From an uncultured Oscillospiraceae bacterium (GTDB lineage Bacteria; Bacillota; Clostridia; Oscillospirales; Oscillospiraceae): DNA of 49,423 nucleotides. The stretch is from positions 1 through 49,423 of the forward strand of contig CANQMW010000020.1 of the NCBI GenBank assembly GCA_947625045.1, given 5' to 3'. A program made the position numbers and the translations under genes. The notes under the pieces are model-generated. The model did no database searches, had not been told where the DNA came from, and was given only the letters and a program-made list of their open reading frames with translations. Below, piece by piece: positions 1-49,423 of this stretch (positions are counted from its first letter, which is position 1; every line of letters starts with the position of its first letter).

Positions 1-375
1 AGCTACTCCACCTTCGGCTCCGGCGCCGGCGAGGACGTGGACAAGATGCGCAACGCCGCCGAGCGGGTCAAGCAGCTCATGCCCAACGTGCCCATCACCG
101 GTGAGATGCAGTTCGACGCCGCCGTGAGCCCCATCGTGGCGGAGACCAAGTGCCCGGACGACAAGGTGGCCGGCTACGCCAACACCTTCATCTTCCCGGA
201 CATCAACGCCGGCAACATCGGCTACAAGATCGCCCAGCGCCTGGGCGGCTTCGAGGCCTACGGCCCCATCCTGTGCGGCCTGAACGCCCCCATCAACGAC
301 CTCTCCCGCGGCTGCAACGCCGAAGAAGTCTATTCGATGGCCATTATTACAGCGGCACAGGCAAATATGGTGTAA
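1..375 (+). CDS. pta: Phosphate acetyltransferase, C-terminal part
   Basis: The reading frame is open from base 1 and stops at 375, so only the last 124 residues are present. The sequence has the Pta C-terminal signature: FDAAVSPIVAETK, then ANTFIFPDINAGNIGYKIAQ, then GPILCGLNAPINDLSRGC and a final EVYSMAIITA segment. The enzyme interconverts acetyl-CoA plus phosphate and acetyl phosphate plus CoA in the cytoplasm; in fermenting Firmicutes it works with acetate kinase to make ATP. ackA is not in the window. The stop is followed within 20 bases by a perfect hairpin that is also the left end of repeat copy A. Identification is secure; the N-terminus lies outside the window. Confidence 0.95.
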   Translation, partial: SYSTFGSGAGEDVDKMRNAAERVKQLMPNVPITGEMQFDAAVSPIVAETKCPDDKVAGYANTFIFPDINAGNIGYKIAQRLGGFEAYGPILCGLNAPINDLSRGCNAEEVYSMAIITAAQANMV

Positions 376-390
376 ACACGGGTTTAACAA

Positions 391-540
391 AGAAAGACCT
401 GCCGAACGGCAGGTCTTTCTCATTGTATAGGCCCCCTTGTGCAAAGGGGGCTGGCAGCGCGAAGCGCTGACTGAGGGATTGTCCGACAACCCCTCCGCCT
501 CGCTCCGCTCGGCACCTCCCCTTGCACAGGGGAGGCTTTT
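391..540. repeat. Intergenic hairpin repeat, copy A
   Basis: Three hairpins in a row. The first is a perfect 14-bp stem with an AA loop (391-420, arms built on GACCTGCC and GGCAGGTC). The second is GCCCCCTT/AAAGGGGGC at 431-451. The last is CCTCCCCT/AGGGGAGG near 515-534. Between the last two lies CTGAGGGATTGTC and a CCTCCGCCTCGCT segment. The same layout recurs at 5864-6016 and 8309-8563. It fills the gap between the convergent pta and surface-protein genes and probably ends transcription from both sides. It has the character of a dispersed REP-like family. Confidence 0.8.
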
Positions 541-541
541 C

Positions 542-3037
542 TTAGCCCTTATGGCTCAGGCCGTCGGCCCAAAGGCCGGTGGCGGCGTTGTAGTCGCCCC
601 AGTTCTCGGTCCAGGTGCACTGGCCGTTCTTACCGCCGTGGGCGGTATTGAACCAGCCCATCCCGGCCTCCGGCCCCAGCCACTGCCAGCCGGTGAGCAT
701 CCGACCGATGCAGCCGTCCGCGTTGCTGGGCTGGAGGAAGTACCAGCCGGTGCCGTTGTTGTTTTCGATGTACTGAAGACCGGTGGCCAGCTTGCCGTCG
801 GCGCCCACATAGTACCAGTAGCCCCACATGGAGGCAGCGGCCTCGTTGGCCCAGTAGTTGGCCTTGGGCTCACCGTTCACAAAGTAGTAGTAATCGCCGG
901 TCTCGTAGTCATAGCTCCAGCCGGTGCCGCCGTTGGTCTTGGGCGGATCCACAGGCACGGGCACAGGCGAGGGCGCGGGCGTGACGCCCGGTCCCGGCGT
1001 GGGTGTGGGTTCGGGGCTGGGCGAGGTACCGGGCGTGGGGCTGGGACTGGGCGCAGACGAACCGCCGCCGCCATAGCCGCCGGTGCCGGTGTCATAGGGC
1101 GAACGCCACTTCTCAATCGGCGTCGGCGAGGGCTCTTTCAGAAGCGCTATCGTCACTTCATCCACGCCGTCCGGTATCCGTAAGGTATATCTTTTCCACG
1201 ACGCCCACTTCTCAACGTACTCCATCTGCAGACCTTCTACATACAGATGCGTTCCTTCGTATTCATCGGCAAAGATACGATCCCCTCTGCCAAGCATGGC
1301 AACCGAACCGTCACGTACCATGCCATAATTATAGAGCATGGCGATCTGGCTATCGTGATGACGCTCATCTTCGCTTGAAATATGGAATGTTATCGGACGG
1401 CGATGAAACACTTCAAGGACCGCATGATTCGATTCAACGCTGGATATAGAAAAGCCAAAGTCATCAATACTGGATGTCGCCCACCGGGTGATTTCGCCCC
1501 CATACAGAGCGAAATCGTATTGAGACTGACGGGCCTCTTCTGTGAGAGGAACATAATAGATCATACGGTCGATCAGGACGCTGTCTCCATCTTTCAGCTC
1601 CCTCTTTTCATCCCCTTCAAGCGTATAGAAGGAAAACTGTCCAGTGTCCCCGGCAAAGGACAGTTTTATTTTCTGCGCCGGTTCTGTTTTGATTTCAACT
1701 GTCCCCGCTTTTATGGCGGCCTCTTCATCAATAATCAGATCATAATCATTGTGGGGACCTCTTACTTCATACAAATCACTGTCACTAACCATCAGGCCAT
1801 CATCCTTCAGGTTAAAATATATTATCCCACCGGTATCATATTCATAAGCTCCAGAACCAGACTTAATCTCATACATGCTGTCAGCATGCTCAGTTATATA
1901 TCCAAAACGGCGCGCAGATATCTTGCTCTCATCGAACAGAACCGTATAAAGGGGCTCGGCCTCCGTTACATTAAACTCTACTTTTTCGGCACCCTCTACT
2001 ACTTTAAACCTATAATGGGCGTAGGGACCGTCGGGGTAATTGTAAACCGCATAAGGCGGGCCGCTGGGTTCATATTGTCCGTATAGTTCCGCACCAGACA
2101 CCACCTCAAGCGCATATCCTCTCTTGATGCGCATCTCAAAAACCTCTTCAGGATAAAAGGCCTTGGGCACATCTTTTAAGAGCCCTTCGCTTTCATCGTA
2201 GTCCGTACCGTTACGCTTAAATACAACGGGGACCTGATCACGCATCGTGATCTTTACAGTCATTCTCCGCATTTCTATCAGAGGGAAAAAACTATAACGT
2301 GCTGGGTAAGAGAATTTGAATTCTTTTCCTCCGCCGCTGATTTCCAACACCACACCGGCGTTCTGCGGTTGAAATACAACATACGCCTTCCCTGGGAGGA
2401 AGAATTCAATCTTCTCCTTGAGGTACGGTGAAACGTCGTCTATCGGCTCGCCGTCGCCGTCAACATAGTATATCTCCTCCGACACCGTCGGCATTCCGCC
2501 ATTCAAAAGCTGAATGGTGACTGGGGCATTTTTGGGTGTCAATAGAGCAAAGCATACAAATTCAAGACGTTTTTCCGATGTCTCTTCAATCAGATTATAC
2601 TCATATTCCCAAGAAAGACCATTTTTAATACCACTATAGTCACCAGTATAATATGCACCGTCCAGATAAATCTTATATAATATCTCGCCGGAGCCATCGT
2701 CGCTGGAAACAATCTTGTGGACTATCTGCCGGATATCCTCCACGGGCCCGGATATGACAAACTGAAATACCTGTCCCGTGTCCGCCGTCACGGAATATAT
2801 CCCATCTTCCGGCTCCGACACCGCCAAAGGCTCCACAGGCTCATTCGTGTACCCCGACACGGCAATTTCCTCAGGAACATTCTCCACCGGAGCTATTGGC
2901 TCTTCAAGGGGCTCGGGCTCCTCCACCGGCGCAACAGGCCCCTCGGCCTCGAACACGTCCTCCGCGGCGAACGCGGGAACGCCGAGGCCCAGGGCCATCA
3001 CGAACACCAGGAACAAACTCAATGCGCGCTTTTTCAT
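542..3037 (-). CDS. Secreted surface protein with C-terminal cell-wall-binding repeats
   Basis: 831 residues. The ATG at 3037 is chosen because it begins a clear signal peptide (MKKRALSLFLVFVMALGLG, cleavage near AFAA/ED) and GGAGAGAAGAGG lies just upstream. The frame is open further upstream, but that stretch overlaps the leader. After the signal comes a Glu/Pro-rich linker (about 25-80), roughly 550 residues I do not recognise, and a Gly/Ser then Pro-rich linker (PSPSPTPGTSPSPEPTPTP). The last ~130 residues carry aromatic repeats such as GDYYYFVNGEPKANYW and GWYFLQP, typical of choline-binding-like cell-wall repeats. The protein probably sits non-covalently on the envelope. The C-terminal module nearly matches that of the protein at 12142-14601. 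Transcription is expected from the leader at 3038-3309. Confidence 0.85.
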   Translation of the reverse strand: MKKRALSLFLVFVMALGLGVPAFAAEDVFEAEGPVAPVEEPEPLEEPIAPVENVPEEIAVSGYTNEPVEPLAVSEPEDGIYSVTADTGQVFQFVISGPVEDIRQIVHKIVSSDDGSGEILYKIYLDGAYYTGDYSGIKNGLSWEYEYNLIEETSEKRLEFVCFALLTPKNAPVTIQLLNGGMPTVSEEIYYVDGDGEPIDDVSPYLKEKIEFFLPGKAYVVFQPQNAGVVLEISGGGKEFKFSYPARYSFFPLIEMRRMTVKITMRDQVPVVFKRNGTDYDESEGLLKDVPKAFYPEEVFEMRIKRGYALEVVSGAELYGQYEPSGPPYAVYNYPDGPYAHYRFKVVEGAEKVEFNVTEAEPLYTVLFDESKISARRFGYITEHADSMYEIKSGSGAYEYDTGGIIYFNLKDDGLMVSDSDLYEVRGPHNDYDLIIDEEAAIKAGTVEIKTEPAQKIKLSFAGDTGQFSFYTLEGDEKRELKDGDSVLIDRMIYYVPLTEEARQSQYDFALYGGEITRWATSSIDDFGFSISSVESNHAVLEVFHRRPITFHISSEDERHHDSQIAMLYNYGMVRDGSVAMLGRGDRIFADEYEGTHLYVEGLQMEYVEKWASWKRYTLRIPDGVDEVTIALLKEPSPTPIEKWRSPYDTGTGGYGGGGSSAPSPSPTPGTSPSPEPTPTPGPGVTPAPSPVPVPVDPPKTNGGTGWSYDYETGDYYYFVNGEPKANYWANEAAASMWGYWYYVGADGKLATGLQYIENNNGTGWYFLQPSNADGCIGRMLTGWQWLGPEAGMGWFNTAHGGKNGQCTWTENWGDYNAATGLWADGLSHKG

Positions 3038-3309
3038 GCTCCATCCCTCTTCTCTCCGTATTTCCCGGCAGTACCGGCCCGCGGTATGACCCGCGGGCTT
3101 TCCCGCCGAGACAACAAAAAGCGGTGCAGGAAGCATCCTACACCGCAAAGGTTCTACATCACAGCCTGCTATACGGGCCCCCTTGTAAAAAACAGGGGGA
3201 GCGGGTATAATGAGGCGGGCGCAGTCTACTGCTGTGTGGGAGGGCTGATCTCCTGCATAGGGGCTTGGGGTGCTGGAACCACCCCAAGTCCTGCCTTTGG
3301 TTGTCTCGC
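3038..3309 (-). promoter_or_regulatory. Structured 5' leader, copy 1 (candidate regulatory RNA)
   Basis: Minus-strand leader of the surface gene. It opens with CGAGACAAC (complement of 3300-3308), which pairs perfectly with GTTGTCTCG (complement of 3107-3115) some 190 nt later. Within it are a CTTGGGGTG/CACCCCAAG stem (3264-3288), a CACACAGC/GCTGTG pairing and an intrinsic terminator (3116-3146: GCGGTGTAGGA/TCCTGCACCGC, then TTTTT). About 70 further bases lead to the ATG. A near copy sits at 7944-8224 ahead of another surface gene. I match it to no riboswitch class I know. On the plus strand of the same DNA, TTGTAA-N17-TATAAT (3183-3211) could drive an opposing transcript. Confidence 0.6.
3116..3146 (-). 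terminator. Intrinsic terminator inside leader copy 1
   Basis: The plus-strand hairpin at 3121-3146 is preceded by AAAAA at 3116-3120, so on the minus strand it is an 11-bp GC-rich stem followed by five Ts. It lies upstream of the coding region and would attenuate transcription unless it is bypassed. Confidence 0.75.
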
Positions 3310-3315
3310 AGGGAT

Positions 3316-3344
3316 ATTATATCGCGTTATCCTCTTGTGCGCAA
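3316..3344 (-). promoter_or_regulatory. Sigma-A-type promoter of leader copy 1
   Basis: On the minus strand TTGCGC (3339-3344), a 17-bp spacer and TATAAT (3316-3321). The -35 box lies in an inverted repeat built on CCCCCTTG/CAAGAGG. The same boxes and spacing occur at 8231-8259. Confidence 0.75.
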
Positions 3345-3408
3345 GGGGGTATTTCTATCAGAGCTACGAGAGGTTCTCTCCCTCCGTCGCGGCTGACGCC
3401 GCGCCACC

Positions 3409-3434
3409 TCCCTCGTCAGAGGGAGGCTTTTTAT
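3409..3434. repeat. CCTCCCTC/GAGGGAGG hairpin
   Basis: CCTCCCTC, loop GTCA, GAGGGAGG, then CTTTTT. A related hairpin ends the region upstream of leader copy 2 (8276-8296). The rest of the gap up to the sigma gene (3435-3576) shows no gene. Confidence 0.6.
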
Positions 3435-3576
3435 ATGCCAGCCCGACGGGCGGTGAGAACCGGCAGTGCCCCGCATGCGGTTGGTGAGCGAAGCGAACTT
3501 TAGCAGGAGGGGCCCTGCCGGGCTCAGCCGCCTTTGTACCATGTCACATCAAACGCCCTTTCCGCGATATTCACAG

Positions 3577-3588
3577 TGACAGCTGTCA
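3577..3588. promoter_or_regulatory. Palindrome next to the sigma-factor ribosome site
   Basis: A perfect 12-bp palindrome, TGACAGCTGTCA, runs into the ribosome site AAGGAGGG (3588-3595) of the ECF sigma gene. It could be an operator or, as RNA, occlude the ribosome site. Role inferred only. Confidence 0.35.
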
Positions 3589-3600
3589 AGGAGGGATAAC

Positions 3601-4161
3601 ATGACCGAGGAGAGGGCTTTGGCCCTGCTGAAAGAGAGAGACCCGGCGGCCCTGGACTGGTTCGTCCGGCGCTATACGGCCTACGTCAGCACCGTGATAT
3701 GGAACGTCATCGGCGCTTACCGCCCCCGCCAGGACGCGGAGGAGCTGACGGCAGATGTGTTTCTGGCCCTGTGGCAGAGCGGCGGCCGGCCCCAGGCCGG
3801 GAAGGTCCGGGGGTACCTGGGCGCCATCGCCCGGCACAAGGCCGTGAGCTGCCTGCGGGCCCGGGGCGTGGAGCTGGGGACCGAGGAGGATATGCTGGCT
3901 CTCGCCGTTCCCGGCCCGGAGGGGGCCGTGGAGGAACGGGAGCTTTCCCGCCTCGTGAAGGAGGCGGTGGAGAGCCTGGAGCCGCCGGACCGGGAGATAT
4001 TCCTGCGCTTTTACTACTACTGCCAGAGCGCCGGGGACATCGCCCAAATGCTGGACATGACCCCTGCCGCGGTGCGCAAGCGCCTGGAGCGGGGCCGGGA
4101 GAAGCTGAAACGCTATTTCGAGGAAAGGGGACTGACCCATGAGCTATACGACATTGTATGA
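3601..4161 (+). CDS. ECF-type RNA polymerase sigma factor
   Basis: 186 residues, with the ATG preceded by AAGGAGGG at good spacing. Region 2 spans about 18-65 (DWFVRRYTAYVSTVIWNVIG and ELTADVFLALWQ). Region 4 spans about 120-175 (LEPPDREIFLRFYY and the helix-turn-helix DIAQMLDMTPAAVRKRLERG). There is no region 3, as usual for ECF factors. It should direct RNA polymerase to a small regulon, probably cell-envelope genes. It overlaps the membrane protein at 4139 by 23 bases, the usual sigma/anti-sigma arrangement. I see no convincing ECF-type GGAAC...CGT promoter upstream. The two surface genes on either side have sigma-A-like promoters, so they are not obvious direct targets. Confidence 0.9.
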   Translation: MTEERALALLKERDPAALDWFVRRYTAYVSTVIWNVIGAYRPRQDAEELTADVFLALWQSGGRPQAGKVRGYLGAIARHKAVSCLRARGVELGTEEDMLALAVPGPEGAVEERELSRLVKEAVESLEPPDREIFLRFYYYCQSAGDIAQMLDMTPAAVRKRLERGREKLKRYFEERGLTHELYDIV

Positions 4162-5851
4162 CCTGATGGACCACTACCGGGAAGACGAGCTGGACCTGCC
4201 CGACGCCCGCGTCACCGACGCGGACCGGGTGAGCCGGCTGGTCCATGAGCGGCTGCGGCCCGCCGCCGTGGGCGGCCATGCCGCCCCCCGCCGGAGGCGG
4301 GGCCGCCGGGCGCTCATCGCCGCCGCGGCGGCGGTGATGGCCATAGTGCTGGGCGTGACCGCCTACGCGGTGTACCAGGCCAGCGTGAAGGACTATATCA
4401 TCCAGCCCAGCCCCGCCATCGAGACGGGCACGGAGCCCGCCCCGGCGCCGGATGCGGAGGCCGAGCCCGTGCAGGAGCAGGCCAGCCTCTCCCTGGTGGG
4501 CTATCAGGGCACGCCGGAGTACGAGGCCTACGCGGAGTGGTCCGCCTGGCAGGAGGCGAATCGGGACCTGGACCGCTTTATCGAGATGGGCGTGGACGAC
4601 AGCTACTATGAGACCCCGGAGAATTACGCCCACCTCTACGCCGCGCCCTTCAGGGACCAGGCGGAGAAGCTGGACGAGATCATGGAAAAGTACGGCCTGA
4701 CGCCCCTTGAGGAGCGGTATTTCATCTACTCTCCTGAGGACGTGTACGACTACCTGGGCACGGCGTCCTTCCTGCCGGCCGGTTCCCGCGGCGGCGGCTA
4801 TTTCTACGACGATGGGACCTTCAAGCTGGAGGCCATCGACTTCGGCACGGACAGCCTGAGCGGCACCCTGTACGCGTCGGTCAAGGGCTCCTTCTCCATG
4901 ATCGCCGGCTTTGTCCCCCAGGACTATGAGGAGTGGAGCTACACCACCGCCTCCGGCCAGACCCTGGACCTGGTCATGGGCACGGACCGCTCCCTGATGC
5001 TCCTGGAGACAGAGGGGGCCTACATCTACCTGGGCGTGAACATGGGCACCGAGCCCGTGTACCCCGACCAGCCCCAGAGCAAGGACGAATTCCGCGCCGG
5101 CTACGAGGAGATCGTCGCGTCGGAAGACGCCACGGACCAGGGAAAGGCCTGGGCGGCCCAGATCATAGAGGACATCGACAAGGCCTATCAGGACTATCTG
5201 GACGCGAACTTCGGCGGCGTGGACCTGGACGAGCCCATCCGGCCGGCCTATACGAAGCGGGACCTGGAGGCCCTGGCGGATACCGTCGGCTTCGACGTGC
5301 TGGCCCAGCGCTTTGCCGGGCCCGTGGACCGGGAGAAGGCCCAGGAAAATTACTACGCCTTCGTCCAGCGGCTGTCCGCTACGGACACCCATAACCGCGC
5401 GGCGGACGCGGACACAGCCATCGCCGACCTGGGCGACTACGCCATCGCGGCCCTGCCCGAGGGCTACGCCCTGTACGTCGTCGACGGCCAGACGGCGGAC
5501 GACTCCATAACGGGGGACGGCTATAACTACGTGACATGCCGGTATCAGGGCCCCACGGGCGGCGAGATCACCCTGACCTGGTCGGATGGGCTGGAGATGA
5601 GCGAGGTATCGCCTCTGTCCTTCTCCCTCGGCGAGAACGGGGAGCCGGTGGACGCCGTCTACCCGGAGGAGGAGCAGGTGACCGTGGGCGGCCACGACGC
5701 CCGGTACCTGGAGGGCGACGAGGGCAGGCGCCAGGAGCTGGAGTGGACAGACCCGGACCTGGGCCTTCGGTTCCAGGTAGTCCGCTCCTGGGGCGCCCAG
5801 ATGACCAAAGACGAGTTCATCGCCATGGCGGAGAGCGTCGCGGCGCAGTAA
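4139..5851 (+). CDS. Membrane-anchored probable anti-sigma factor with large extracytoplasmic domain
   Basis: 570 residues. A cytosolic N-terminus of about 55 residues ends in an Arg-rich stop (APRRRRGRR). One transmembrane helix follows (about 58-78, ALIAAAAAVMAIVLGVTAYA), then about 490 acidic residues predicted outside. The start overlaps the sigma gene by 23 bases, so translation is probably coupled. Topology and position point to an anti-sigma factor that holds the sigma at the membrane and senses an envelope signal. I see no HxxxCxxC zinc motif in the N-terminus. The outer domain is far larger than in most anti-sigma factors and I do not recognise it. It ends just before repeat copy B. 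Confidence 0.7.
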   Translation: MSYTTLYDLMDHYREDELDLPDARVTDADRVSRLVHERLRPAAVGGHAAPRRRRGRRALIAAAAAVMAIVLGVTAYAVYQASVKDYIIQPSPAIETGTEPAPAPDAEAEPVQEQASLSLVGYQGTPEYEAYAEWSAWQEANRDLDRFIEMGVDDSYYETPENYAHLYAAPFRDQAEKLDEIMEKYGLTPLEERYFIYSPEDVYDYLGTASFLPAGSRGGGYFYDDGTFKLEAIDFGTDSLSGTLYASVKGSFSMIAGFVPQDYEEWSYTTASGQTLDLVMGTDRSLMLLETEGAYIYLGVNMGTEPVYPDQPQSKDEFRAGYEEIVASEDATDQGKAWAAQIIEDIDKAYQDYLDANFGGVDLDEPIRPAYTKRDLEALADTVGFDVLAQRFAGPVDREKAQENYYAFVQRLSATDTHNRAADADTAIADLGDYAIAALPEGYALYVVDGQTADDSITGDGYNYVTCRYQGPTGGEITLTWSDGLEMSEVSPLSFSLGENGEPVDAVYPEEEQVTVGGHDARYLEGDEGRRQELEWTDPDLGLRFQVVRSWGAQMTKDEFIAMAESVAAQ

Positions 5852-5863
5852 AGGAGACACAAG

Positions 5864-6016
5864 GAAAGACCTGCCGTTTGGCAGGTCTTTCTCTTTATGT
5901 AGGCCCCCTTGTGCAAAGGGGGCTGGCTCCGGCGTTAGCCGGAGTCTGAGGGATTGTCTGACAACCCCTCCGCCTCGCTGTCGCTCGGCACCTCCCCTTG
6001 CACAGGGGAGGCTTTC
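5864..6016. repeat. Intergenic hairpin repeat, copy B
   Basis: Same layout as copy A. A 12-bp perfect stem GAAAGACCTGCC/GGCAGGTCTTTC with loop GTTT (5864-5891), then GGCCCCCTT/AAAGGGGGC, the CTGAGGGATTGTC segment, and CCTCCCCT/AGGGGAGG ending near 6012. It separates the convergent anti-sigma and surface genes. Confidence 0.8.
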
Positions 6017-7943
6017 ACCAACCCCTATGGGCCAGGCCGTCGCTCCACAGACCCGTGGCGGCGTTGTAGCTGCCCCAGCCCTGGGTGTAGGTGCACATGC
6101 CCTGGGAACCATACTTGGCGCTGAATTCGCCGTAACCTGCGTCGGTATAAGTATACAGCCAGCCGGTGAGCATCTTGCCGATCTCGCCCCGGTCGTTGGT
6201 GACCTGGAGCATGTACCAGGCCTTGCCGCCCTTCAGATCGTCCAGATACTGCATGCCCGTCAAGAGTTTGCCGTCCGCGTCGGCATAGTACCAGTTGTTA
6301 GCCCACTTGGATGCCCCGTCGGCAAAGCCGACCCAATAGTCGCCCACGCGACGGTTGTTTTTGAAGTAGTAATAATCCCCGGTCTCCGGCACATACCGCC
6401 AGCCGGTGCCGCCCGCAGGGGGCTTGATGCTCTCCAAATCGACCGCCGGTCCCGGCGTGGCCGTGGGCGTGGGCGTCACTGTCGGCTTTGGCGTAGCGGT
6501 GGGCTTCGGGGTAGCTGTCGGCTTTGGCGTGGCCGTAGGCTTTGGCGTGGCCGTAGGCTTGGGCGTAGCGGTGGGCTTAGGAGTAGCCGTTGGCTTGGGT
6601 GTTGCCGTGGGCTCCGGGGTAGGCGTAGGCAGGGGAGCGGGTACGCCTCCAAAAGCGTTTTCTCTTATCTCGGGTACGGTATCGCCTTTGAATACTACAT
6701 TTTCAAGATCATAGCAATGGTAGAACGCATATGCGTATATTACGTCTATTTCCCCGGAAAACACGACCTTGGTGATGTGGGCGTAGTCCCCATTACTTCT
6801 ATCTCTGCCGGTCGCAAAAAGATAGGCCGGAATTCGCGTCACCCGGTCACCAAAGGTGACCGTCAGAGAATCAACATTAGCGCCAGCATTATAGAAGACA
6901 GAATAGTTTGCACAATAATCATATTTGCTGTTATAGTTGCAATCCTTTACTCCTCCGTTGATTGTGATGGAACTCAGGTTCGTGCAGTCTTTGAACGCAC
7001 CATCGCCCAGAGTAATATTGGCTGTTGGCAGGGTGATGGATGAAAGCATCGTGCATCCGGAAAAACCTCTGTAGCCAATTGACAAAAAACCATAATTCCC
7101 AGACATCTCTGCATTTGTGGCCACATCAAAAGACCGAAGTGCCGTATTCTCCGCAAATGCGGATTCCCCAATGCTTCCCAACTGGGTGAGCGTGTCAAAG
7201 TTCGCGCTGGCCAGGTCGTAACAACGGTAAAATGCGTAATCGCCTATTTTTGTTACGTTTTGCCCTATGACCAGCTTGGTGATATGAGCGCAGACACCAT
7301 CACTCTTAGCGTTTCCGGTGGAAAAGAGGTAAGACGGAATTGCTTTGACGTTATTGCCAAAGGTCACTGTCAGAGAATCCGCATTAGCGCCAGCATTATA
7401 GAAGACAGAATAGTTCGCGCAATAATCATACTTGCTGTTATAGCTGCAATCCCCAATATCGTCGTTGATCGTGATGGAACTCAGGTTCGTGCAGTTCTTG
7501 AATGCTTTGTCTCCCAGTTTCGTGATCCCTTCCGGTATCACCAGGGTGGTAATGGAGGTGCAGTTTTCAAACGCACTGGCTTCAACGGTACGGATCTTGT
7601 ACGTCGAGCCTTCATAGGTCATGGTAGTCGGCACCGTCACGCTGGACGCGGAGCCGGTATACCTCAGAATAGACGCAACGCCGTTTTCTATCTTATACGT
7701 GTAATCATCTGAACTGTATTCAGCGATCACTTCCGGCTCATCAGCGGGCGTCTCCGCGGCCTCCTCCGGATCGTCCGCCGCCACGGGCACGGGCTCTTCC
7801 TCTTCCTCCTCTACCGGGGCGGCGGGGGCTGTCTCCTCCTGGGCGGGCGCCTCGGCCTGGAACTCCTCCGCCGCCAGGGCGGGGACGATGAGGCCGAGAG
7901 CCATCACCAGCGCCAGGAGCATAGTCAAAACGCGCTTTTTCAT
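6015..7943 (-). CDS. Secreted BspA-type leucine-rich-repeat protein with cell-wall-binding module
   Basis: 642 residues from the ATG at 7943, chosen for its signal peptide (MKKRVLTMLLALVMALGLIV, cleavage near ALAA/EE) and the ribosome site AAGGAAAGG. Order: acidic Pro/Glu linker (about 25-65), then LRR_5 repeats (about 90-420) such as ITTLVIPEGITKLGDKAFKN and LSSITINDDIGD. Two LRR blocks are near duplicates of each other, each containing CNYNSKYDYCANYSVFYNAG or a close variant. A PTATPKP tandem linker (about 435-490) and a cell-wall-binding module follow. BspA-like LRR proteins usually mediate surface contact; the ligand is unknown. It shares its leader with the gene at 542-3037. Confidence 0.85.
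   Translation of the reverse strand: MKKRVLTMLLALVMALGLIVPALAAEEFQAEAPAQEETAPAAPVEEEEEEPVPVAADDPEEAAETPADEPEVIAEYSSDDYTYKIENGVASILRYTGSASSVTVPTTMTYEGSTYKIRTVEASAFENCTSITTLVIPEGITKLGDKAFKNCTNLSSITINDDIGDCSYNSKYDYCANYSVFYNAGANADSLTVTFGNNVKAIPSYLFSTGNAKSDGVCAHITKLVIGQNVTKIGDYAFYRCYDLASANFDTLTQLGSIGESAFAENTALRSFDVATNAEMSGNYGFLSIGYRGFSGCTMLSSITLPTANITLGDGAFKDCTNLSSITINGGVKDCNYNSKYDYCANYSVFYNAGANVDSLTVTFGDRVTRIPAYLFATGRDRSNGDYAHITKVVFSGEIDVIYAYAFYHCYDLENVVFKGDTVPEIRENAFGGVPAPLPTPTPEPTATPKPTATPKPTATPKPTATPKPTATPKPTATPKPTATPKPTVTPTPTATPGPAVDLESIKPPAGGTGWRYVPETGDYYYFKNNRRVGDYWVGFADGASKWANNWYYADADGKLLTGMQYLDDLKGGKAWYMLQVTNDRGEIGKMLTGWLYTYTDAGYGEFSAKYGSQGMCTYTQGWGSYNAATGLWSDGLAHRGW
6460..6640 (-). repeat. 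18-bp tandem repeats coding for (TATPKP)n
   Basis: Seven consecutive TATPKP hexapeptides flanked by PTPTPEP and PTVTPTPTATPGP, encoded by 18-bp units that differ slightly at synonymous sites. They form the spacer between the LRR and wall-binding parts. Unit number could change by slippage without breaking the frame. Confidence 0.85.
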
Positions 7944-8224
7944 GTTGTGCCTTTCCTTTCTTTTGTGTTTCGACAGGAGAGGCCCGGGACCGGGTGATGC
8001 CGGCCCCATGGCCTTCCCGCCGAGACAACAAAAAGCGGTGCAGGAACTCGTCCTACACCGCGGAAGGGCTACAACACAGCCTGCTATACCCATCCCACTT
8101 GTAAAAAATAAGGGGAGCGGGTATAATGAGGCGGGCGCAGTCTACTGCTGTGTGGGAGGGGCATTCTCCTGCATAGGGCTACGGGGTGTTGGCGCACCCC
8201 GTGGCCTGCCTTTGGTTGTCTCGC
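7944..8224 (-). promoter_or_regulatory. Structured 5' leader, copy 2 (candidate regulatory RNA)
   Basis: Near copy of 3038-3309. It has the same first bases, the same CGAGACAAC/GTTGTCTCG long-range pair (8215-8223 with 8021-8029) and the same terminator position (8030-8061). The stem at 8181-8202 reads ACGGGGTG/CACCCCGT on the plus strand where copy 1 has TTGGGGTG/CACCCCAA: two base pairs changed together, with pairing kept. The hairpin ATACCC...GGGTAT is stronger here than in copy 1. As in copy 1, the plus strand carries TTGTAA-N17-TATAAT (8099-8127). Confidence 0.6.
8030..8061 (-). terminator. Intrinsic terminator inside leader copy 2
   Basis: Hairpin GCGGTGTAGGA/TCCTGCACCGC on the minus strand (8035-8061), followed by a T run (plus-strand A run 8030-8034), about 90 bases before the start codon. 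Confidence 0.75.
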
Positions 8225-8230
8225 AAAGAT

Positions 8231-8259
8231 ATTATATCGCGTTATCCCCTTGTGCGCAA
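8231..8259 (-). promoter_or_regulatory. Sigma-A-type promoter of leader copy 2
   Basis: TTGCGC (8254-8259), 17-bp spacer, TATAAT (8231-8236) on the minus strand, within the same inverted-repeat context (CCCCTTG/CAAGGGG) as copy 1. Confidence 0.75.
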
Positions 8260-8308
8260 GGGGGTATTTCGCTATCTTCCTCGTCAGAGGGAGGCTATAC
8301 AGAGAGAA

Positions 8309-8563
8309 AGACCTGCCACGCGGCAGGTCTCTTTATGTAGGCTCCCTTGTGCAAAGGGAGCTGTCGAGCGCCTTGGGGCCCCCGCAAAAGCCCAGCGAAG
8401 CGGGTTTCGCGGGGAGAGGAGGAGCCGTGGGCCATTCGAGCTTTGCCGCTTGCGGCAAAGGGAGACCTGGCATCGCGAGCTCCGACGAGACTGAGGGATT
8501 GTCGTTTACAACCCCTCCACCGCACTTCGTGCGGTCCCCCTCCCCTTGCACAGGGGAGGCTTT
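8309..8563. repeat. Intergenic hairpin repeat, copy C, interrupted by a 115-bp GC-rich insert
   Basis: The left hairpin AGACCTGCC/GGCAGGTCT (8309-8330), the GCTCCCTT/AAAGGGAGC hairpin, the CTGAGGGATTGTC segment (8491 on) and the terminal CCTCCCCT/AGGGGAGG hairpin match copies A and B. Between the second hairpin and CTGAGGG lies an extra block (8375-8490) absent from A and B. That block resembles 44159-44270 upstream of mobC. Confidence 0.75.
8375..8490. ncRNA. Candidate structured RNA or repeat with GGGGAGAGGAGGAGC core, copy 1
   Basis: GGGGCCCCC, then a stem-loop whose loop reads AGCGAAGC, the 15-mer GGGGAGAGGAGGAGC (8411-8425), then the perfect hairpin CTTTGCCGC/GCGGCAAAG (8441-8460). The same order of parts occurs at 44159-44270. 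The strand is undecided; the purine core reads on the plus strand in both copies. It may be a mobile repeat rather than a functional RNA. Confidence 0.45.
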
Positions 8564-8574
8564 GGCCAAGCCCC

Positions 8575-8603
8575 TTGCCTGGCCGCGCCGTTTATGGCAT
8601 AAT
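8575..8603 (+). promoter_or_regulatory. Probable promoter of tadA
   Basis: TTGCCT (8575-8580), 17-bp spacer, CATAAT (8598-8603), giving a very short leader before the ribosome site GAGGTGA and the ATG at 8621. Confidence 0.5.
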
Positions 8604-8620
8604 AGCCCCGAGGTGATAGC

Positions 8621-9067
8621 ATGGACCGGGAGGAGTATATGCGTCTGGCGCTGGCGGAGGCGGCAAAGGCCGCCGGGACGGGGGATGTGCCCGTGGGGTG
8701 CGTCATCGCGGACGGCGCGGGGCGCGTCATCGGCGCGGGCCATAACCGCCGGGAGGAGCGGCAGAGCGCCGTCCGCCACGCGGAGATCGAGGCCATCGAG
8801 GCGGCCTGCGCCGCCGTGGGCAGTTGGCGGCTGGACGGCTGCACCCTTTACGTGACGCTGGAGCCCTGCCCCATGTGCGCCGGGGCCATATTGAACGCCC
8901 GCATCCCCACGGTGGTCTACGGGGCCAAGGAGCCCCTCACCGGCTCCTGCGGCAGCGTGCTGAACCTCTTCGAGGAACGCTACGGCTTTCACCCCGCCAT
9001 CTACGGCGGCGTGCTGGCCGGCGAGTGCGCCGCGCTGTTGAAGGACTTTTTTAAGGACAAGCGATAA
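8621..9067 (+). CDS. tadA: tRNA-specific adenosine deaminase
   Basis: 148 residues, with the ATG preceded by GAGGTGATAGC. The deaminase zinc motifs are complete: HAE at 53-55 (zinc ligand and proton shuttle) and PCPMC at 82-86 (two cysteine ligands). It converts adenosine 34 of tRNA-Arg(ACG) to inosine, needed to read CGN codons; it is normally essential. Length is as usual for the family. It is transcribed alone, ending at a strong terminator shared with the convergent kinase gene. Interestingly, the tRNA-Arg in this window has anticodon CCG, which is not its substrate. Confidence 0.95.
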   Translation: MDREEYMRLALAEAAKAAGTGDVPVGCVIADGAGRVIGAGHNRREERQSAVRHAEIEAIEAACAAVGSWRLDGCTLYVTLEPCPMCAGAILNARIPTVVYGAKEPLTGSCGSVLNLFEERYGFHPAIYGGVLAGECAALLKDFFKDKR

Positions 9068-9105
9068 AAAAGACCGGCTCCCATCGGGAGCCGGTATCAT
9101 TTTTT
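9065..9105. terminator. Bidirectional terminator between tadA and the GHMP kinase
   Basis: A perfect 10-bp stem ACCGGCTCCC/GGGAGCCGGT with loop ATC (9073-9095), with an A run before and a T run after, so it serves both converging genes. Confidence 0.9.
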
Positions 9106-9110
9106 GCTTT

Positions 9111-10265
9111 TCATCCTAAGAGGGACGCCGCCTCCTCGGGGAAGCGCCGGTCGGCGAACAGGGCCTTGTCGTCCTGGGCCAGGCACACCCCCCGCTCGCT
9201 CACGTGGATGCGGCGGCAGGCGCCCTCGCCGAAGAGCCGGTCCATGGCCGCCTGATACATCTCGTAGTGCTCCTCCGGGGCCAGGGCCAGGATATACCCG
9301 GCAAAGCCGCCCCGATGGGGCCGCCAGGCCCCCCGGCCCGCCAGGGCCGTGCCCGAGGCCTCCAGGCCCTTGGCCAGGTTCTCCCCCCAGCCGGCGGGGC
9401 TGATAGTTCGCAGAATGCGCTCGGCGCTGCGGCCGGACTGGTTCATAAGGTCCATGTACCGCTGCCCGTCCCGCAGGCCCAGGGCATCCGCCATGGAGGA
9501 CACCCGCCACGTCTCGTCGAAGAAATGCCGGGCCCGTATCCACTGGGGGTCGTTCTGGTGGGCGGGGAACTGCTCGTCAAAGGCGGTGGCCCGCACCCGG
9601 GCCAGCACCGGCTCACCGAAGGTCTTGGCCACGGCGGACATGTCCGCCCCCACGCTGTTTCTATCCGCCCGGGGGATGGTCTTCTCCCCGGTATCCGTCA
9701 GGCACAGGGCCAGGCCCAGGCCGTCAAAGTCGCAGGATATGGGCACGATCTTATTTTCCAGCGCGTCCAGGTATACGCCCCCGCCCATGGCGCAGGCCAG
9801 GGGGTCCACCAGGCTGCACACCTTCCCGAACCAGCGGTTCACGGCCTTCTGGGCCGCCCGGGCCAGCTCCTCGGGGGCCGCCTCCGCCCCGGAGAAGGCC
9901 GCCAGCATGTACCCCGTCAGCACGCACAGGGCGCTGGACGAGGAGAAGCCCCGCCCGGCGGGCAGGTCGCTGAAGAGGTACGCGTCAAAGCCCCGCAGGC
10001 CGGGGATGGTCTCGGCGAGACTGGCCGCCATGCCCCGCACCAGGGCGGAGGACCGGCCCTTCTCGTGCTCATCCGGCCAGAGGCGGCTCAGGTCCACCTC
10101 GATGGGCTCGAACCCCTCGCAGAAGATGCGCACCACGCCCTCGTCGTTCGGTTCCGCCTCCGCCGTGATACCTCTGTCCATGGCGGCGGCCATGATCCGT
10201 CCGCGCTGCTGGCCCGTATGGCTGCCGACCAGCTCCACGCGGCCCGGACAGAAAAATCGTGTCAT
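9111..10265 (-). CDS. Galactokinase-like GHMP kinase
   Basis: 384 residues. N-terminal PGRVELVGSHTGQQRG replaces the usual galactokinase PGRVNLIGEHTDYN. The ATP-binding loop is DLPAGRGFSSSSALC (about 100-114) and a C-terminal GHMP motif reads HRGGFAGYILAL. The fold should bind ATP and phosphorylate a sugar or small molecule in the cytoplasm. The N-terminal signature that recognises galactose is changed: Glu for Asn, Ser for Glu, Gly for Asp. The substrate is therefore uncertain; clostridial genomes carry similar divergent galactokinase paralogs. No other Leloir genes adjoin. Its promoter (10407-10435) overlaps that of the divergent pncB gene. Start supported by GGAG six bases upstream. Confidence 0.75.
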   Translation of the reverse strand: MTRFFCPGRVELVGSHTGQQRGRIMAAAMDRGITAEAEPNDEGVVRIFCEGFEPIEVDLSRLWPDEHEKGRSSALVRGMAASLAETIPGLRGFDAYLFSDLPAGRGFSSSSALCVLTGYMLAAFSGAEAAPEELARAAQKAVNRWFGKVCSLVDPLACAMGGGVYLDALENKIVPISCDFDGLGLALCLTDTGEKTIPRADRNSVGADMSAVAKTFGEPVLARVRATAFDEQFPAHQNDPQWIRARHFFDETWRVSSMADALGLRDGQRYMDLMNQSGRSAERILRTISPAGWGENLAKGLEASGTALAGRGAWRPHRGGFAGYILALAPEEHYEMYQAAMDRLFGEGACRRIHVSERGVCLAQDDKALFADRRFPEEAASLLG

Positions 10266-10406
10266 AGTTGCTCCGTAGCCTCGAATATACCGTGTTCCGC
10301 GGGCCGAAAGGCCCTGAAAAACTGCGTTTTCAAACGTTTCCGCCGGCGCCGGGAGCCTTGTCCCAAGCGCACGATATAGTACACCATTTTCATTAAATCT
10401 TGTAAT

Positions 10407-10435
10407 ATTATATAATTGCTTTCCCCGCTATTCAA
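10407..10435 (-). promoter_or_regulatory. Promoter of the GHMP kinase gene
   Basis: On the minus strand TTGAAT (10430-10435), 17-bp spacer, TATAAT (10407-10412). The spacer and -35 overlap the spacer of the divergent pncB promoter, so the two should compete for polymerase. The leader is about 135 nt. Confidence 0.7.
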
Positions 10436-10444
10436 CGCTATAAT
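10416..10444 (+). promoter_or_regulatory. Promoter of pncB
   Basis: TTGCTT (10416-10421), 17-bp spacer, TATAAT (10439-10444), about 48 bases before the ATG. It is interleaved with the minus-strand promoter at 10407-10435. Confidence 0.75.
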
Positions 10445-10491
10445 GATTACAAAAATGGAACGCCGGACCATAGCCCGGGGAGGAGACACCA

Positions 10492-11940
10492 ATGACGACC
10501 GACAAAAACATCAACCTCACCATGCTGTGCGATTTCTATGAGCTGACCATGGGCAACGGCTACCTGGCCGCCGGCATGGACGAGCGCATCACCTACTTCG
10601 ACCTGTTCTTCCGCTCGGTGCCCGACGAGGGCGGCTTCGCCATCGCCGCGGGCCTGGAGCAGATCATCGACTACATCCAGGACCTGCACTTTGGCCCGGA
10701 GGACATCGCCTATCTCCGGGGCCGGGGCATCTTCTCCGAGGATTTTTTGAAGTACCTGGAGAACTTCAAATTCACCGGCGACATCTGGGCCGTGCCGGAG
10801 GGCACCCCCGTGTTCCCCCGGGAACCCATCCTGACGGTCCGGGCCCCGGCCATCCAGGCACAGCTCCTGGAGACCTACATGCTGTGCATGATCAACCACG
10901 AGAGCCTCATCGCCACCAAGGCCAACCGCATCGTCCGGGCCGCCAATGGGCGGACGGTGCTGGAGTTCGGCTCCCGCCGGGCCCAGGGCGGTGACGCGGC
11001 GGTGGTGGGCGCCCGGGCGGCCTACATAGGCGGCTGCGCCGGTACGGCCTGCGCCCTCAGTGACCAGCTCTACGGCGTGCCCGCCGGAGGAACCATGGCC
11101 CACGCATGGGTGCAGATGTTCGACACGGAGCTGGACGCCTTCCGGGCCTACTGCCGCACCTATCCCCACGCCTCCACCCTTTTGGTGGACACCTACAACA
11201 CCCTGCAGAGCGGCGTGCCCAACGCCATAAAAGCCTTTGACGAGATCTTAAAGCCTCTCGGCATCAAAAAATGCGGCATCCGCCTGGACTCCGGGGACCT
11301 GGCGTATCTGTCCCGCCACGCCCGGAAGATGCTGGACGACGCGGGATGGACCGAGTGCACCATCACCTGCTCCAACGCCCTGGACGAGTACCTCATCCAG
11401 GACCTTCTGAACCAGGGCGCCTGCATCGACTGCTTCGGCGTGGGCGAGCGGCTCATCACCGCCAAGAGCGAGCCCGTGTTCGGCGGGGTCTACAAGCTCA
11501 CCGCCGTGGAGGACGCCAGCGGCGCCATCACCCCCAAGATCAAGATCAGCGAGAACGTGGGCAAGATCACCAACCCCCACTTCAAGAAGCTCTACCGCTT
11601 CTACGGCCGGGACACGGGCAAGGCCGTGGCCGACTACCTTTGCGTGCACGACGAGACGGTGGACGACAGCGGAACGTTGGAGATATTCGACCCGGACGCC
11701 ACCTGGAAGCGGAAGGTGGTCTATGACTTCGAGGCCAGGGAACTGCTGGTGCCCATCTTCAAGAACGGGGCGCTGGTGTACCAAAAGCCCACCTTGGACG
11801 AGATCAAGGCATATTGTGCGTCACAGGTGGACACCCTCTGGGACGAGGTGAAGCGCTTCGAAAACCCTCACCGGTACTATGTGGACCTCTCCCAGAAGCT
11901 CTGGGACATCAAGGACGGCCTGCTCCACGCCCGGAAATGA
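10492..11940 (+). CDS. pncB: Nicotinate phosphoribosyltransferase
   Basis: 482 residues, ATG preceded by GGGGAGGAGACACCA. The N-terminus NLTMLCDFYELTMGNGYL, the central LEFGSRRAQGGDAA and GGTMAHAWVQMF, and GIRLDSGDLAYLSRHARKM are hallmark motifs of the family; the SRR and LDSGD segments bind PRPP and substrate. It makes nicotinate mononucleotide from nicotinate and PRPP with ATP hydrolysis, a salvage step to NAD in the cytoplasm. Length is normal. It has its own promoter and no close downstream partner. Confidence 0.95.
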   Translation: MTTDKNINLTMLCDFYELTMGNGYLAAGMDERITYFDLFFRSVPDEGGFAIAAGLEQIIDYIQDLHFGPEDIAYLRGRGIFSEDFLKYLENFKFTGDIWAVPEGTPVFPREPILTVRAPAIQAQLLETYMLCMINHESLIATKANRIVRAANGRTVLEFGSRRAQGGDAAVVGARAAYIGGCAGTACALSDQLYGVPAGGTMAHAWVQMFDTELDAFRAYCRTYPHASTLLVDTYNTLQSGVPNAIKAFDEILKPLGIKKCGIRLDSGDLAYLSRHARKMLDDAGWTECTITCSNALDEYLIQDLLNQGACIDCFGVGERLITAKSEPVFGGVYKLTAVEDASGAITPKIKISENVGKITNPHFKKLYRFYGRDTGKAVADYLCVHDETVDDSGTLEIFDPDATWKRKVVYDFEARELLVPIFKNGALVYQKPTLDEIKAYCASQVDTLWDEVKRFENPHRYYVDLSQKLWDIKDGLLHARK

Positions 11941-11978
11941 CCGTTTGAAGGGGTGTTGATGCAATCAAATCACATCCA

Positions 11979-11988
11979 CCCCCCCCCC
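11979..11988. repeat. Homopolymer C10 tract
   Basis: Ten consecutive Cs, 44 bases upstream of the -35 box of the surface-protein promoter at 12033. GGGGTG (11950-11955) could pair with CACCCC at its left edge as a weak pncB terminator. Such tracts are prone to slippage. Confidence 0.7.
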
Positions 11989-12032
11989 GGCAAAATTTAT
12001 CAGCTTTTCTAATATTTTCCTGGAAAAATCTA

Positions 12033-12061
12033 TTGCATCTTTTTCCGCATTACTATATACT
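12033..12061 (+). promoter_or_regulatory. Promoter of the third surface-protein gene
   Basis: TTGCAT (12033-12038), 17-bp spacer, TATACT (12056-12061). Confidence 0.75.
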
Positions 12062-12074
12062 GATACGTACCCCG

Positions 12075-12105
12075 ACGGGGGCAGGGCTTCGTGTCCTGCT
12101 CCCGT
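12075..12105 (+). promoter_or_regulatory. Hairpin in the 5' leader of the third surface-protein gene
   Basis: ACGGGGGCAGG (12075-12085) pairs with CCTGCTCCCGT (12095-12105), 11 bp with one G-U pair and a 9-nt loop. It lies just after the expected start of transcription and could stabilise the messenger. No T run follows, so it is not a terminator. Confidence 0.5.
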
Positions 12106-12141
12106 GGACATTCATCCGTCCCCCAAGAAAGGAGACATTTT

Positions 12142-14601
12142 ATGAAAATGACGAAGAGAGCGATATGCCTGCTGCTGGCGGCGGTCATGGCCCTGGCCCT
12201 GACCATCCCCGCCCTGGCGGCGGACACGCCGGAAGCGGTGTCGGCCAACAGCGGCCAGATCACGCTGGATGCCGGCGAGGGAACATTCTCCGCCAACGGC
12301 AGCCACATATACACCGTCACCGCCACGGACGAGAACAAGCTGCCTGAACTGCCCGTCCCCGACCGTACCGGCTGGACATTCGTTGGCTGGCGCACCGGCG
12401 CGGTGACGGAGGAATTTGATTCCGAAGCCGTGAACGGCAAGAATGAAGCCAACGCCCACTACTACCAGTGGACCATCACCGCCAACGGTGATACAGTCAA
12501 GGCCGGCAATGACCTCCCGGACGTGGATACCCTGCACGCCGAGTATACGCCCAAGAAGGTCACCTACTCACTGCATCCCTGCGGATGGCAAAACAAGTTC
12601 GGCGCGCTGGAAGTCACCCGCGAATACGGCGTTCCCTTCGACCCCTATGTCTTTGGCTGGAACGCCATATGGCATCCCCATCAGAACCCCGAGATCGAGG
12701 AAGTGACCACCTGGAAGGGAAAGCACGATACCTTTGTCCTTGAGGAAGGTTGGTACACCGCGCTCAAGGGCGGGGAAAAGATCACCGGCGGTATCGACTG
12801 CAACGGAAATAAGCTTGACAACGGCACCACCGTCGGCAGCTTTGGCGACGGCAGCGAGAAGATAGACCTGTACCTGCACTGGCACAACGAAGCCGGGACT
12901 GTAGACCAGACGATGGCCAACAGCAGCTACCACGCGGATGTGCGCGCCTCCTATGTGGACTTCGACGCGAAGCAGCGGATCGTGCATGCGCACGAGAACG
13001 AAAAATTCACCCTGACTGCCAAAACGACTTCCGAGGAGGCCATACCGCTGAATATCACGTGGTCCTGCGAGCCCGCGGACGCCGTCACCATCACGCCCCT
13101 CCTCGACGCCAACGGCAATCCCACCAAACAGGCAGAGGTGTTCTGCCAGCCGTTCACGCATGAAAAAGAAAACGACGTCAGAGAAGCCACCATCACCGTC
13201 ACGCTCACCGGCAAGAACAATAACCCTGTCACCTGGTCGATGAAGGTCAAGATCGGCCACGACTACAGCATCTATGTCTCCAGCTGGGGCGGCAACTGCT
13301 GGCAGCCTGGCTATACCCAGTGGATGTGCTCCCTCTGCGGAGATAAATTCACAGAGTATACCAGCGTCGTACACAGCTTCTCCAACCCCGTCACCTATCC
13401 CGCCACCTGCACCACCGACGGCTGCACGGTCAAGGTCTGCACCCTGTGCGGCGCGGAGGACATATACAATGTCGTCCCCGCCGAGGGCCATCATTTTAAG
13501 GAGACGACCACAAAGAGCTGCGCCGGCACCGTGACCACCAAGGAATGCCTCACCTGCGGCTACCTGGAGGTCACCGAGGAGACCGGCGAGGGCGCACAGC
13601 AGCACCAGTGGGCAGATGATTATACCGTGGATAAGTACGCCACCTGCATCACCGATGGCAGCCTGTCCTACCACTGCACAGAGTGCCCCGCCGTCACGAA
13701 TGTACAGGTCATCCCCGCCACAGGTGAGCATCACTTTGGTTCATGGGTAACCATCACCGAGGCCGACTGGGAACATGAGGGTCTGAAGGAGAGCACCTGC
13801 TCTGTCTGCGGCGCCAAGGTGACAAAGGTCATCCCCAAGAGCTCCAACGTGCCCGGCGAGGGCAACTTCGATGATGATGACCCCAACAGTGACATCCCCG
13901 GCGTCGATTTCCCCATCGTCGACCTCCCCACCGGTAACCTCTCCGACAGCGGAAACTCCTCCGACAGCGGCTCTTCCGGCGGCAGCGGCTCCGGCTCCGG
14001 TAGTTCCGGTTCCGGCAGCGGCGGCAGCGGCGGCGGTGGCGGCGGCGGAGCCGCTCCGGCGACCCCCAGCCCCTCCACTTCTCCCGCGCCTTCCGAATCT
14101 CCCGCTCCCTCCGAGTCCCCCAGCCCCAGCCCTGAGCCCGGGACTACGCCCGAGCCGGGCACCACCCCCAAGCCCTCTCCCGTGCCCGTGCCCGTGGACC
14201 CGCCCAAGACCGAAAACGGCTCCGGCTGGTCCTATGACTACGACACCGGCGATTACTACTACTTCGTGGACGGCGAGCCCAAGGCCAACTACTGGGCCAA
14301 TGAGACTTCCGCCTCCCAGTGGGGCTACTGGTACTATGTGGGCGCTGACGGCAAGCTGGCCACCGGCCTGCAGTACATCGTCAACAACAACGGCACCGGC
14401 TGGTATTTCCTCCAGCCTGACGACACCGACGGCTGCATCGGCAAGATGCTCACCGGCTGGCAGTGGCTGGGCAAGGATGCCGGCGAGGGCTGGTTCAGCA
14501 CCGACCACGGCGGCAGGAACGGCCAATGCACCTGGACCGAGAACTGGGGCAACTATGACCCCGCCACCGGCCTGTGGGAAGACGGCCTGAGCCATAAGTA
14601 A
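12142..14601 (+). CDS. Secreted surface protein with InlB-type repeat, CxxC repeats and cell-wall-binding module
   Basis: 819 residues from the ATG at 12142 (ribosome site AAAGGAG). A signal peptide (MKMTKRAICLLLAAVMALAL, cleavage near ALAA) is followed by an InlB/Listeria-Bacteroides-type repeat (about 45-130, RTGWTFVGWRTG). A region of unknown fold comes next, then a series of paired-cysteine repeats (CSLCG, CTLCG, CLTCG, CTECP, CSVCG; about 400-570) alternating with HxF segments, which look like metal-binding or disulfide knots. A Ser/Gly tract and Pro/Ser linker lead to about 130 residues of wall-binding repeats. The C-terminus (GWSYDY..GDYYYFV to GLSHK) nearly duplicates that of the protein at 542-3037. 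It probably faces the outside; the ligand is unknown. Confidence 0.85.
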   Translation: MKMTKRAICLLLAAVMALALTIPALAADTPEAVSANSGQITLDAGEGTFSANGSHIYTVTATDENKLPELPVPDRTGWTFVGWRTGAVTEEFDSEAVNGKNEANAHYYQWTITANGDTVKAGNDLPDVDTLHAEYTPKKVTYSLHPCGWQNKFGALEVTREYGVPFDPYVFGWNAIWHPHQNPEIEEVTTWKGKHDTFVLEEGWYTALKGGEKITGGIDCNGNKLDNGTTVGSFGDGSEKIDLYLHWHNEAGTVDQTMANSSYHADVRASYVDFDAKQRIVHAHENEKFTLTAKTTSEEAIPLNITWSCEPADAVTITPLLDANGNPTKQAEVFCQPFTHEKENDVREATITVTLTGKNNNPVTWSMKVKIGHDYSIYVSSWGGNCWQPGYTQWMCSLCGDKFTEYTSVVHSFSNPVTYPATCTTDGCTVKVCTLCGAEDIYNVVPAEGHHFKETTTKSCAGTVTTKECLTCGYLEVTEETGEGAQQHQWADDYTVDKYATCITDGSLSYHCTECPAVTNVQVIPATGEHHFGSWVTITEADWEHEGLKESTCSVCGAKVTKVIPKSSNVPGEGNFDDDDPNSDIPGVDFPIVDLPTGNLSDSGNSSDSGSSGGSGSGSGSSGSGSGGSGGGGGGGAAPATPSPSTSPAPSESPAPSESPSPSPEPGTTPEPGTTPKPSPVPVPVDPPKTENGSGWSYDYDTGDYYYFVDGEPKANYWANETSASQWGYWYYVGADGKLATGLQYIVNNNGTGWYFLQPDDTDGCIGKMLTGWQWLGKDAGEGWFSTDHGGRNGQCTWTENWGNYDPATGLWEDGLSHK

Positions 14602-14617
14602 AAAGCAATATCCAGCG

Positions 14618-14649
14618 GGGAGCAGAGCATACGCTCTGCTCCCTTTTTT
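14618..14649 (+). terminator. Terminator after the third surface-protein gene
   Basis: GGGAGCAGAGC/GCTCTGCTCCC, perfect 11-bp stem with loop ATAC, followed by six Ts. Confidence 0.92.
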
Positions 14650-14660
14650 ATCCGCGCCCA

Positions 14661-14690
14661 TTGATGAATGGGCCTTGAATGTGTTACACT
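14661..14690 (+). promoter_or_regulatory. Probable promoter of the SUV3-like helicase gene
   Basis: TTGATG (14661-14666), 18-bp spacer, TACACT (14685-14690). Confidence 0.45.
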
Positions 14691-14716
14691 AGGAAAAGTT
14701 TGATGAAAGGGGGCTG

Positions 14717-16975
14717 TTGGTCATAGGCAAGAACAGCAAATACTGGACCGCCGGCACGCTGAAAAGCCGCGGCTGGACCAACGGCCTCATCCGGGAGCTG
14801 CTGCCCCGGCCCCGGTACCGGCATATCAACGGCGGCACGGTGAAGAGCTGGCAGGCGGATGTGGTCCTGAAGGCCGAGGAGGCGGACAGGTTCCGCCGGG
14901 TCACCGCCAGCAACAAGGCCGCCGAGGCCGCCCGGGCAAAGACCGGCGTCACCGGGGAGGATATAGGCCCCGCCCTGGAGGGGGCCTCCGCCTTCTTCGG
15001 GGAGGCATGGGAGAGCTGGCCCCGGCCCGAGGGGCCCGGCACATTGCTGGCCCGGCGGTACCACGAGGCCATACTGCGCCAGGTGCCCAACGTGGGCTGG
15101 GCGGTGGTCTTAAGCCCCGGCCAGGCCGCCGGGCGCATCAACAACTTCCTCTCCCTGGAGTCGGGCCGCCCCGGCGCCAAGACCGGCGCGGTGCTAAAAA
15201 ACTTCCTCACCGCCGCCCCCTGGCTGGGAGCAAACCGGGAGGCAGGCCTGGCGGGAAAATTGAAGGAGCACTACGGCCCCGCCCTGCTGGCCGCGGCCGG
15301 CCGGGAGCTGGAGGCCTTTACCGCCGCCCAGCCGGAGGCGGACCTGACCGGGCTGCTCACCATGGCGGACTTCCCCCTGCAGGAGCTGCTGACCCAGGGG
15401 CTGGGCTACGTCTACTCCGTGTTCTACGTGCCCCGGGCCATACGCACCAGCCTGGACGTGCTGGTGGCATTGAACCCCAAGGACGAGTACCCCGAGGCCC
15501 GGGCCATGAGCCGGCACTTCATATTGCACATCGGCGGCACCAACACCGGCAAGACCTATGCCGGCTTCCAGCGGCTCATCCGGGCCCGGACCGGCGTGTA
15601 TCTGGCCCCCCTGCGGCTGCTGGCATTGGAGGCCCAGGAGCTGCTGCTGGACGAGGGGGTGGCCTGCTCGCTGACCACCGGCGAGGAGGAGGACACCCAG
15701 GAGGGGGATACCCATGTGGCCGCCACCGCTGAGAAGCTGGACCTGAGCCGGGAGTACGAGGCCGCGGTCATCGACGAGTGCCAGATGATATCCGACCCGG
15801 AGCGGGGCTACGCCTGGACCCGGGCCATACTGGGCGTGCGGGCCCCGGAGGTGCATCTGTGCGCCGCGCCCGAGGCCAAGGACCTGCTGCTGCGCATCAT
15901 AAAAAGCTGCGGCGACAGCTTTGAGGTCATAGAGCACAGGCGCAAGACGCCGCTCATCTGCATGAACCGCACGGTGGATTACTCCGATATCCGCCCCGGG
16001 GACGCCCTGATCACCTTCTCCAAGGTGGGGGTGCTGTCCGTGGCGGAGGACCTGCGCAGCCGGGGGAAGGAGCCCGCCATCATCTACGGCGCCCTGCCCT
16101 ACGCCACCCGGCGCAAGCAGGTGGAGGGCTTCCTCTCCGGGCGGATGCAGTACGTGGTCTCCACCGACGCCATCGGCATGGGCCTCAATCTCCCCATCCG
16201 GCGCATCATCTTCATGGACACGGAGAAGTTCGACGGCCATGACCGCCGGGAGCTGAAGCCGGAGGAGATACAGCAGATCGCCGGGCGGGCGGGCCGCTAC
16301 GGCATGTACGACAAGGGTTTCGTGGGCGCCACGGAGGACATAGGCTTCATCCGCGCCGGCCTGGAGGCTGTAGTGCCGCCGCTTAAATACGCCTACGCGG
16401 GCTTTTCCGACCTGATCACCTCGGTGGACTTCGATCTTCTGGAAGTGCTGGAGGTCTGGAACCGGATGCCCACCGCGGACCCCTATTTAAAGCTGGACAT
16501 CAGCCGGTATATCGCCATCATCTCCCGGATGCGGGAGGCGGGCTTTACTCTGGACCGGGAGCAGGAGCTCCGGGCCGCCAACATCCCCTTCGACGAGACG
16601 GACCCGGCGCTGAACGAGCTCTTTTTCCGCTTCCTGCGCACATGGGTCGCGGGGGAGACCCCGGAGCGGCCTGCCCTGCCGGAGAAGACCACGCCCTTCA
16701 CCCTGCCGGAGCTGGAGCTCCACTACCGGAAGCTGGACCTCTACTTCTCCTTTGCCAAGGCCTTCGGCTGCGACGTAGACAAGGACGCCCTCTATGACGA
16801 GCGCGCCCGCACCGCCGACGAGATCAACCAGATATTGCTTTATAATCTCAAAAACAACATCCGCTTCTGCGCCAAATGCGGCCGGGCCCTGCCCCTGCAC
16901 CACCGGGGGCGGCTGTGCAACGCCTGCTACGGCCGGAGCCGGGCCATCCCCCGGCGCCACCCGGGCCGGGCGTGA
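14717..16975 (+). CDS. SUV3-like ATP-dependent RNA helicase with C-terminal zinc ribbon
   Basis: 752 residues from a TTG start with AAAGGGGG upstream; no ATG or GTG fits better. A unique N-terminal part (1-265) precedes the motor. Walker A is GGTNTGKT (273-280), the Walker B box is DECQ (353-356), and helicase domain 2 has STDAIGMGLNLPIRRIIF and QQIAGRAGRYG. This combination is that of SUV3/SUPV3L1, the mitochondrial RNA degradosome helicase, of which Clostridia carry bacterial relatives. A CxxC...CxxC ribbon (CAKCG, CNACYG) ends the protein. It probably unwinds RNA for decay or surveillance in the cytoplasm; this is inferred from family. Not part of an obvious RNA-decay operon; azlCD follows after 26 bases and may be cotranscribed. 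Confidence 0.8.
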   Translation: MVIGKNSKYWTAGTLKSRGWTNGLIRELLPRPRYRHINGGTVKSWQADVVLKAEEADRFRRVTASNKAAEAARAKTGVTGEDIGPALEGASAFFGEAWESWPRPEGPGTLLARRYHEAILRQVPNVGWAVVLSPGQAAGRINNFLSLESGRPGAKTGAVLKNFLTAAPWLGANREAGLAGKLKEHYGPALLAAAGRELEAFTAAQPEADLTGLLTMADFPLQELLTQGLGYVYSVFYVPRAIRTSLDVLVALNPKDEYPEARAMSRHFILHIGGTNTGKTYAGFQRLIRARTGVYLAPLRLLALEAQELLLDEGVACSLTTGEEEDTQEGDTHVAATAEKLDLSREYEAAVIDECQMISDPERGYAWTRAILGVRAPEVHLCAAPEAKDLLLRIIKSCGDSFEVIEHRRKTPLICMNRTVDYSDIRPGDALITFSKVGVLSVAEDLRSRGKEPAIIYGALPYATRRKQVEGFLSGRMQYVVSTDAIGMGLNLPIRRIIFMDTEKFDGHDRRELKPEEIQQIAGRAGRYGMYDKGFVGATEDIGFIRAGLEAVVPPLKYAYAGFSDLITSVDFDLLEVLEVWNRMPTADPYLKLDISRYIAIISRMREAGFTLDREQELRAANIPFDETDPALNELFFRFLRTWVAGETPERPALPEKTTPFTLPELELHYRKLDLYFSFAKAFGCDVDKDALYDERARTADEINQILLYNLKNNIRFCAKCGRALPLHHRGRLCNACYGRSRAIPRRHPGRA

Positions 16976-17001
16976 GAAAAACATATAAGAGGTGACACCC
17001 T

Positions 17002-17724
17002 TTGCAGACGAGAAAACAGATATTCCTCCAGGGCATAAAGGCTGGCATACCTATCGGCTTGGGCTACTTCGCCGTGTCCTTCTCCCTGGGCATCCTGGCA
17101 AAGAGCATCGGCCTGACGCCCTTCCAGGCGGCGCTGATGAGTCTGCTCAACAACGCCTCCGCCGGGGAGTACATGGGCCTTACCATGATCGCCGCCCAGG
17201 CCACGCTGGGGGAGATGGCCCTGGCCACCCTCATCACCAACGCCCGGTATCTTCTCATGAGCTGCGCCATGAGCCATCGGATGGACCCCAGGACGCCCTT
17301 CATCCACCGCCTTCTCATGTCCTTCGACATCACCGACGAGATCTTCGGCGCCACCATCGCCCGGCCGGGGTATCTGAGCCCCTGGTACATGTACGGGGCC
17401 ATGGTCCCCGCCATCCCCGGCTGGACCGTGGGCACCGCCCTGGGCACCCTGGCGGGCAGCATCCTGCCCCTGCGGGTGGTCAGCGCCTTTTCCGTGGCCC
17501 TGTACGGCATGTTCATCGCCATCTTCATCCCCCCCGCCCGGAAGGAGAAGCCGGTGGCCTGCCTGGTGGTCCTGGCCTTCGCCCTGAGCTTCGCTTTCTC
17601 CCGCCTGCCCGTGGTGTCTGATTTGTCCGACGGCACCCGCACTATCATTCTCACGGTGATCCTGGCCGCCGGCGCGGCGGTGCTGTTCCCCCGGAAGGAT
17701 GAGGAAGAGGAGGCGGCATCATGA
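17002..17724 (+). CDS. azlC: AzlC-family branched-chain amino acid exporter, large subunit
   Basis: 240 residues from TTG, chosen because AAGAGGTGA sits 6 bases before it. The N-terminus GIKAGIPIGLGYFAVSFSLG and the conserved NASAGEYMGL and TNARYLLMS segments are AzlC hallmarks. Several hydrophobic helices make it an inner-membrane permease. With AzlD it exports branched-chain amino acids or analogues. Its last four bases overlap the azlD start (ATGA), so the pair is translationally coupled. Confidence 0.9.
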   Translation: MQTRKQIFLQGIKAGIPIGLGYFAVSFSLGILAKSIGLTPFQAALMSLLNNASAGEYMGLTMIAAQATLGEMALATLITNARYLLMSCAMSHRMDPRTPFIHRLLMSFDITDEIFGATIARPGYLSPWYMYGAMVPAIPGWTVGTALGTLAGSILPLRVVSAFSVALYGMFIAIFIPPARKEKPVACLVVLAFALSFAFSRLPVVSDLSDGTRTIILTVILAAGAAVLFPRKDEEEEAAS

Positions 17725-18023
17725 GCGCATACGCCTACATATTCGTGATGGCCGGGGTGTCCTATCTCATCCGGGCCCTGCCCATGACATTGCTCCGCAA
17801 GCCCATCAAGAACCGGTTCATCCAGTCGTTTTTGTACTACGTGCCCTATGTGACCTTGGCGGTGATGACCTTCCCGGCCATCCTGGACGCCACCCAGAGC
17901 CAGTGGTCCGGCGCCGCCGCGCTCATCGTGGGGCTGGTGGTGGCCTGGCTGGGGGCGGACCTTTTCAAGACCGCCGTCACCTGCTGCGCGGTGGTATTCC
18001 TGCTGGAGCTGTTCCTCTGCTGA
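17721..18023 (+). CDS. azlD: AzlD-family transporter small subunit
   Basis: 100 residues with about four hydrophobic helices. The N-terminal IRALPMTLLRKPIKN and central YVPYVTLAVMTFPAI are typical of AzlD. It forms the two-subunit exporter with AzlC. The stop is 30 bases before the tRNA-Arg promoter. An 11-bp inverted repeat (AACCGCCGGGAA/TTCCCGGCGGTA, about 18026-18071) without a T run overlaps that promoter's -35 box. Confidence 0.9.
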   Translation: MSAYAYIFVMAGVSYLIRALPMTLLRKPIKNRFIQSFLYYVPYVTLAVMTFPAILDATQSQWSGAAALIVGLVVAWLGADLFKTAVTCCAVVFLLELFLC

Positions 18024-18053
18024 AAAACCGCCGGGAAAGTACAAAATCCGTGC

Positions 18054-18082
18054 TTGATATTCCCGGCGGTATGCGTTATAAT
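18054..18082 (+). promoter_or_regulatory. Promoter of tRNA-Arg
   Basis: TTGATA (18054-18059), 17-bp spacer, TATAAT (18077-18082), 25 bases before the mature tRNA. Confidence 0.85.
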
Positions 18083-18107
18083 AGTCAAGCTGTTCAAAGC
18101 ATGGTAT

Positions 18108-18184
<77 letters not shown>

Positions 18185-18190
18185 AACGTC

Positions 18191-18236
18191 AGGTATACGA
18201 ACACCTTTCCAAAAAAGTGTTCGTATGCCTTTTCTT
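18191..18236 (+). terminator. Terminator of tRNA-Arg, formed across the left element junction
   Basis: AGGTATACGAACAC (18191-18204) pairs with GTGTTCGTATGCCT (18217-18230) with one mismatch, followed by TTTTCTT. The right arm and the T run are element DNA. Confidence 0.7.
18217..18229 (+). other. attL of element 1
   Basis: GTGTTCGTATGCC, a direct repeat (12 of 13 bases) of GTGTTCGTATACC at 38943-38955, where the integrase gene ends. Together they mark the element ends. Confidence 0.7.
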
Positions 18237-18334
18237 ATTCCCGGCCTGATACGGACACCGCATTGAATGCCAGTATAGCGGTATGCCGCAACGTGTTTGC
18301 CATCATAGTCGGTATTGACGGTTATGATGACAAC

Positions 18335-18565
18335 ATGCACCTTCAAACGAAACGCGCCACCTACAAAGAGATCCAGGCATGGGTCAAGCAGCATTACGGC
18401 ATCCATGTCAGCAACCTCCACATATCACAGGCCAAAGAGCGTTGCGGCCTCGCCAAAGCGGAGTACAGGAAGCCCAGGAACGCAGAAGGGCGATACGTTC
18501 CAAAGCTAACGCCCGAGAAAGAAGTAGCGATCCTCGCGGCGTTCCGCTGGTTTGGCCTGATATGA
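18335..18565 (+). CDS. Small protein resembling a C-terminal domain of clostridial RNA methyltransferases
   Basis: 76 residues from ATG 18335; the frame is open back to a TTG at 18263. Neither start has a good ribosome site. ATYKEIQAWVKQHYGIHVSNLHISQAKERCG then LTPEKEVAILAAFRWFGLI follows the pattern I know from the end of clostridial 23S rRNA uracil methyltransferases (ATYEEIK..V..G..VSSLYI.QVK..CG...PPEKE.AI..AL.HFGMI). Here it stands alone, as the first gene inside the element. It may be a leftover carried by recombination or a free-standing nucleic-acid-binding domain. The strong terminator at 18565-18603 follows at once. No function is assigned. Confidence 0.5.
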   Translation: MHLQTKRATYKEIQAWVKQHYGIHVSNLHISQAKERCGLAKAEYRKPRNAEGRYVPKLTPEKEVAILAAFRWFGLI

Positions 18566-18603
18566 AAAGAACCTGTTGCAGTCTTGCAACAGGTTCTTTT
18601 TTT
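18565..18603. terminator. Bidirectional terminator
   Basis: AAAAGAACCTGTTGCA/TGCAACAGGTTCTTTT, perfect 16-bp stem with loop GTCT, T run to 18603. It ends the small plus gene and the convergent resolvase gene. Confidence 0.93.
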
Positions 18604-19189
18604 ATTGCACATCCATCTTTCGATACCCACGCCTTGCTGCTTCTCTTGCAATCGTTGCCTTAGATATCCCCGTCATCTCAGCCGTCTCCTTATAGCTATG
18701 GTCACGCAGCAGCTCTATTGCATGATCCATCTGAGCGCGGCTAAACTTCGGTTTGCGACCGTCCCTATATGCCGGATCCGTCGTCCGTTTGAACTGTCTG
18801 CCGCCCTGTAGCCGTTCTTGTATCATATCCTTCTCAAATTCAGCAAAGGACAGCATGATATGCAGTATCAGGCGGCCAGTTGGCGTATCCTCTATCAACC
18901 CCAGGTTGATGATATGGACCTTGATTCCATCCCTCACCCACGCCATGACCAGCTCATACGCTTCGGCTTCTGTTCGGGCGATACGGTCCATCTTGGTAAC
19001 GACGATAGTATCACCGGCCTTGGCCTCGCTGCACATTCGCTGGAACTCCGGCCTGTCCATCGACGCACCGGAACGGACATCTGTATAGAGTGCCTCGCAT
19101 CCTTGCGCCTCTAGCGCTTCTCGCTGATCCTCCAGCGACGTGCCACGCATCTGGCCCTTGGTCGATACCCTTATATACCCTCGAATCAT
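18602..19189 (-). CDS. Small serine recombinase (resolvase/invertase family)
   Basis: 195 residues from ATG 19189, chosen for GGAGG six bases upstream and the family start MIRGYIRVSTKGQ. Catalytic Ser9 lies in YIRVST. The arginines of the active site fall in TKMDRIART, and EFEKDMIQERLQGG is the dimer-helix region. A C-terminal helix-turn-helix (about 160-190, KETAEMTGISKATIAREAARRG) binds DNA. Enzymes of this size resolve plasmid multimers or invert DNA, rather than integrate large elements. It fits a plasmid-type maintenance role here. It is the last gene of the minus-strand mobilization block. Confidence 0.9.
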   Translation of the reverse strand: MIRGYIRVSTKGQMRGTSLEDQREALEAQGCEALYTDVRSGASMDRPEFQRMCSEAKAGDTIVVTKMDRIARTEAEAYELVMAWVRDGIKVHIINLGLIEDTPTGRLILHIMLSFAEFEKDMIQERLQGGRQFKRTTDPAYRDGRKPKFSRAQMDHAIELLRDHSYKETAEMTGISKATIAREAARRGYRKMDVQ

Positions 19190-19284
19190 AGCATCCTCCA
19201 TGAGTATGAATTATGATAACGTGCAAACCCTTGATATTGCTGGAGCATAACACCGTTCTCATATATTGACATTTATGAGAATGG

Positions 19285-20709
19285 TTATGTTCCATACGGA
19301 CCTTTGCTCGCATCATTCTGCTGCTCAGCCATGAGGTGATTATACTCACGCTCCAGAACAGCCAGACGGTCCGCATTACGCTGACGCAGCTCTTGTGCGC
19401 TCTGCTTTTTCGTTACCTTTGGAGCGACCGGCTTTTTGTCAGACGATGCTTTCTCAGCTACTGGTTGTTCCTCTGGCTGCTCCATCCATTCGCTCAGTTT
19501 CTTCTGCAATTTAACCCGACGGGGATATACATGGTCCTCGTCCTCTATTATATAGTAGTCCTCAATGGATTCACCACGAGCATCCAGCCATGCGATAAAT
19601 GGATCCCAAACATCCTGGACCATCTGCTCCCGTCGTGCTATCTCCGCCTTATCCAGCACATCCTCGCCATTCTTATTTTTAATAAGTGGTGTTGCCAGAT
19701 TCAGACCAGCCAGCGGCCACACGATCTGCCCTACGACGCTGACCGTTCGCTCCCAAGCGTTCCGCTTTGCTCTATCTGTTACCTTGCGTTTCTGCTTTGG
19801 TTTCGGTATCTCAGCCTCCGGCTCCGGCGTAGGCTCCTGGATTGCCTCGGAAAGTTGCGCAACAAGATCGTCTGGAAAATAATCCATATAAGTCCCGTAT
19901 TGCTCTCGGATCTTGTCGGGATTGAACTCTGCACCCAGCTTATATGATTTCGCAAGACAAGCCCGCTTTGGCATTTTATCAGCTGGAAAATGAGAGTAAT
20001 CCGTCAGCTCATACACATAGTATTCCGGCTGTGTTTTTGTAGCATGACGCCGCGTTGCTTTGACGCCAACTTCCTCCAATCCAGCCAGAAATTCCTCATC
20101 GTTTTTGGCAAATATAGCCGCTCCACCAATACGCTCTTTTAGATCTTTCTTCCAGCTATACTTACCGCCAAGGGCTTCACGCTCATACTGCGATTTTTTA
20201 TCATCGGCATCCGCGCCAAAGTCTAGACTGAAAAACTGCTTGCATATCTCGTTAGCTTTCTCTTTGAATGTCCAAAACCAATATGCGGTAGCGGGCAGCC
20301 CTCGTGTGTCTGCTGTTCTGGCGTCGTTGACGGCAATATGAACGTGAACTTTGCCGCCTTTTCCGTCGTGCTGGACGGCAACGACAGCTTGATGTCCTGG
20401 CGCTATTTCTTTCGCAAATTCGCGTCCTATCATGGACGCCTTGATCAGATCATTTGGATTTGTCGGGTCCAGTTCCTTCCGTGAAAAAGACATAATGTAA
20501 CGGTCGATTTGCGTCTTATGATTCCTTGGCATACGACGCCAGACCTGATCCATCTGCTCCGCAAAAGGCATTACTGATGCTGGCAGCATACCCACGCCGG
20601 TGATGATCTCATTGCGGACTTTTGCTCCGTTATGGCCCCGGCCATCGCCATAAATATATTGAATGGCAGCCGCGCCGTTTGTTGTCCTGGTCACATGAGT
20701 ATATGGCAT
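19285..20709 (-). CDS. Relaxase (mobilization nuclease) of element 1
   Basis: 474 residues. The nuclease domain is N-terminal. The metal-binding three-histidine motif is H114..H122-V-H124 in QHDGKGGKVHVHIAVND, and a conserved GREFAKEIAPGHQAVVA lies just before it. It should nick at oriT and stay bound to the DNA end for transfer. The C-terminal ~200 residues are charged, with PEAEIPKPKQKRK and a Gln/Arg coiled region. The start overlaps the accessory gene by 19 bases. The catalytic Tyr cannot be fixed by eye; Y5, Y18 and Y20 of the N-terminus are candidates. An imperfect hairpin (CATAACA...TTATG, about 19246-19288) covers the stop. Confidence 0.85.
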   Translation of the reverse strand: MPYTHVTRTTNGAAAIQYIYGDGRGHNGAKVRNEIITGVGMLPASVMPFAEQMDQVWRRMPRNHKTQIDRYIMSFSRKELDPTNPNDLIKASMIGREFAKEIAPGHQAVVAVQHDGKGGKVHVHIAVNDARTADTRGLPATAYWFWTFKEKANEICKQFFSLDFGADADDKKSQYEREALGGKYSWKKDLKERIGGAAIFAKNDEEFLAGLEEVGVKATRRHATKTQPEYYVYELTDYSHFPADKMPKRACLAKSYKLGAEFNPDKIREQYGTYMDYFPDDLVAQLSEAIQEPTPEPEAEIPKPKQKRKVTDRAKRNAWERTVSVVGQIVWPLAGLNLATPLIKNKNGEDVLDKAEIARREQMVQDVWDPFIAWLDARGESIEDYYIIEDEDHVYPRRVKLQKKLSEWMEQPEEQPVAEKASSDKKPVAPKVTKKQSAQELRQRNADRLAVLEREYNHLMAEQQNDASKGPYGT

Positions 20710-21257
20710 AGCTGCTCCCCCATTTCCTTCTGCGCGTTCTCAAAACGCTGCATGATGTCCTCTATCTCAGCCGTAGTAAACGCCGTACTGCCATCTGTAG
20801 CCCGTCGTATTGCTTCTTTCTTTTCACGTTCAGACCGAATAGATAGCATCCCCACCGCACGCTCTATGTTCGCGTACTTGGCTTCGATATTTTTTATCTT
20901 TACTTCTTGATTGTAGTTGACGCCGATCCTCCGCAGCTCGGCGTGAATGTCCTCCAGAGTGTCACACGCCTTGGCTATTAACGTCTGGATTTCCTCTCCC
21001 TGTTCCTGGTCGATATAGCGAACCTGACGGAGATATTTTGACAATTCGGATGCTATAGACATCCGACATACGGAGGCGAGAGAGACGGCATTTTCCTCCG
21101 CGACATCCCGTATCACCTGCCATACTTCGTCTGGCAGTCTCACGGTCACGGGACGCATCTTCACATCCCCGTCAGCGCCTCCGGGCGCTGTCGTGGAAGC
21201 TGAAGCTGCTGGTTTTCTCTCGACCGTCATATCGCTATCCGCGCTCATTCCGTTCAT
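20691..21257 (-). CDS. MobC-like mobilization accessory protein
   Basis: 188 residues. The ATG is preceded by AAGGGGGG. A ribbon-helix-helix-like segment (about 34-70, KMRPVTVRLPDEVWQVIRDVAEENAVSLASVCRM) is followed by the RRIGVNYNQEVKIKN motif typical of MobC/relaxosome proteins (compare RIGNNLNQIA in the MobC at 43702). It probably binds oriT and loads the relaxase encoded directly downstream, with a 19-base overlap. The candidate oriT hairpins lie upstream at 21457-21538. Confidence 0.75.
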   Translation of the reverse strand: MNGMSADSDMTVERKPAASASTTAPGGADGDVKMRPVTVRLPDEVWQVIRDVAEENAVSLASVCRMSIASELSKYLRQVRYIDQEQGEEIQTLIAKACDTLEDIHAELRRIGVNYNQEVKIKNIEAKYANIERAVGMLSIRSEREKKEAIRRATDGSTAFTTAEIEDIMQRFENAQKEMGEQLCHILM

Positions 21258-21456
21258 CGTTCAACCCCCCTTCCAACCTGGAACCATATGTCATCTTATC
21301 GCAATATCATATGTCCCAGGTTTCGTCGCTGTGGAAAATGGGCAAGTAAAGAGCCGCGCACCGCTTGCTCTACTTGCAATGGGACAACCGGGCTTTGCCC
21401 TGTTTTCCCCTTGACCGCTTTCGGCTACCTGGGGACAGCATTGCCATGCTTTCCCC

Positions 21457-21538
21457 GCATCCATATGGATGCTCCCCTTTTCCGCCATGCCTGGAAAAAT
21501 GTATCATACGCTGCGGCGTATCACACATTTTCCCAGGC
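21457..21538. other. Candidate oriT hairpins of element 1
   Basis: In the 333-base gap upstream of the mob genes. First a perfect 16-bp palindrome GCATCCATATGGATGC (21457-21472). Then a 23-bp inverted repeat (21489-21511 with 21516-21538; 20 of 23 pairs, loop TGCG) whose arms begin GCCTGGAAAAATG. Inverted repeats in front of the accessory gene are typical of oriT. I see no nick-site consensus that I can name. Confidence 0.45.
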
Positions 21539-21590
21539 TCGCGTCTGTGACCCACCGATGCAATGGTAATCGCACCATCGCATAACACGG

Positions 21591-21908
21591 TCACACGGAC
21601 GCATACGGGGGATTCTGCTGGGGCTGAACCGGAGCTACTGTAGGTCTATTCTCGACCTTTCTCTGTGCCTCTCTGACTGCTTTATCACGCTTGAACTGCG
21701 TGATAGCTGCATCCATAGCCGGGACCAGTTTCAGCACAATCTGGCGAACTTCGGCGTCCGAAAACTCGCCCAGCTTATCCATCGCATCGCTGTCCAACAG
21801 GGCCGTGGCGATAACACCGGATAGACGCTCTTTAGCTTCCTGATACTGCTTCTCCAGCGCCTCCATCTGGCGCTTGATCGCAGCGGGATTCATCTTCTTA
21901 CTACTCAT
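21591..21908 (-). CDS. Small charged coiled-coil protein, unknown function
   Basis: 105 residues with a perfect AAAGGAGG ribosome site. The N-terminal half is a heptad-rich helix (KRQMEALEKQYQEAKERLSG), the middle resembles DKLGEFSDAEVRQIVLKL, and the tail is Pro/Gln-rich. Its place between the R-M operon and the mob genes, upstream of the oriT candidate, suggests a mobilization or DNA-binding helper, but I do not recognise a family. Confidence 0.7.
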   Translation of the reverse strand: MSSKKMNPAAIKRQMEALEKQYQEAKERLSGVIATALLDSDAMDKLGEFSDAEVRQIVLKLVPAMDAAITQFKRDKAVREAQRKVENRPTVAPVQPQQNPPYASV

Positions 21909-22056
21909 TGTTTGTACCTCCTTTCATTCCGCTATAAAAAATAAGAAGACATCACAAACAAATACTCACATAGTGTAACTGCAAGTATCTGTCTGCAATA
22001 TCTCCTCATCACATCAAATTATATCACATGATTGTAGAAAGTGCAATATGAGATCG

Positions 22057-22093
22057 CAAAAATACCCCGGCAGTTTTTCGCTGCCGGGGTATT
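22057..22093 (-). terminator. Terminator of the hsdMSR operon
   Basis: AATACCCCGGCAG/CTGCCGGGGTATT, perfect 13-bp stem, loop TTTTTCG. An A run on the plus strand becomes a T run for minus-strand transcripts leaving hsdR. Confidence 0.88.
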
Positions 22094-22124
22094 GTGTTCG
22101 GATGAAAACAGCAGTGATACGGTA

Positions 22125-25106
22125 TCATGTATCTGCTTTTTTGAGGCTCTTATATATCTCGCTGGCAAAGATCCCAAGGACATCTTTCTTTATCTCAGCA
22201 TTGTTCAAAAGGAGCGTAAAGAAATCCTGGTTTTGCTCAAGTCCTTCAATCAGAGCGTCGTCAATATCGTCATAGAAAGAAAACTCAAAATCCTTTTCGC
22301 TGTTATTCTTTGCAGACGTTTTCAGCCTATCCGACTTCAAAAGAATATCCCGGATTTGCAGCATAGCCTTAACCGCCACGTCGTTATCATAGGTCTTTCC
22401 TGTACGGGAATTGATTTCATCTATGATTTGGCTCAGGCGTTCTATTTTAGCCTCAGTAAGATTGAAACCATCGGACTGCGGCAGCTTCGTCACCGGCCTG
22501 GATACCAGTTTCTCGTCTGTAAAGGTTTCGCCTTTCTTCTGGACAAACTGGCTGGCTTTGATTTTGCCTGTAAGGTCAAATCCGCCACCCGCGCCCGACG
22601 TGTTCAGATAGGGCAGAAGGTAAGTAAGAAACACATACTTCTTATGGATGTCCACGTCCTTGAAACAGCTCGCTTGCAGCAAAAACTCGTAGAACCGGAC
22701 AAAGCCACGCATCCTAAAACGAATCTCTTTCTGCTGCTCAGCATTGTACTGCTTGATAGCCTTTTCTGCCTTTCCCAAACAGAAGGTCAGCTTTTTCTTC
22801 TCAGCGGATGTAATGCTGCCTGTCCGCTGCTTGAAAAGGATATTGTTGAAGTCCTCAATATCCATCGGGTCCAACACCATAAAGGCGTCCAGGTTCGCTT
22901 CCAAATCATAGATATGCTTTGGATTCAAATTCCCGGAGAGCAGCGTTGTGGTATAGAACGGCGCAAACGACGCCTGTATATCCTCGTACTTGTTGACGAA
23001 ATCCAGAATGAATGTCTTCTTATCAAAGGGAGGGCAGATACGATTCAAACGGCTGAACGTCTGCACGGCATTGACGCCTTTCAGCTTCTTCAAAACGTAC
23101 ATGGCACAGAGCTTCCGCTGGTCGAATCCCGTCTGATACTTATTGGCTACGATAAGCACATTATAAGCATCCGAATCAAACATAAGCGGCAACTGTTCTT
23201 CCCGGAATCCATTCATTCCCGGCTCCGTATATTCGGTATCGTCATCCTCCAGCTTCACTTTGCCGGAGAACGCAACCAGCGCCGAGATCCCCTTGTAACC
23301 CTTCCGGGTGATATAATCCTCGAAAGCCTGACGGTATTTCACCGCAGACTGGCGTGACGCCGTGATGACCATTGCCTTTGCCATGCCGCCCAATTCGCCC
23401 ATCACAACATTGCGGAAATGCTCCACAATGACTTCGACTCGCTGGGCAATATTTGTCTCATGCAACTCTATGAAACGGGCGATCTGTTTCTTGGCGTCGT
23501 CCGTTTTCAGCTCCGGGTCTTCTTCGATCTCCTTATTCAGCTTGTATATCGTCTCGTACTCCGTGAAGTTTTGCAGCACATCCAGTATGTACTCTTCTTC
23601 GATGGCTTGCTTCATAGAGTACAGATGAAACGCCTCGTACTGTCCCTTCGGATTCAAACGGCCAAAGAGCCGCAGCGTCTTGTCCTTCGGCGTTGCCGTG
23701 AACGCGAACATACTGACGTTCTGCTGCTTCCCGGACTTCTCGATCTGGTCATTGATCATATCATCGGCGTCTTTATACTCCTGATCGCCGGAACCAAGAG
23801 CCTGTGTCACGGCTTGCATATCTTTGCCAGCCGTAGAGGAATGTGCCTCGTCGATGATGACGGCAAAACGCTTCCCCTGCAGATTGGCTACCGCGTCCAC
23901 AATATAAGGGAATTTCTGAATCGTAGTAGCAATGATCTTCGTGCCATGCGTCAGCTCATATGCCAAATCAGCAGACGAACAGTTGTCATCCATGACCCGG
24001 ATAAGACCGGCCTTGTGGTCCATGCCAAGGATAGCTTTTTGCAGCTGCCGGTCAACTACAACACGGTCCGTCACAATAATAATGCTGTTGAAGATGACCT
24101 GATTGTTGGCATCGTGCAAAGACGTCAGACGATATGTAAGCCATGCAATGCTGTTTGTCTTCCCGGAACCGGCAGAGTGTTGCACCAGATAATTCAGCTC
24201 TGTGCCATGCTCATATACAGACGCCAGCAGTTTCCGGATCAGGTCCAGCTGATGATACCGTGGGAAAATCAGCGTCTCGGAATGCTTCTTTTTTCCCGTT
24301 GCCTCGTCAACTTCCTCTTTCCGTTCGATGAAAACGAACTTGGAAATCAGGTCCAGGACAGTATCCTTTGCAAGAATATCCTCCCACATATAATAAACGC
24401 TGTAGCGGTCATCATAGATGGGGTTTCCGGCCCCGGCGTCCACGCCCTCGCCATTGCCCATGTTGAACGGCAGGAACACAGTCGCATCACCGTTCAACCG
24501 CGTCGTCATGTAGACTTCGTTCAGATCCATAGCGAAATTGACGATGGTGCCAGCCTTGAACCGGAACAGGCGGGTCTTCGGGTCACGGTCATGCCGATAC
24601 TGATAAATCGCGTCCTGATAGGACTGGCCCGCAGCGTTGCACTTCAACTCAAAAGACATAATAGCAAAGCCATTAAGGAAGATAACAAGGTCGATCCTCT
24701 CGTCATCGGAAGCCCAAACTTCCTCCATCACAGAGAGGATATTGTTACTATACTGCTTGAGCAGCGTCTTGTTGAACGTCGTGGCCGGTTTCGTGTACAT
24801 CAGGTCCAAATGCCGATTGCTGATCTCCACACCATTTTTCAGCACTTCAACAAGGCTGGACTTGTCGGCAGTCACAGCCTGGTTGATGACGTTCACGACG
24901 GTTTCCTCCAGGTCGGCCTTGAAGATCTTCGCAAGTTCCGTCATCGTGTCCGGCTGGGAGGCGTTCAGAAACTCAAACAGCATCCCACGGTCAAGCGCAA
25001 AGTGCCGGTCATAATCGGTGGCCTTGCGGATCCGATAGCCGTTCTTGGACTGTAGATAGTCCATGATCTCATGCTGGTATTGCTTTTCAGAGAGGATGTT
25101 ATTCAT
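22125..25106 (-). CDS. hsdR: Type I restriction enzyme, endonuclease/translocase subunit HsdR
   Basis: 993 residues. N-terminal PD-(D/E)xK nuclease with D139 and E153-x-K155 (IDLVIFLNGFAIMSFELKC). Walker A AGSGKT (312-317), Walker B IIDEAH, then helicase motifs such as TGFDQRKLCAMYVLKKLKG and QTFSRLNR. It translocates and cuts unmethylated DNA in complex with HsdM and HsdS. All catalytic residues I can check are intact. The start overlaps hsdS by 8 bases, so expression is coupled to the methylase subunits. The C-terminal ~200 residues are the HsdM/HsdS docking part. Length is normal. Confidence 0.95.
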   Translation of the reverse strand: MNNILSEKQYQHEIMDYLQSKNGYRIRKATDYDRHFALDRGMLFEFLNASQPDTMTELAKIFKADLEETVVNVINQAVTADKSSLVEVLKNGVEISNRHLDLMYTKPATTFNKTLLKQYSNNILSVMEEVWASDDERIDLVIFLNGFAIMSFELKCNAAGQSYQDAIYQYRHDRDPKTRLFRFKAGTIVNFAMDLNEVYMTTRLNGDATVFLPFNMGNGEGVDAGAGNPIYDDRYSVYYMWEDILAKDTVLDLISKFVFIERKEEVDEATGKKKHSETLIFPRYHQLDLIRKLLASVYEHGTELNYLVQHSAGSGKTNSIAWLTYRLTSLHDANNQVIFNSIIIVTDRVVVDRQLQKAILGMDHKAGLIRVMDDNCSSADLAYELTHGTKIIATTIQKFPYIVDAVANLQGKRFAVIIDEAHSSTAGKDMQAVTQALGSGDQEYKDADDMINDQIEKSGKQQNVSMFAFTATPKDKTLRLFGRLNPKGQYEAFHLYSMKQAIEEEYILDVLQNFTEYETIYKLNKEIEEDPELKTDDAKKQIARFIELHETNIAQRVEVIVEHFRNVVMGELGGMAKAMVITASRQSAVKYRQAFEDYITRKGYKGISALVAFSGKVKLEDDDTEYTEPGMNGFREEQLPLMFDSDAYNVLIVANKYQTGFDQRKLCAMYVLKKLKGVNAVQTFSRLNRICPPFDKKTFILDFVNKYEDIQASFAPFYTTTLLSGNLNPKHIYDLEANLDAFMVLDPMDIEDFNNILFKQRTGSITSAEKKKLTFCLGKAEKAIKQYNAEQQKEIRFRMRGFVRFYEFLLQASCFKDVDIHKKYVFLTYLLPYLNTSGAGGGFDLTGKIKASQFVQKKGETFTDEKLVSRPVTKLPQSDGFNLTEAKIERLSQIIDEINSRTGKTYDNDVAVKAMLQIRDILLKSDRLKTSAKNNSEKDFEFSFYDDIDDALIEGLEQNQDFFTLLLNNAEIKKDVLGIFASEIYKSLKKADT

Positions 25107-27015
25107 GAGTGGTACCTCTTTGCGGCCTTGGGAGTGTATGTTGTCCTGATCCTTTAGGAATAATTCCTTGTCTTCTCATTTTATCCAAGGTGTTTTTCCA
25201 TGTATCTTCAGCGGTATTGGCCTTGTTAGGAGTCCAAGCTGTCTGGATTCTATGGATAATATCAGCATCTGTCGGATTGTTGTTTCCGTCGAGAAGCAAA
25301 TCATTCCAAACGGCAAAAGCGGTAGCAATCCGCTCAATCTGGCGGGTATATTTAAGGCCTTTGACAAAAGATACCAGCCTGATCATCCCTTCTTTGTACT
25401 GCGAAAAAGCGTTCTCGTATCTGCTCCTGAACTCTTCATGTTTACTCCCTTTTTCGTATTTTTCAGCTTTGCCAGATATCCTTCTAAACCAACCATTCTC
25501 TACAAGTGTATTGAGGTAGTGGTCAAAGTTCAGGTCATACGGTCCATGCTCGAACCGATAGTATTGCGTTGTGGAATTCAGGCCCAGATAAGCATCAAAG
25601 AGATAAAGCACTTTCTGTAGTTGCGTTTTTCCCAATAGAGCATGGCCAAGCTGATCTATCACCATTCCTGCCATGATTACATGGGGATCAAGCCCAATTA
25701 TCTCTTCGGAATGGAGGCTAAACGGTGTTTCCTTCTTGCCTGTGACGTACTCATAAATGAGCGATTTCTTATACGCATCAAGCATATCAAGCTGAGCCTT
25801 TTTGCCGGAAATTGCAGCATTTGCTTTGGCAATCGTATTGTCTATATACTCAACGATAGCACTCTGTTCATCTGTTGGCGGAATAGGATATAAAAGCTCC
25901 GACAGTTTGTTCCAGTTCAAATCACACGAGCGGACACGAATACCCGTTGACAATGCTACAAATACATCACTGTAAGCCATACCACGAAGGTAATACATAA
26001 TATATCGCTTATTCTGCTTGGTATCCAACACATTCAAGACGGGAGAGGATTTGCCTCGCGAATCAGAAATGCCGATAGCTCCGGCAAAGCCATCCATGCC
26101 ATGCACGACCAAATCTCCGACATCAATGCCTTGATACCCAATTTCTTTATCCGAAAATGTAAATCCATCCTCACGGCGATTGCTACGCAATGTAACTTCG
26201 CCATCACGAAAACAAGTAATTACATCGTCATCTTTCCTTACAGGCTTTTGAAGGTGTTTTAGTATATATTTTCCGCGAATCATCTTCCAATGGACCGGAA
26301 TCTCCCCAGCCCATTTAATACCGCTGTCCTCCATCTGAGCATCAGGGTTCAGCCCCTTTGTCACGGCCTCAGTGATAACAGAACGCTTATACTGCTCCAG
26401 AGCGTCAATCTGAGCTTGAATGTCGGCAACCAGTGCATCAAGCTCAGCACACTTGGCATCAAGGAAATCAGCAATCCGATGCTGTTCATGTTTGGGAGGT
26501 ACTAATAGTTCGCAACTCATAAGAATGTTTTGCGTAATTGAGAATACTTTAACCCCGGAAACGGCTTCTCTCAGCTGCTTGCGCCATGTATCAGTCTTAA
26601 ATAAATACGCGTAATATCTATTATCTTCTTTATATATTGAATGAAGTATGATGGCATGATACCCGCCAAATAGGCGTGAATTATCACGCTTATAAACGCA
26701 ATTACCACACCCATCATAATCTTCTGAAGTATCGGCAAATATGAAATCATATTGGAAAACTTCGCATTGAGGATAATGCTTCTGATAACGCAAATCCACA
26801 TATCTCAAAAGGCATTCCCGTATATCTGTTCCTGTATTAGCTTTTGAATGAATTTGTCCATAACTTACTACAGGCAGTCCATTCTCTATAAGATTGTCTT
26901 TTGTAATTGGTAATCCTTTTCCTGATGTGAACAAGTATTTTATTTTACTTATATCCCAATCAGCCGGAATCTCACCAATCCATTCAATCCCGCTGTCTTT
27001 CATTTCCCGCATCAT
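25099..27015 (-). CDS. hsdS: Type I specificity subunit HsdS with an extra C-terminal domain
   Basis: 638 residues, against roughly 400-450 for usual HsdS. Two target-recognition domains (about 5-175 and 232-390) each end in a conserved spacer helix: PPKHEQHRIADFLDAKCAEL and PPTDEQSAIVEYIDNTIAKA. The half-repeats start with MKDSGIEWIGEIPADW and MEDSGIKWAGEIPVHW. From about 430 an additional ~200-residue domain begins (GKTQLQKVLYLFDAYLGL, YYRFEHGPYDLNFDHYL). It resembles the KLQKLLY..GP pattern of Panacea/DUF4065-like domains, which occur in antitoxins. The ribosome site GAGGTG precedes the ATG, 8 bases after the hsdM stop. The extension may regulate restriction or link it to another partner; that is inference. 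Confidence 0.9.
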   Translation of the reverse strand: MMREMKDSGIEWIGEIPADWDISKIKYLFTSGKGLPITKDNLIENGLPVVSYGQIHSKANTGTDIRECLLRYVDLRYQKHYPQCEVFQYDFIFADTSEDYDGCGNCVYKRDNSRLFGGYHAIILHSIYKEDNRYYAYLFKTDTWRKQLREAVSGVKVFSITQNILMSCELLVPPKHEQHRIADFLDAKCAELDALVADIQAQIDALEQYKRSVITEAVTKGLNPDAQMEDSGIKWAGEIPVHWKMIRGKYILKHLQKPVRKDDDVITCFRDGEVTLRSNRREDGFTFSDKEIGYQGIDVGDLVVHGMDGFAGAIGISDSRGKSSPVLNVLDTKQNKRYIMYYLRGMAYSDVFVALSTGIRVRSCDLNWNKLSELLYPIPPTDEQSAIVEYIDNTIAKANAAISGKKAQLDMLDAYKKSLIYEYVTGKKETPFSLHSEEIIGLDPHVIMAGMVIDQLGHALLGKTQLQKVLYLFDAYLGLNSTTQYYRFEHGPYDLNFDHYLNTLVENGWFRRISGKAEKYEKGSKHEEFRSRYENAFSQYKEGMIRLVSFVKGLKYTRQIERIATAFAVWNDLLLDGNNNPTDADIIHRIQTAWTPNKANTAEDTWKNTLDKMRRQGIIPKGSGQHTLPRPQRGTTHE

Positions 27016-27023
27016 CCGTCACC

Positions 27024-29117
27024 TCACCCAAACAGCTTTGCCACGCGCTCGGACACGGAAAGCTCCAGCTCCATAAACTTGGCCTCCAGTTCTTCGCTGG
27101 GCGTGGGCTGCTGGTATTTATAGAAATACCGCGTAAACGGGATCTCCGCGCCGGTCTTGATGACAGGCTTTTTAGCACCCACATTTTCTTCCCAAAACCA
27201 CTGTGCATCGGGGATATGCGGCAGCACTTCCCGCTGCATATATGTGTCGATATCTTCCTCGAACTTCACCGTCTCGGTGTCCTTCGTGGCCTTATCATAG
27301 ATGATGTTGCCCTTACGGTCCTTCTGGACCTCGGCGTGCTTGTCCATGACGGACAGGCCATCGGCGATTTTTTCCGCCAGCTTCTTGTCGATTCCCAATC
27401 CCGTCAGCACTTTATTCAGCACCGGCATGAAAGCATCAGGGGACATATACACAGAATCAGAAACATTCTGCTTCAACCTCTCTATGATAGCGTCATAGAG
27501 GGGTTTTGCTTTTCTGTATTCCTCCAAGCTCTTTTCGTCCTTCGCCGTCAGCTTCTCATTGCTGTTCTCCAGCGCATAGACCTTGGCCTCGTCATAGAGG
27601 GAACTCATGGAGCCGCTGGTCAGCATAGCATCTATCCTATCAAGCGTGATAGCATAGCTTCTCTGGAGCGGCTGCATGACCGTGTACTCACGGTATATGA
27701 ACTCGGTATTGGCATAGATCTGGCAAAGCTCGTTTTCCTCAAAATCGGCATACAGCCGCGTGATCTCCGCCCGGTCCTCCTTGGTAAACTCATTCTTCTT
27801 GTTGCCCAGCGGCTTCCGCAGCTTATGATAAATGCCGGTCGCATCAATCAGCTGGACCTTGCCCCGGCGCTCAGCGCGCTTGTTCTTGGAAATGACCCAA
27901 ATGTAAGTAGCGATGCCAGTGTTGTAGAACAAATCCGTAGGCATAGCGATTATCGCTTCCAGCAAATCCTGCTCCAGCAGCCAACGGCGCACCTGAGATT
28001 CCCCGGAGGCAACGCCTCCAGTGAACAGGGGCGAACCATTCTCAATAATCGCCATCCGGCCCTGCTTGTCGTCCAGCTTTGCCACGGCAGACTGCAAAAA
28101 CAAAAGCTGAGAATCACCACCGCTCGGAAGACCAGCACCCCAGCGGCCAGCCATGCCCTTTGTGTACTCGGCCTTTACCGCTTCTTCCTGTCCGGCCTTT
28201 GCGTCCTTGCCGCTCCACGGCGTACCAAATGGGGGATTCTCGATCATAAAGCGCATCTTCACATCCGGGAAGCAGTCCTCTTTCAGCGTATCGGCATGAC
28301 GGAAATTATCCGCGTTCTGATTCTTTATCAGCATTTCGGCCAGACCGACGGCATAGGACTGGCCCATAAGCTCCTGCCCGAACAGGCGCACATCCGCAGA
28401 GGGATTCAGATGCCGGATATAGGAATAGCTGGTAGAAAGCATACCGCTGGTCCCGCAAGCCTGGTCCCCAACGGTGATGACTTTGCCCAGATCAAATATA
28501 TCATCGCATCCCTCGGCAATCAGGACAGACACCAAGACCTTGATGATATCACGGCCAGTATAAAATTGACCGGCGTCCACGTTCTGATAGAACCGGCCAA
28601 TCAGATTTTCAAAGATGTACCCCATCTTGATGCTGTCGAATGTCTCAACGGACAAGTCCAGCTCAGAAAACGCCTTTACCACACTGTAGAGACAGCCATC
28701 CTTGTCCATCTTCTCAATGTGCTTATTCATCTCAAGCTCATTCAGAATATCCTGTACATTCGCGGAGAAACCGTTTATGTACTCCAGGAAATTTGCCCTG
28801 AGATGGTCAGGATCATCGCACAGCCGGGAAAGGGTGTACTCGCTTACGTTGTAAAACTGATACTTGGAAACGCGCTGCATAGCTTTTGCCGGATAGTTGG
28901 GATTTCTCTTGTATGTACCGACCACATCTGCTTTTGTGGGAGCTAAAGCGCACTCAAACCGGCGAATGATGGTCATAGGAATGACCACATCGCCGTACTT
29001 GTCCGGCATATAAGACCCACGCAGCTTATTGGCAATACCCCAAATGAAATTAGCCTCAGACGTAATATCAACCGGGTTATCATCCCACATGACATCTATC
29101 TTTTTAGAATCCAGCAT
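27024..29117 (-). CDS. hsdM: Type I restriction-modification methylase subunit HsdM
   Basis: 697 residues, ATG after GGAGGAATAGCA. N-terminal bundle (MTIIRRFECAL), SAM motif I DQACGTSGM (218-226; the usual form is DPACGTGG) and catalytic NPPF (294-297), which marks an N6-adenine methylase. A QFYTGRDIIKVLV segment precedes motif I as usual. The C-terminal half contains long helices that dock HsdS. With HsdS it methylates adenines in a bipartite site. It is the first hsd gene, 50 bases after the ribbon-helix-helix gene, so it may be expressed from the parA promoters. A CTGTATACAG palindrome (29144-29153) sits in that gap. Confidence 0.95.
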   Translation of the reverse strand: MLDSKKIDVMWDDNPVDITSEANFIWGIANKLRGSYMPDKYGDVVIPMTIIRRFECALAPTKADVVGTYKRNPNYPAKAMQRVSKYQFYNVSEYTLSRLCDDPDHLRANFLEYINGFSANVQDILNELEMNKHIEKMDKDGCLYSVVKAFSELDLSVETFDSIKMGYIFENLIGRFYQNVDAGQFYTGRDIIKVLVSVLIAEGCDDIFDLGKVITVGDQACGTSGMLSTSYSYIRHLNPSADVRLFGQELMGQSYAVGLAEMLIKNQNADNFRHADTLKEDCFPDVKMRFMIENPPFGTPWSGKDAKAGQEEAVKAEYTKGMAGRWGAGLPSGGDSQLLFLQSAVAKLDDKQGRMAIIENGSPLFTGGVASGESQVRRWLLEQDLLEAIIAMPTDLFYNTGIATYIWVISKNKRAERRGKVQLIDATGIYHKLRKPLGNKKNEFTKEDRAEITRLYADFEENELCQIYANTEFIYREYTVMQPLQRSYAITLDRIDAMLTSGSMSSLYDEAKVYALENSNEKLTAKDEKSLEEYRKAKPLYDAIIERLKQNVSDSVYMSPDAFMPVLNKVLTGLGIDKKLAEKIADGLSVMDKHAEVQKDRKGNIIYDKATKDTETVKFEEDIDTYMQREVLPHIPDAQWFWEENVGAKKPVIKTGAEIPFTRYFYKYQQPTPSEELEAKFMELELSVSERVAKLFG

Positions 29118-29167
29118 TGCTATTCCTCCAGCGTTATCTTTGTCTGTATACAGTGATAGTGATGCCT

Positions 29168-29443
29168 TTACCGCCTTAGACCCTCATCCGTACAATACCT
29201 TTCGATCCAGATATGCAGCAAATCGCTCACAGAGATATAATTCTGGGCCGCATACGCTTTTAATTTCTGCTTATCCTCGCCCGAAATGGAAAGCGTCATC
29301 GTCGTGGCGTTCGGTCCACGCTTACGCATAGGTGCTTCATCCTTATCACCAACCGCCACAGCCTTTATTTTGGCCTGTTCCTGCTCACGATCAGCAACAG
29401 CCTCGCCAAAGGCTCCAAACATATTGTCCTGCTTCTTTGCCAT
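29168..29443 (-). CDS. Ribbon-helix-helix-like partner of ParA
   Basis: 91 residues, ATG after AAGGAGAG. A basic, flexible N-terminal half is followed by TTMTLSISGEDKQKLKAYAAQNYISVSDLLHIWIERY, which has the strand-helix-helix pattern of small DNA-binding partition proteins. It lies 75 bases downstream of parA, so it is probably the centromere-binding component. The gap has its own promoter with a GTGTATTATACAC palindrome over the -10 box, which fits autoregulation. Confidence 0.7.
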   Translation of the reverse strand: MAKKQDNMFGAFGEAVADREQEQAKIKAVAVGDKDEAPMRKRGPNATTMTLSISGEDKQKLKAYAAQNYISVSDLLHIWIERYCTDEGLRR

Positions 29444-29475
29444 GATGGTTCTCTCCTTGTATCGTTAATCTCTAT

Positions 29476-29507
29476 GTGTATTATACACAACTATAATTAA
29501 ATATCAA
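29476..29507 (-). promoter_or_regulatory. Promoter and operator before the ribbon-helix-helix gene
   Basis: On the minus strand TTGATA (29502-29507), 16-bp spacer, TATAAT (29480-29485). The palindrome GTGTATTATACAC (29476-29488) covers the -10 box. Confidence 0.6.
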
Positions 29508-29517
29508 GTATAATTGC

Positions 29518-30084
29518 TTATTCAGCAACTATGCCGATCAGGTCCCGAATCGTGTTCACGACCTCCTGCATCGCTCTGGCTGCTTTGCTGCTCTTGGCGT
29601 ACTCAATGACAGATTGACCGGCAGCAGACGCTTGCACGAACTGCTCCGACTGCGGCAAGGTCAACACGGTCATCTTGCCCGCCTTGACCTGGCCTTGGAA
29701 CCATGCCCGGAAATCCGCCGATGCCCGCCATCTGTTCCATGCGTTAATGACAACGACCAGAGGCGTTGTCGGTGCGTTCTTGGCCGCGATCTCCAGCATC
29801 CGCAATAACGGCTCGATGTCACGGCTGGTAGGCCGTGTGGGTATCACTATAACATCCGCCTCCGCCATCCAGACGCCCATCTGCCGTTGCAATGCACCCG
29901 GCGTGTCGATGACGGCTACCTCGGCGTCCTGCCGCTGGTCCGTTCTATGTATCGTGCCACCCTGGACATCCAAGTCGAAAAACGCAACCGGGATCCCGGA
30001 ACGCTCAAACGAAAAGGCCAGTTCATCGGCAATCAGGGACTTGCCGACACCGCCCTTTTGGTTGCAAATCAGAACTTTCTTCAC
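29518..30084 (-). CDS. parA: ParA-family partition ATPase
   Basis: 188 residues from GTG 30084, chosen because AAAGGTGG lies about 9 bases upstream and the protein then starts VKKVLICNQKGGVGKS; an upstream GTG at 30096 is possible. Deviant Walker A KGGVGKS (10-16), FFDLDVQGG for Walker A', and VIDTPG for Walker B. This short ParA class moves plasmids with a small DNA-binding partner, encoded next. Presence on an integrated element argues for an extrachromosomal phase. Confidence 0.9.
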   Translation of the reverse strand: MKKVLICNQKGGVGKSLIADELAFSFERSGIPVAFFDLDVQGGTIHRTDQRQDAEVAVIDTPGALQRQMGVWMAEADVIVIPTRPTSRDIEPLLRMLEIAAKNAPTTPLVVVINAWNRWRASADFRAWFQGQVKAGKMTVLTLPQSEQFVQASAAGQSVIEYAKSSKAARAMQEVVNTIRDLIGIVAE

Positions 30085-30109
30085 GTATCTCGCCACCTTT
30101 CACGAGTAT

Positions 30110-30138
30110 ATTATACTGCATAATTACTTATAAATCAA
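30110..30138 (-). promoter_or_regulatory. Promoter of parA
   Basis: On the minus strand TTGATT (30133-30138), 17-bp spacer, TATAAT (30110-30115). Confidence 0.8.
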
Positions 30139-30189
30139 TACGACATAGCATTTAATATGTAAACATTATGTGAATAATAGTTAATAATA

Positions 30190-30218
30190 TTGATTTTAGG
30201 GCCAAAAGAAAGTATAAT
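30190..30218 (+). promoter_or_regulatory. Promoter of the putative rep gene
   Basis: TTGATT (30190-30195), 17-bp spacer, TATAAT (30213-30218). It diverges from the parA promoter with nearly identical boxes. Confidence 0.8.
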
Positions 30219-30257
30219 ATAATTAAAATATAAGGATTTCAGCGGAGGCTTGCAAAA

Positions 30258-31694
30258 ATGACCCGTGAAGAAGTAAAAGCTATCCCTGGCATAATGAGAT
30301 TTCTCGCATCCGTAGTGACGCCAGACGGGACCGTAATGTTTTGTTTGCCAGTACCTGGTATGCAGACAGCATTCACCACGACCGATGACGGATGTACGAT
30401 CCCAGCGTGTACCACTGTGACCGAATTAGAAACGTGCAAAGCAGCATGGGCAAAATACATACAAAACCTGACTGGCACAGTGATGGATCCTGATCCAGAT
30501 ATGGATACTGGCTGGGTAATGCCTACAGACGACGAATTGCATGAGATTTTGGGCGACGGGTACATCACCAAGGCAGAGTATGACGCACTCCACGCCCAAG
30601 CCCAAGACCCTACGCCAGAGCCGGAACCGGAGCCAATCTCTGCGTCTGACGGCAAACACAGGTCACGTAAAAAAGCTGCCGAACACGGCGCTATCACCCT
30701 GTCCGAGATGCCAGATGAGATGATAATACCCACCAGCCCCGCATACCGGACTGCGCTGCAAGCCACTCCCAGCGAAAAAATCACGAGGCTCATAAAACTC
30801 ATGCCGCAGATTATGGCGCAGCTCACTGTCAAGGATGGCGTCGTCGTGAACGGCGATAAAATACGGATTCTATCAACGAAGTTTAAGAACGTGGAGCTGT
30901 CGCTCAATTATCCGCTATTACAGGCGCTATATTCTGTCATCTTCACTCATTTTGAAAATGACATCATAAGCAAAACACCAGACGAAATACAGCGCATGGT
31001 GTCAAATCCGGATTATCTCAACCGTGGTGTGGACATATATATGCCGGACTTTGTACGGATGATGGGATTTACTCAAAACACATCCGATACATTCATCGAA
31101 AACATTGTGAAGCAAATCGCGGTATTCGGCATTGTCCTTGGCGCATATACCCCCAAAGGTGGACACGCCTCATACTATCCCGTTCTGCAAATGCACCGCT
31201 ATGACGGTAACAAGAACGTCCTGACCGTCAGCAGTCCGTGGATTAACGCCCTCATTGCGCGGAGCATCGGCAGCAGTATCAAAACAGACAAACACGGAAA
31301 GCCGGAAATAACCAAGACTGGCAAAGCCGTTATGCTGCCCTCGCACAGCTATATGATAAAAAGCAGCATCGAATCCGAAAAGAACAAACGAGCTATTGAA
31401 ATCGTTGTCGCAATCGTTACTGTAATTGAAACCGCCGGAGACAGCACCCCGCATATAACTTACAAAGAATTGCTCAACCGTTGTCCGGATTTGAACCGGG
31501 CATATCAACTATCAAACGATGCAAATAAAAGCAACGTCCTCCGTCGCGCCTTTGCCGGTGCAAATGAAATGCTGGTCAAGCATACATATCTTTTCCAAAC
31601 ATACAAGAATCTCCAGATTCCTAAAATGCAACCCTCAGTCAGAAATCTGAATGTAGTGATAGAGTTTACGCATGACGGGAAAATCAAAAAATGA
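30258..31694 (+). CDS. Putative replication initiator
   Basis: 478 residues, ATG after GGAGG. I do not recognise the family. Residues 1-115 are a compact N-terminal part, then an acidic Pro/Glu linker (about 115-135, PTPEPEPEP). The rest is helix-rich and includes MPDFVRMMGFTQNT, KRAIEIVVAIVTVIE and ITYKELLNRCPDLNRAYQLS, patterns compatible with winged helices. Position decides the call: four iterons and AT-rich palindromes follow immediately, a DnaB-like helicase gene comes next, and a parA operon diverges. That is the layout of an iteron-controlled replicon whose initiator binds the repeats. Confidence 0.55.
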   Translation: MTREEVKAIPGIMRFLASVVTPDGTVMFCLPVPGMQTAFTTTDDGCTIPACTTVTELETCKAAWAKYIQNLTGTVMDPDPDMDTGWVMPTDDELHEILGDGYITKAEYDALHAQAQDPTPEPEPEPISASDGKHRSRKKAAEHGAITLSEMPDEMIIPTSPAYRTALQATPSEKITRLIKLMPQIMAQLTVKDGVVVNGDKIRILSTKFKNVELSLNYPLLQALYSVIFTHFENDIISKTPDEIQRMVSNPDYLNRGVDIYMPDFVRMMGFTQNTSDTFIENIVKQIAVFGIVLGAYTPKGGHASYYPVLQMHRYDGNKNVLTVSSPWINALIARSIGSSIKTDKHGKPEITKTGKAVMLPSHSYMIKSSIESEKNKRAIEIVVAIVTVIETAGDSTPHITYKELLNRCPDLNRAYQLSNDANKSNVLRRAFAGANEMLVKHTYLFQTYKNLQIPKMQPSVRNLNVVIEFTHDGKIKK

Positions 31695-31707
31695 TCGCAA
31701 AATTTTT

Positions 31708-31787
31708 CTATTTGCTGCATTAAAAACTCTATTTGCTGCATTAAATTTTCTATTTGCTGCATTAAAAATTCTATTTGCTGCATTAAC
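31708..31787 (+). repeat. Four iterons of 21-bp period (candidate replication origin)
   Basis: CTATTTGCTGCATTAA begins at 31708, 31729, 31750 and 31771, exactly 21 bp apart, with only the 4-5 bases between units varying. Two helical turns per unit puts all copies on one face, as in initiator-binding iterons. The array starts 13 bases after the rep stop. Confidence 0.85.
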
Positions 31788-31840
31788 GGTTTTTCTGAAA
31801 CCCTTGCGCCGCAAGGCTTTGCGGGATTTTTCGATGTCTT

Positions 31841-31869
31841 AATATTATAATATTCTAATATTATAATAT
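31841..31869. other. AT-rich palindromic repeats (candidate unwinding region)
   Basis: AATATTATAATAT occurs twice 16 bp apart (31841-31853, 31857-31869); the first extends to a perfect 14-bp palindrome. All-AT sequence next to iterons is expected for duplex opening. CCTTGC/GCAAGG (about 31802-31816) lies between. Confidence 0.6.
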
Positions 31870-31870
31870 G

Positions 31871-31915
31871 TTTTGCTGGCTTTCCCCCGCTTAAAGCGGG
31901 GAAAGCCCAGCAAAA
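31871..31915. other. Long hairpin in the replication region
   Basis: TTTTGCTGG...CCAGCAAAA encloses CCCCGCTTAAAGCGGGG, 20 or more base pairs with small bulges. It could be a single-strand initiation site or protein site. No T run follows. Confidence 0.5.
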
Positions 31916-31942
31916 TACGAAATATTGGAATTGTCTGCTTTA

Positions 31943-31972
31943 GACGATCACCTGTCTGGTCTGGACGATCAC
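31943..31972. repeat. Second repeat pair with 21-bp spacing
   Basis: GACGATCAC at 31943-31951 and 31964-31972. The same 21-bp period as the iterons but a different sequence, followed by a CCCGCCCC/GGGGCGGG hairpin (about 31975-31996) just before the helicase leader. Possibly an operator for the helicase gene. Confidence 0.5.
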
Positions 31973-32061
31973 TCCCGCCCCCTGGCGGGGGCGGGGGACT
32001 TACGATAACCGAAAATACAGACAGAAAGCAACTTGAAAACCAAACTATAGGAGGTAGCACA

Positions 32062-33201
32062 ATGTCAGAAGATAACTCCACCGCCACATCCCAGCCGGCC
32101 ACATCCCAGACTGTACCCCCTGAGAACGGCCAAACCAAGCCTGCGGAGCAGGCGCAGGACGCCGGAGGCGGCCAGCAAGCGAACCCGGCCCCCGCACAGC
32201 CCCAGCCGGAGCCTATTTTCAATGTAGATCAAATGCTGGATTACTTCAAACGCAACGGCTTTGCCATAGACGCCGCCACGTTCCGCGGCAGGAACGTCAT
32301 GACTGGTTATAGCAATATGGATCAGATCCAGCCGCTATACCCCGGCCTCTATATTCTGGGGGCCATTTCCAGTCTTGGCAAAACGACCTTTGCCCATCAA
32401 ATGGCTGATCAACTGGCTAAATCCGGCCAGACAGTGATTTATCTTAGCCTGGAGCAGACGCGATATGAGATGATATCCAAATCGCTGGCGCGGCGGTTTT
32501 TCCTAACCAAGCGGCAGATGGAGCAAAACGGTGATCCAGCCGCCAAGCAATATTACGCCCCAAGCAACATTGCGATTCGGAAAGGCTTGGAACAGCAGCA
32601 TTGGCCTGAGTTGATACGCCATATGAGCGCTTACGCACAGGATGTAAATTATAATATGATCCTTGCCACTCCCACTGGCGGCAGCGTCACCGTGGAAAAC
32701 ATCGAAGAACTTATCTCTGCCGTTGTCACGCAAATGCACACTACGCCAATTTTGTTTGTGGACTATTTGCAGATCATCGAGCCTAGCTTCATTGGTTCCC
32801 GACAGATGGAGGGCCGCCAAGCTATAGACCACATTGTCAAAACCTTGAAATATTTCTCCAAGAAATATAACATGACGGTTATTGCCATTTCGTCGCTGAA
32901 TCGTGCCAATTACATGATTCCGGTCGATTTTGAATCGTATAAAGAAAGCGGTTGCCTCGAATACACAGCTGATGTCCTCTGGGGCCTCCAGCTCGCAATT
33001 CTGACCGATCCAAAATACGAAAAAGAGAAAAACAACATCATCAAGCAGCGCGCCATGGTTCTGGACGCCAAAAGCGAGATTCCCCGTGCCGTCGATCTGG
33101 TCTGCTTGAAAAACCGCTATGGTGTATCCTCTTATACGGCCCAATTCGACTACTATCCAGACCACGACCTGTTCATCCCGGCAATCCATGTCACATCATA
33201 A
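32062..33201 (+). CDS. DnaB-like replicative helicase
   Basis: 379 residues from ATG 32062 (TATAGGAGGTAGCACA upstream). A Pro/Gln-rich tail (1-50) precedes a RecA-type motor: Walker A GAISSLGKT (100-108), Walker B ILFVDYLQIIEP, and SSLNRANY near the arginine region, the arrangement of the DnaB C-terminal domain. No DnaB-type N-terminal domain is present. With the upstream initiator it probably forms the element's own replication machinery, loading at the iteron origin. A strong terminator follows. Confidence 0.8.
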   Translation: MSEDNSTATSQPATSQTVPPENGQTKPAEQAQDAGGGQQANPAPAQPQPEPIFNVDQMLDYFKRNGFAIDAATFRGRNVMTGYSNMDQIQPLYPGLYILGAISSLGKTTFAHQMADQLAKSGQTVIYLSLEQTRYEMISKSLARRFFLTKRQMEQNGDPAAKQYYAPSNIAIRKGLEQQHWPELIRHMSAYAQDVNYNMILATPTGGSVTVENIEELISAVVTQMHTTPILFVDYLQIIEPSFIGSRQMEGRQAIDHIVKTLKYFSKKYNMTVIAISSLNRANYMIPVDFESYKESGCLEYTADVLWGLQLAILTDPKYEKEKNNIIKQRAMVLDAKSEIPRAVDLVCLKNRYGVSSYTAQFDYYPDHDLFIPAIHVTS

Positions 33202-33216
33202 TGTTATTCAAATCTA

Positions 33217-33253
33217 TTGCTCCGAGCGCCAAATCGGCCTCGGAGCAATTTTT
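33217..33253 (+). terminator. Terminator after the DnaB-like gene
   Basis: TTGCTCCGAG/CTCGGAGCAA with a partly paired loop, then TTTTT. Confidence 0.9.
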
Positions 33254-33379
33254 GTCATGCCTTAACCTCCCCGTCCCTGCCACTATCCAACCTCTGGCAC
33301 ATCCCACCACACCCTAAAAACGCCCCTACGGGGCTACGGGTGCAATATTGGAATGTTCTGACTGGAAGGAGGCATGAGC

Positions 33380-34063
33380 ATGAACGATCAACCACAGAGC
33401 AGTCGCGGCATATATCCTGGCAGCATCCTGATTAAGCTAACACAGGATCCCATCGGTTTAACCACACTCAGCACGTATTGCCGGGCCTTGGGCAGCAAAG
33501 GCCGCATAACTATGGACACGGACGATCTCCTTCAGTGGCTCGGGAGAGACAACTCAACCTATGAAAAGCGATGTTATGATCGTGTCTGCAACGACCACCA
33601 TATCAGCATCATGGATGTCTGCGATATACTGCACGTCACCGTCGCTTGGCTCGACCGGGACGCGGGCAACGGTCTGACCGGCTGCCGACAAGATTTCCGA
33701 ATCCAAAAGAACGAGATCCTGCCTTTTCTCCGACAGGCCGAAAAACTAAATAAAAAGGCCAAGCTCAATCTGCTCTACGTCCCCTACCAGCGCAGATCCG
33801 CCGAAATAGACGTATCTCGCGCCCTGCCCACTCTCCGGCGTGTGATCTCCGTGCCGAAATTCAGACGGGCTTTTTCCAAAGCAATGCGGGATTGCTTCAA
33901 ATGGCCCGCTGATATCGTCACACTGTTCCCTGACGGGAGATTGGACTTTGTTTTCTCCACGGCTTCCGGCATCCCCGAAACTGGCGGTTTGATCTTGCAC
34001 ACAGACACTATCCATCGCAAAACAGGTGACTACCAACGTAACAAATACCACGTCCATACATGA
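33380..34063 (+). CDS. Unknown protein opening the ArdC operon
   Basis: 227 residues. ATG 33380 is chosen over 33374 because AAGGAGG then has normal spacing. No family recognised. It is basic, with no signal peptide or membrane helix. Segments such as TYCRALGSKGRITMDTDDLLQWLGRDNSTYEKRCYD and VAWLDRDAG look like a compact DNA-binding or structural fold. It sits 19 bases before the ArdC-like gene in what looks like one operon (33380-36800). Confidence 0.7.
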   Translation: MNDQPQSSRGIYPGSILIKLTQDPIGLTTLSTYCRALGSKGRITMDTDDLLQWLGRDNSTYEKRCYDRVCNDHHISIMDVCDILHVTVAWLDRDAGNGLTGCRQDFRIQKNEILPFLRQAEKLNKKAKLNLLYVPYQRRSAEIDVSRALPTLRRVISVPKFRRAFSKAMRDCFKWPADIVTLFPDGRLDFVFSTASGIPETGGLILHTDTIHRKTGDYQRNKYHVHT

Positions 34064-34082
34064 TTAGAGAAAGGGGTGTGCT

Positions 34083-34904
34083 ATGAGCAAGAACACAAAG
34101 CAATTCATTGCGGACTTGGATCGCGGCGTCAGGGAGCTGTTCATGTCTGACCGCTGGCAAGACTACCTGACATTTTTGTCCAAATTTCACCACTACAGCG
34201 TGAACAACACCATCGCCATCTATCTTCAGCGCCCCACCGCCACCCGCGTGGCATCGTTCACCGACTGGCAGACCAAGTTTGGCCGCCAGATCCGCAAAGG
34301 CGAAAAAGGCATCCGTATCATCGCACCGCACACATACAAAGATGTTGACCCACAGACCGGCGAGGAAAAACAGTACCTTGCTTTTCACTTGACCCACTGC
34401 TTTGATGTCAGCCAGACGACCGGCAAGCCGTTGCCACAGCACCCGGCCCGAAATCTTGTCGGCAATCTGGACAACTTCGCTGCCCTCCGGGACGCTATCA
34501 CAGCTATCAGTCCCGCACCTATTTCTTACAAACCATTGGCCGACGGCGTACACGGCTGCTATGATACACGTTCCGGCGAAATCACCATCTGTACCGGTCT
34601 TGGCGAACGGCAGACCATCAAAACGCTTTTGCATGAAATTGCTCACGCCCATTTGCACAGCCAAGGCGGAGAGCAAGAGAAAGCAGACCAGTTTACACGC
34701 GAGGTCCAGGCCGAAAGCGTGGCCTACGTCGTGTGCCGCTATCTGGACATCGACAGCTCAGCTTACTCTTTCGGGTATATCGCCGGATGGAGCCATGACA
34801 AAACATTGCCGGAACTGAAATCAAGTATTGAAGCCATATCTAAGGCCGCCGATGCTATGATCACCGACCTAGAAAACATGAACAGACAGAAAGGCGTTGC
34901 ATGA
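34083..34904 (+). CDS. ArdC-like anti-restriction protein
   Basis: 273 residues, GAAAGGGGTG before the ATG. The N-terminal ArdC-type ssDNA-binding domain (about 5-110) includes FHHYSVNNTIAIYLQRP, FTDWQTKFGRQIRKGEKGI and the ILAP-like RIIAPHTY. The C-terminal half is a zinc metallopeptidase with HEIAHAH (H184, E185, H188) and E211 in AESVAYVVCRYL. ArdC proteins protect incoming plasmid DNA from type I and other restriction in the recipient. Its presence on an element that also carries type I R-M suggests attack at home and protection on transfer. Its stop overlaps the next gene's start. Confidence 0.88.
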   Translation: MSKNTKQFIADLDRGVRELFMSDRWQDYLTFLSKFHHYSVNNTIAIYLQRPTATRVASFTDWQTKFGRQIRKGEKGIRIIAPHTYKDVDPQTGEEKQYLAFHLTHCFDVSQTTGKPLPQHPARNLVGNLDNFAALRDAITAISPAPISYKPLADGVHGCYDTRSGEITICTGLGERQTIKTLLHEIAHAHLHSQGGEQEKADQFTREVQAESVAYVVCRYLDIDSSAYSFGYIAGWSHDKTLPELKSSIEAISKAADAMITDLENMNRQKGVA

Positions 34905-35920
34905 GCTATTTTGACGGTCTACCATTCTATGACGATAACGACGATGACAAGCCGGAACAGCGCAAGCATCCTACTGCCTACTCGCCGCAAGAGATCTACG
35001 CCGCCCTGCGACGACACGGAATCGTGGGCCAAGACGCTGCTTGCCGCGCAGCGGCGATGATCACATATCACACCATGGCCCGACGCCCATCTGTCAGCGT
35101 CTTTTGCGGTGGCACCGGCTCTGGCAAAACGGCGATCTGGCAAGCCTTACAGGACGAGCTAGGCGCTTATGTTGGCATTTATGACGCCAGCGGCCTGACC
35201 GCAGAAGGTTGGAAAGGTGGCAGTATCTCTAATGTACTGCTCAGCCATCTACGGACATTGCAGAAAAATGGCTACAGCGCCGACGGCAAACTGTACGGGA
35301 TCCTCGTTTTGGACGAGGCAGACAAGCTAATGGAGCCGCAGTATGGAGCCAGCGGGACGAACCACAGCGCCATAGTCCAGGGCCAATTGCTCCGCTTGTT
35401 CGACCACGCCAGCGTAACTGTATCAACTGACGCGGCCAAAGAAGCCACTATCCTGGACTGCTCACGGCTCAGCATCGTCTGCTGCGGGGCTTTTGAAAGA
35501 CTGCTCAGCGAGAAGACGGCCCGCCAGGAGCGCCCAATGCTTGGCATTGGACGCGACATCTCACGCCCCGAGAAGCTGGACTACAGCAACACGAGCATCA
35601 CCGCCGAAGATCTTATCACCTTCGGCATGAGAGCTGAATTGGTAGGCCGCGTTGACAGGATCGTGCAGCTCCAGCCGCTGTCTCTGGCCGACATGACCAG
35701 CATCGTGAAACAGGAAGTCAACAAGTTAGGCGACGCCATGCACAGTGAGCTGACCATAGACGCCGCCACCGTCCGTGATCTCGCCCAAGATGCCCTGGAC
35801 CGTGGCCTGGGTGCCAGGTGGATACGGTCACGGCTGGCCGTTGCCCTTGATGGACAGCTTTTTGAGCATCCCGATGCTTTCCATTATAAGATCGGATACA
35901 CGGCAACGGGTCCAGGATGA
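34901..35920 (+). CDS. ClpX-like AAA+ ATPase
   Basis: 339 residues, overlapping the ArdC-like gene by 4 bases (ATGA). IVGQDAACRAAAMITYH then Walker A GGTGSGKT (70-77), Walker B ILVLDEAD (about 128-136), a sensor region and a C-terminal lid (LRDL..ALDRGLGARWIRSRL) match AAA+ unfoldases of the ClpX/HslU group. There is no ClpX zinc domain and no tripeptide that obviously docks ClpP. Tight coupling to the ArdC-like metalloprotein suggests they act together, for instance remodelling the relaxosome or a restriction complex. That partnership is inference. Confidence 0.8.
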   Translation: MSYFDGLPFYDDNDDDKPEQRKHPTAYSPQEIYAALRRHGIVGQDAACRAAAMITYHTMARRPSVSVFCGGTGSGKTAIWQALQDELGAYVGIYDASGLTAEGWKGGSISNVLLSHLRTLQKNGYSADGKLYGILVLDEADKLMEPQYGASGTNHSAIVQGQLLRLFDHASVTVSTDAAKEATILDCSRLSIVCCGAFERLLSEKTARQERPMLGIGRDISRPEKLDYSNTSITAEDLITFGMRAELVGRVDRIVQLQPLSLADMTSIVKQEVNKLGDAMHSELTIDAATVRDLAQDALDRGLGARWIRSRLAVALDGQLFEHPDAFHYKIGYTATGPG

Positions 35921-35966
35921 CATGACATCCCGCACTGTACACCCGACCTATCGTAATGACCAGCGC

Positions 35967-35986
35967 GGCCCGCCAAGCGGCGGGCC
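35967..35986. other. GC-rich hairpin
   Basis: GGCCCGCC/GGCGGGCC, perfect 8 bp, loop AAGC, between the AAA+ gene and the next gene. No T run, so it may only slow transcription or stabilise message ends. Confidence 0.5.
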
Positions 35987-36023
35987 ATTCGTACATCCAA
36001 ACACAAGAAAAAGGGGGACTGCC

Positions 36024-36371
36024 ATGCACGTTCATATCTACCAAATAGATCCCGATTTGGACCTAAATGCTATCCTGCCACCCGGTGGCGTAGACATTAT
36101 TGCCGCTAATGAAGGCGATTTCCCCTCGCACATCTACAAAAAAGTCTATTCTGGAGAACTTGATGTCACCTGTCCCGAGGACGTGCTAGACATCTTCAAA
36201 CTCTACTGGCCCGCTGGATATATCGGTGGCCGGGAGCTGGGTCCGTTAGATGTCATCGAGTTTGTGGACGCACATTTGTACTACTACTATGCCGACCTGG
36301 GACCCGAGTTTATCCACGTCGATTTTGACCCCTCCGAAATGGCCCCGGAAAATCGCGATCTTCCATTTTGA
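36024..36371 (+). CDS. YodL-domain-like small protein
   Basis: 115 residues from ATG 36024 (AAGGGGGAC upstream); the frame is open earlier but overlaps the AAA+ gene. The pattern SHIYKKVYSGELDV...EDVLDIFKLYW then GRELGPLDVIEFVD follows the YodL domain found in Firmicute mobile elements (Y..VY.GEL..LEDIF..F.....G.SLSVSDI). The C-terminus is acidic. Function unknown; it may mimic DNA or bind a plasmid protein. Confidence 0.6.
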   Translation: MHVHIYQIDPDLDLNAILPPGGVDIIAANEGDFPSHIYKKVYSGELDVTCPEDVLDIFKLYWPAGYIGGRELGPLDVIEFVDAHLYYYYADLGPEFIHVDFDPSEMAPENRDLPF

Positions 36372-36386
36372 GAAAGGAGCATTGAT

Positions 36387-36800
36387 ATGAATATCAGCAC
36401 TGAGCAGAAGAAAGCTGAAGCCATCGAACGTATGCGACTGCTGGGCATCTTTCCGCAGACCATCCAGCAGTTCGAGCAGGGCTACGTGTCTATCAGCGAG
36501 CCACCTATGGGTGCTTTCTATTGGGCCGAGGGCGAAGACCTGTCCCGTGTCCGCGAGTTTGAACGCAAACACAACGCCCTGGTCTATGTCATCGTGCGAT
36601 CCTACATGACCGCTGGCAAGATGGATTCTTTTCTCTATGTCTCTGACTGCCCCGACGAGTGGCAAGCCGACCGGGACGGCATTGTATCGGACGGCGAAGC
36701 CTTGGCGTATGTCTATAACCACGATGATCCGGAGCTGTCAGAGATCGGATTTATCGGCATCGAAAAGACACCCGCCGCTGGCCTACGCCGTATCTGGTGA
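36387..36800 (+). CDS. Unknown acidic protein
   Basis: 137 residues, GAAAGGAGC before the ATG. An N-terminal helix (EQKKAEAIERMRLLGIFPQTIQQFEQG) is followed by a beta-rich domain (GALVYVIVRSYM-like and MDSFLYVSDCPDEWQADRD). Patterns of this type are common in conjugative-element accessory proteins. No function is assigned. It ends the plus-strand operon, followed by the terminator at 36821-36851. Confidence 0.65.
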   Translation: MNISTEQKKAEAIERMRLLGIFPQTIQQFEQGYVSISEPPMGAFYWAEGEDLSRVREFERKHNALVYVIVRSYMTAGKMDSFLYVSDCPDEWQADRDGIVSDGEALAYVYNHDDPELSEIGFIGIEKTPAAGLRRIW

Positions 36801-36820
36801 TTTTCCGGCCAGCCATATAG

Positions 36821-36851
36821 CAACACCCGGCACATTACGTGTCGGGTGTTG
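36821..36851. terminator. Hairpin ending the ArdC operon
   Basis: CAACACCCGGCAC/GTGTCGGGTGTTG, 13 bp with one G-T pair, loop ATTAC, between converging genes. A short T stretch only. Confidence 0.65.
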
Positions 36852-37014
36852 TCTCGCATGATATGGGAATCACCTTGCCCGCTGTCGTTGGCTCCTTTGG
36901 GTCCGTCTGCCTCAGATAGTCTTCCTCACACTCCTGCTGTGCCTCAATTAAGATATTGATAGCTTTCTCCATCGCCCGATTCATTTTAAGATACATTTCT
37001 TTGTAATCTACCAT
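36835..37014 (-). CDS. Small helical protein of mobile elements
   Basis: 59 residues from ATG 37014 (GGGAGGGGAAAG upstream). MVDYKEMYLKMNRAMEKAINILIEAQQECEEDY is a single amphipathic helix, followed by a disordered tail. Similar short proteins are common in Firmicute phages and integrative elements; function unknown. A terminator for minus-strand transcripts lies just upstream, so the gene may be read only from a local promoter that I cannot identify. Confidence 0.6.
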   Translation of the reverse strand: MVDYKEMYLKMNRAMEKAINILIEAQQECEEDYLRQTDPKEPTTAGKVIPISCETTPDT

Positions 37015-37031
37015 CTTTCCCCTCCCACAAC

Positions 37032-37063
37032 AAAAAAGGCGTGTGACCGAAGCCACACGCCTT
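37032..37063 (-). terminator. Terminator for leftward transcription
   Basis: AAGGCGTGTG/CACACGCCTT with an 8-nt loop; the plus-strand A run (37032-37037) gives a T run on the minus strand. Confidence 0.7.
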
Positions 37064-37089
37064 ACAAAAACGCATAGCTCCACTTGTTG

Positions 37090-37190
37090 CCACACAAGCG
37101 ATACGTCCGTACCTTGGGATACGAAACGGGAGATACGTTCTTGCCAAATGAACGTATCCCAATGTACGACGTATTATTCAGCTTGTGTGG
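37090..37190. promoter_or_regulatory. Nested inverted repeats upstream of the integrase gene
   Basis: Outer arms CCACACAAGC (37090-37099) and GCTTGTGTGG (37181-37190) are perfect. Inside, ATACGTCCGTAC (37101-37112) faces GTACGACGTAT (37164-37174), and GATACGTTC (37132-37140) faces GAACGTATC (37150-37158). GATACG occurs three times. It lies 48 bases before the integrase promoter and could be a binding region for an excision or integrase regulator. Confidence 0.6.
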
Positions 37191-37237
37191 CGATGCCATT
37201 ATATCACGCCATATAGAACCGCTGCAAGCATCTATCA

Positions 37238-37266
37238 TTGTCAAAGCCAGCCAAAAGCGGTATAAT
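37238..37266 (+). promoter_or_regulatory. Promoter of the integrase gene
   Basis: TTGTCA (37238-37243), 17-bp spacer, TATAAT (37261-37266). Confidence 0.85.
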
Positions 37267-37297
37267 CGTCTCATAAATGAGCAGAAAGGGTGATGAA

Positions 37298-38941
37298 ATG
37301 GGCGCGGCAAATCGATTTGTACAGAATCCCGGCAATACTGCCATCTGCTATTACAGGTATAGTTCCGACGCCCAGCGCGATGCCAGTATTGAGCAGCAGC
37401 GAGAAGCAGCGCAAGAGTACGCCGCAAGCCATGGTTATCACATAGTCCAAGAGTACGAAGACCATGCCCTTAGCGGGACAAGGGACGACCGGCCAGCCTT
37501 CCAGCTCATGCTATACGAAGTCGAAAAGCTGCGGCCCGCCTATCTGATCCTCTGGAAGACTGACCGTCTTTCCAGGGACAAATACGACGCTGCCATTGCC
37601 AAGGGGCGGCTCAGAAAATGCGGTGTCAAAATCGTCTATGTTGCAGAAACGGTCCCGGATGACGATGAGGCAACGTCGATCCTGATCGAAAGCATCAATG
37701 AGGCTGTTGCCGCCTCTTTTATTGCCTCCCTCCGAAAAAACGTCATGCGCGGGATGTTATACAACGCCCAAAATGCCTTGTATAACGGGATCCGTGTTCT
37801 GGGCTATACCGGGAAGAAAAACCAGAAATATCAGATCGACGATGCTACCGCGCCGACAGTACGTCGGATTTACACAGAATACGCCAACGGAACCCCTCTG
37901 AAAGTAATCTGTGACGAACTAACCGCTGCTGGACTAAAATCAAACAATGGCAAAGATTTTACCATCAATTCACTCCGGCACATCCTGACCAACCGGGCCT
38001 ATATAGGTGAATACCGATATAAGGACATCGTTATAGCCGACGGGATGCCAAGGCTGATCGACGATGATATGTTCCAGGCCGTACAAGATAGGCTGGCGGC
38101 CAATCGGCGCGGTGGGAAAGCGGCGGTAAAGAAGATCCACCCGGAAGCTGACATCGAAGACTATTGGCTGACTGGAAAGCTGCACTGCGGCTTGTGCGGC
38201 GCGGCGATGCAGGGTATAAGCGGGACGGGCAAAAAAGGCGGCCTGTATTACTACTACTCCTGCCAGAATCATCGTCGGCACACCTGTGAGCTGAAAAATC
38301 AACGCAAGGATCTGCTTGAAAAGATTGTCCGGCATATCCTGCACGACATGCTCTTTGATCCCGCCATCCGTATCTGTATCGCGGATAAATGCTATGCAAG
38401 CTATTTGGCAGAGAACGACGACGGCGGCGCTTATGAGAAATCCATCACAGCACAGCTAAAAGATGTCGAAGCCAAACTAGCCAACATCATGTCCGCAATC
38501 GAAGCCGGGATTTTTAACAATACCACCGCCGAACGCATGAAAATCCTGGAAAGCCAAAAAAGCATGTTGAACGATGCGCTCCTGGATGTACGAAACAGAA
38601 AGAAATACGAGCTGAAGCCGGAAACCATACTGCGATTCCTGGAAGCCTATGTCGGAGACCTCAACAATCCGCAGACGTGTCAGAAGGTGCTTGATTTTCT
38701 GGTCAACGGAATATATGCATACCCTGACAAGCTGGCTATGACATTCTATTTCTCAGAAGACCGGCGCGAATTTTCGTATGAGCACATGAAGGATCTCTTT
38801 GAGACCCAAGAAGAAATAGCCAGGTTAATGAGCGACAGGAGCGACCTCCAAAACACCTCACTCTCAAAAAAGATGCTCTCCAGCCTGATAGCCGATGAAA
38901 GCGAATCAGAGGAAGGAGAGCAGCCAGATTTTTTCCCGTGA
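37298..38941 (+). CDS. Large serine integrase of element 1
   Basis: 547 residues from ATG 37298 (AAAGGGTGATGAA). The catalytic domain starts CYYRYSSDAQ with the likely nucleophile Ser22, then QLMLYEVEKLRPAYLILWKTDRLSRD. A recombinase domain (about 170-270, GYTGKK...) precedes a zinc ribbon with CGLCG and CQNHRRHTC, and a coiled-coil (about 375-430) inserted before the C-terminus. This is the build of large serine recombinases that integrate and excise elements at short core sites. The gene ends one base before attR, as such integrases often do. Confidence 0.93.
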   Translation: MGAANRFVQNPGNTAICYYRYSSDAQRDASIEQQREAAQEYAASHGYHIVQEYEDHALSGTRDDRPAFQLMLYEVEKLRPAYLILWKTDRLSRDKYDAAIAKGRLRKCGVKIVYVAETVPDDDEATSILIESINEAVAASFIASLRKNVMRGMLYNAQNALYNGIRVLGYTGKKNQKYQIDDATAPTVRRIYTEYANGTPLKVICDELTAAGLKSNNGKDFTINSLRHILTNRAYIGEYRYKDIVIADGMPRLIDDDMFQAVQDRLAANRRGGKAAVKKIHPEADIEDYWLTGKLHCGLCGAAMQGISGTGKKGGLYYYYSCQNHRRHTCELKNQRKDLLEKIVRHILHDMLFDPAIRICIADKCYASYLAENDDGGAYEKSITAQLKDVEAKLANIMSAIEAGIFNNTTAERMKILESQKSMLNDALLDVRNRKKYELKPETILRFLEAYVGDLNNPQTCQKVLDFLVNGIYAYPDKLAMTFYFSEDRREFSYEHMKDLFETQEEIARLMSDRSDLQNTSLSKKMLSSLIADESESEEGEQPDFFP

Positions 38942-38942
38942 G

Positions 38943-38955
38943 GTGTTCGTATACC
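38943..38955 (+). other. attR of element 1
   Basis: GTGTTCGTATACC, direct repeat of attL (18217-18229) with one change, and the exact reverse complement of 18192-18204 in the tRNA-Arg flank. Confidence 0.7.
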
Positions 38956-39105
38956 AAAACCCAGGGCGTACCACATCCAAGAAATCCGAACCCGTTCCCC
39001 GTAGGGGACCACGGGGTCGGATTTTTGGTTTTCTTTGAGCCATACGAGGCGGTGTACCACCGCAACGGGGTGGCGAAGCGGATCGGCAACAAAAGGTCAT
39101 AAGAA

Positions 39106-39133
39106 GCGGCGGCAGTCAAGTGACCGCCGTCGC
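39106..39133. repeat. GC-rich hairpin, left copy
   Basis: GCGGCGGCAGTCA/TGACCGCCGTCGC folds with one mismatch. The inverted counterpart is at 41402-41429 (24 of 28 bases match the reverse complement). The region 38956-39105 contains an open frame ending EPYEAVYHRNGVAKRIGNKR with no start; I do not call it. Confidence 0.6.
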
Positions 39134-39185
39134 AAGATATAACAAGGGCCGCTCATTCGAGCAGCCCTCATGGTCTTTACGATGC

Positions 39186-39446
39186 TTACGCAACAGAATA
39201 TTGCCTCCAGGGGATACACTGAATCGGCGTGTGGGACAGAAACCGAACGATATCGCTACGCCCCCAGTATGTTGGGACCCCACGGCTGTTTTGAGCCATG
39301 AGGACAATTGGCATAACACCAAACGCCTGTTCGCCAAACCTCTGCATATCCTCTCGAGAGGACGGACTATTCAGCACATGCGGCTTTACAACCACAATGC
39401 CAAAGGTCACGCCCTGCTCCCGCACAACAGCACCTTGGAACCTCAT
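39186..39446 (-). CDS. Small protein of unknown function coupled to yjzC
   Basis: 86 residues. Its ATG overlaps the yjzC stop by one base, and AAAGGAGG inside the end of yjzC serves as ribosome site, so the two are translated together. Sequence: GVTFGIVVVKPHVLNSPSSR, then GVMPIVLMAQNSRGVPTYWGRSDIVRFL, a beta-rich fold without a motif I can name. Likely cytosolic. Confidence 0.7.
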   Translation of the reverse strand: MRFQGAVVREQGVTFGIVVVKPHVLNSPSSREDMQRFGEQAFGVMPIVLMAQNSRGVPTYWGRSDIVRFLSHTPIQCIPWRQYSVA

Positions 39447-39616
39447 TACGAGCCTCCTTTGTGCTTGGTCTGATCGACCAATGTGAACTTTGTCGCACCA
39501 GTGGGGGTGGGAGGAACGCGCTTTCCCTCGACAAAAGTCACTTCAGTCTTACTTCCAGCGGGTTTATACTGACCCGAAACAGGGGCTTTTTGCCCAGTTT
39601 TTACTGTGGTTCCCAT
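39446..39616 (-). CDS. YjzC-family small protein
   Basis: 56 residues from ATG 39616, with an excellent AAAGGAGG ribosome site. TVKTGQKAPVSGQYKPAG and EVTFVEGKRVPPTPTGATKF, ending KFTLVDQTKHK, follow the pattern of the Bacillus YjzC family (KPG.KAPASGQY...TVVKGEPLPPTP...). Function unknown. First gene of a two-gene minus-strand operon that is lower in GC than its flanks. Confidence 0.8.
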   Translation of the reverse strand: MGTTVKTGQKAPVSGQYKPAGSKTEVTFVEGKRVPPTPTGATKFTLVDQTKHKGGS

Positions 39617-39772
39617 TCTGGAACCTCCTTTCATTGGTGTGATGAAAGGCACGAGGTCTCGCTTACTTTTCCTTTCTGTCGGCAAAAATGTATTGCAAAT
39701 CGGTCGTGGCCGTGGTAAACTTCTAATGCGACTTAGTTGAATACCCAGCCGGATGCTTTTGCCGGCGCGAGG

Positions 39773-39798
39773 AGACGCCTGACCACGGGCGTCTTTTT
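39773..39798 (+). terminator. Terminator-like hairpin in the yjzC/ATPase gap
   Basis: AGACGCC/GGCGTCT with an 8-nt loop, then TTTTT. No plus-strand gene precedes it, which hints at a removed gene or an upstream transcript. The rest of 39617-40021 holds no gene I can support. Confidence 0.6.
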
Positions 39799-40021
39799 CG
39801 TGTTCCTTCACCCGGGAGTGATCAGCAGCTTATATTGCAGATCAAGATCCTCGCCTCATAACATAGCACAACATCTTGTGCCTGTCAACAATTTTTTGGA
39901 AGTTATGGTTATTTCGGAGAGGATTCCTATCGAATTTTGATAAAAATTTTTATTTATGTGGCAATAACGCTTGCTTTTCAGTCCGGCATATGAGATACTT
40001 ACAGGTACGGAGGTGATAAGA

Positions 40022-41365
40022 TTGTTTACGAAGGTTAGGCTTAAGAACTTCCGATCATTCGATGATATTGAGTTTGACTTGACTGGCCGGGACCATGCTC
40101 CGAAGCACCTAATCACAGTGTTTGGTGAAAATGGAGCAGGAAAGTCAAACTTAATGTCCGCTTTTGTGTTGCTCAATGAATTGGTTGCAACGATGGACAT
40201 TCGAGATGCGTATGAAGAGTTCCTTAACCGCAAGCAACTATTTAGTGATGAAGACCTAGAGAAGACCGTTCGACAGCGGCTTCTATCTGGCCTGAGGGAT
40301 ATACCCGCGATTATTCGTGACTATCGAATGGTCGGGAATGATCGGCCAATTAGCGTGGAATATGAGTTTTCAATCTATGGGAAAATTGGGAAGTACTTTA
40401 TCGAGTTTGGTGAATCAGAGGTTATACAAGAAAGACTCGAATATCTCTTGAATAAACGGAGAGGAGTATACTTTAATTGTACTAGCGATGCTATTTCAAT
40501 CAACCCTGGAATAGTCGTAGATAAGGATGTTCTCGCCGATATTAAGGCTGCAGCAAAACGCTACTGGGGCAAGCATTCCATGCTCGCAATAGTTCAGCAT
40601 GAGATAATTGATAAAGCCTCAGCTTATATGGAGGGAAACCTCTCTCCAAATTTTGAAGACTTCTTTGCTGAAATTTGGATGCTGTCATGTTTTGTTGGGA
40701 TTGGTTCGAGGCGATGGGAAAGGCTCCAATCCCGCTATGATGTATTTGAGAAGCCAAGCCAAGGAGAAATCCCACAAGAAGATGAGTATCAGCTAGATAT
40801 AGCTGAGAACGTGTTTTCATTATTCTTTTCGTCGATTAACTCAGAAATCAGTAAAGTGTTCTACCGGCGAGGTTACAATGACAAGCAGGTAAGCTATCAA
40901 CTTTATTTTGAGAAAAAGGTCGCCGGTGTTTACCGTAGTATTCCCTTCTCTATAGAATCTACAGGCAACCATCAAATGCTTCGGGTTCTTTGTTGTTTGT
41001 TGAGTGCCTGCCTTGGTGAAACAGTAGTTATTGATGAAGCCGATGCGGGGATTCACGACCTGTTGTTCCAGAAGATCCTACAAGAAGTCTATCCATTTCT
41101 TGCAGGACAAGTTATTATGACATCACACAACACCATGCTGATGCAGTCAGACTTTGCCAGAGAATCAACCTACATCTTAAGAGAAGCAGAGGATGGCACT
41201 AAGAGTGTACAATGTGTGACAGACTATGATAAACGGACGTTTATAAACAACAGCATACGAAACAAATATTTAAATAACGAATATGGAGGCATACCTCGAG
41301 TTAAGCCAATCGATTTTGGAAAAGTCCTCAACGAATTGAAATCTGACCAGTCCTCAAGCGAATGA
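40022..41365 (+). CDS. RecF/OLD-type AAA ATPase (AAA_15-like)
   Basis: 447 residues from TTG 40022, five bases after GGAGGTGA. N-terminal MFTKVRLKNFRSFDDIEFDL, Walker A GENGAGKS (35-42), a long insert (about 90-310), then ESTGNHQMLRVLC (signature-like), Walker B ETVVIDEADAGIHD and the switch His in VIMTSHN. This is the ABC-type head of OLD, PARIS AriA and RloC-like defence ATPases. There is no TOPRIM nuclease domain, and no partner nuclease gene adjoins on the same strand. A role in phage defence is plausible but unproven. GC is clearly lower than its neighbours, so it was probably acquired separately. Confidence 0.82.
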   Translation: MFTKVRLKNFRSFDDIEFDLTGRDHAPKHLITVFGENGAGKSNLMSAFVLLNELVATMDIRDAYEEFLNRKQLFSDEDLEKTVRQRLLSGLRDIPAIIRDYRMVGNDRPISVEYEFSIYGKIGKYFIEFGESEVIQERLEYLLNKRRGVYFNCTSDAISINPGIVVDKDVLADIKAAAKRYWGKHSMLAIVQHEIIDKASAYMEGNLSPNFEDFFAEIWMLSCFVGIGSRRWERLQSRYDVFEKPSQGEIPQEDEYQLDIAENVFSLFFSSINSEISKVFYRRGYNDKQVSYQLYFEKKVAGVYRSIPFSIESTGNHQMLRVLCCLLSACLGETVVIDEADAGIHDLLFQKILQEVYPFLAGQVIMTSHNTMLMQSDFARESTYILREAEDGTKSVQCVTDYDKRTFINNSIRNKYLNNEYGGIPRVKPIDFGKVLNELKSDQSSSE

Positions 41366-41401
41366 TGGCAACGAATCTTTCTTATACATAAGTTCATAAA
41401 T

Positions 41402-41429
41402 GCGGCGACAGTCACTCGACTGCCGCCGC
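41402..41429. repeat. GC-rich hairpin, right copy
   Basis: GCGGCG.CAGTC/GACTG.CGCCGC folds into a hairpin and is the inverted partner of 39106-39133. The two bracket the yjzC operon and the AAA ATPase. Confidence 0.6.
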
Positions 41430-41437
41430 TGGCGTTA

Positions 41438-41620
41438 TTACGCCTTGGTGTCTTGGAGGTGTCTTTCATTCTCCCGCTGGGCTTTCCACGCTGCAAACTC
41501 CCGCTGGCCCTCGTCGCTCTCATAAAACGCGAGGATGTCCGGCAGGAAGCACCGGGCGAGCTTCTCGATCTCATGCTGCGGGATGTTGGTGTCGTTTACG
41601 AGCTTCTTCCTACGACCCAA
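41438..41620 (-). CDS. Small protein of mobilization modules
   Basis: 60 residues from a TTG start with TAGGAGGTAACA upstream. Basic N-terminus GRRKKLVNDTN, then a helical ARCFLPDILAFYESDEGQREFAAWKAQR. Proteins of this type commonly accompany Cys-rich VLP and relaxase genes in Clostridia, often next to a serine recombinase that is missing here. No function known. Confidence 0.7.
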   Translation of the reverse strand: MGRRKKLVNDTNIPQHEIEKLARCFLPDILAFYESDEGQREFAAWKAQRENERHLQDTKA

Positions 41621-41773
41621 TGTTACCTCCTATGTGACGTTAGCTAGTAGTGACGGACGAACGGTGTCATGGTCTGCTCCCTCCTTTCTGTCATGGTCTA
41701 AAGCCTGCATCTGCGGGCAGGGGGTACAAGGATACCACCCCACCGGGTTTTGCACCCGGAAAGCCTTGCAGAT

Positions 41774-42211
41774 TCAGGGGCTTTGCTGGTCTATCGTTCT
41801 ACTATTCGCCCTGCGGCGTTTGGCGTACTCTGCCTTTTGCCGTCGCTGGGCTATGGCTCTGCAATCGTCACAGTAGAGCGCCCGGTTGGAGCCGGGTATG
41901 AACACTCTGCCGCAGATGGCGCACCGCTTCATGGCGTCCTTTCCGAATAGCTCCATTTCCAGGGCTTGTCCTTTTCTGTCCCGCAACAGCACCCAACGAA
42001 AGAATTTGCAGCAGACGGAATAGGATAGCGTCTGCGGACAGGCGACTACCTCGCCGTCGTCCAGGTACAGGCAGTTGCCGTTGTCACAGGCACTGCACAG
42101 TTTCCGAATGAGCGAGACGGCTCGTTGTCGCTGTCTGCCGTTCATGTGCGGAAGTGAGCCGTCCGGCTTTCGCTCCACGGGTGGGAGCAGTTCAAGATGG
42201 AATAAGCTCAT
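41774..42211 (-). CDS. Cysteine-rich VLP-domain protein
   Basis: 145 residues. An N-terminal cysteine cluster (CSACDNGNC ... ACPQTLSYSVCCKFF) is followed by KRCAICGRVFIPGSNRALYCDDCRAIA, a zinc finger, then a basic tail. This is the Cys_rich_VLP family that accompanies relaxases in Firmicute elements. It probably binds DNA or the relaxosome. Its start overlaps the end of the relaxase gene by 20 bases. Confidence 0.85.
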   Translation of the reverse strand: MSLFHLELLPPVERKPDGSLPHMNGRQRQRAVSLIRKLCSACDNGNCLYLDDGEVVACPQTLSYSVCCKFFRWVLLRDRKGQALEMELFGKDAMKRCAICGRVFIPGSNRALYCDDCRAIAQRRQKAEYAKRRRANSRTIDQQSP

Positions 42212-43730
42212 GGCGTTTCTCTTTCTTGTGGCCCAGTATGTTCTCCAGATTGTTCTTCACGGTCTCCAGTTCCTTCACCCTGCGCTGCTTCTCCCGGTAG
42301 TCTTTGTACCGCGCATTCTTCTCCGATACAAGCTGTTGGATCTCCGCTTGCAGGGCCTTGGTGCCGGGCAGCTTGGTGATCCCGTGGTCCTTGAAATACT
42401 TGGCGGCGGCGTTGGACAGCATGAACTCACGCTCATGCGCCTGAGCGTATTCGGCCCTGGCCTTGGCGGTCGTTAATCTCTTGTACTCTTGCCGGACATT
42501 CTTTGTTTCCCAATACGTCAGAAGTTGCCCCAGCAACTCTTTCTTCCCGGCGAGAACATTCTCAATGGATTTAATCTTTTCCCGGCTGTCCCGCAGCTCG
42601 CTCTGGGCAGCAGACAACAACTCGTTCAACTCGTCCATCGAGGCAAAGCCGTACTCGGTGTATGCGTTCAGGGTGTTGACCATCTGCTGGAGATTGAATC
42701 TCTGCGCCCATTTTTCATAGCCGATGCCTTTCCCCTCGGCGAGCTTGGCCTCAATGTCCACGAGCCGCTGGACGGTTCCGGCCTCCCGGAGCTTGTCCAG
42801 AACACTGCGGCGCACAGGCTGCTTCAGCGCGTTTTGTGCCAGCGCCTCATGCACCGCCGCAAGATCATAAGCATCGCCCAGCTTCCGGGCCGTGATGGGT
42901 TTTGCTCTGTCCGGCGTGAGATAAGATAGCCGCCCACGGCTTTCCTTGACCATGACGCCCTCACGGAGAAGCAACTCGGCAAACTCGTCAAATGTGGTAG
43001 CCGTCTCCAATGCCTTACGGATGGTCCGGCGCAGCTTTTCTTTGTCCGTTTCAAACTTGGTGGGTTTGCCGGACGTATCAAGTTTTGCCTGTCCCTTTTT
43101 CTGCGCCCAATACTCCCGGTCATTGATCCGATCCTGTGCACCAGCCAAAAGGTCAACTTGGTATAATCCCTCCCGGTGGCACATCTCCATGACCTCGGCG
43201 CGAAAATAATCCATTGCCGCGTCGGTGCAGCGGTGCTTCATCCCGGCTTTCACGTCGGCTGGCCGGTCCATGTATGGCAGCATAGGAACATCCTCAATCC
43301 GCAGACTGTTGATGACGATATGTACATGAATGTTGCCGGTGTGGTTGTGGCCGTCCGGGTGTGTACAGACCAACGCCTGGTGGCCAGGGAAATGCTCTCG
43401 GCAAAACTGCTCTCCCAACTCCTGTGCCCGGTCCACGGTCAGGCCGTTGTCCGCACTGTCCCGTGGGTCAAAGCTGATGACGTAGTGGTGGCTTTTCACG
43501 TCGCCCCGGCTTTGGTTTTTACCGTATTTCATATTCGCTCTCATGCAGGCGACAGCAAAATCCTGACCCTCACAGTTGAGCGTAGCGATGCGATAATCCT
43601 CTCTGGGAATGAGCCGTCCGTTGCCATCCAGAATGGGCTTCATAGTGAACTCGTCATGCTCGAAAAGCAGGTACTTCTCCGCGTCGCTGTACCGGGCGTT
43701 TTTAGAGTTTATGTGTTTGAACGTCGCCAA
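42192..43730 (-). CDS. Relaxase of the second mobilization module
   Basis: 512 residues from TTG 43730, chosen because the protein then starts ATFKHINSKNARYSDAEKYL as in its family, with AAAGGTGG upstream; an ATG at 43760 is the alternative. The MobA/VirD2-type nuclease domain carries the histidine motif HPDGHNHTGNIHVHIVIN (about 124-141), and KSHHYVISFDPRD is present. It nicks oriT and pilots DNA. The C-terminal part is a long coiled coil (about 360-510). It overlaps mobC by 29 bases and the VLP gene by 20. Confidence 0.9.
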   Translation of the reverse strand: MATFKHINSKNARYSDAEKYLLFEHDEFTMKPILDGNGRLIPREDYRIATLNCEGQDFAVACMRANMKYGKNQSRGDVKSHHYVISFDPRDSADNGLTVDRAQELGEQFCREHFPGHQALVCTHPDGHNHTGNIHVHIVINSLRIEDVPMLPYMDRPADVKAGMKHRCTDAAMDYFRAEVMEMCHREGLYQVDLLAGAQDRINDREYWAQKKGQAKLDTSGKPTKFETDKEKLRRTIRKALETATTFDEFAELLLREGVMVKESRGRLSYLTPDRAKPITARKLGDAYDLAAVHEALAQNALKQPVRRSVLDKLREAGTVQRLVDIEAKLAEGKGIGYEKWAQRFNLQQMVNTLNAYTEYGFASMDELNELLSAAQSELRDSREKIKSIENVLAGKKELLGQLLTYWETKNVRQEYKRLTTAKARAEYAQAHEREFMLSNAAAKYFKDHGITKLPGTKALQAEIQQLVSEKNARYKDYREKQRRVKELETVKNNLENILGHKKEKRHELIPS

Positions 43731-44100
43731 TAGCTGCCGCCACCTTTTCCAAGACTTCATATTTCAACATGGCGAGGTCAACGGCTGCATCCCGGACCTC
43801 CTTTTCCAAGTCGGCATAGGGGGTTCCAAACTCATTCAGGTGCCGTGCGATCTGATTGAGATTGCCGCCGATCTTGCCATATTGCGCGATGAGATCATCC
43901 AGCTTCTTCAGCAGTTCATCATTCACCGATGTGATCACGATAGTGGGCTTGAGCGTCGCGCCGGTGATGGCCTTGCGGATATACGCCGCTTTGCTGACGC
44001 CACACAGAGCTGCGACTTCTGCAAAGGTGGCATATTCTTCCTTAGACAAACGTGTTTTCACGGTCATGCTCCGATGGGGCGTGTTGTACTTTTTCGGCAT
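43702..44100 (-). CDS. mobC: MobC relaxosome protein
   Basis: 132 residues from ATG 44100; a TTG two codons upstream is closer to AAAGGAG. An N-terminal ribbon-helix-helix (KTRLSKEEYATFAEVAALCGVSKAAYIRKAI) and the MobC motif GKIGGNLNQIARHLN are clear. It binds near oriT and assists the relaxase encoded directly downstream. The GC-rich candidate RNA lies upstream. Confidence 0.88.
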   Translation of the reverse strand: MPKKYNTPHRSMTVKTRLSKEEYATFAEVAALCGVSKAAYIRKAITGATLKPTIVITSVNDELLKKLDDLIAQYGKIGGNLNQIARHLNEFGTPYADLEKEVRDAAVDLAMLKYEVLEKVAAAIGDVQTHKL

Positions 44101-44158
44101 GGACAAATGTTCTCCTTTGGGGACAAGCGAATTTGAAAAATGAGCAGACAAGCCCCTA

Positions 44159-44270
44159 TGGGGCCCCCAGCGCAAACCAGCGGAGCGTTTGCGATGGGGA
44201 GAGGAGGAGCAGCGGAACGGACGAACTTTGCCGCTCGCGGCGAAGCGAGGGATGTGGAGCTTGCGACGAC
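44159..44270. ncRNA. Candidate structured RNA or repeat with GGGGAGAGGAGGAGC core, copy 2
   Basis: GGGGCCCCC, a CGCAAAC/GTTTGCG stem with loop CAGCGGAGC, the 15-mer core (44196-44210), then CTTTGCCGC/GCGGCGAAG (44226-44245). Order and core are as in 8375-8490. It fills part of the 589-base gap between mobC and the toxin gene and may overlap oriT. Confidence 0.45.
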
Positions 44271-44482
44271 GACAAGCAGGGTTTGGGGAAGGCACTCCCC
44301 AACAAGATTCCGTGGGGCAAAAATGAGCGCGGAGCGAATTTTGGGCCCATGGTAGAATCTTGCTCTGACGACTCACACCCCGCAGGGGCGTTCCCTCGCG
44401 CAAAACCATTTTAGATTTTTCTCTCTGCGGAATTTGTCGAAGTCCGTCGAGAGGGTAAGAAAAGTGCTGAACAAATGGCGAA

Positions 44483-44564
44483 GCCGCTGTTAATGGTCCC
44501 GACCGAAAAATCAGAGCATGGAATGCTCCGATCATACGGCCTGAAGACACACTAACAGCGGCTC
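44483..44564. other. Branched inverted repeat between the mob and toxin genes
   Basis: Outer arms AGCCGCTGTTA (44483-44493) and TAACAGCGGCT (44554-44564) are perfect. They enclose ATCAGAGCAT/ATGCTCCGAT (44511-44533, one mismatch). It may be an oriT or terminator-like cruciform. The rest of 44271-44689 shows no gene. Confidence 0.5.
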
Positions 44565-44689
44565 CTGGCACAGACTATGATCTGTGTATCATATTAAGTT
44601 TTGATCAAGGCGGGCTTTTCACTCCGTCTAAAGTGACTTTACCATCCTAAGCCCCGTCTGTCAATGACGCATTTGCGAACAACGGCAAA

Positions 44690-45013
44690 TCACAGGTTCT
44701 CAACTATCTTCTTTTGATCCCGGCGAGTGTAACAGACAGCAAGAATATTGACACACTTCCGGGCGTCGTCCACCTGATAGTAGATGTTGAAGTTCTTGGC
44801 CCGTGTTTTGCGGATGCCACGGTTACCCGCCGGGTCATCCTCTATTGCCGGGTAACGGAACGGCATAGACGAAAGAGAATCGATCTCTTCCTCCAACGCA
44901 TCCAGCGTGTTCATACCGGCCTGTAATGATTGCAGCGTAACGGAGATGTACCGAACGATCTCCGACAACTGCTCCTCCGCCTGCCGGGTCATCTCAACGG
45001 CATAGCTTTCCAT
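44690..45013 (-). CDS. RelE/ParE-family toxin
   Basis: 107 residues. MTRQAEEQLSEIVRYISVTL, an ALEEEIDSLSSMPFRYP segment, then RGIRKTRAKNFNIYYQVD and VNILAVCYTRRDQKKI give the alpha-alpha-beta fold of RelE/ParE toxins. ParE-like toxins block gyrase and RelE-like ones cut mRNA; from sequence alone I cannot choose. The ATG follows the antitoxin stop with no gap, so translation is coupled. Confidence 0.87.
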   Translation of the reverse strand: MESYAVEMTRQAEEQLSEIVRYISVTLQSLQAGMNTLDALEEEIDSLSSMPFRYPAIEDDPAGNRGIRKTRAKNFNIYYQVDDARKCVNILAVCYTRRDQKKIVENL

Positions 45014-45316
45014 TCACGAAAGCTCCCGACGCAGATTGGCAAACACCTCTTTGGCGGGCCTGGTGCGCCCGGCCTGTCCGTCATCCATGCCCTTTTGGAG
45101 CATAGCAGAGAATTCCTCGTCGGTCATCTCGTCCCGCGCCTTCGGCTCGCGGGGCAGCGTCAGCGGGAATGGAATGCTCTTGGTGAGGATGATCTGGTTG
45201 TAGAGCAGATTGATCACCGTGGACGCGGAGATGCCCAGCTTCTGCATGACTTCCTCGGCCTCGCGCTTCGTCTCCGGCTCCACCCGGGCCAGCACATTCG
45301 CGGTCTTGTTCGCCAT
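45014..45316 (-). CDS. RelB/DinJ-family antitoxin
   Basis: 100 residues from ATG 45316 (AAAGGTGG upstream; a GTG at 45328 is possible). ANVLARVEPETKREAEEVMQKLGISASTVINLLYNQI is the RelB/DinJ ribbon-helix-helix. The C-terminal tail (DEEFSAMLQKGMDDGQAGR) would wrap the toxin encoded next. The pair probably stabilises the neighbouring mobilization module. Confidence 0.9.
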   Translation of the reverse strand: MANKTANVLARVEPETKREAEEVMQKLGISASTVINLLYNQIILTKSIPFPLTLPREPKARDEMTDEEFSAMLQKGMDDGQAGRTRPAKEVFANLRRELS

Positions 45317-45375
45317 GATATGCACCACCTTTCAAAAAGCATTATATCATATTGTATGTCGTTTCGCAATACACT

Positions 45376-46299
45376 TTACAACCAGCGAGGCAAATCATCG
45401 ACCTTTGACAATAAAATGGTATTATACAGTTTATCAAGTTTTGCTTGTTTTGCCAGACTGACCCACTTTTTCTCGGTAACGACAATATCGCAATACGGGA
45501 TGGCTTCAGATAAGTACAACATATCAATGAAATCGTTTTTGTCCATAGCCGTATTCTCCGGGTACATATTCACATCTTTATAGAGCAGGGCACAGTTTGT
45601 GTAGAATGTGGGAAGCTTTTGAAATACCGCCTCTTTTTCTCTAAAGCCCTTGTCTCCACGGTCACAAGAGCAATGCTCATTGATATACTCATTGATCCTA
45701 CTGCATTGGCTTTTTGAGAAATACACACCCATTGTATCTTGACACACATGGACGACTGATTTTGGTTTCTCGGTTCTATACCACTCTATTGTACTGACGT
45801 CAGATTCTTTATTGTTCTCCTGATACTGGCTCATAAGTGACAAAAGGGGCACAGCACTGCTAGTCGTATGGACCAATGAAGATAAAACCTGATAATTTTC
45901 TGATCCTTTTGCAATACCATATTCCTGCATCAAGGAGTCAAAAGTCTCCTCCTTCTGTCTTCCAAACATATTGCCGTAGTATGGTCTTATTACTTGCTCA
46001 GGAGATTCCCAAGAATTGCGATTCATGTACATTGCATCAATTTCGAAGTCTTTCAATCTAGAAAAATGACGGATAGCATATTCACGGCACAACTGCAACA
46101 TGATTAAAGCAAGTTGTATGCGTGTTTTCTGAGAAGGTGTTGCCTGTGTTTCCTGCACATGCTCCAAAAACAACGGAAAGCAGCACTCTCCTCCGTCAGC
46201 CTTGGATCTGAGATAGTCAAACAATCTTGAATCGCCTTTTTCACAAAGGCTATTTCGGAGGTTAATCCACACGAATTGATCTAAAAACACATATTTCAT
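45376..46299 (-). CDS. PIN-like domain protein
   Basis: 307 residues. The N-terminus KYVFLDQFVWINL has the first-strand Asp of PIN nucleases. The last acidic cluster is in DKNDFIDMLYLSEAIPYCDIVVTEKKW (about 253-279), with D253, D256, D259, D271 and E276. The middle is helical and unassigned. PIN enzymes cut RNA, often as toxins or defence effectors. No antitoxin-like gene adjoins, so it could be a solitary effector. It is low in GC, with its own promoter at 46369-46397. No good ribosome site precedes the ATG. Confidence 0.6.
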   Translation of the reverse strand: MKYVFLDQFVWINLRNSLCEKGDSRLFDYLRSKADGGECCFPLFLEHVQETQATPSQKTRIQLALIMLQLCREYAIRHFSRLKDFEIDAMYMNRNSWESPEQVIRPYYGNMFGRQKEETFDSLMQEYGIAKGSENYQVLSSLVHTTSSAVPLLSLMSQYQENNKESDVSTIEWYRTEKPKSVVHVCQDTMGVYFSKSQCSRINEYINEHCSCDRGDKGFREKEAVFQKLPTFYTNCALLYKDVNMYPENTAMDKNDFIDMLYLSEAIPYCDIVVTEKKWVSLAKQAKLDKLYNTILLSKVDDLPRWL

Positions 46300-46368
46300 A
46301 AGCCATCTAGCACCCTGTAAAGAATATGTATATGCTGGCAGCCCGTTTGGTCTACTGCTTGTTTATCT

Positions 46369-46397
46369 ATTATACTGCTACGTCGTGCATCAATCAA
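46369..46397 (-). promoter_or_regulatory. Promoter of the PIN-like gene
   Basis: On the minus strand TTGATT (46392-46397), 17-bp spacer, TATAAT (46369-46374), about 63 bases before the ATG. The rest of 46398-46540 contains nothing I recognise. Confidence 0.75.
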
Positions 46398-46540
46398 ATA
46401 CAGTATCATGTTACGTTTGGATTTGAGTCCTGCGGTTTAAGGGGTCAGAGCACCAAACTAAACGGGTACAGGAAGAATGTGAAACACATCGGAACCCGGA
46501 GTGACTCGTGTAATATGCCTTAGAATTTTTAATACAACAA

Positions 46541-46569
46541 CCAGCGGATGGTAAAAGACCATCCGCTGG
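46541..46569. other. Perfect hairpin
   Basis: CCAGCGGATGGT/ACCATCCGCTGG, 12-bp stem, loop AAAAG, without a T run on either side. Confidence 0.6.
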
Positions 46570-46622
46570 CGGCTCTACAATTTCAATTCTGTAAGGCAGT
46601 TTTCAATACTTATGCTTGCTGT

Positions 46623-46874
46623 TCATTCTCCGTCCTGCGGTCTATATTGCGTGACCGCTTTTAAATAACGCTCCGGGTCGCGGTCCAGGATAAGCTCGGC
46701 ATAGCTGAGCGGATCATTGTAAATGAGATAATCCAACTCGGACCGCTAGTGCATATTATCCGCGACTTCGCGCTCCACAGTGGTGCAGTCGATGGCGATC
46801 ATGCCGCTGTCTGCGTATCGCAGCTCCACGCATCCCGTGTCCATGTTGAACTCACAGGAGATCAGCTTTTTCAT
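46623..46874 (-). pseudogene. DUF6061-like small protein interrupted by an amber codon
   Basis: From ATG 46874 (AAAGGAG upstream) the frame reads MKKLISCEFNMDTGCVELRY...EREVADNMH and meets TAG at 46746-46748. The same frame continues RSELDYLIYNDPLSYAELIL to a TGA at 46623. I recall the intact family reading ADNMYQRSELDYLIYNDP, so TAG stands where a Gln codon (CAG) is expected. Either the gene is broken or a 42-residue product is made. Its start overlaps the upstream gene's stop (ATGA). Confidence 0.65.
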
Positions 46875-47050
46875 CGTTTGGCACTCCTTTCGTCTTCGTC
46901 CATGCTCTCGATGCACACATCTTCCGCCTTCAAAAGTGCCTCCTGAATGCCCATCCGACCGGCGGCATTTTCCGGCGTGTCCGGCAACACGTCCAGCGCG
47001 TGCGACGCCGCCGCACAGAGGATGTGATAGGCCCGCTTGTAGTCCGTCAT
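46871..47050 (-). CDS. Small helical protein upstream of the DUF6061-like gene
   Basis: 59 residues from ATG 47050 (GGAGGCGAGGAA). TDYKRAYHILCAAASHALDVLPDTPENAAGRMGIQEALLKAEDVCI is two helices typical of small mobile-element proteins. Its stop overlaps the next gene's start. Expression probably starts at the divergent operator region 47069-47136. Function unknown. Confidence 0.7.
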   Translation of the reverse strand: MTDYKRAYHILCAAASHALDVLPDTPENAAGRMGIQEALLKAEDVCIESMDEDERSAKR

Positions 47051-47068
47051 TTCCTCGCCTCCCACGCA

Positions 47069-47105
47069 TTAACCCTTTTGGGTTATTTTAACCCAAAAGG
47101 GTTAA
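47069..47105. promoter_or_regulatory. Double-dyad operator between divergent genes
   Basis: A perfect 17-bp inverted repeat (47069-47085 with 47089-47105, loop TTT). Each arm contains its own dyad: AACCC TTTT GGGTT and AACCC AAAA GGGTT. TTGTCA (47108-47113) follows at once as a likely -35 for the XRE gene, with a weak -10 near 47131. A site for the adjacent XRE protein is likely. Confidence 0.7.
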
Positions 47106-47154
47106 ACTTGTCAACAGGAATTGGCTATCCTCATAGTGAAATGAGGTGGCAAAG

Positions 47155-47397
47155 ATGAATGTGGGAGAAGCGGTAGCAGAGCGGATATTGGAGTTGTGCC
47201 GGGAGCGGAACATCTCGGTCAATCGGTTGTGTACGCTCAGCGGCGTCACCCAGTCCACGGTGAACAACATCGTCAGCCTCCGCAACAACAGCGCAACGGT
47301 GGCCACTGTGAAGAAGCTGTGCGACGGCTTGGATATCGGCATTTCCGAGTTTTTTGCTTCCCCGCTCTTTGAAGGTTTGGAGCAGGAGATAAAATAA
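47155..47397 (+). CDS. XRE-family transcriptional regulator
   Basis: 80 residues from ATG 47155 (GAGGTGGCAAAG). Nearly the whole protein is a Cro/C1-type helix-turn-helix (ERILELCRERNISVNRLCTLSGVTQSTVNNIVSLRNNSATVATVKKLCDGLDIGISEFF). It probably represses itself and the divergent small-gene operon through the inverted repeat upstream. Confidence 0.92.
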   Translation: MNVGEAVAERILELCRERNISVNRLCTLSGVTQSTVNNIVSLRNNSATVATVKKLCDGLDIGISEFFASPLFEGLEQEIK

Positions 47398-47410
47398 GCC
47401 TTACGAAGTT

Positions 47411-47455
47411 CAAAAAAGCCTGTCTCTCCACTTTTGGAGAGGCAGGCTTTTGTCA
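47411..47455. terminator. Bidirectional terminator between xre and the helicase
   Basis: GCCTGTCTCTCCA/TGGAGAGGCAGGC with one G-T pair, an A run before and TTTT after. Confidence 0.88.
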
Positions 47456-49423
47456 TCCTTTCCGCAAGAATCCCTGCTGGAACGCGCCGGGGAATTGGAA
47501 CTTCTTTTCTAATCCGTCAAAAGATACCACGATATATCCCCCGCCGACGCTCTGCACGATCCCCGTGCCGAACGCCTTGTGGAACACGGCGGACCCGGCG
47601 GCGACGCCGGACACATCCACGGCGGGAGCCGCCTTCTTTATCGGAGCCGGGGTGGGCGGTATATACGCGGGGCGGTAGGTGGGGATAGGCGTTTTCGCCG
47701 CGATGGGCGGCCGGGGCTCCGGCGGCTTCTTTGGCGCAGGGGACGGTTCCGGCTCGTCCTCCTCGTCCGGTACATCCTCCGCGTAATAGGGCCTGTCCGG
47801 CACGTCGTCCTCCGCCTGGGCCGGGGCCTCCATGGATCGGATGAGCTGGCCGGCCATGAGGTCGTAATCCTCCCGGGACAGCACCGTACTGTATAGCCCC
47901 ACGTCCCCGCCGGCGTGACGGTCGATGCCGGTGTAGGAGAGGCTGGCGTCCTCGTACCGCTTGAACTTATACACCGCGTCGTTCATCAGCGCCTCGTTGA
48001 ACACGTTCAGGGACACCAGCAGCTCGAAGTCCTTTACGTTCAGGCCTGTGACCTTCTTGAACAGCTCCGGCTCCAGCTGGGTGATCACGTCCTTGAGGCT
48101 GTATTCCCGGTAGTCGGTGAGGTACATGAACACCGGCACACGGGTGGCGAACTTGATGAGCTTCTCCTGGATCATCTTCCGCTTGGATTTGTATTCCTTC
48201 TCCGCCTCCGTCAGCTCTCTCTTCTGCTTCGGCGTCAGCTCCTCGCTCTCCCGCTTGGCCTTTTTCACTGCCTCGGACTTGTTGATGATGGTCTGGATGT
48301 CCGCGTTCAGGCTGCGGAAGCCCTCGATGCGCATGAGCGCATCCATGGCCTCTTTGCTTGCCAGCAGCCGGGCCAGAGTCTCGTTATCCACGTTCACCAG
48401 CAGCGCCGACTCCCACCGCTTGGCCAGCAGGGTGGCGGAGGTGCCCGCCATGGCGATGTCCAGTATGGCCGCCGCGTTGACCTGGCGCATGTTGATGCCG
48501 TCGTAGGCCAGCACCGGCAGGAAGTTTATAAACTCTCCCACCTTCCTCTCCGGGTTGCTCTCGCCCACGTTGAGCCGACAGCTGTAATCCGCGATCTGCT
48601 TCAGCGCCCGGTCCAGGGCGAAGTCAAAGACGTAGCACTCCTTCTTGATGATCTCCCGCTTGCCGCTGTCGTCCGTGACCTCCCAGGGGCTCTGCACCCG
48701 GAACGCCGCCTGAAAATATGTCTCCGGACTTGTCAGGTTGCGAAGCATGAAGATGCCAGTCCAGGGCTTGATGGTCACGCCGGTGGTCAGTTTGCCGCAG
48801 GACAGGGTGATGGTCTTGGTGGCCAGGGGGTCGGCCATGGCCCTTCGCACCGGTTCCAGGGCCTTCACGCCGATGCCCGCCTCCGTACCGGCGCAGACCA
48901 GCACGGCGTAGTCGTGGTAAAAGGCGTTCTGCCGCTGGGCCAGCAGATTCGCCATGGCCTGGCAGGACGCCACGTTGGGCAGGAACCACAGCGTATGCTG
49001 CAGCACGTTCAAAAGTCGCACGTCGGAAAAGGGCATGGGCGGCTTCTGCGCCCCTTGCTTCAGCTCATCCACCGTGGTCTCCAAAAACGCGCCCCGAATG
49101 AGGTCCAGCCACTTCTGCACATAGTCCTCATAGACGAACCGGGCCTCGCTGCCGCGCCCCTCGGCGGAGAAAAACACGTTCAGGTCGAACTCGTCAAACT
49201 CTCCCTGCCGGGCGATCTGCTGGATGCTCTCGGGTATCTTGTAGGTCAGCATGACCATCCGGGGCAGGGCGGCGTAGGGATTATCCTCCCCCACCCAGCT
49301 TTCCTTGGCCCGCTGCTCGTCGGAGTAGGTCCAGTTGTAGATCTGTTCCTCGATGAACTCGCCGGAATTCAGCGCCCGGAAGGGCGTGCCGGAGAGGTAG
49401 AGGTAATAGGACGTGGTGATGGG
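47453..49423 (-). CDS. Large DEAD/DEAH helicase of restriction-enzyme type, C-terminal part
   Basis: The frame is open through the right edge, so at least 656 C-terminal residues are present. YLYLSGTPFRALNSGEF at the edge is helicase motif III. KTITLSCGKLTTGVTIKPWTGIFMLRN and QAAFRVQSPW are motifs of the second RecA lobe as in type III restriction/ATP-dependent nucleases. A Lys/Glu coiled coil (KRELTEAEKEYKSKRKMIQEKL), a Pro-rich linker and a C-terminal SH3-like fold (AGSAVFHKAFGTGIVQSVGG) follow. The N-terminal nuclease, if any, is outside the window. High GC suggests long residence in this genome. Confidence 0.8.
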   Translation of the reverse strand, partial: PITTSYYLYLSGTPFRALNSGEFIEEQIYNWTYSDEQRAKESWVGEDNPYAALPRMVMLTYKIPESIQQIARQGEFDEFDLNVFFSAEGRGSEARFVYEDYVQKWLDLIRGAFLETTVDELKQGAQKPPMPFSDVRLLNVLQHTLWFLPNVASCQAMANLLAQRQNAFYHDYAVLVCAGTEAGIGVKALEPVRRAMADPLATKTITLSCGKLTTGVTIKPWTGIFMLRNLTSPETYFQAAFRVQSPWEVTDDSGKREIIKKECYVFDFALDRALKQIADYSCRLNVGESNPERKVGEFINFLPVLAYDGINMRQVNAAAILDIAMAGTSATLLAKRWESALLVNVDNETLARLLASKEAMDALMRIEGFRSLNADIQTIINKSEAVKKAKRESEELTPKQKRELTEAEKEYKSKRKMIQEKLIKFATRVPVFMYLTDYREYSLKDVITQLEPELFKKVTGLNVKDFELLVSLNVFNEALMNDAVYKFKRYEDASLSYTGIDRHAGGDVGLYSTVLSREDYDLMAGQLIRSMEAPAQAEDDVPDRPYYAEDVPDEEDEPEPSPAPKKPPEPRPPIAAKTPIPTYRPAYIPPTPAPIKKAAPAVDVSGVAAGSAVFHKAFGTGIVQSVGGGYIVVSFDGLEKKFQFPGAFQQGFLRKG

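Follow-up and report, generated by a model that had tools for sequence, protein, structure and literature searches.

Two surface protein genes in the window (the whole stretch of DNA analyzed here, 49,423 nt from an uncultured Oscillospiraceae bacterium) share a promoter and leader, while the proteins that they encode are mostly different. This raises the question of what the leader does. We propose that it is, quite probably, a countertranscript-driven transcriptional attenuator, in which an antisense RNA of the leader would cause termination before the secreted-protein gene is reached.

A shared leader precedes genes for secreted proteins

The leaders of the genes at 542-3037 and 6015-7943 are 86% identical over ∼250 bases, in agreement with the first-pass annotation of this DNA, which had noted a shared promoter and leader. 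Each sense leader is ∼190 nt long, with a minus-strand promoter at its start, an intrinsic terminator at its end, and the gene behind (Table 1). The parts that the annotation had listed, namely, a 9-bp long-range pair, a GC stem, and a terminator with a T run, are all present in the sequence. The duplication also extends beyond what chance would give, with five copies of the element in the genome of origin and 98 matches in a nucleotide search of 40 genomes (18 with matches, the genome of origin included, all in the genus), from which 30 loci were kept.

Table 1. Coordinates of the genes and leader features in the window
Feature	Position	Strand	Basis or remarks
Gene 1 (putatively controlled)	542..3037	-	831-aa protein, N-terminal signal peptide, without Pfam hit at E 0.001
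Gene 2 (putatively controlled)	6015..7943	-	642-aa secreted protein, BspA-type leucine-rich repeats (LRR_5)
Sense promoter -35 (TTGCGC), copy 1	3339..3344	-	Sequence and family pattern; stricter promoter scan misses the site
Sense promoter -10 (TATAAT), copy 1	3316..3321	-	17-bp spacer; predicted start ∼3309
Sense promoter, copy 2 (TTGCGC-17-TATAAT)	8231..8259	-	Sequence
P1 5′ strand CGAGACAAC of the 9-bp long-range pair	3300..3308	-	Pairs with 3115-3107
P1 3′ strand GTTGTCTCG	3107..3115	-	Just past the U run
P6, intrinsic terminator of the sense leader, copy 1	3121..3146	-	U run 3120-3116
Sense terminator P6, copy 2	8035..8061	-	Counterpart of copy 1 P6
Putative pre-emptor/antisense target motif CTCCCACACAGC	3231..3242	-	Pairing and covariation analyses
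Antisense promoter TTGTAA-17-TATAAT, copy 1	3183..3211	+	Promoter scan, sole promoter-like site in 2990-3450; conserved
Antisense promoter TTGTAA-17-TATAAT, copy 2	8099..8127	+	Promoter scan
Predicted antisense RNA, copy 1	3218..3299	+	Model R1, 90.6 bits (copy 1 in training set); -41.9 kcal/mol, z -3.0
Predicted antisense RNA, copy 2	8134..8214	+	Model R1, 86.8 bits; fold of 8132-8214, z -4.3
Antisense hairpins, copy 1	H2 3221-3232; H3 3233-3259; H4 3260-3292	+	Predicted
H4 and tail GCCTTTGGTT, copy 1	3260..3292	+	Reads as intrinsic terminator for the antisense RNA
Hypervariable loop of antisense hairpin H3	3243..3249	+	Loop comparison
Variable loop of antisense hairpin H4	3273..3279	+	Loop comparison

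We examined the genes downstream of 133 distinct elements (identical cores removed), of which 123 had a usable open reading frame (ORF). By a simple signal-peptide rule of our own making, 108 of the 123 ORFs passed, compared with 43 of 390 background ORFs (the other ORFs in loci L040 to L154). The 15 that failed include some evidently mischosen starts and others that are real exceptions. Pfam searches with ten downstream proteins (the two of the window and eight others) identified BspA-type leucine-rich repeats in five, transglutaminase-like domains in two, and choline-binding repeats and S-layer homology in one each; two had no hit. One copy in the genome of origin (L009:3131-3729, minus strand) has no evident secreted protein next to it; a HicA/HicB-like pair, recognized by eye, lies further downstream.

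Similarity between paralogues reaches into the coding sequence. Among the window copies and a third one (L007), the signal-peptide segments (first 30 codons) are 77 to 92% identical, compared with 43 to 47% in the remaining coding sequence that was compared, and the leader plus signal peptide seems, from these identities, to be an exchangeable cassette. The surface genes are also flanked by similar palindromic intergenic repeats (CCCCCTTGTGCAAAGGGGG ... CCCCTTGCACAGGGGAGGC, at 429-541, 5903-6013, and 8340-8565 of the window). Between the two copies, at 3601-5851 on the plus strand, lie what appear by eye to be a sigma-factor-like gene and a partner gene, in the same direction as the copy 1 antisense RNA.

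A second promoter and a conserved fold on the opposite strand

The first-pass annotation, while right about the leader parts, had missed a consensus promoter that lies inside the leader on the opposite strand. In an independent promoter scan, this antisense promoter was the only promoter-like site in either window leader; the sense promoter, with its −35 element TTGCGC, was not listed. Across the 133 elements, the antisense −10 box is TATAAT in 119. In 131 elements, this box has at most one mismatch, and 128 of them have a TTG at a spacing of exactly 17 bp. The rest of the −35 element varies as promoters do (TTGTAA, TTGAAA, TTGTGT, and TTGCGA). The sense −10 box, scored in 132 elements, matches TATAAT fully in 85. 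In 29 covariance model hits, mostly diverged, a strict rule found the antisense promoter in 22, compared with 4.5% of shuffles. The two promoters stand face to face, with predicted starts ∼90 bp apart and −10 boxes ∼105 bp apart.

The RNA predicted from this promoter is ∼80 nt long, starts with GGCGCAG, and is antisense to the 5′ half of the leader. Over 83 nonredundant sequences, 97.7% of the cells in its structure are paired, 14 of the 29 pairs show two-sided changes, and none of 500 shuffles scored as high on any of five measures. To determine strandedness, we counted G-U pairs and mismatches in these 83 relatives in either orientation. There were 377 G-U cells in the antisense orientation versus 12 in the sense orientation (127 versus 5 for hairpin H4 alone) and 55 mismatches versus 420. 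As both counts favor the antisense orientation, this fold is kept in the antisense RNA. The fold includes the GC stem (CTTGGGG/CCCCAAG and CACGGGG/CCCCGTA in copies 1 and 2, respectively). The compensatory change that had been reported in this stem (TT/AA to AC/GT) is thus present, but the stem is hairpin H4 of the plus-strand antisense RNA.

In the alignment of the 83 sequences, hairpin H3 is without two-sided changes, as the pattern used to collect most of these loci leaves H3 no room to vary; the conservation of H3 is in part a product of this selection. The TATGCAGGAG half of the H3-fixing motif is nevertheless present in each of the 30 loci that the nucleotide search contributed, and the H3 sequences of the diverged copies identified by the covariance model are different. 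At one locus (L155:5474-5566; E = 0.003), a weak hit of the antisense model falls on the sense strand, downstream of the element. This likeness between the antisense RNA and the 3′ half of the sense leader points to a possible inverted duplication.

By contrast, P1 (the long-range pair) and P6 (the terminator), the other two structures that the annotation had described, are conserved as structures of the sense RNA. P6 of copy 1 reads GCGGTGTAGGA-TGCT-TCCTGCACCGC-TTTTT (3146-3121, minus strand), and a search for P6 followed by a U run succeeded in 124 of the 127 full-length elements (the remaining 6 of the 133 were too short and were left out). The three misses are a degenerate hairpin (L020), a hairpin whose U run fails the rule (L131), and a different sequence in that place (L141). 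P6 has 229 sense G-U pairs versus 16 A-C (112 elements), and P1 has 199 versus 32 (109 elements); 97 of the 109 have a P1 run of 8 bp or more. Part of P1 is located past the terminator, and the strong covariation of this helix falls outside what an attenuator model accounts for; P1 may close the read-through leader, shield its 5′ end, or act as a competitor of the antisense tail. In many copies, a GC-rich hairpin (CTCGGCGG...CTGCCGGG) follows P1 ahead of the ribosome-binding site (3110-3050 of the window, minus strand, and counterparts), and by eye its lower stem overlaps the P1 3′ strand.

A leader motif complementary to the terminator arm

A countertranscript-driven attenuator would be expected to have a leader segment, the pre-emptor, that competes for the 5′ arm of the terminator. 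The antisense RNA covers a conserved leader motif, CUCCYACACAGC, that is complementary to the 5′ arm of P6. When leaders were cut just before the 3′ arm, the predicted partners of the 5′ arm fell almost only on this motif. Over 112 nonredundant elements, the expected number of arm-motif pairs was 6.36, versus 2.62 with shuffled arms and 1.76 with reversed arms, and at least five pairs were expected in 77 elements, versus 13 and 10, respectively. Shuffling the motif instead of the arm still left 4.43 expected pairs.

In the diverged loci, duplexes between a locus's own target and arm were more stable than swapped ones (−11.84 versus −10.27 kcal/mol; P = 0.0003 by permutation). This P value is optimistic, as some of the 25 loci scored are interrelated and one (L155) is a close relative rather than diverged. 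From the 29 hits, one was dropped as too short (L182) and three because no terminator was found (L189, L190, and L176); three for which the terminator search chose evidently wrong hairpins (L187, L165, and L185) were kept. Both sides have changed together in several loci, for example, in CACTCAACAC with GTGTTGAGTG (L168), in ACTCAGCAC with GTGTTGAGT (L166; one G-U), and in CTCATAC with GTATGAG (L183). In most close relatives, the pre-emptor helix is broken by mismatches, and its longest contiguous run was not better in the sense orientation (4.98 with sense G-U versus 6.60 with A-C allowed). Two other pairings were rejected over the 112 elements: our first proposal, CCCUAUGC with GUGUAGGG, gave 0.33 expected pairs versus 0.31 when shuffled, and ACACAGC with a downstream GCUGUGU, which looked good by eye, gave 0.86 versus 0.54, with at least four pairs in only 6 elements.

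A proposed model for attenuation by the antisense RNA

The model rests on features derived by computation, namely, the two promoters, the two structures with the strand of each, the terminator, the complementarity and covariation of the pre-emptor, the link to secreted proteins, and the variability of the loops. Their layout is that of known attenuators, with a terminator between promoter and gene, an antisense promoter in the leader upstream of the terminator, a predicted folded antisense RNA over the leader's 5′ half, and a competing pre-emptor covered by that RNA, the pre-emptor helix being interrupted in the main set.

In the proposed sequence of events, the gene promoter would produce a nascent leader whose CUCCYACACAGC motif captures the terminator's 5′ arm by base pairing as the arm emerges. 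This would delay the terminator, so that RNA polymerase reads into the secreted-protein gene. The second promoter, facing the first, would give rise to the folded antisense RNA, which would pair with the leader, most likely first at its two variable loops, and cover CUCCYACACAGC. The terminator arm would then be freed, transcription would stop, and the gene would be off. We infer that the RNA is produced and that its binding brings about termination. In equilibrium computations, the probability of the terminator was 0.85 without and 0.95 with the antisense RNA; as the terminator is favored either way, control would have to be kinetic, exerted during transcription.

According to these predictions, P6 forms whether the antisense RNA is bound or not, which would also suit a plain constitutive attenuator, with the antisense RNA acting in cis in another way, by promoter interference or by duplex formation and RNase III cleavage. 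The facing promoters fit such a reading as well, an arrangement of this type having been reported to interfere in icsA/RnaG. Interference, however, requires neither a conserved antisense fold, nor hairpins maintained through G-U pairs, nor a matched pre-emptor, and we regard this explanation as distinctly unlikely.

The first-pass annotation had proposed a candidate regulatory RNA of a new kind. The element is indeed conserved, covarying, multicopy, and located before secreted and wall protein genes, but the evidence indicates antisense-driven attenuation rather than a riboswitch-like sense leader. A sense-strand regulatory leader (a riboswitch or a protein-binding attenuator), with the antisense promoter incidental or secondary, would explain why P1 and P6 are conserved and strand specific in the sense RNA, why P1 covaries, and why the sense leader folds well (z = −5.3). 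We nevertheless consider it very unlikely, as it is on the opposite strand that the most conserved of the structured blocks is maintained, the antisense promoter is as well conserved as the sense promoter, and the loops of the antisense block are what varies most. A riboswitch would show a sense aptamer fold with a conserved unpaired core; here, the conserved fold is antisense and its loops are variable.

Recognition loops differ between most copies

If the antisense RNA recognizes its leader through the loops, their sequences would set which copies interact. Antisense loops of compatible plasmids differ, giving each plasmid its own address. We compared the hypervariable H3 loop in 136 of the 138 copies found in the genus with an exact pattern, from 23 genomes (the two omitted are single copies in G010 and G011; G012/CANQJZ, G006/CANPXW, and G021/CANQSF each count as one genome). 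The loop differs in 491 of the 496 within-genome pairs. The five pairs that share it come from three copies in G015, whose surroundings are only 72 to 73% identical, and from duplicate pairs in G341 and G342, the former identical in loops and H4. Outside the genus, a pair in G176 also has a common H3 loop.

When surroundings were 85 to 90% identical, loop identity was 0.48 in the 44 within-genome pairs and 0.54 in the 178 between-genome pairs, with no identical loops among the former and 17 among the latter; unrelated pairs had a loop identity of 0.45. With all backgrounds of at least 0.85, identical loops occurred in 2 of 65 pairs within and 35 of 261 between genomes, and the difference in loop identity (0.52 versus 0.58) was not significant (P = 0.145 by label permutation; P = 0.29 at backgrounds of at least 0.80). 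In view of these values and of the 5 sharing pairs among 496, we gave up the proposal that same-genome copies never have a loop in common and are selected to differ. Our earlier counts (0 of 94 pairs, P = 0.008; 0 of 340) had been made with identical cores removed, many copies missing, and the same genomes counted as different.

One recent duplicate pair, L037/L048, was chosen for its very similar surroundings; it is identical at 392 of 410 positions in six flanks versus 25 of 37 in H4 and the H3 loop (P = 5 × 10−7). The corresponding values are 14 of 21 in the P1 5′ strand, 25 of 26 in two conserved motifs, and 159 of 193 in the remaining coding sequence. Four H4 loop sequences co-occur with their exact reverse complements in other copies, with 0.08 expected from shuffles, as if the H4 loop flips inside its own stem.

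Most copies thus appear to have an address of their own; the test for selection to differ was not significant. Since the loops differ in most copies, the main target of each antisense RNA should be its own leader, loop-sharing copies excepted, and we infer that most of the switches are independent. A compact antisense RNA with its own promoter and a terminator-like end could instead act mainly in trans, on other mRNAs or copies, with the overlap of its own leader secondary, and the few loop-sharing copies within one genome could cross-act. In the elements examined, however, the RNA and the leader that it overlaps belong to one and the same gene, with little change in spacing between elements, and the RNA's partner region covaries with that leader's own terminator arm, which makes a mainly trans-acting role highly improbable.

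Distribution of the family

Searches with the exact pattern found the 138 copies in 25 of 35 genus genomes and copies in 16 of 300 family genomes (in 9 of 106 genera); in GTDB contigs, at least 115 stretches matched. The antisense covariance model had hits in 26 of the 35 genus genomes, with up to 15 copies (G337 had a single weak match), in 28 of 295 order genomes (families f1, f2, f7, f13, f17, and f23), and in 9 of 391 class genomes, where the two f36 hits look doubtful. Among the class-level hits, L189 and L190 have neither the terminator nor a suitable gene and may be unrelated. Cultured carriers include Flintibacter muris DSM 110149 (L083), Colidextribacter sp. OB.20 (L103), and Flavonifractor sp. 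An10 (L132).

The comparison with Rfam that the annotation had called for gave no family match at gathering level in the window or in 16 further loci; at E values up to 10, region 2990-3450 had only weak matches far below gathering scores, none of them plausible. Its alternative outcome, a repeat without covariation and unlinked to genes, did not materialize either: among relatives, many matches precede secreted or wall protein genes and covary.

Copy 1 had no blastn match in 72,556 plasmid or 50,697 phage records. One match in viral contigs adjoins a signal-peptide gene like that of L092 and is probably host DNA. Copies in the genus lie on contigs of up to 265 kb, and diverged hits also occur in one-contig genomes of 2.2 and 4.8 Mb. 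These results, and the mostly secreted-protein genes behind the copies, speak against a plasmid location upstream of rep or transfer genes, although single contigs may be plasmid.

That the family is a plain mobile or intergenic repeat without function, as many copies per genome and the recombinase-like or transposase-like genes near some diverged relatives might suggest, is scarcely credible given its fixed position and orientation before mostly signal-peptide genes, its strand-specific covariation, and the lack of plasmid and phage matches to copy 1. The diverged loci L199 to L204 lie near genes that, named from their translations, are recombinase-, TnpB-, or integrase-like, a hint of possible mobile-element ancestry.

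A literature search, limited to the text accessible to it, found no earlier description of the family. The main text of a survey of candidate structured RNAs in human microbiomes (PMC8040213) does not contain the terms secreted, surface, attenuat, signal peptide, or Oscillibacter; the family may be an unnamed entry in its supplement.

Relation to known antisense attenuators

The closest parallels to the attenuator proposed here come from plasmids, as described in the portions of the sources cited. In staphylococcal plasmids, repC of pT181 is under an attenuator (Novick 1989) in which, as long as no antisense RNA is bound, the 5′-proximal arm of the terminator-like stem-loop is paired with a pre-emptor in the leader (PMC5703833). 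The two systems have in common a countertranscript to an untranslated leader, a terminator-like stem-loop before the gene, and a pre-emptor. However, pT181 controls a plasmid rep gene and copy number, whereas the present family lies on chromosomal contigs, in up to 15 copies per genome, mostly before secreted-protein genes, and has no Rfam match. In pIP501, the antisense RNA (RNAIII) likewise induces a terminator-like structure in the repR leader, and pIP501-like staphylococcal PriCT_1 plasmids have a ∼320-nt leader with an antisense promoter midway and inverted repeats with poly-T; pIP501 differs from the present elements in being plasmid-borne, and its control includes a Cop repressor (PMC5703833).

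The pCF10 prgQ/Anti-Q system resembles the one proposed here in its branched antisense RNA, polyuridine tract, facing promoter, and favored termination of the nascent leader, but it belongs to a conjugative plasmid with a pheromone-sensing repressor and a promoter 220 bp away (PMC7117660, PMC3161895). In Shigella, icsA/RnaG has face-to-face promoters 120 nt apart and a surface-protein gene behind the terminator, and RnaG binds through a kissing complex and forms the terminator; in contrast to the present family, this is a single gene on a Gram-negative virulence plasmid, with a 450-nt antisense RNA and relief by VirF (PMC5394118). According to one source, rep genes, icsA, and an iron operon of Vibrio are controlled in this way (PMC8383071). 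Engineered orthogonal attenuators are man-made (PMC3753616), whereas the copies described here are natural, with diverged loops. We would place the family with pT181, pIP501, and pCF10 by mechanism, not by Rfam, location, or target genes; the best reading is a multicopy chromosomal form of a plasmid-type control mechanism.

Implications for surface protein expression

The antisense attenuators described in the cited text are plasmid-borne (pT181, pIP501, pCF10, and icsA/RnaG), whereas this family is widespread and chromosomal, with up to 15 copies per genome before genes for secreted and wall proteins. As a tentative and rather doubtful extension, each secreted protein of gut Oscillospiraceae and related Clostridia might have an antisense attenuator of its own, the attenuators forming chromosomal arrays that are largely orthogonal and possibly bistable, with loops that diverge fast after duplication and surface proteins that are switched independently. 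If this is true, each surface protein would be turned on or off on its own, giving combinatorial heterogeneity of the cell surface without DNA inversion, while loop-sharing copies would be switched together. The family would also be a natural library of attenuators with diverse loops, and it makes testable the question of whether antisense RNA serves cell-by-cell surface diversification in commensals.
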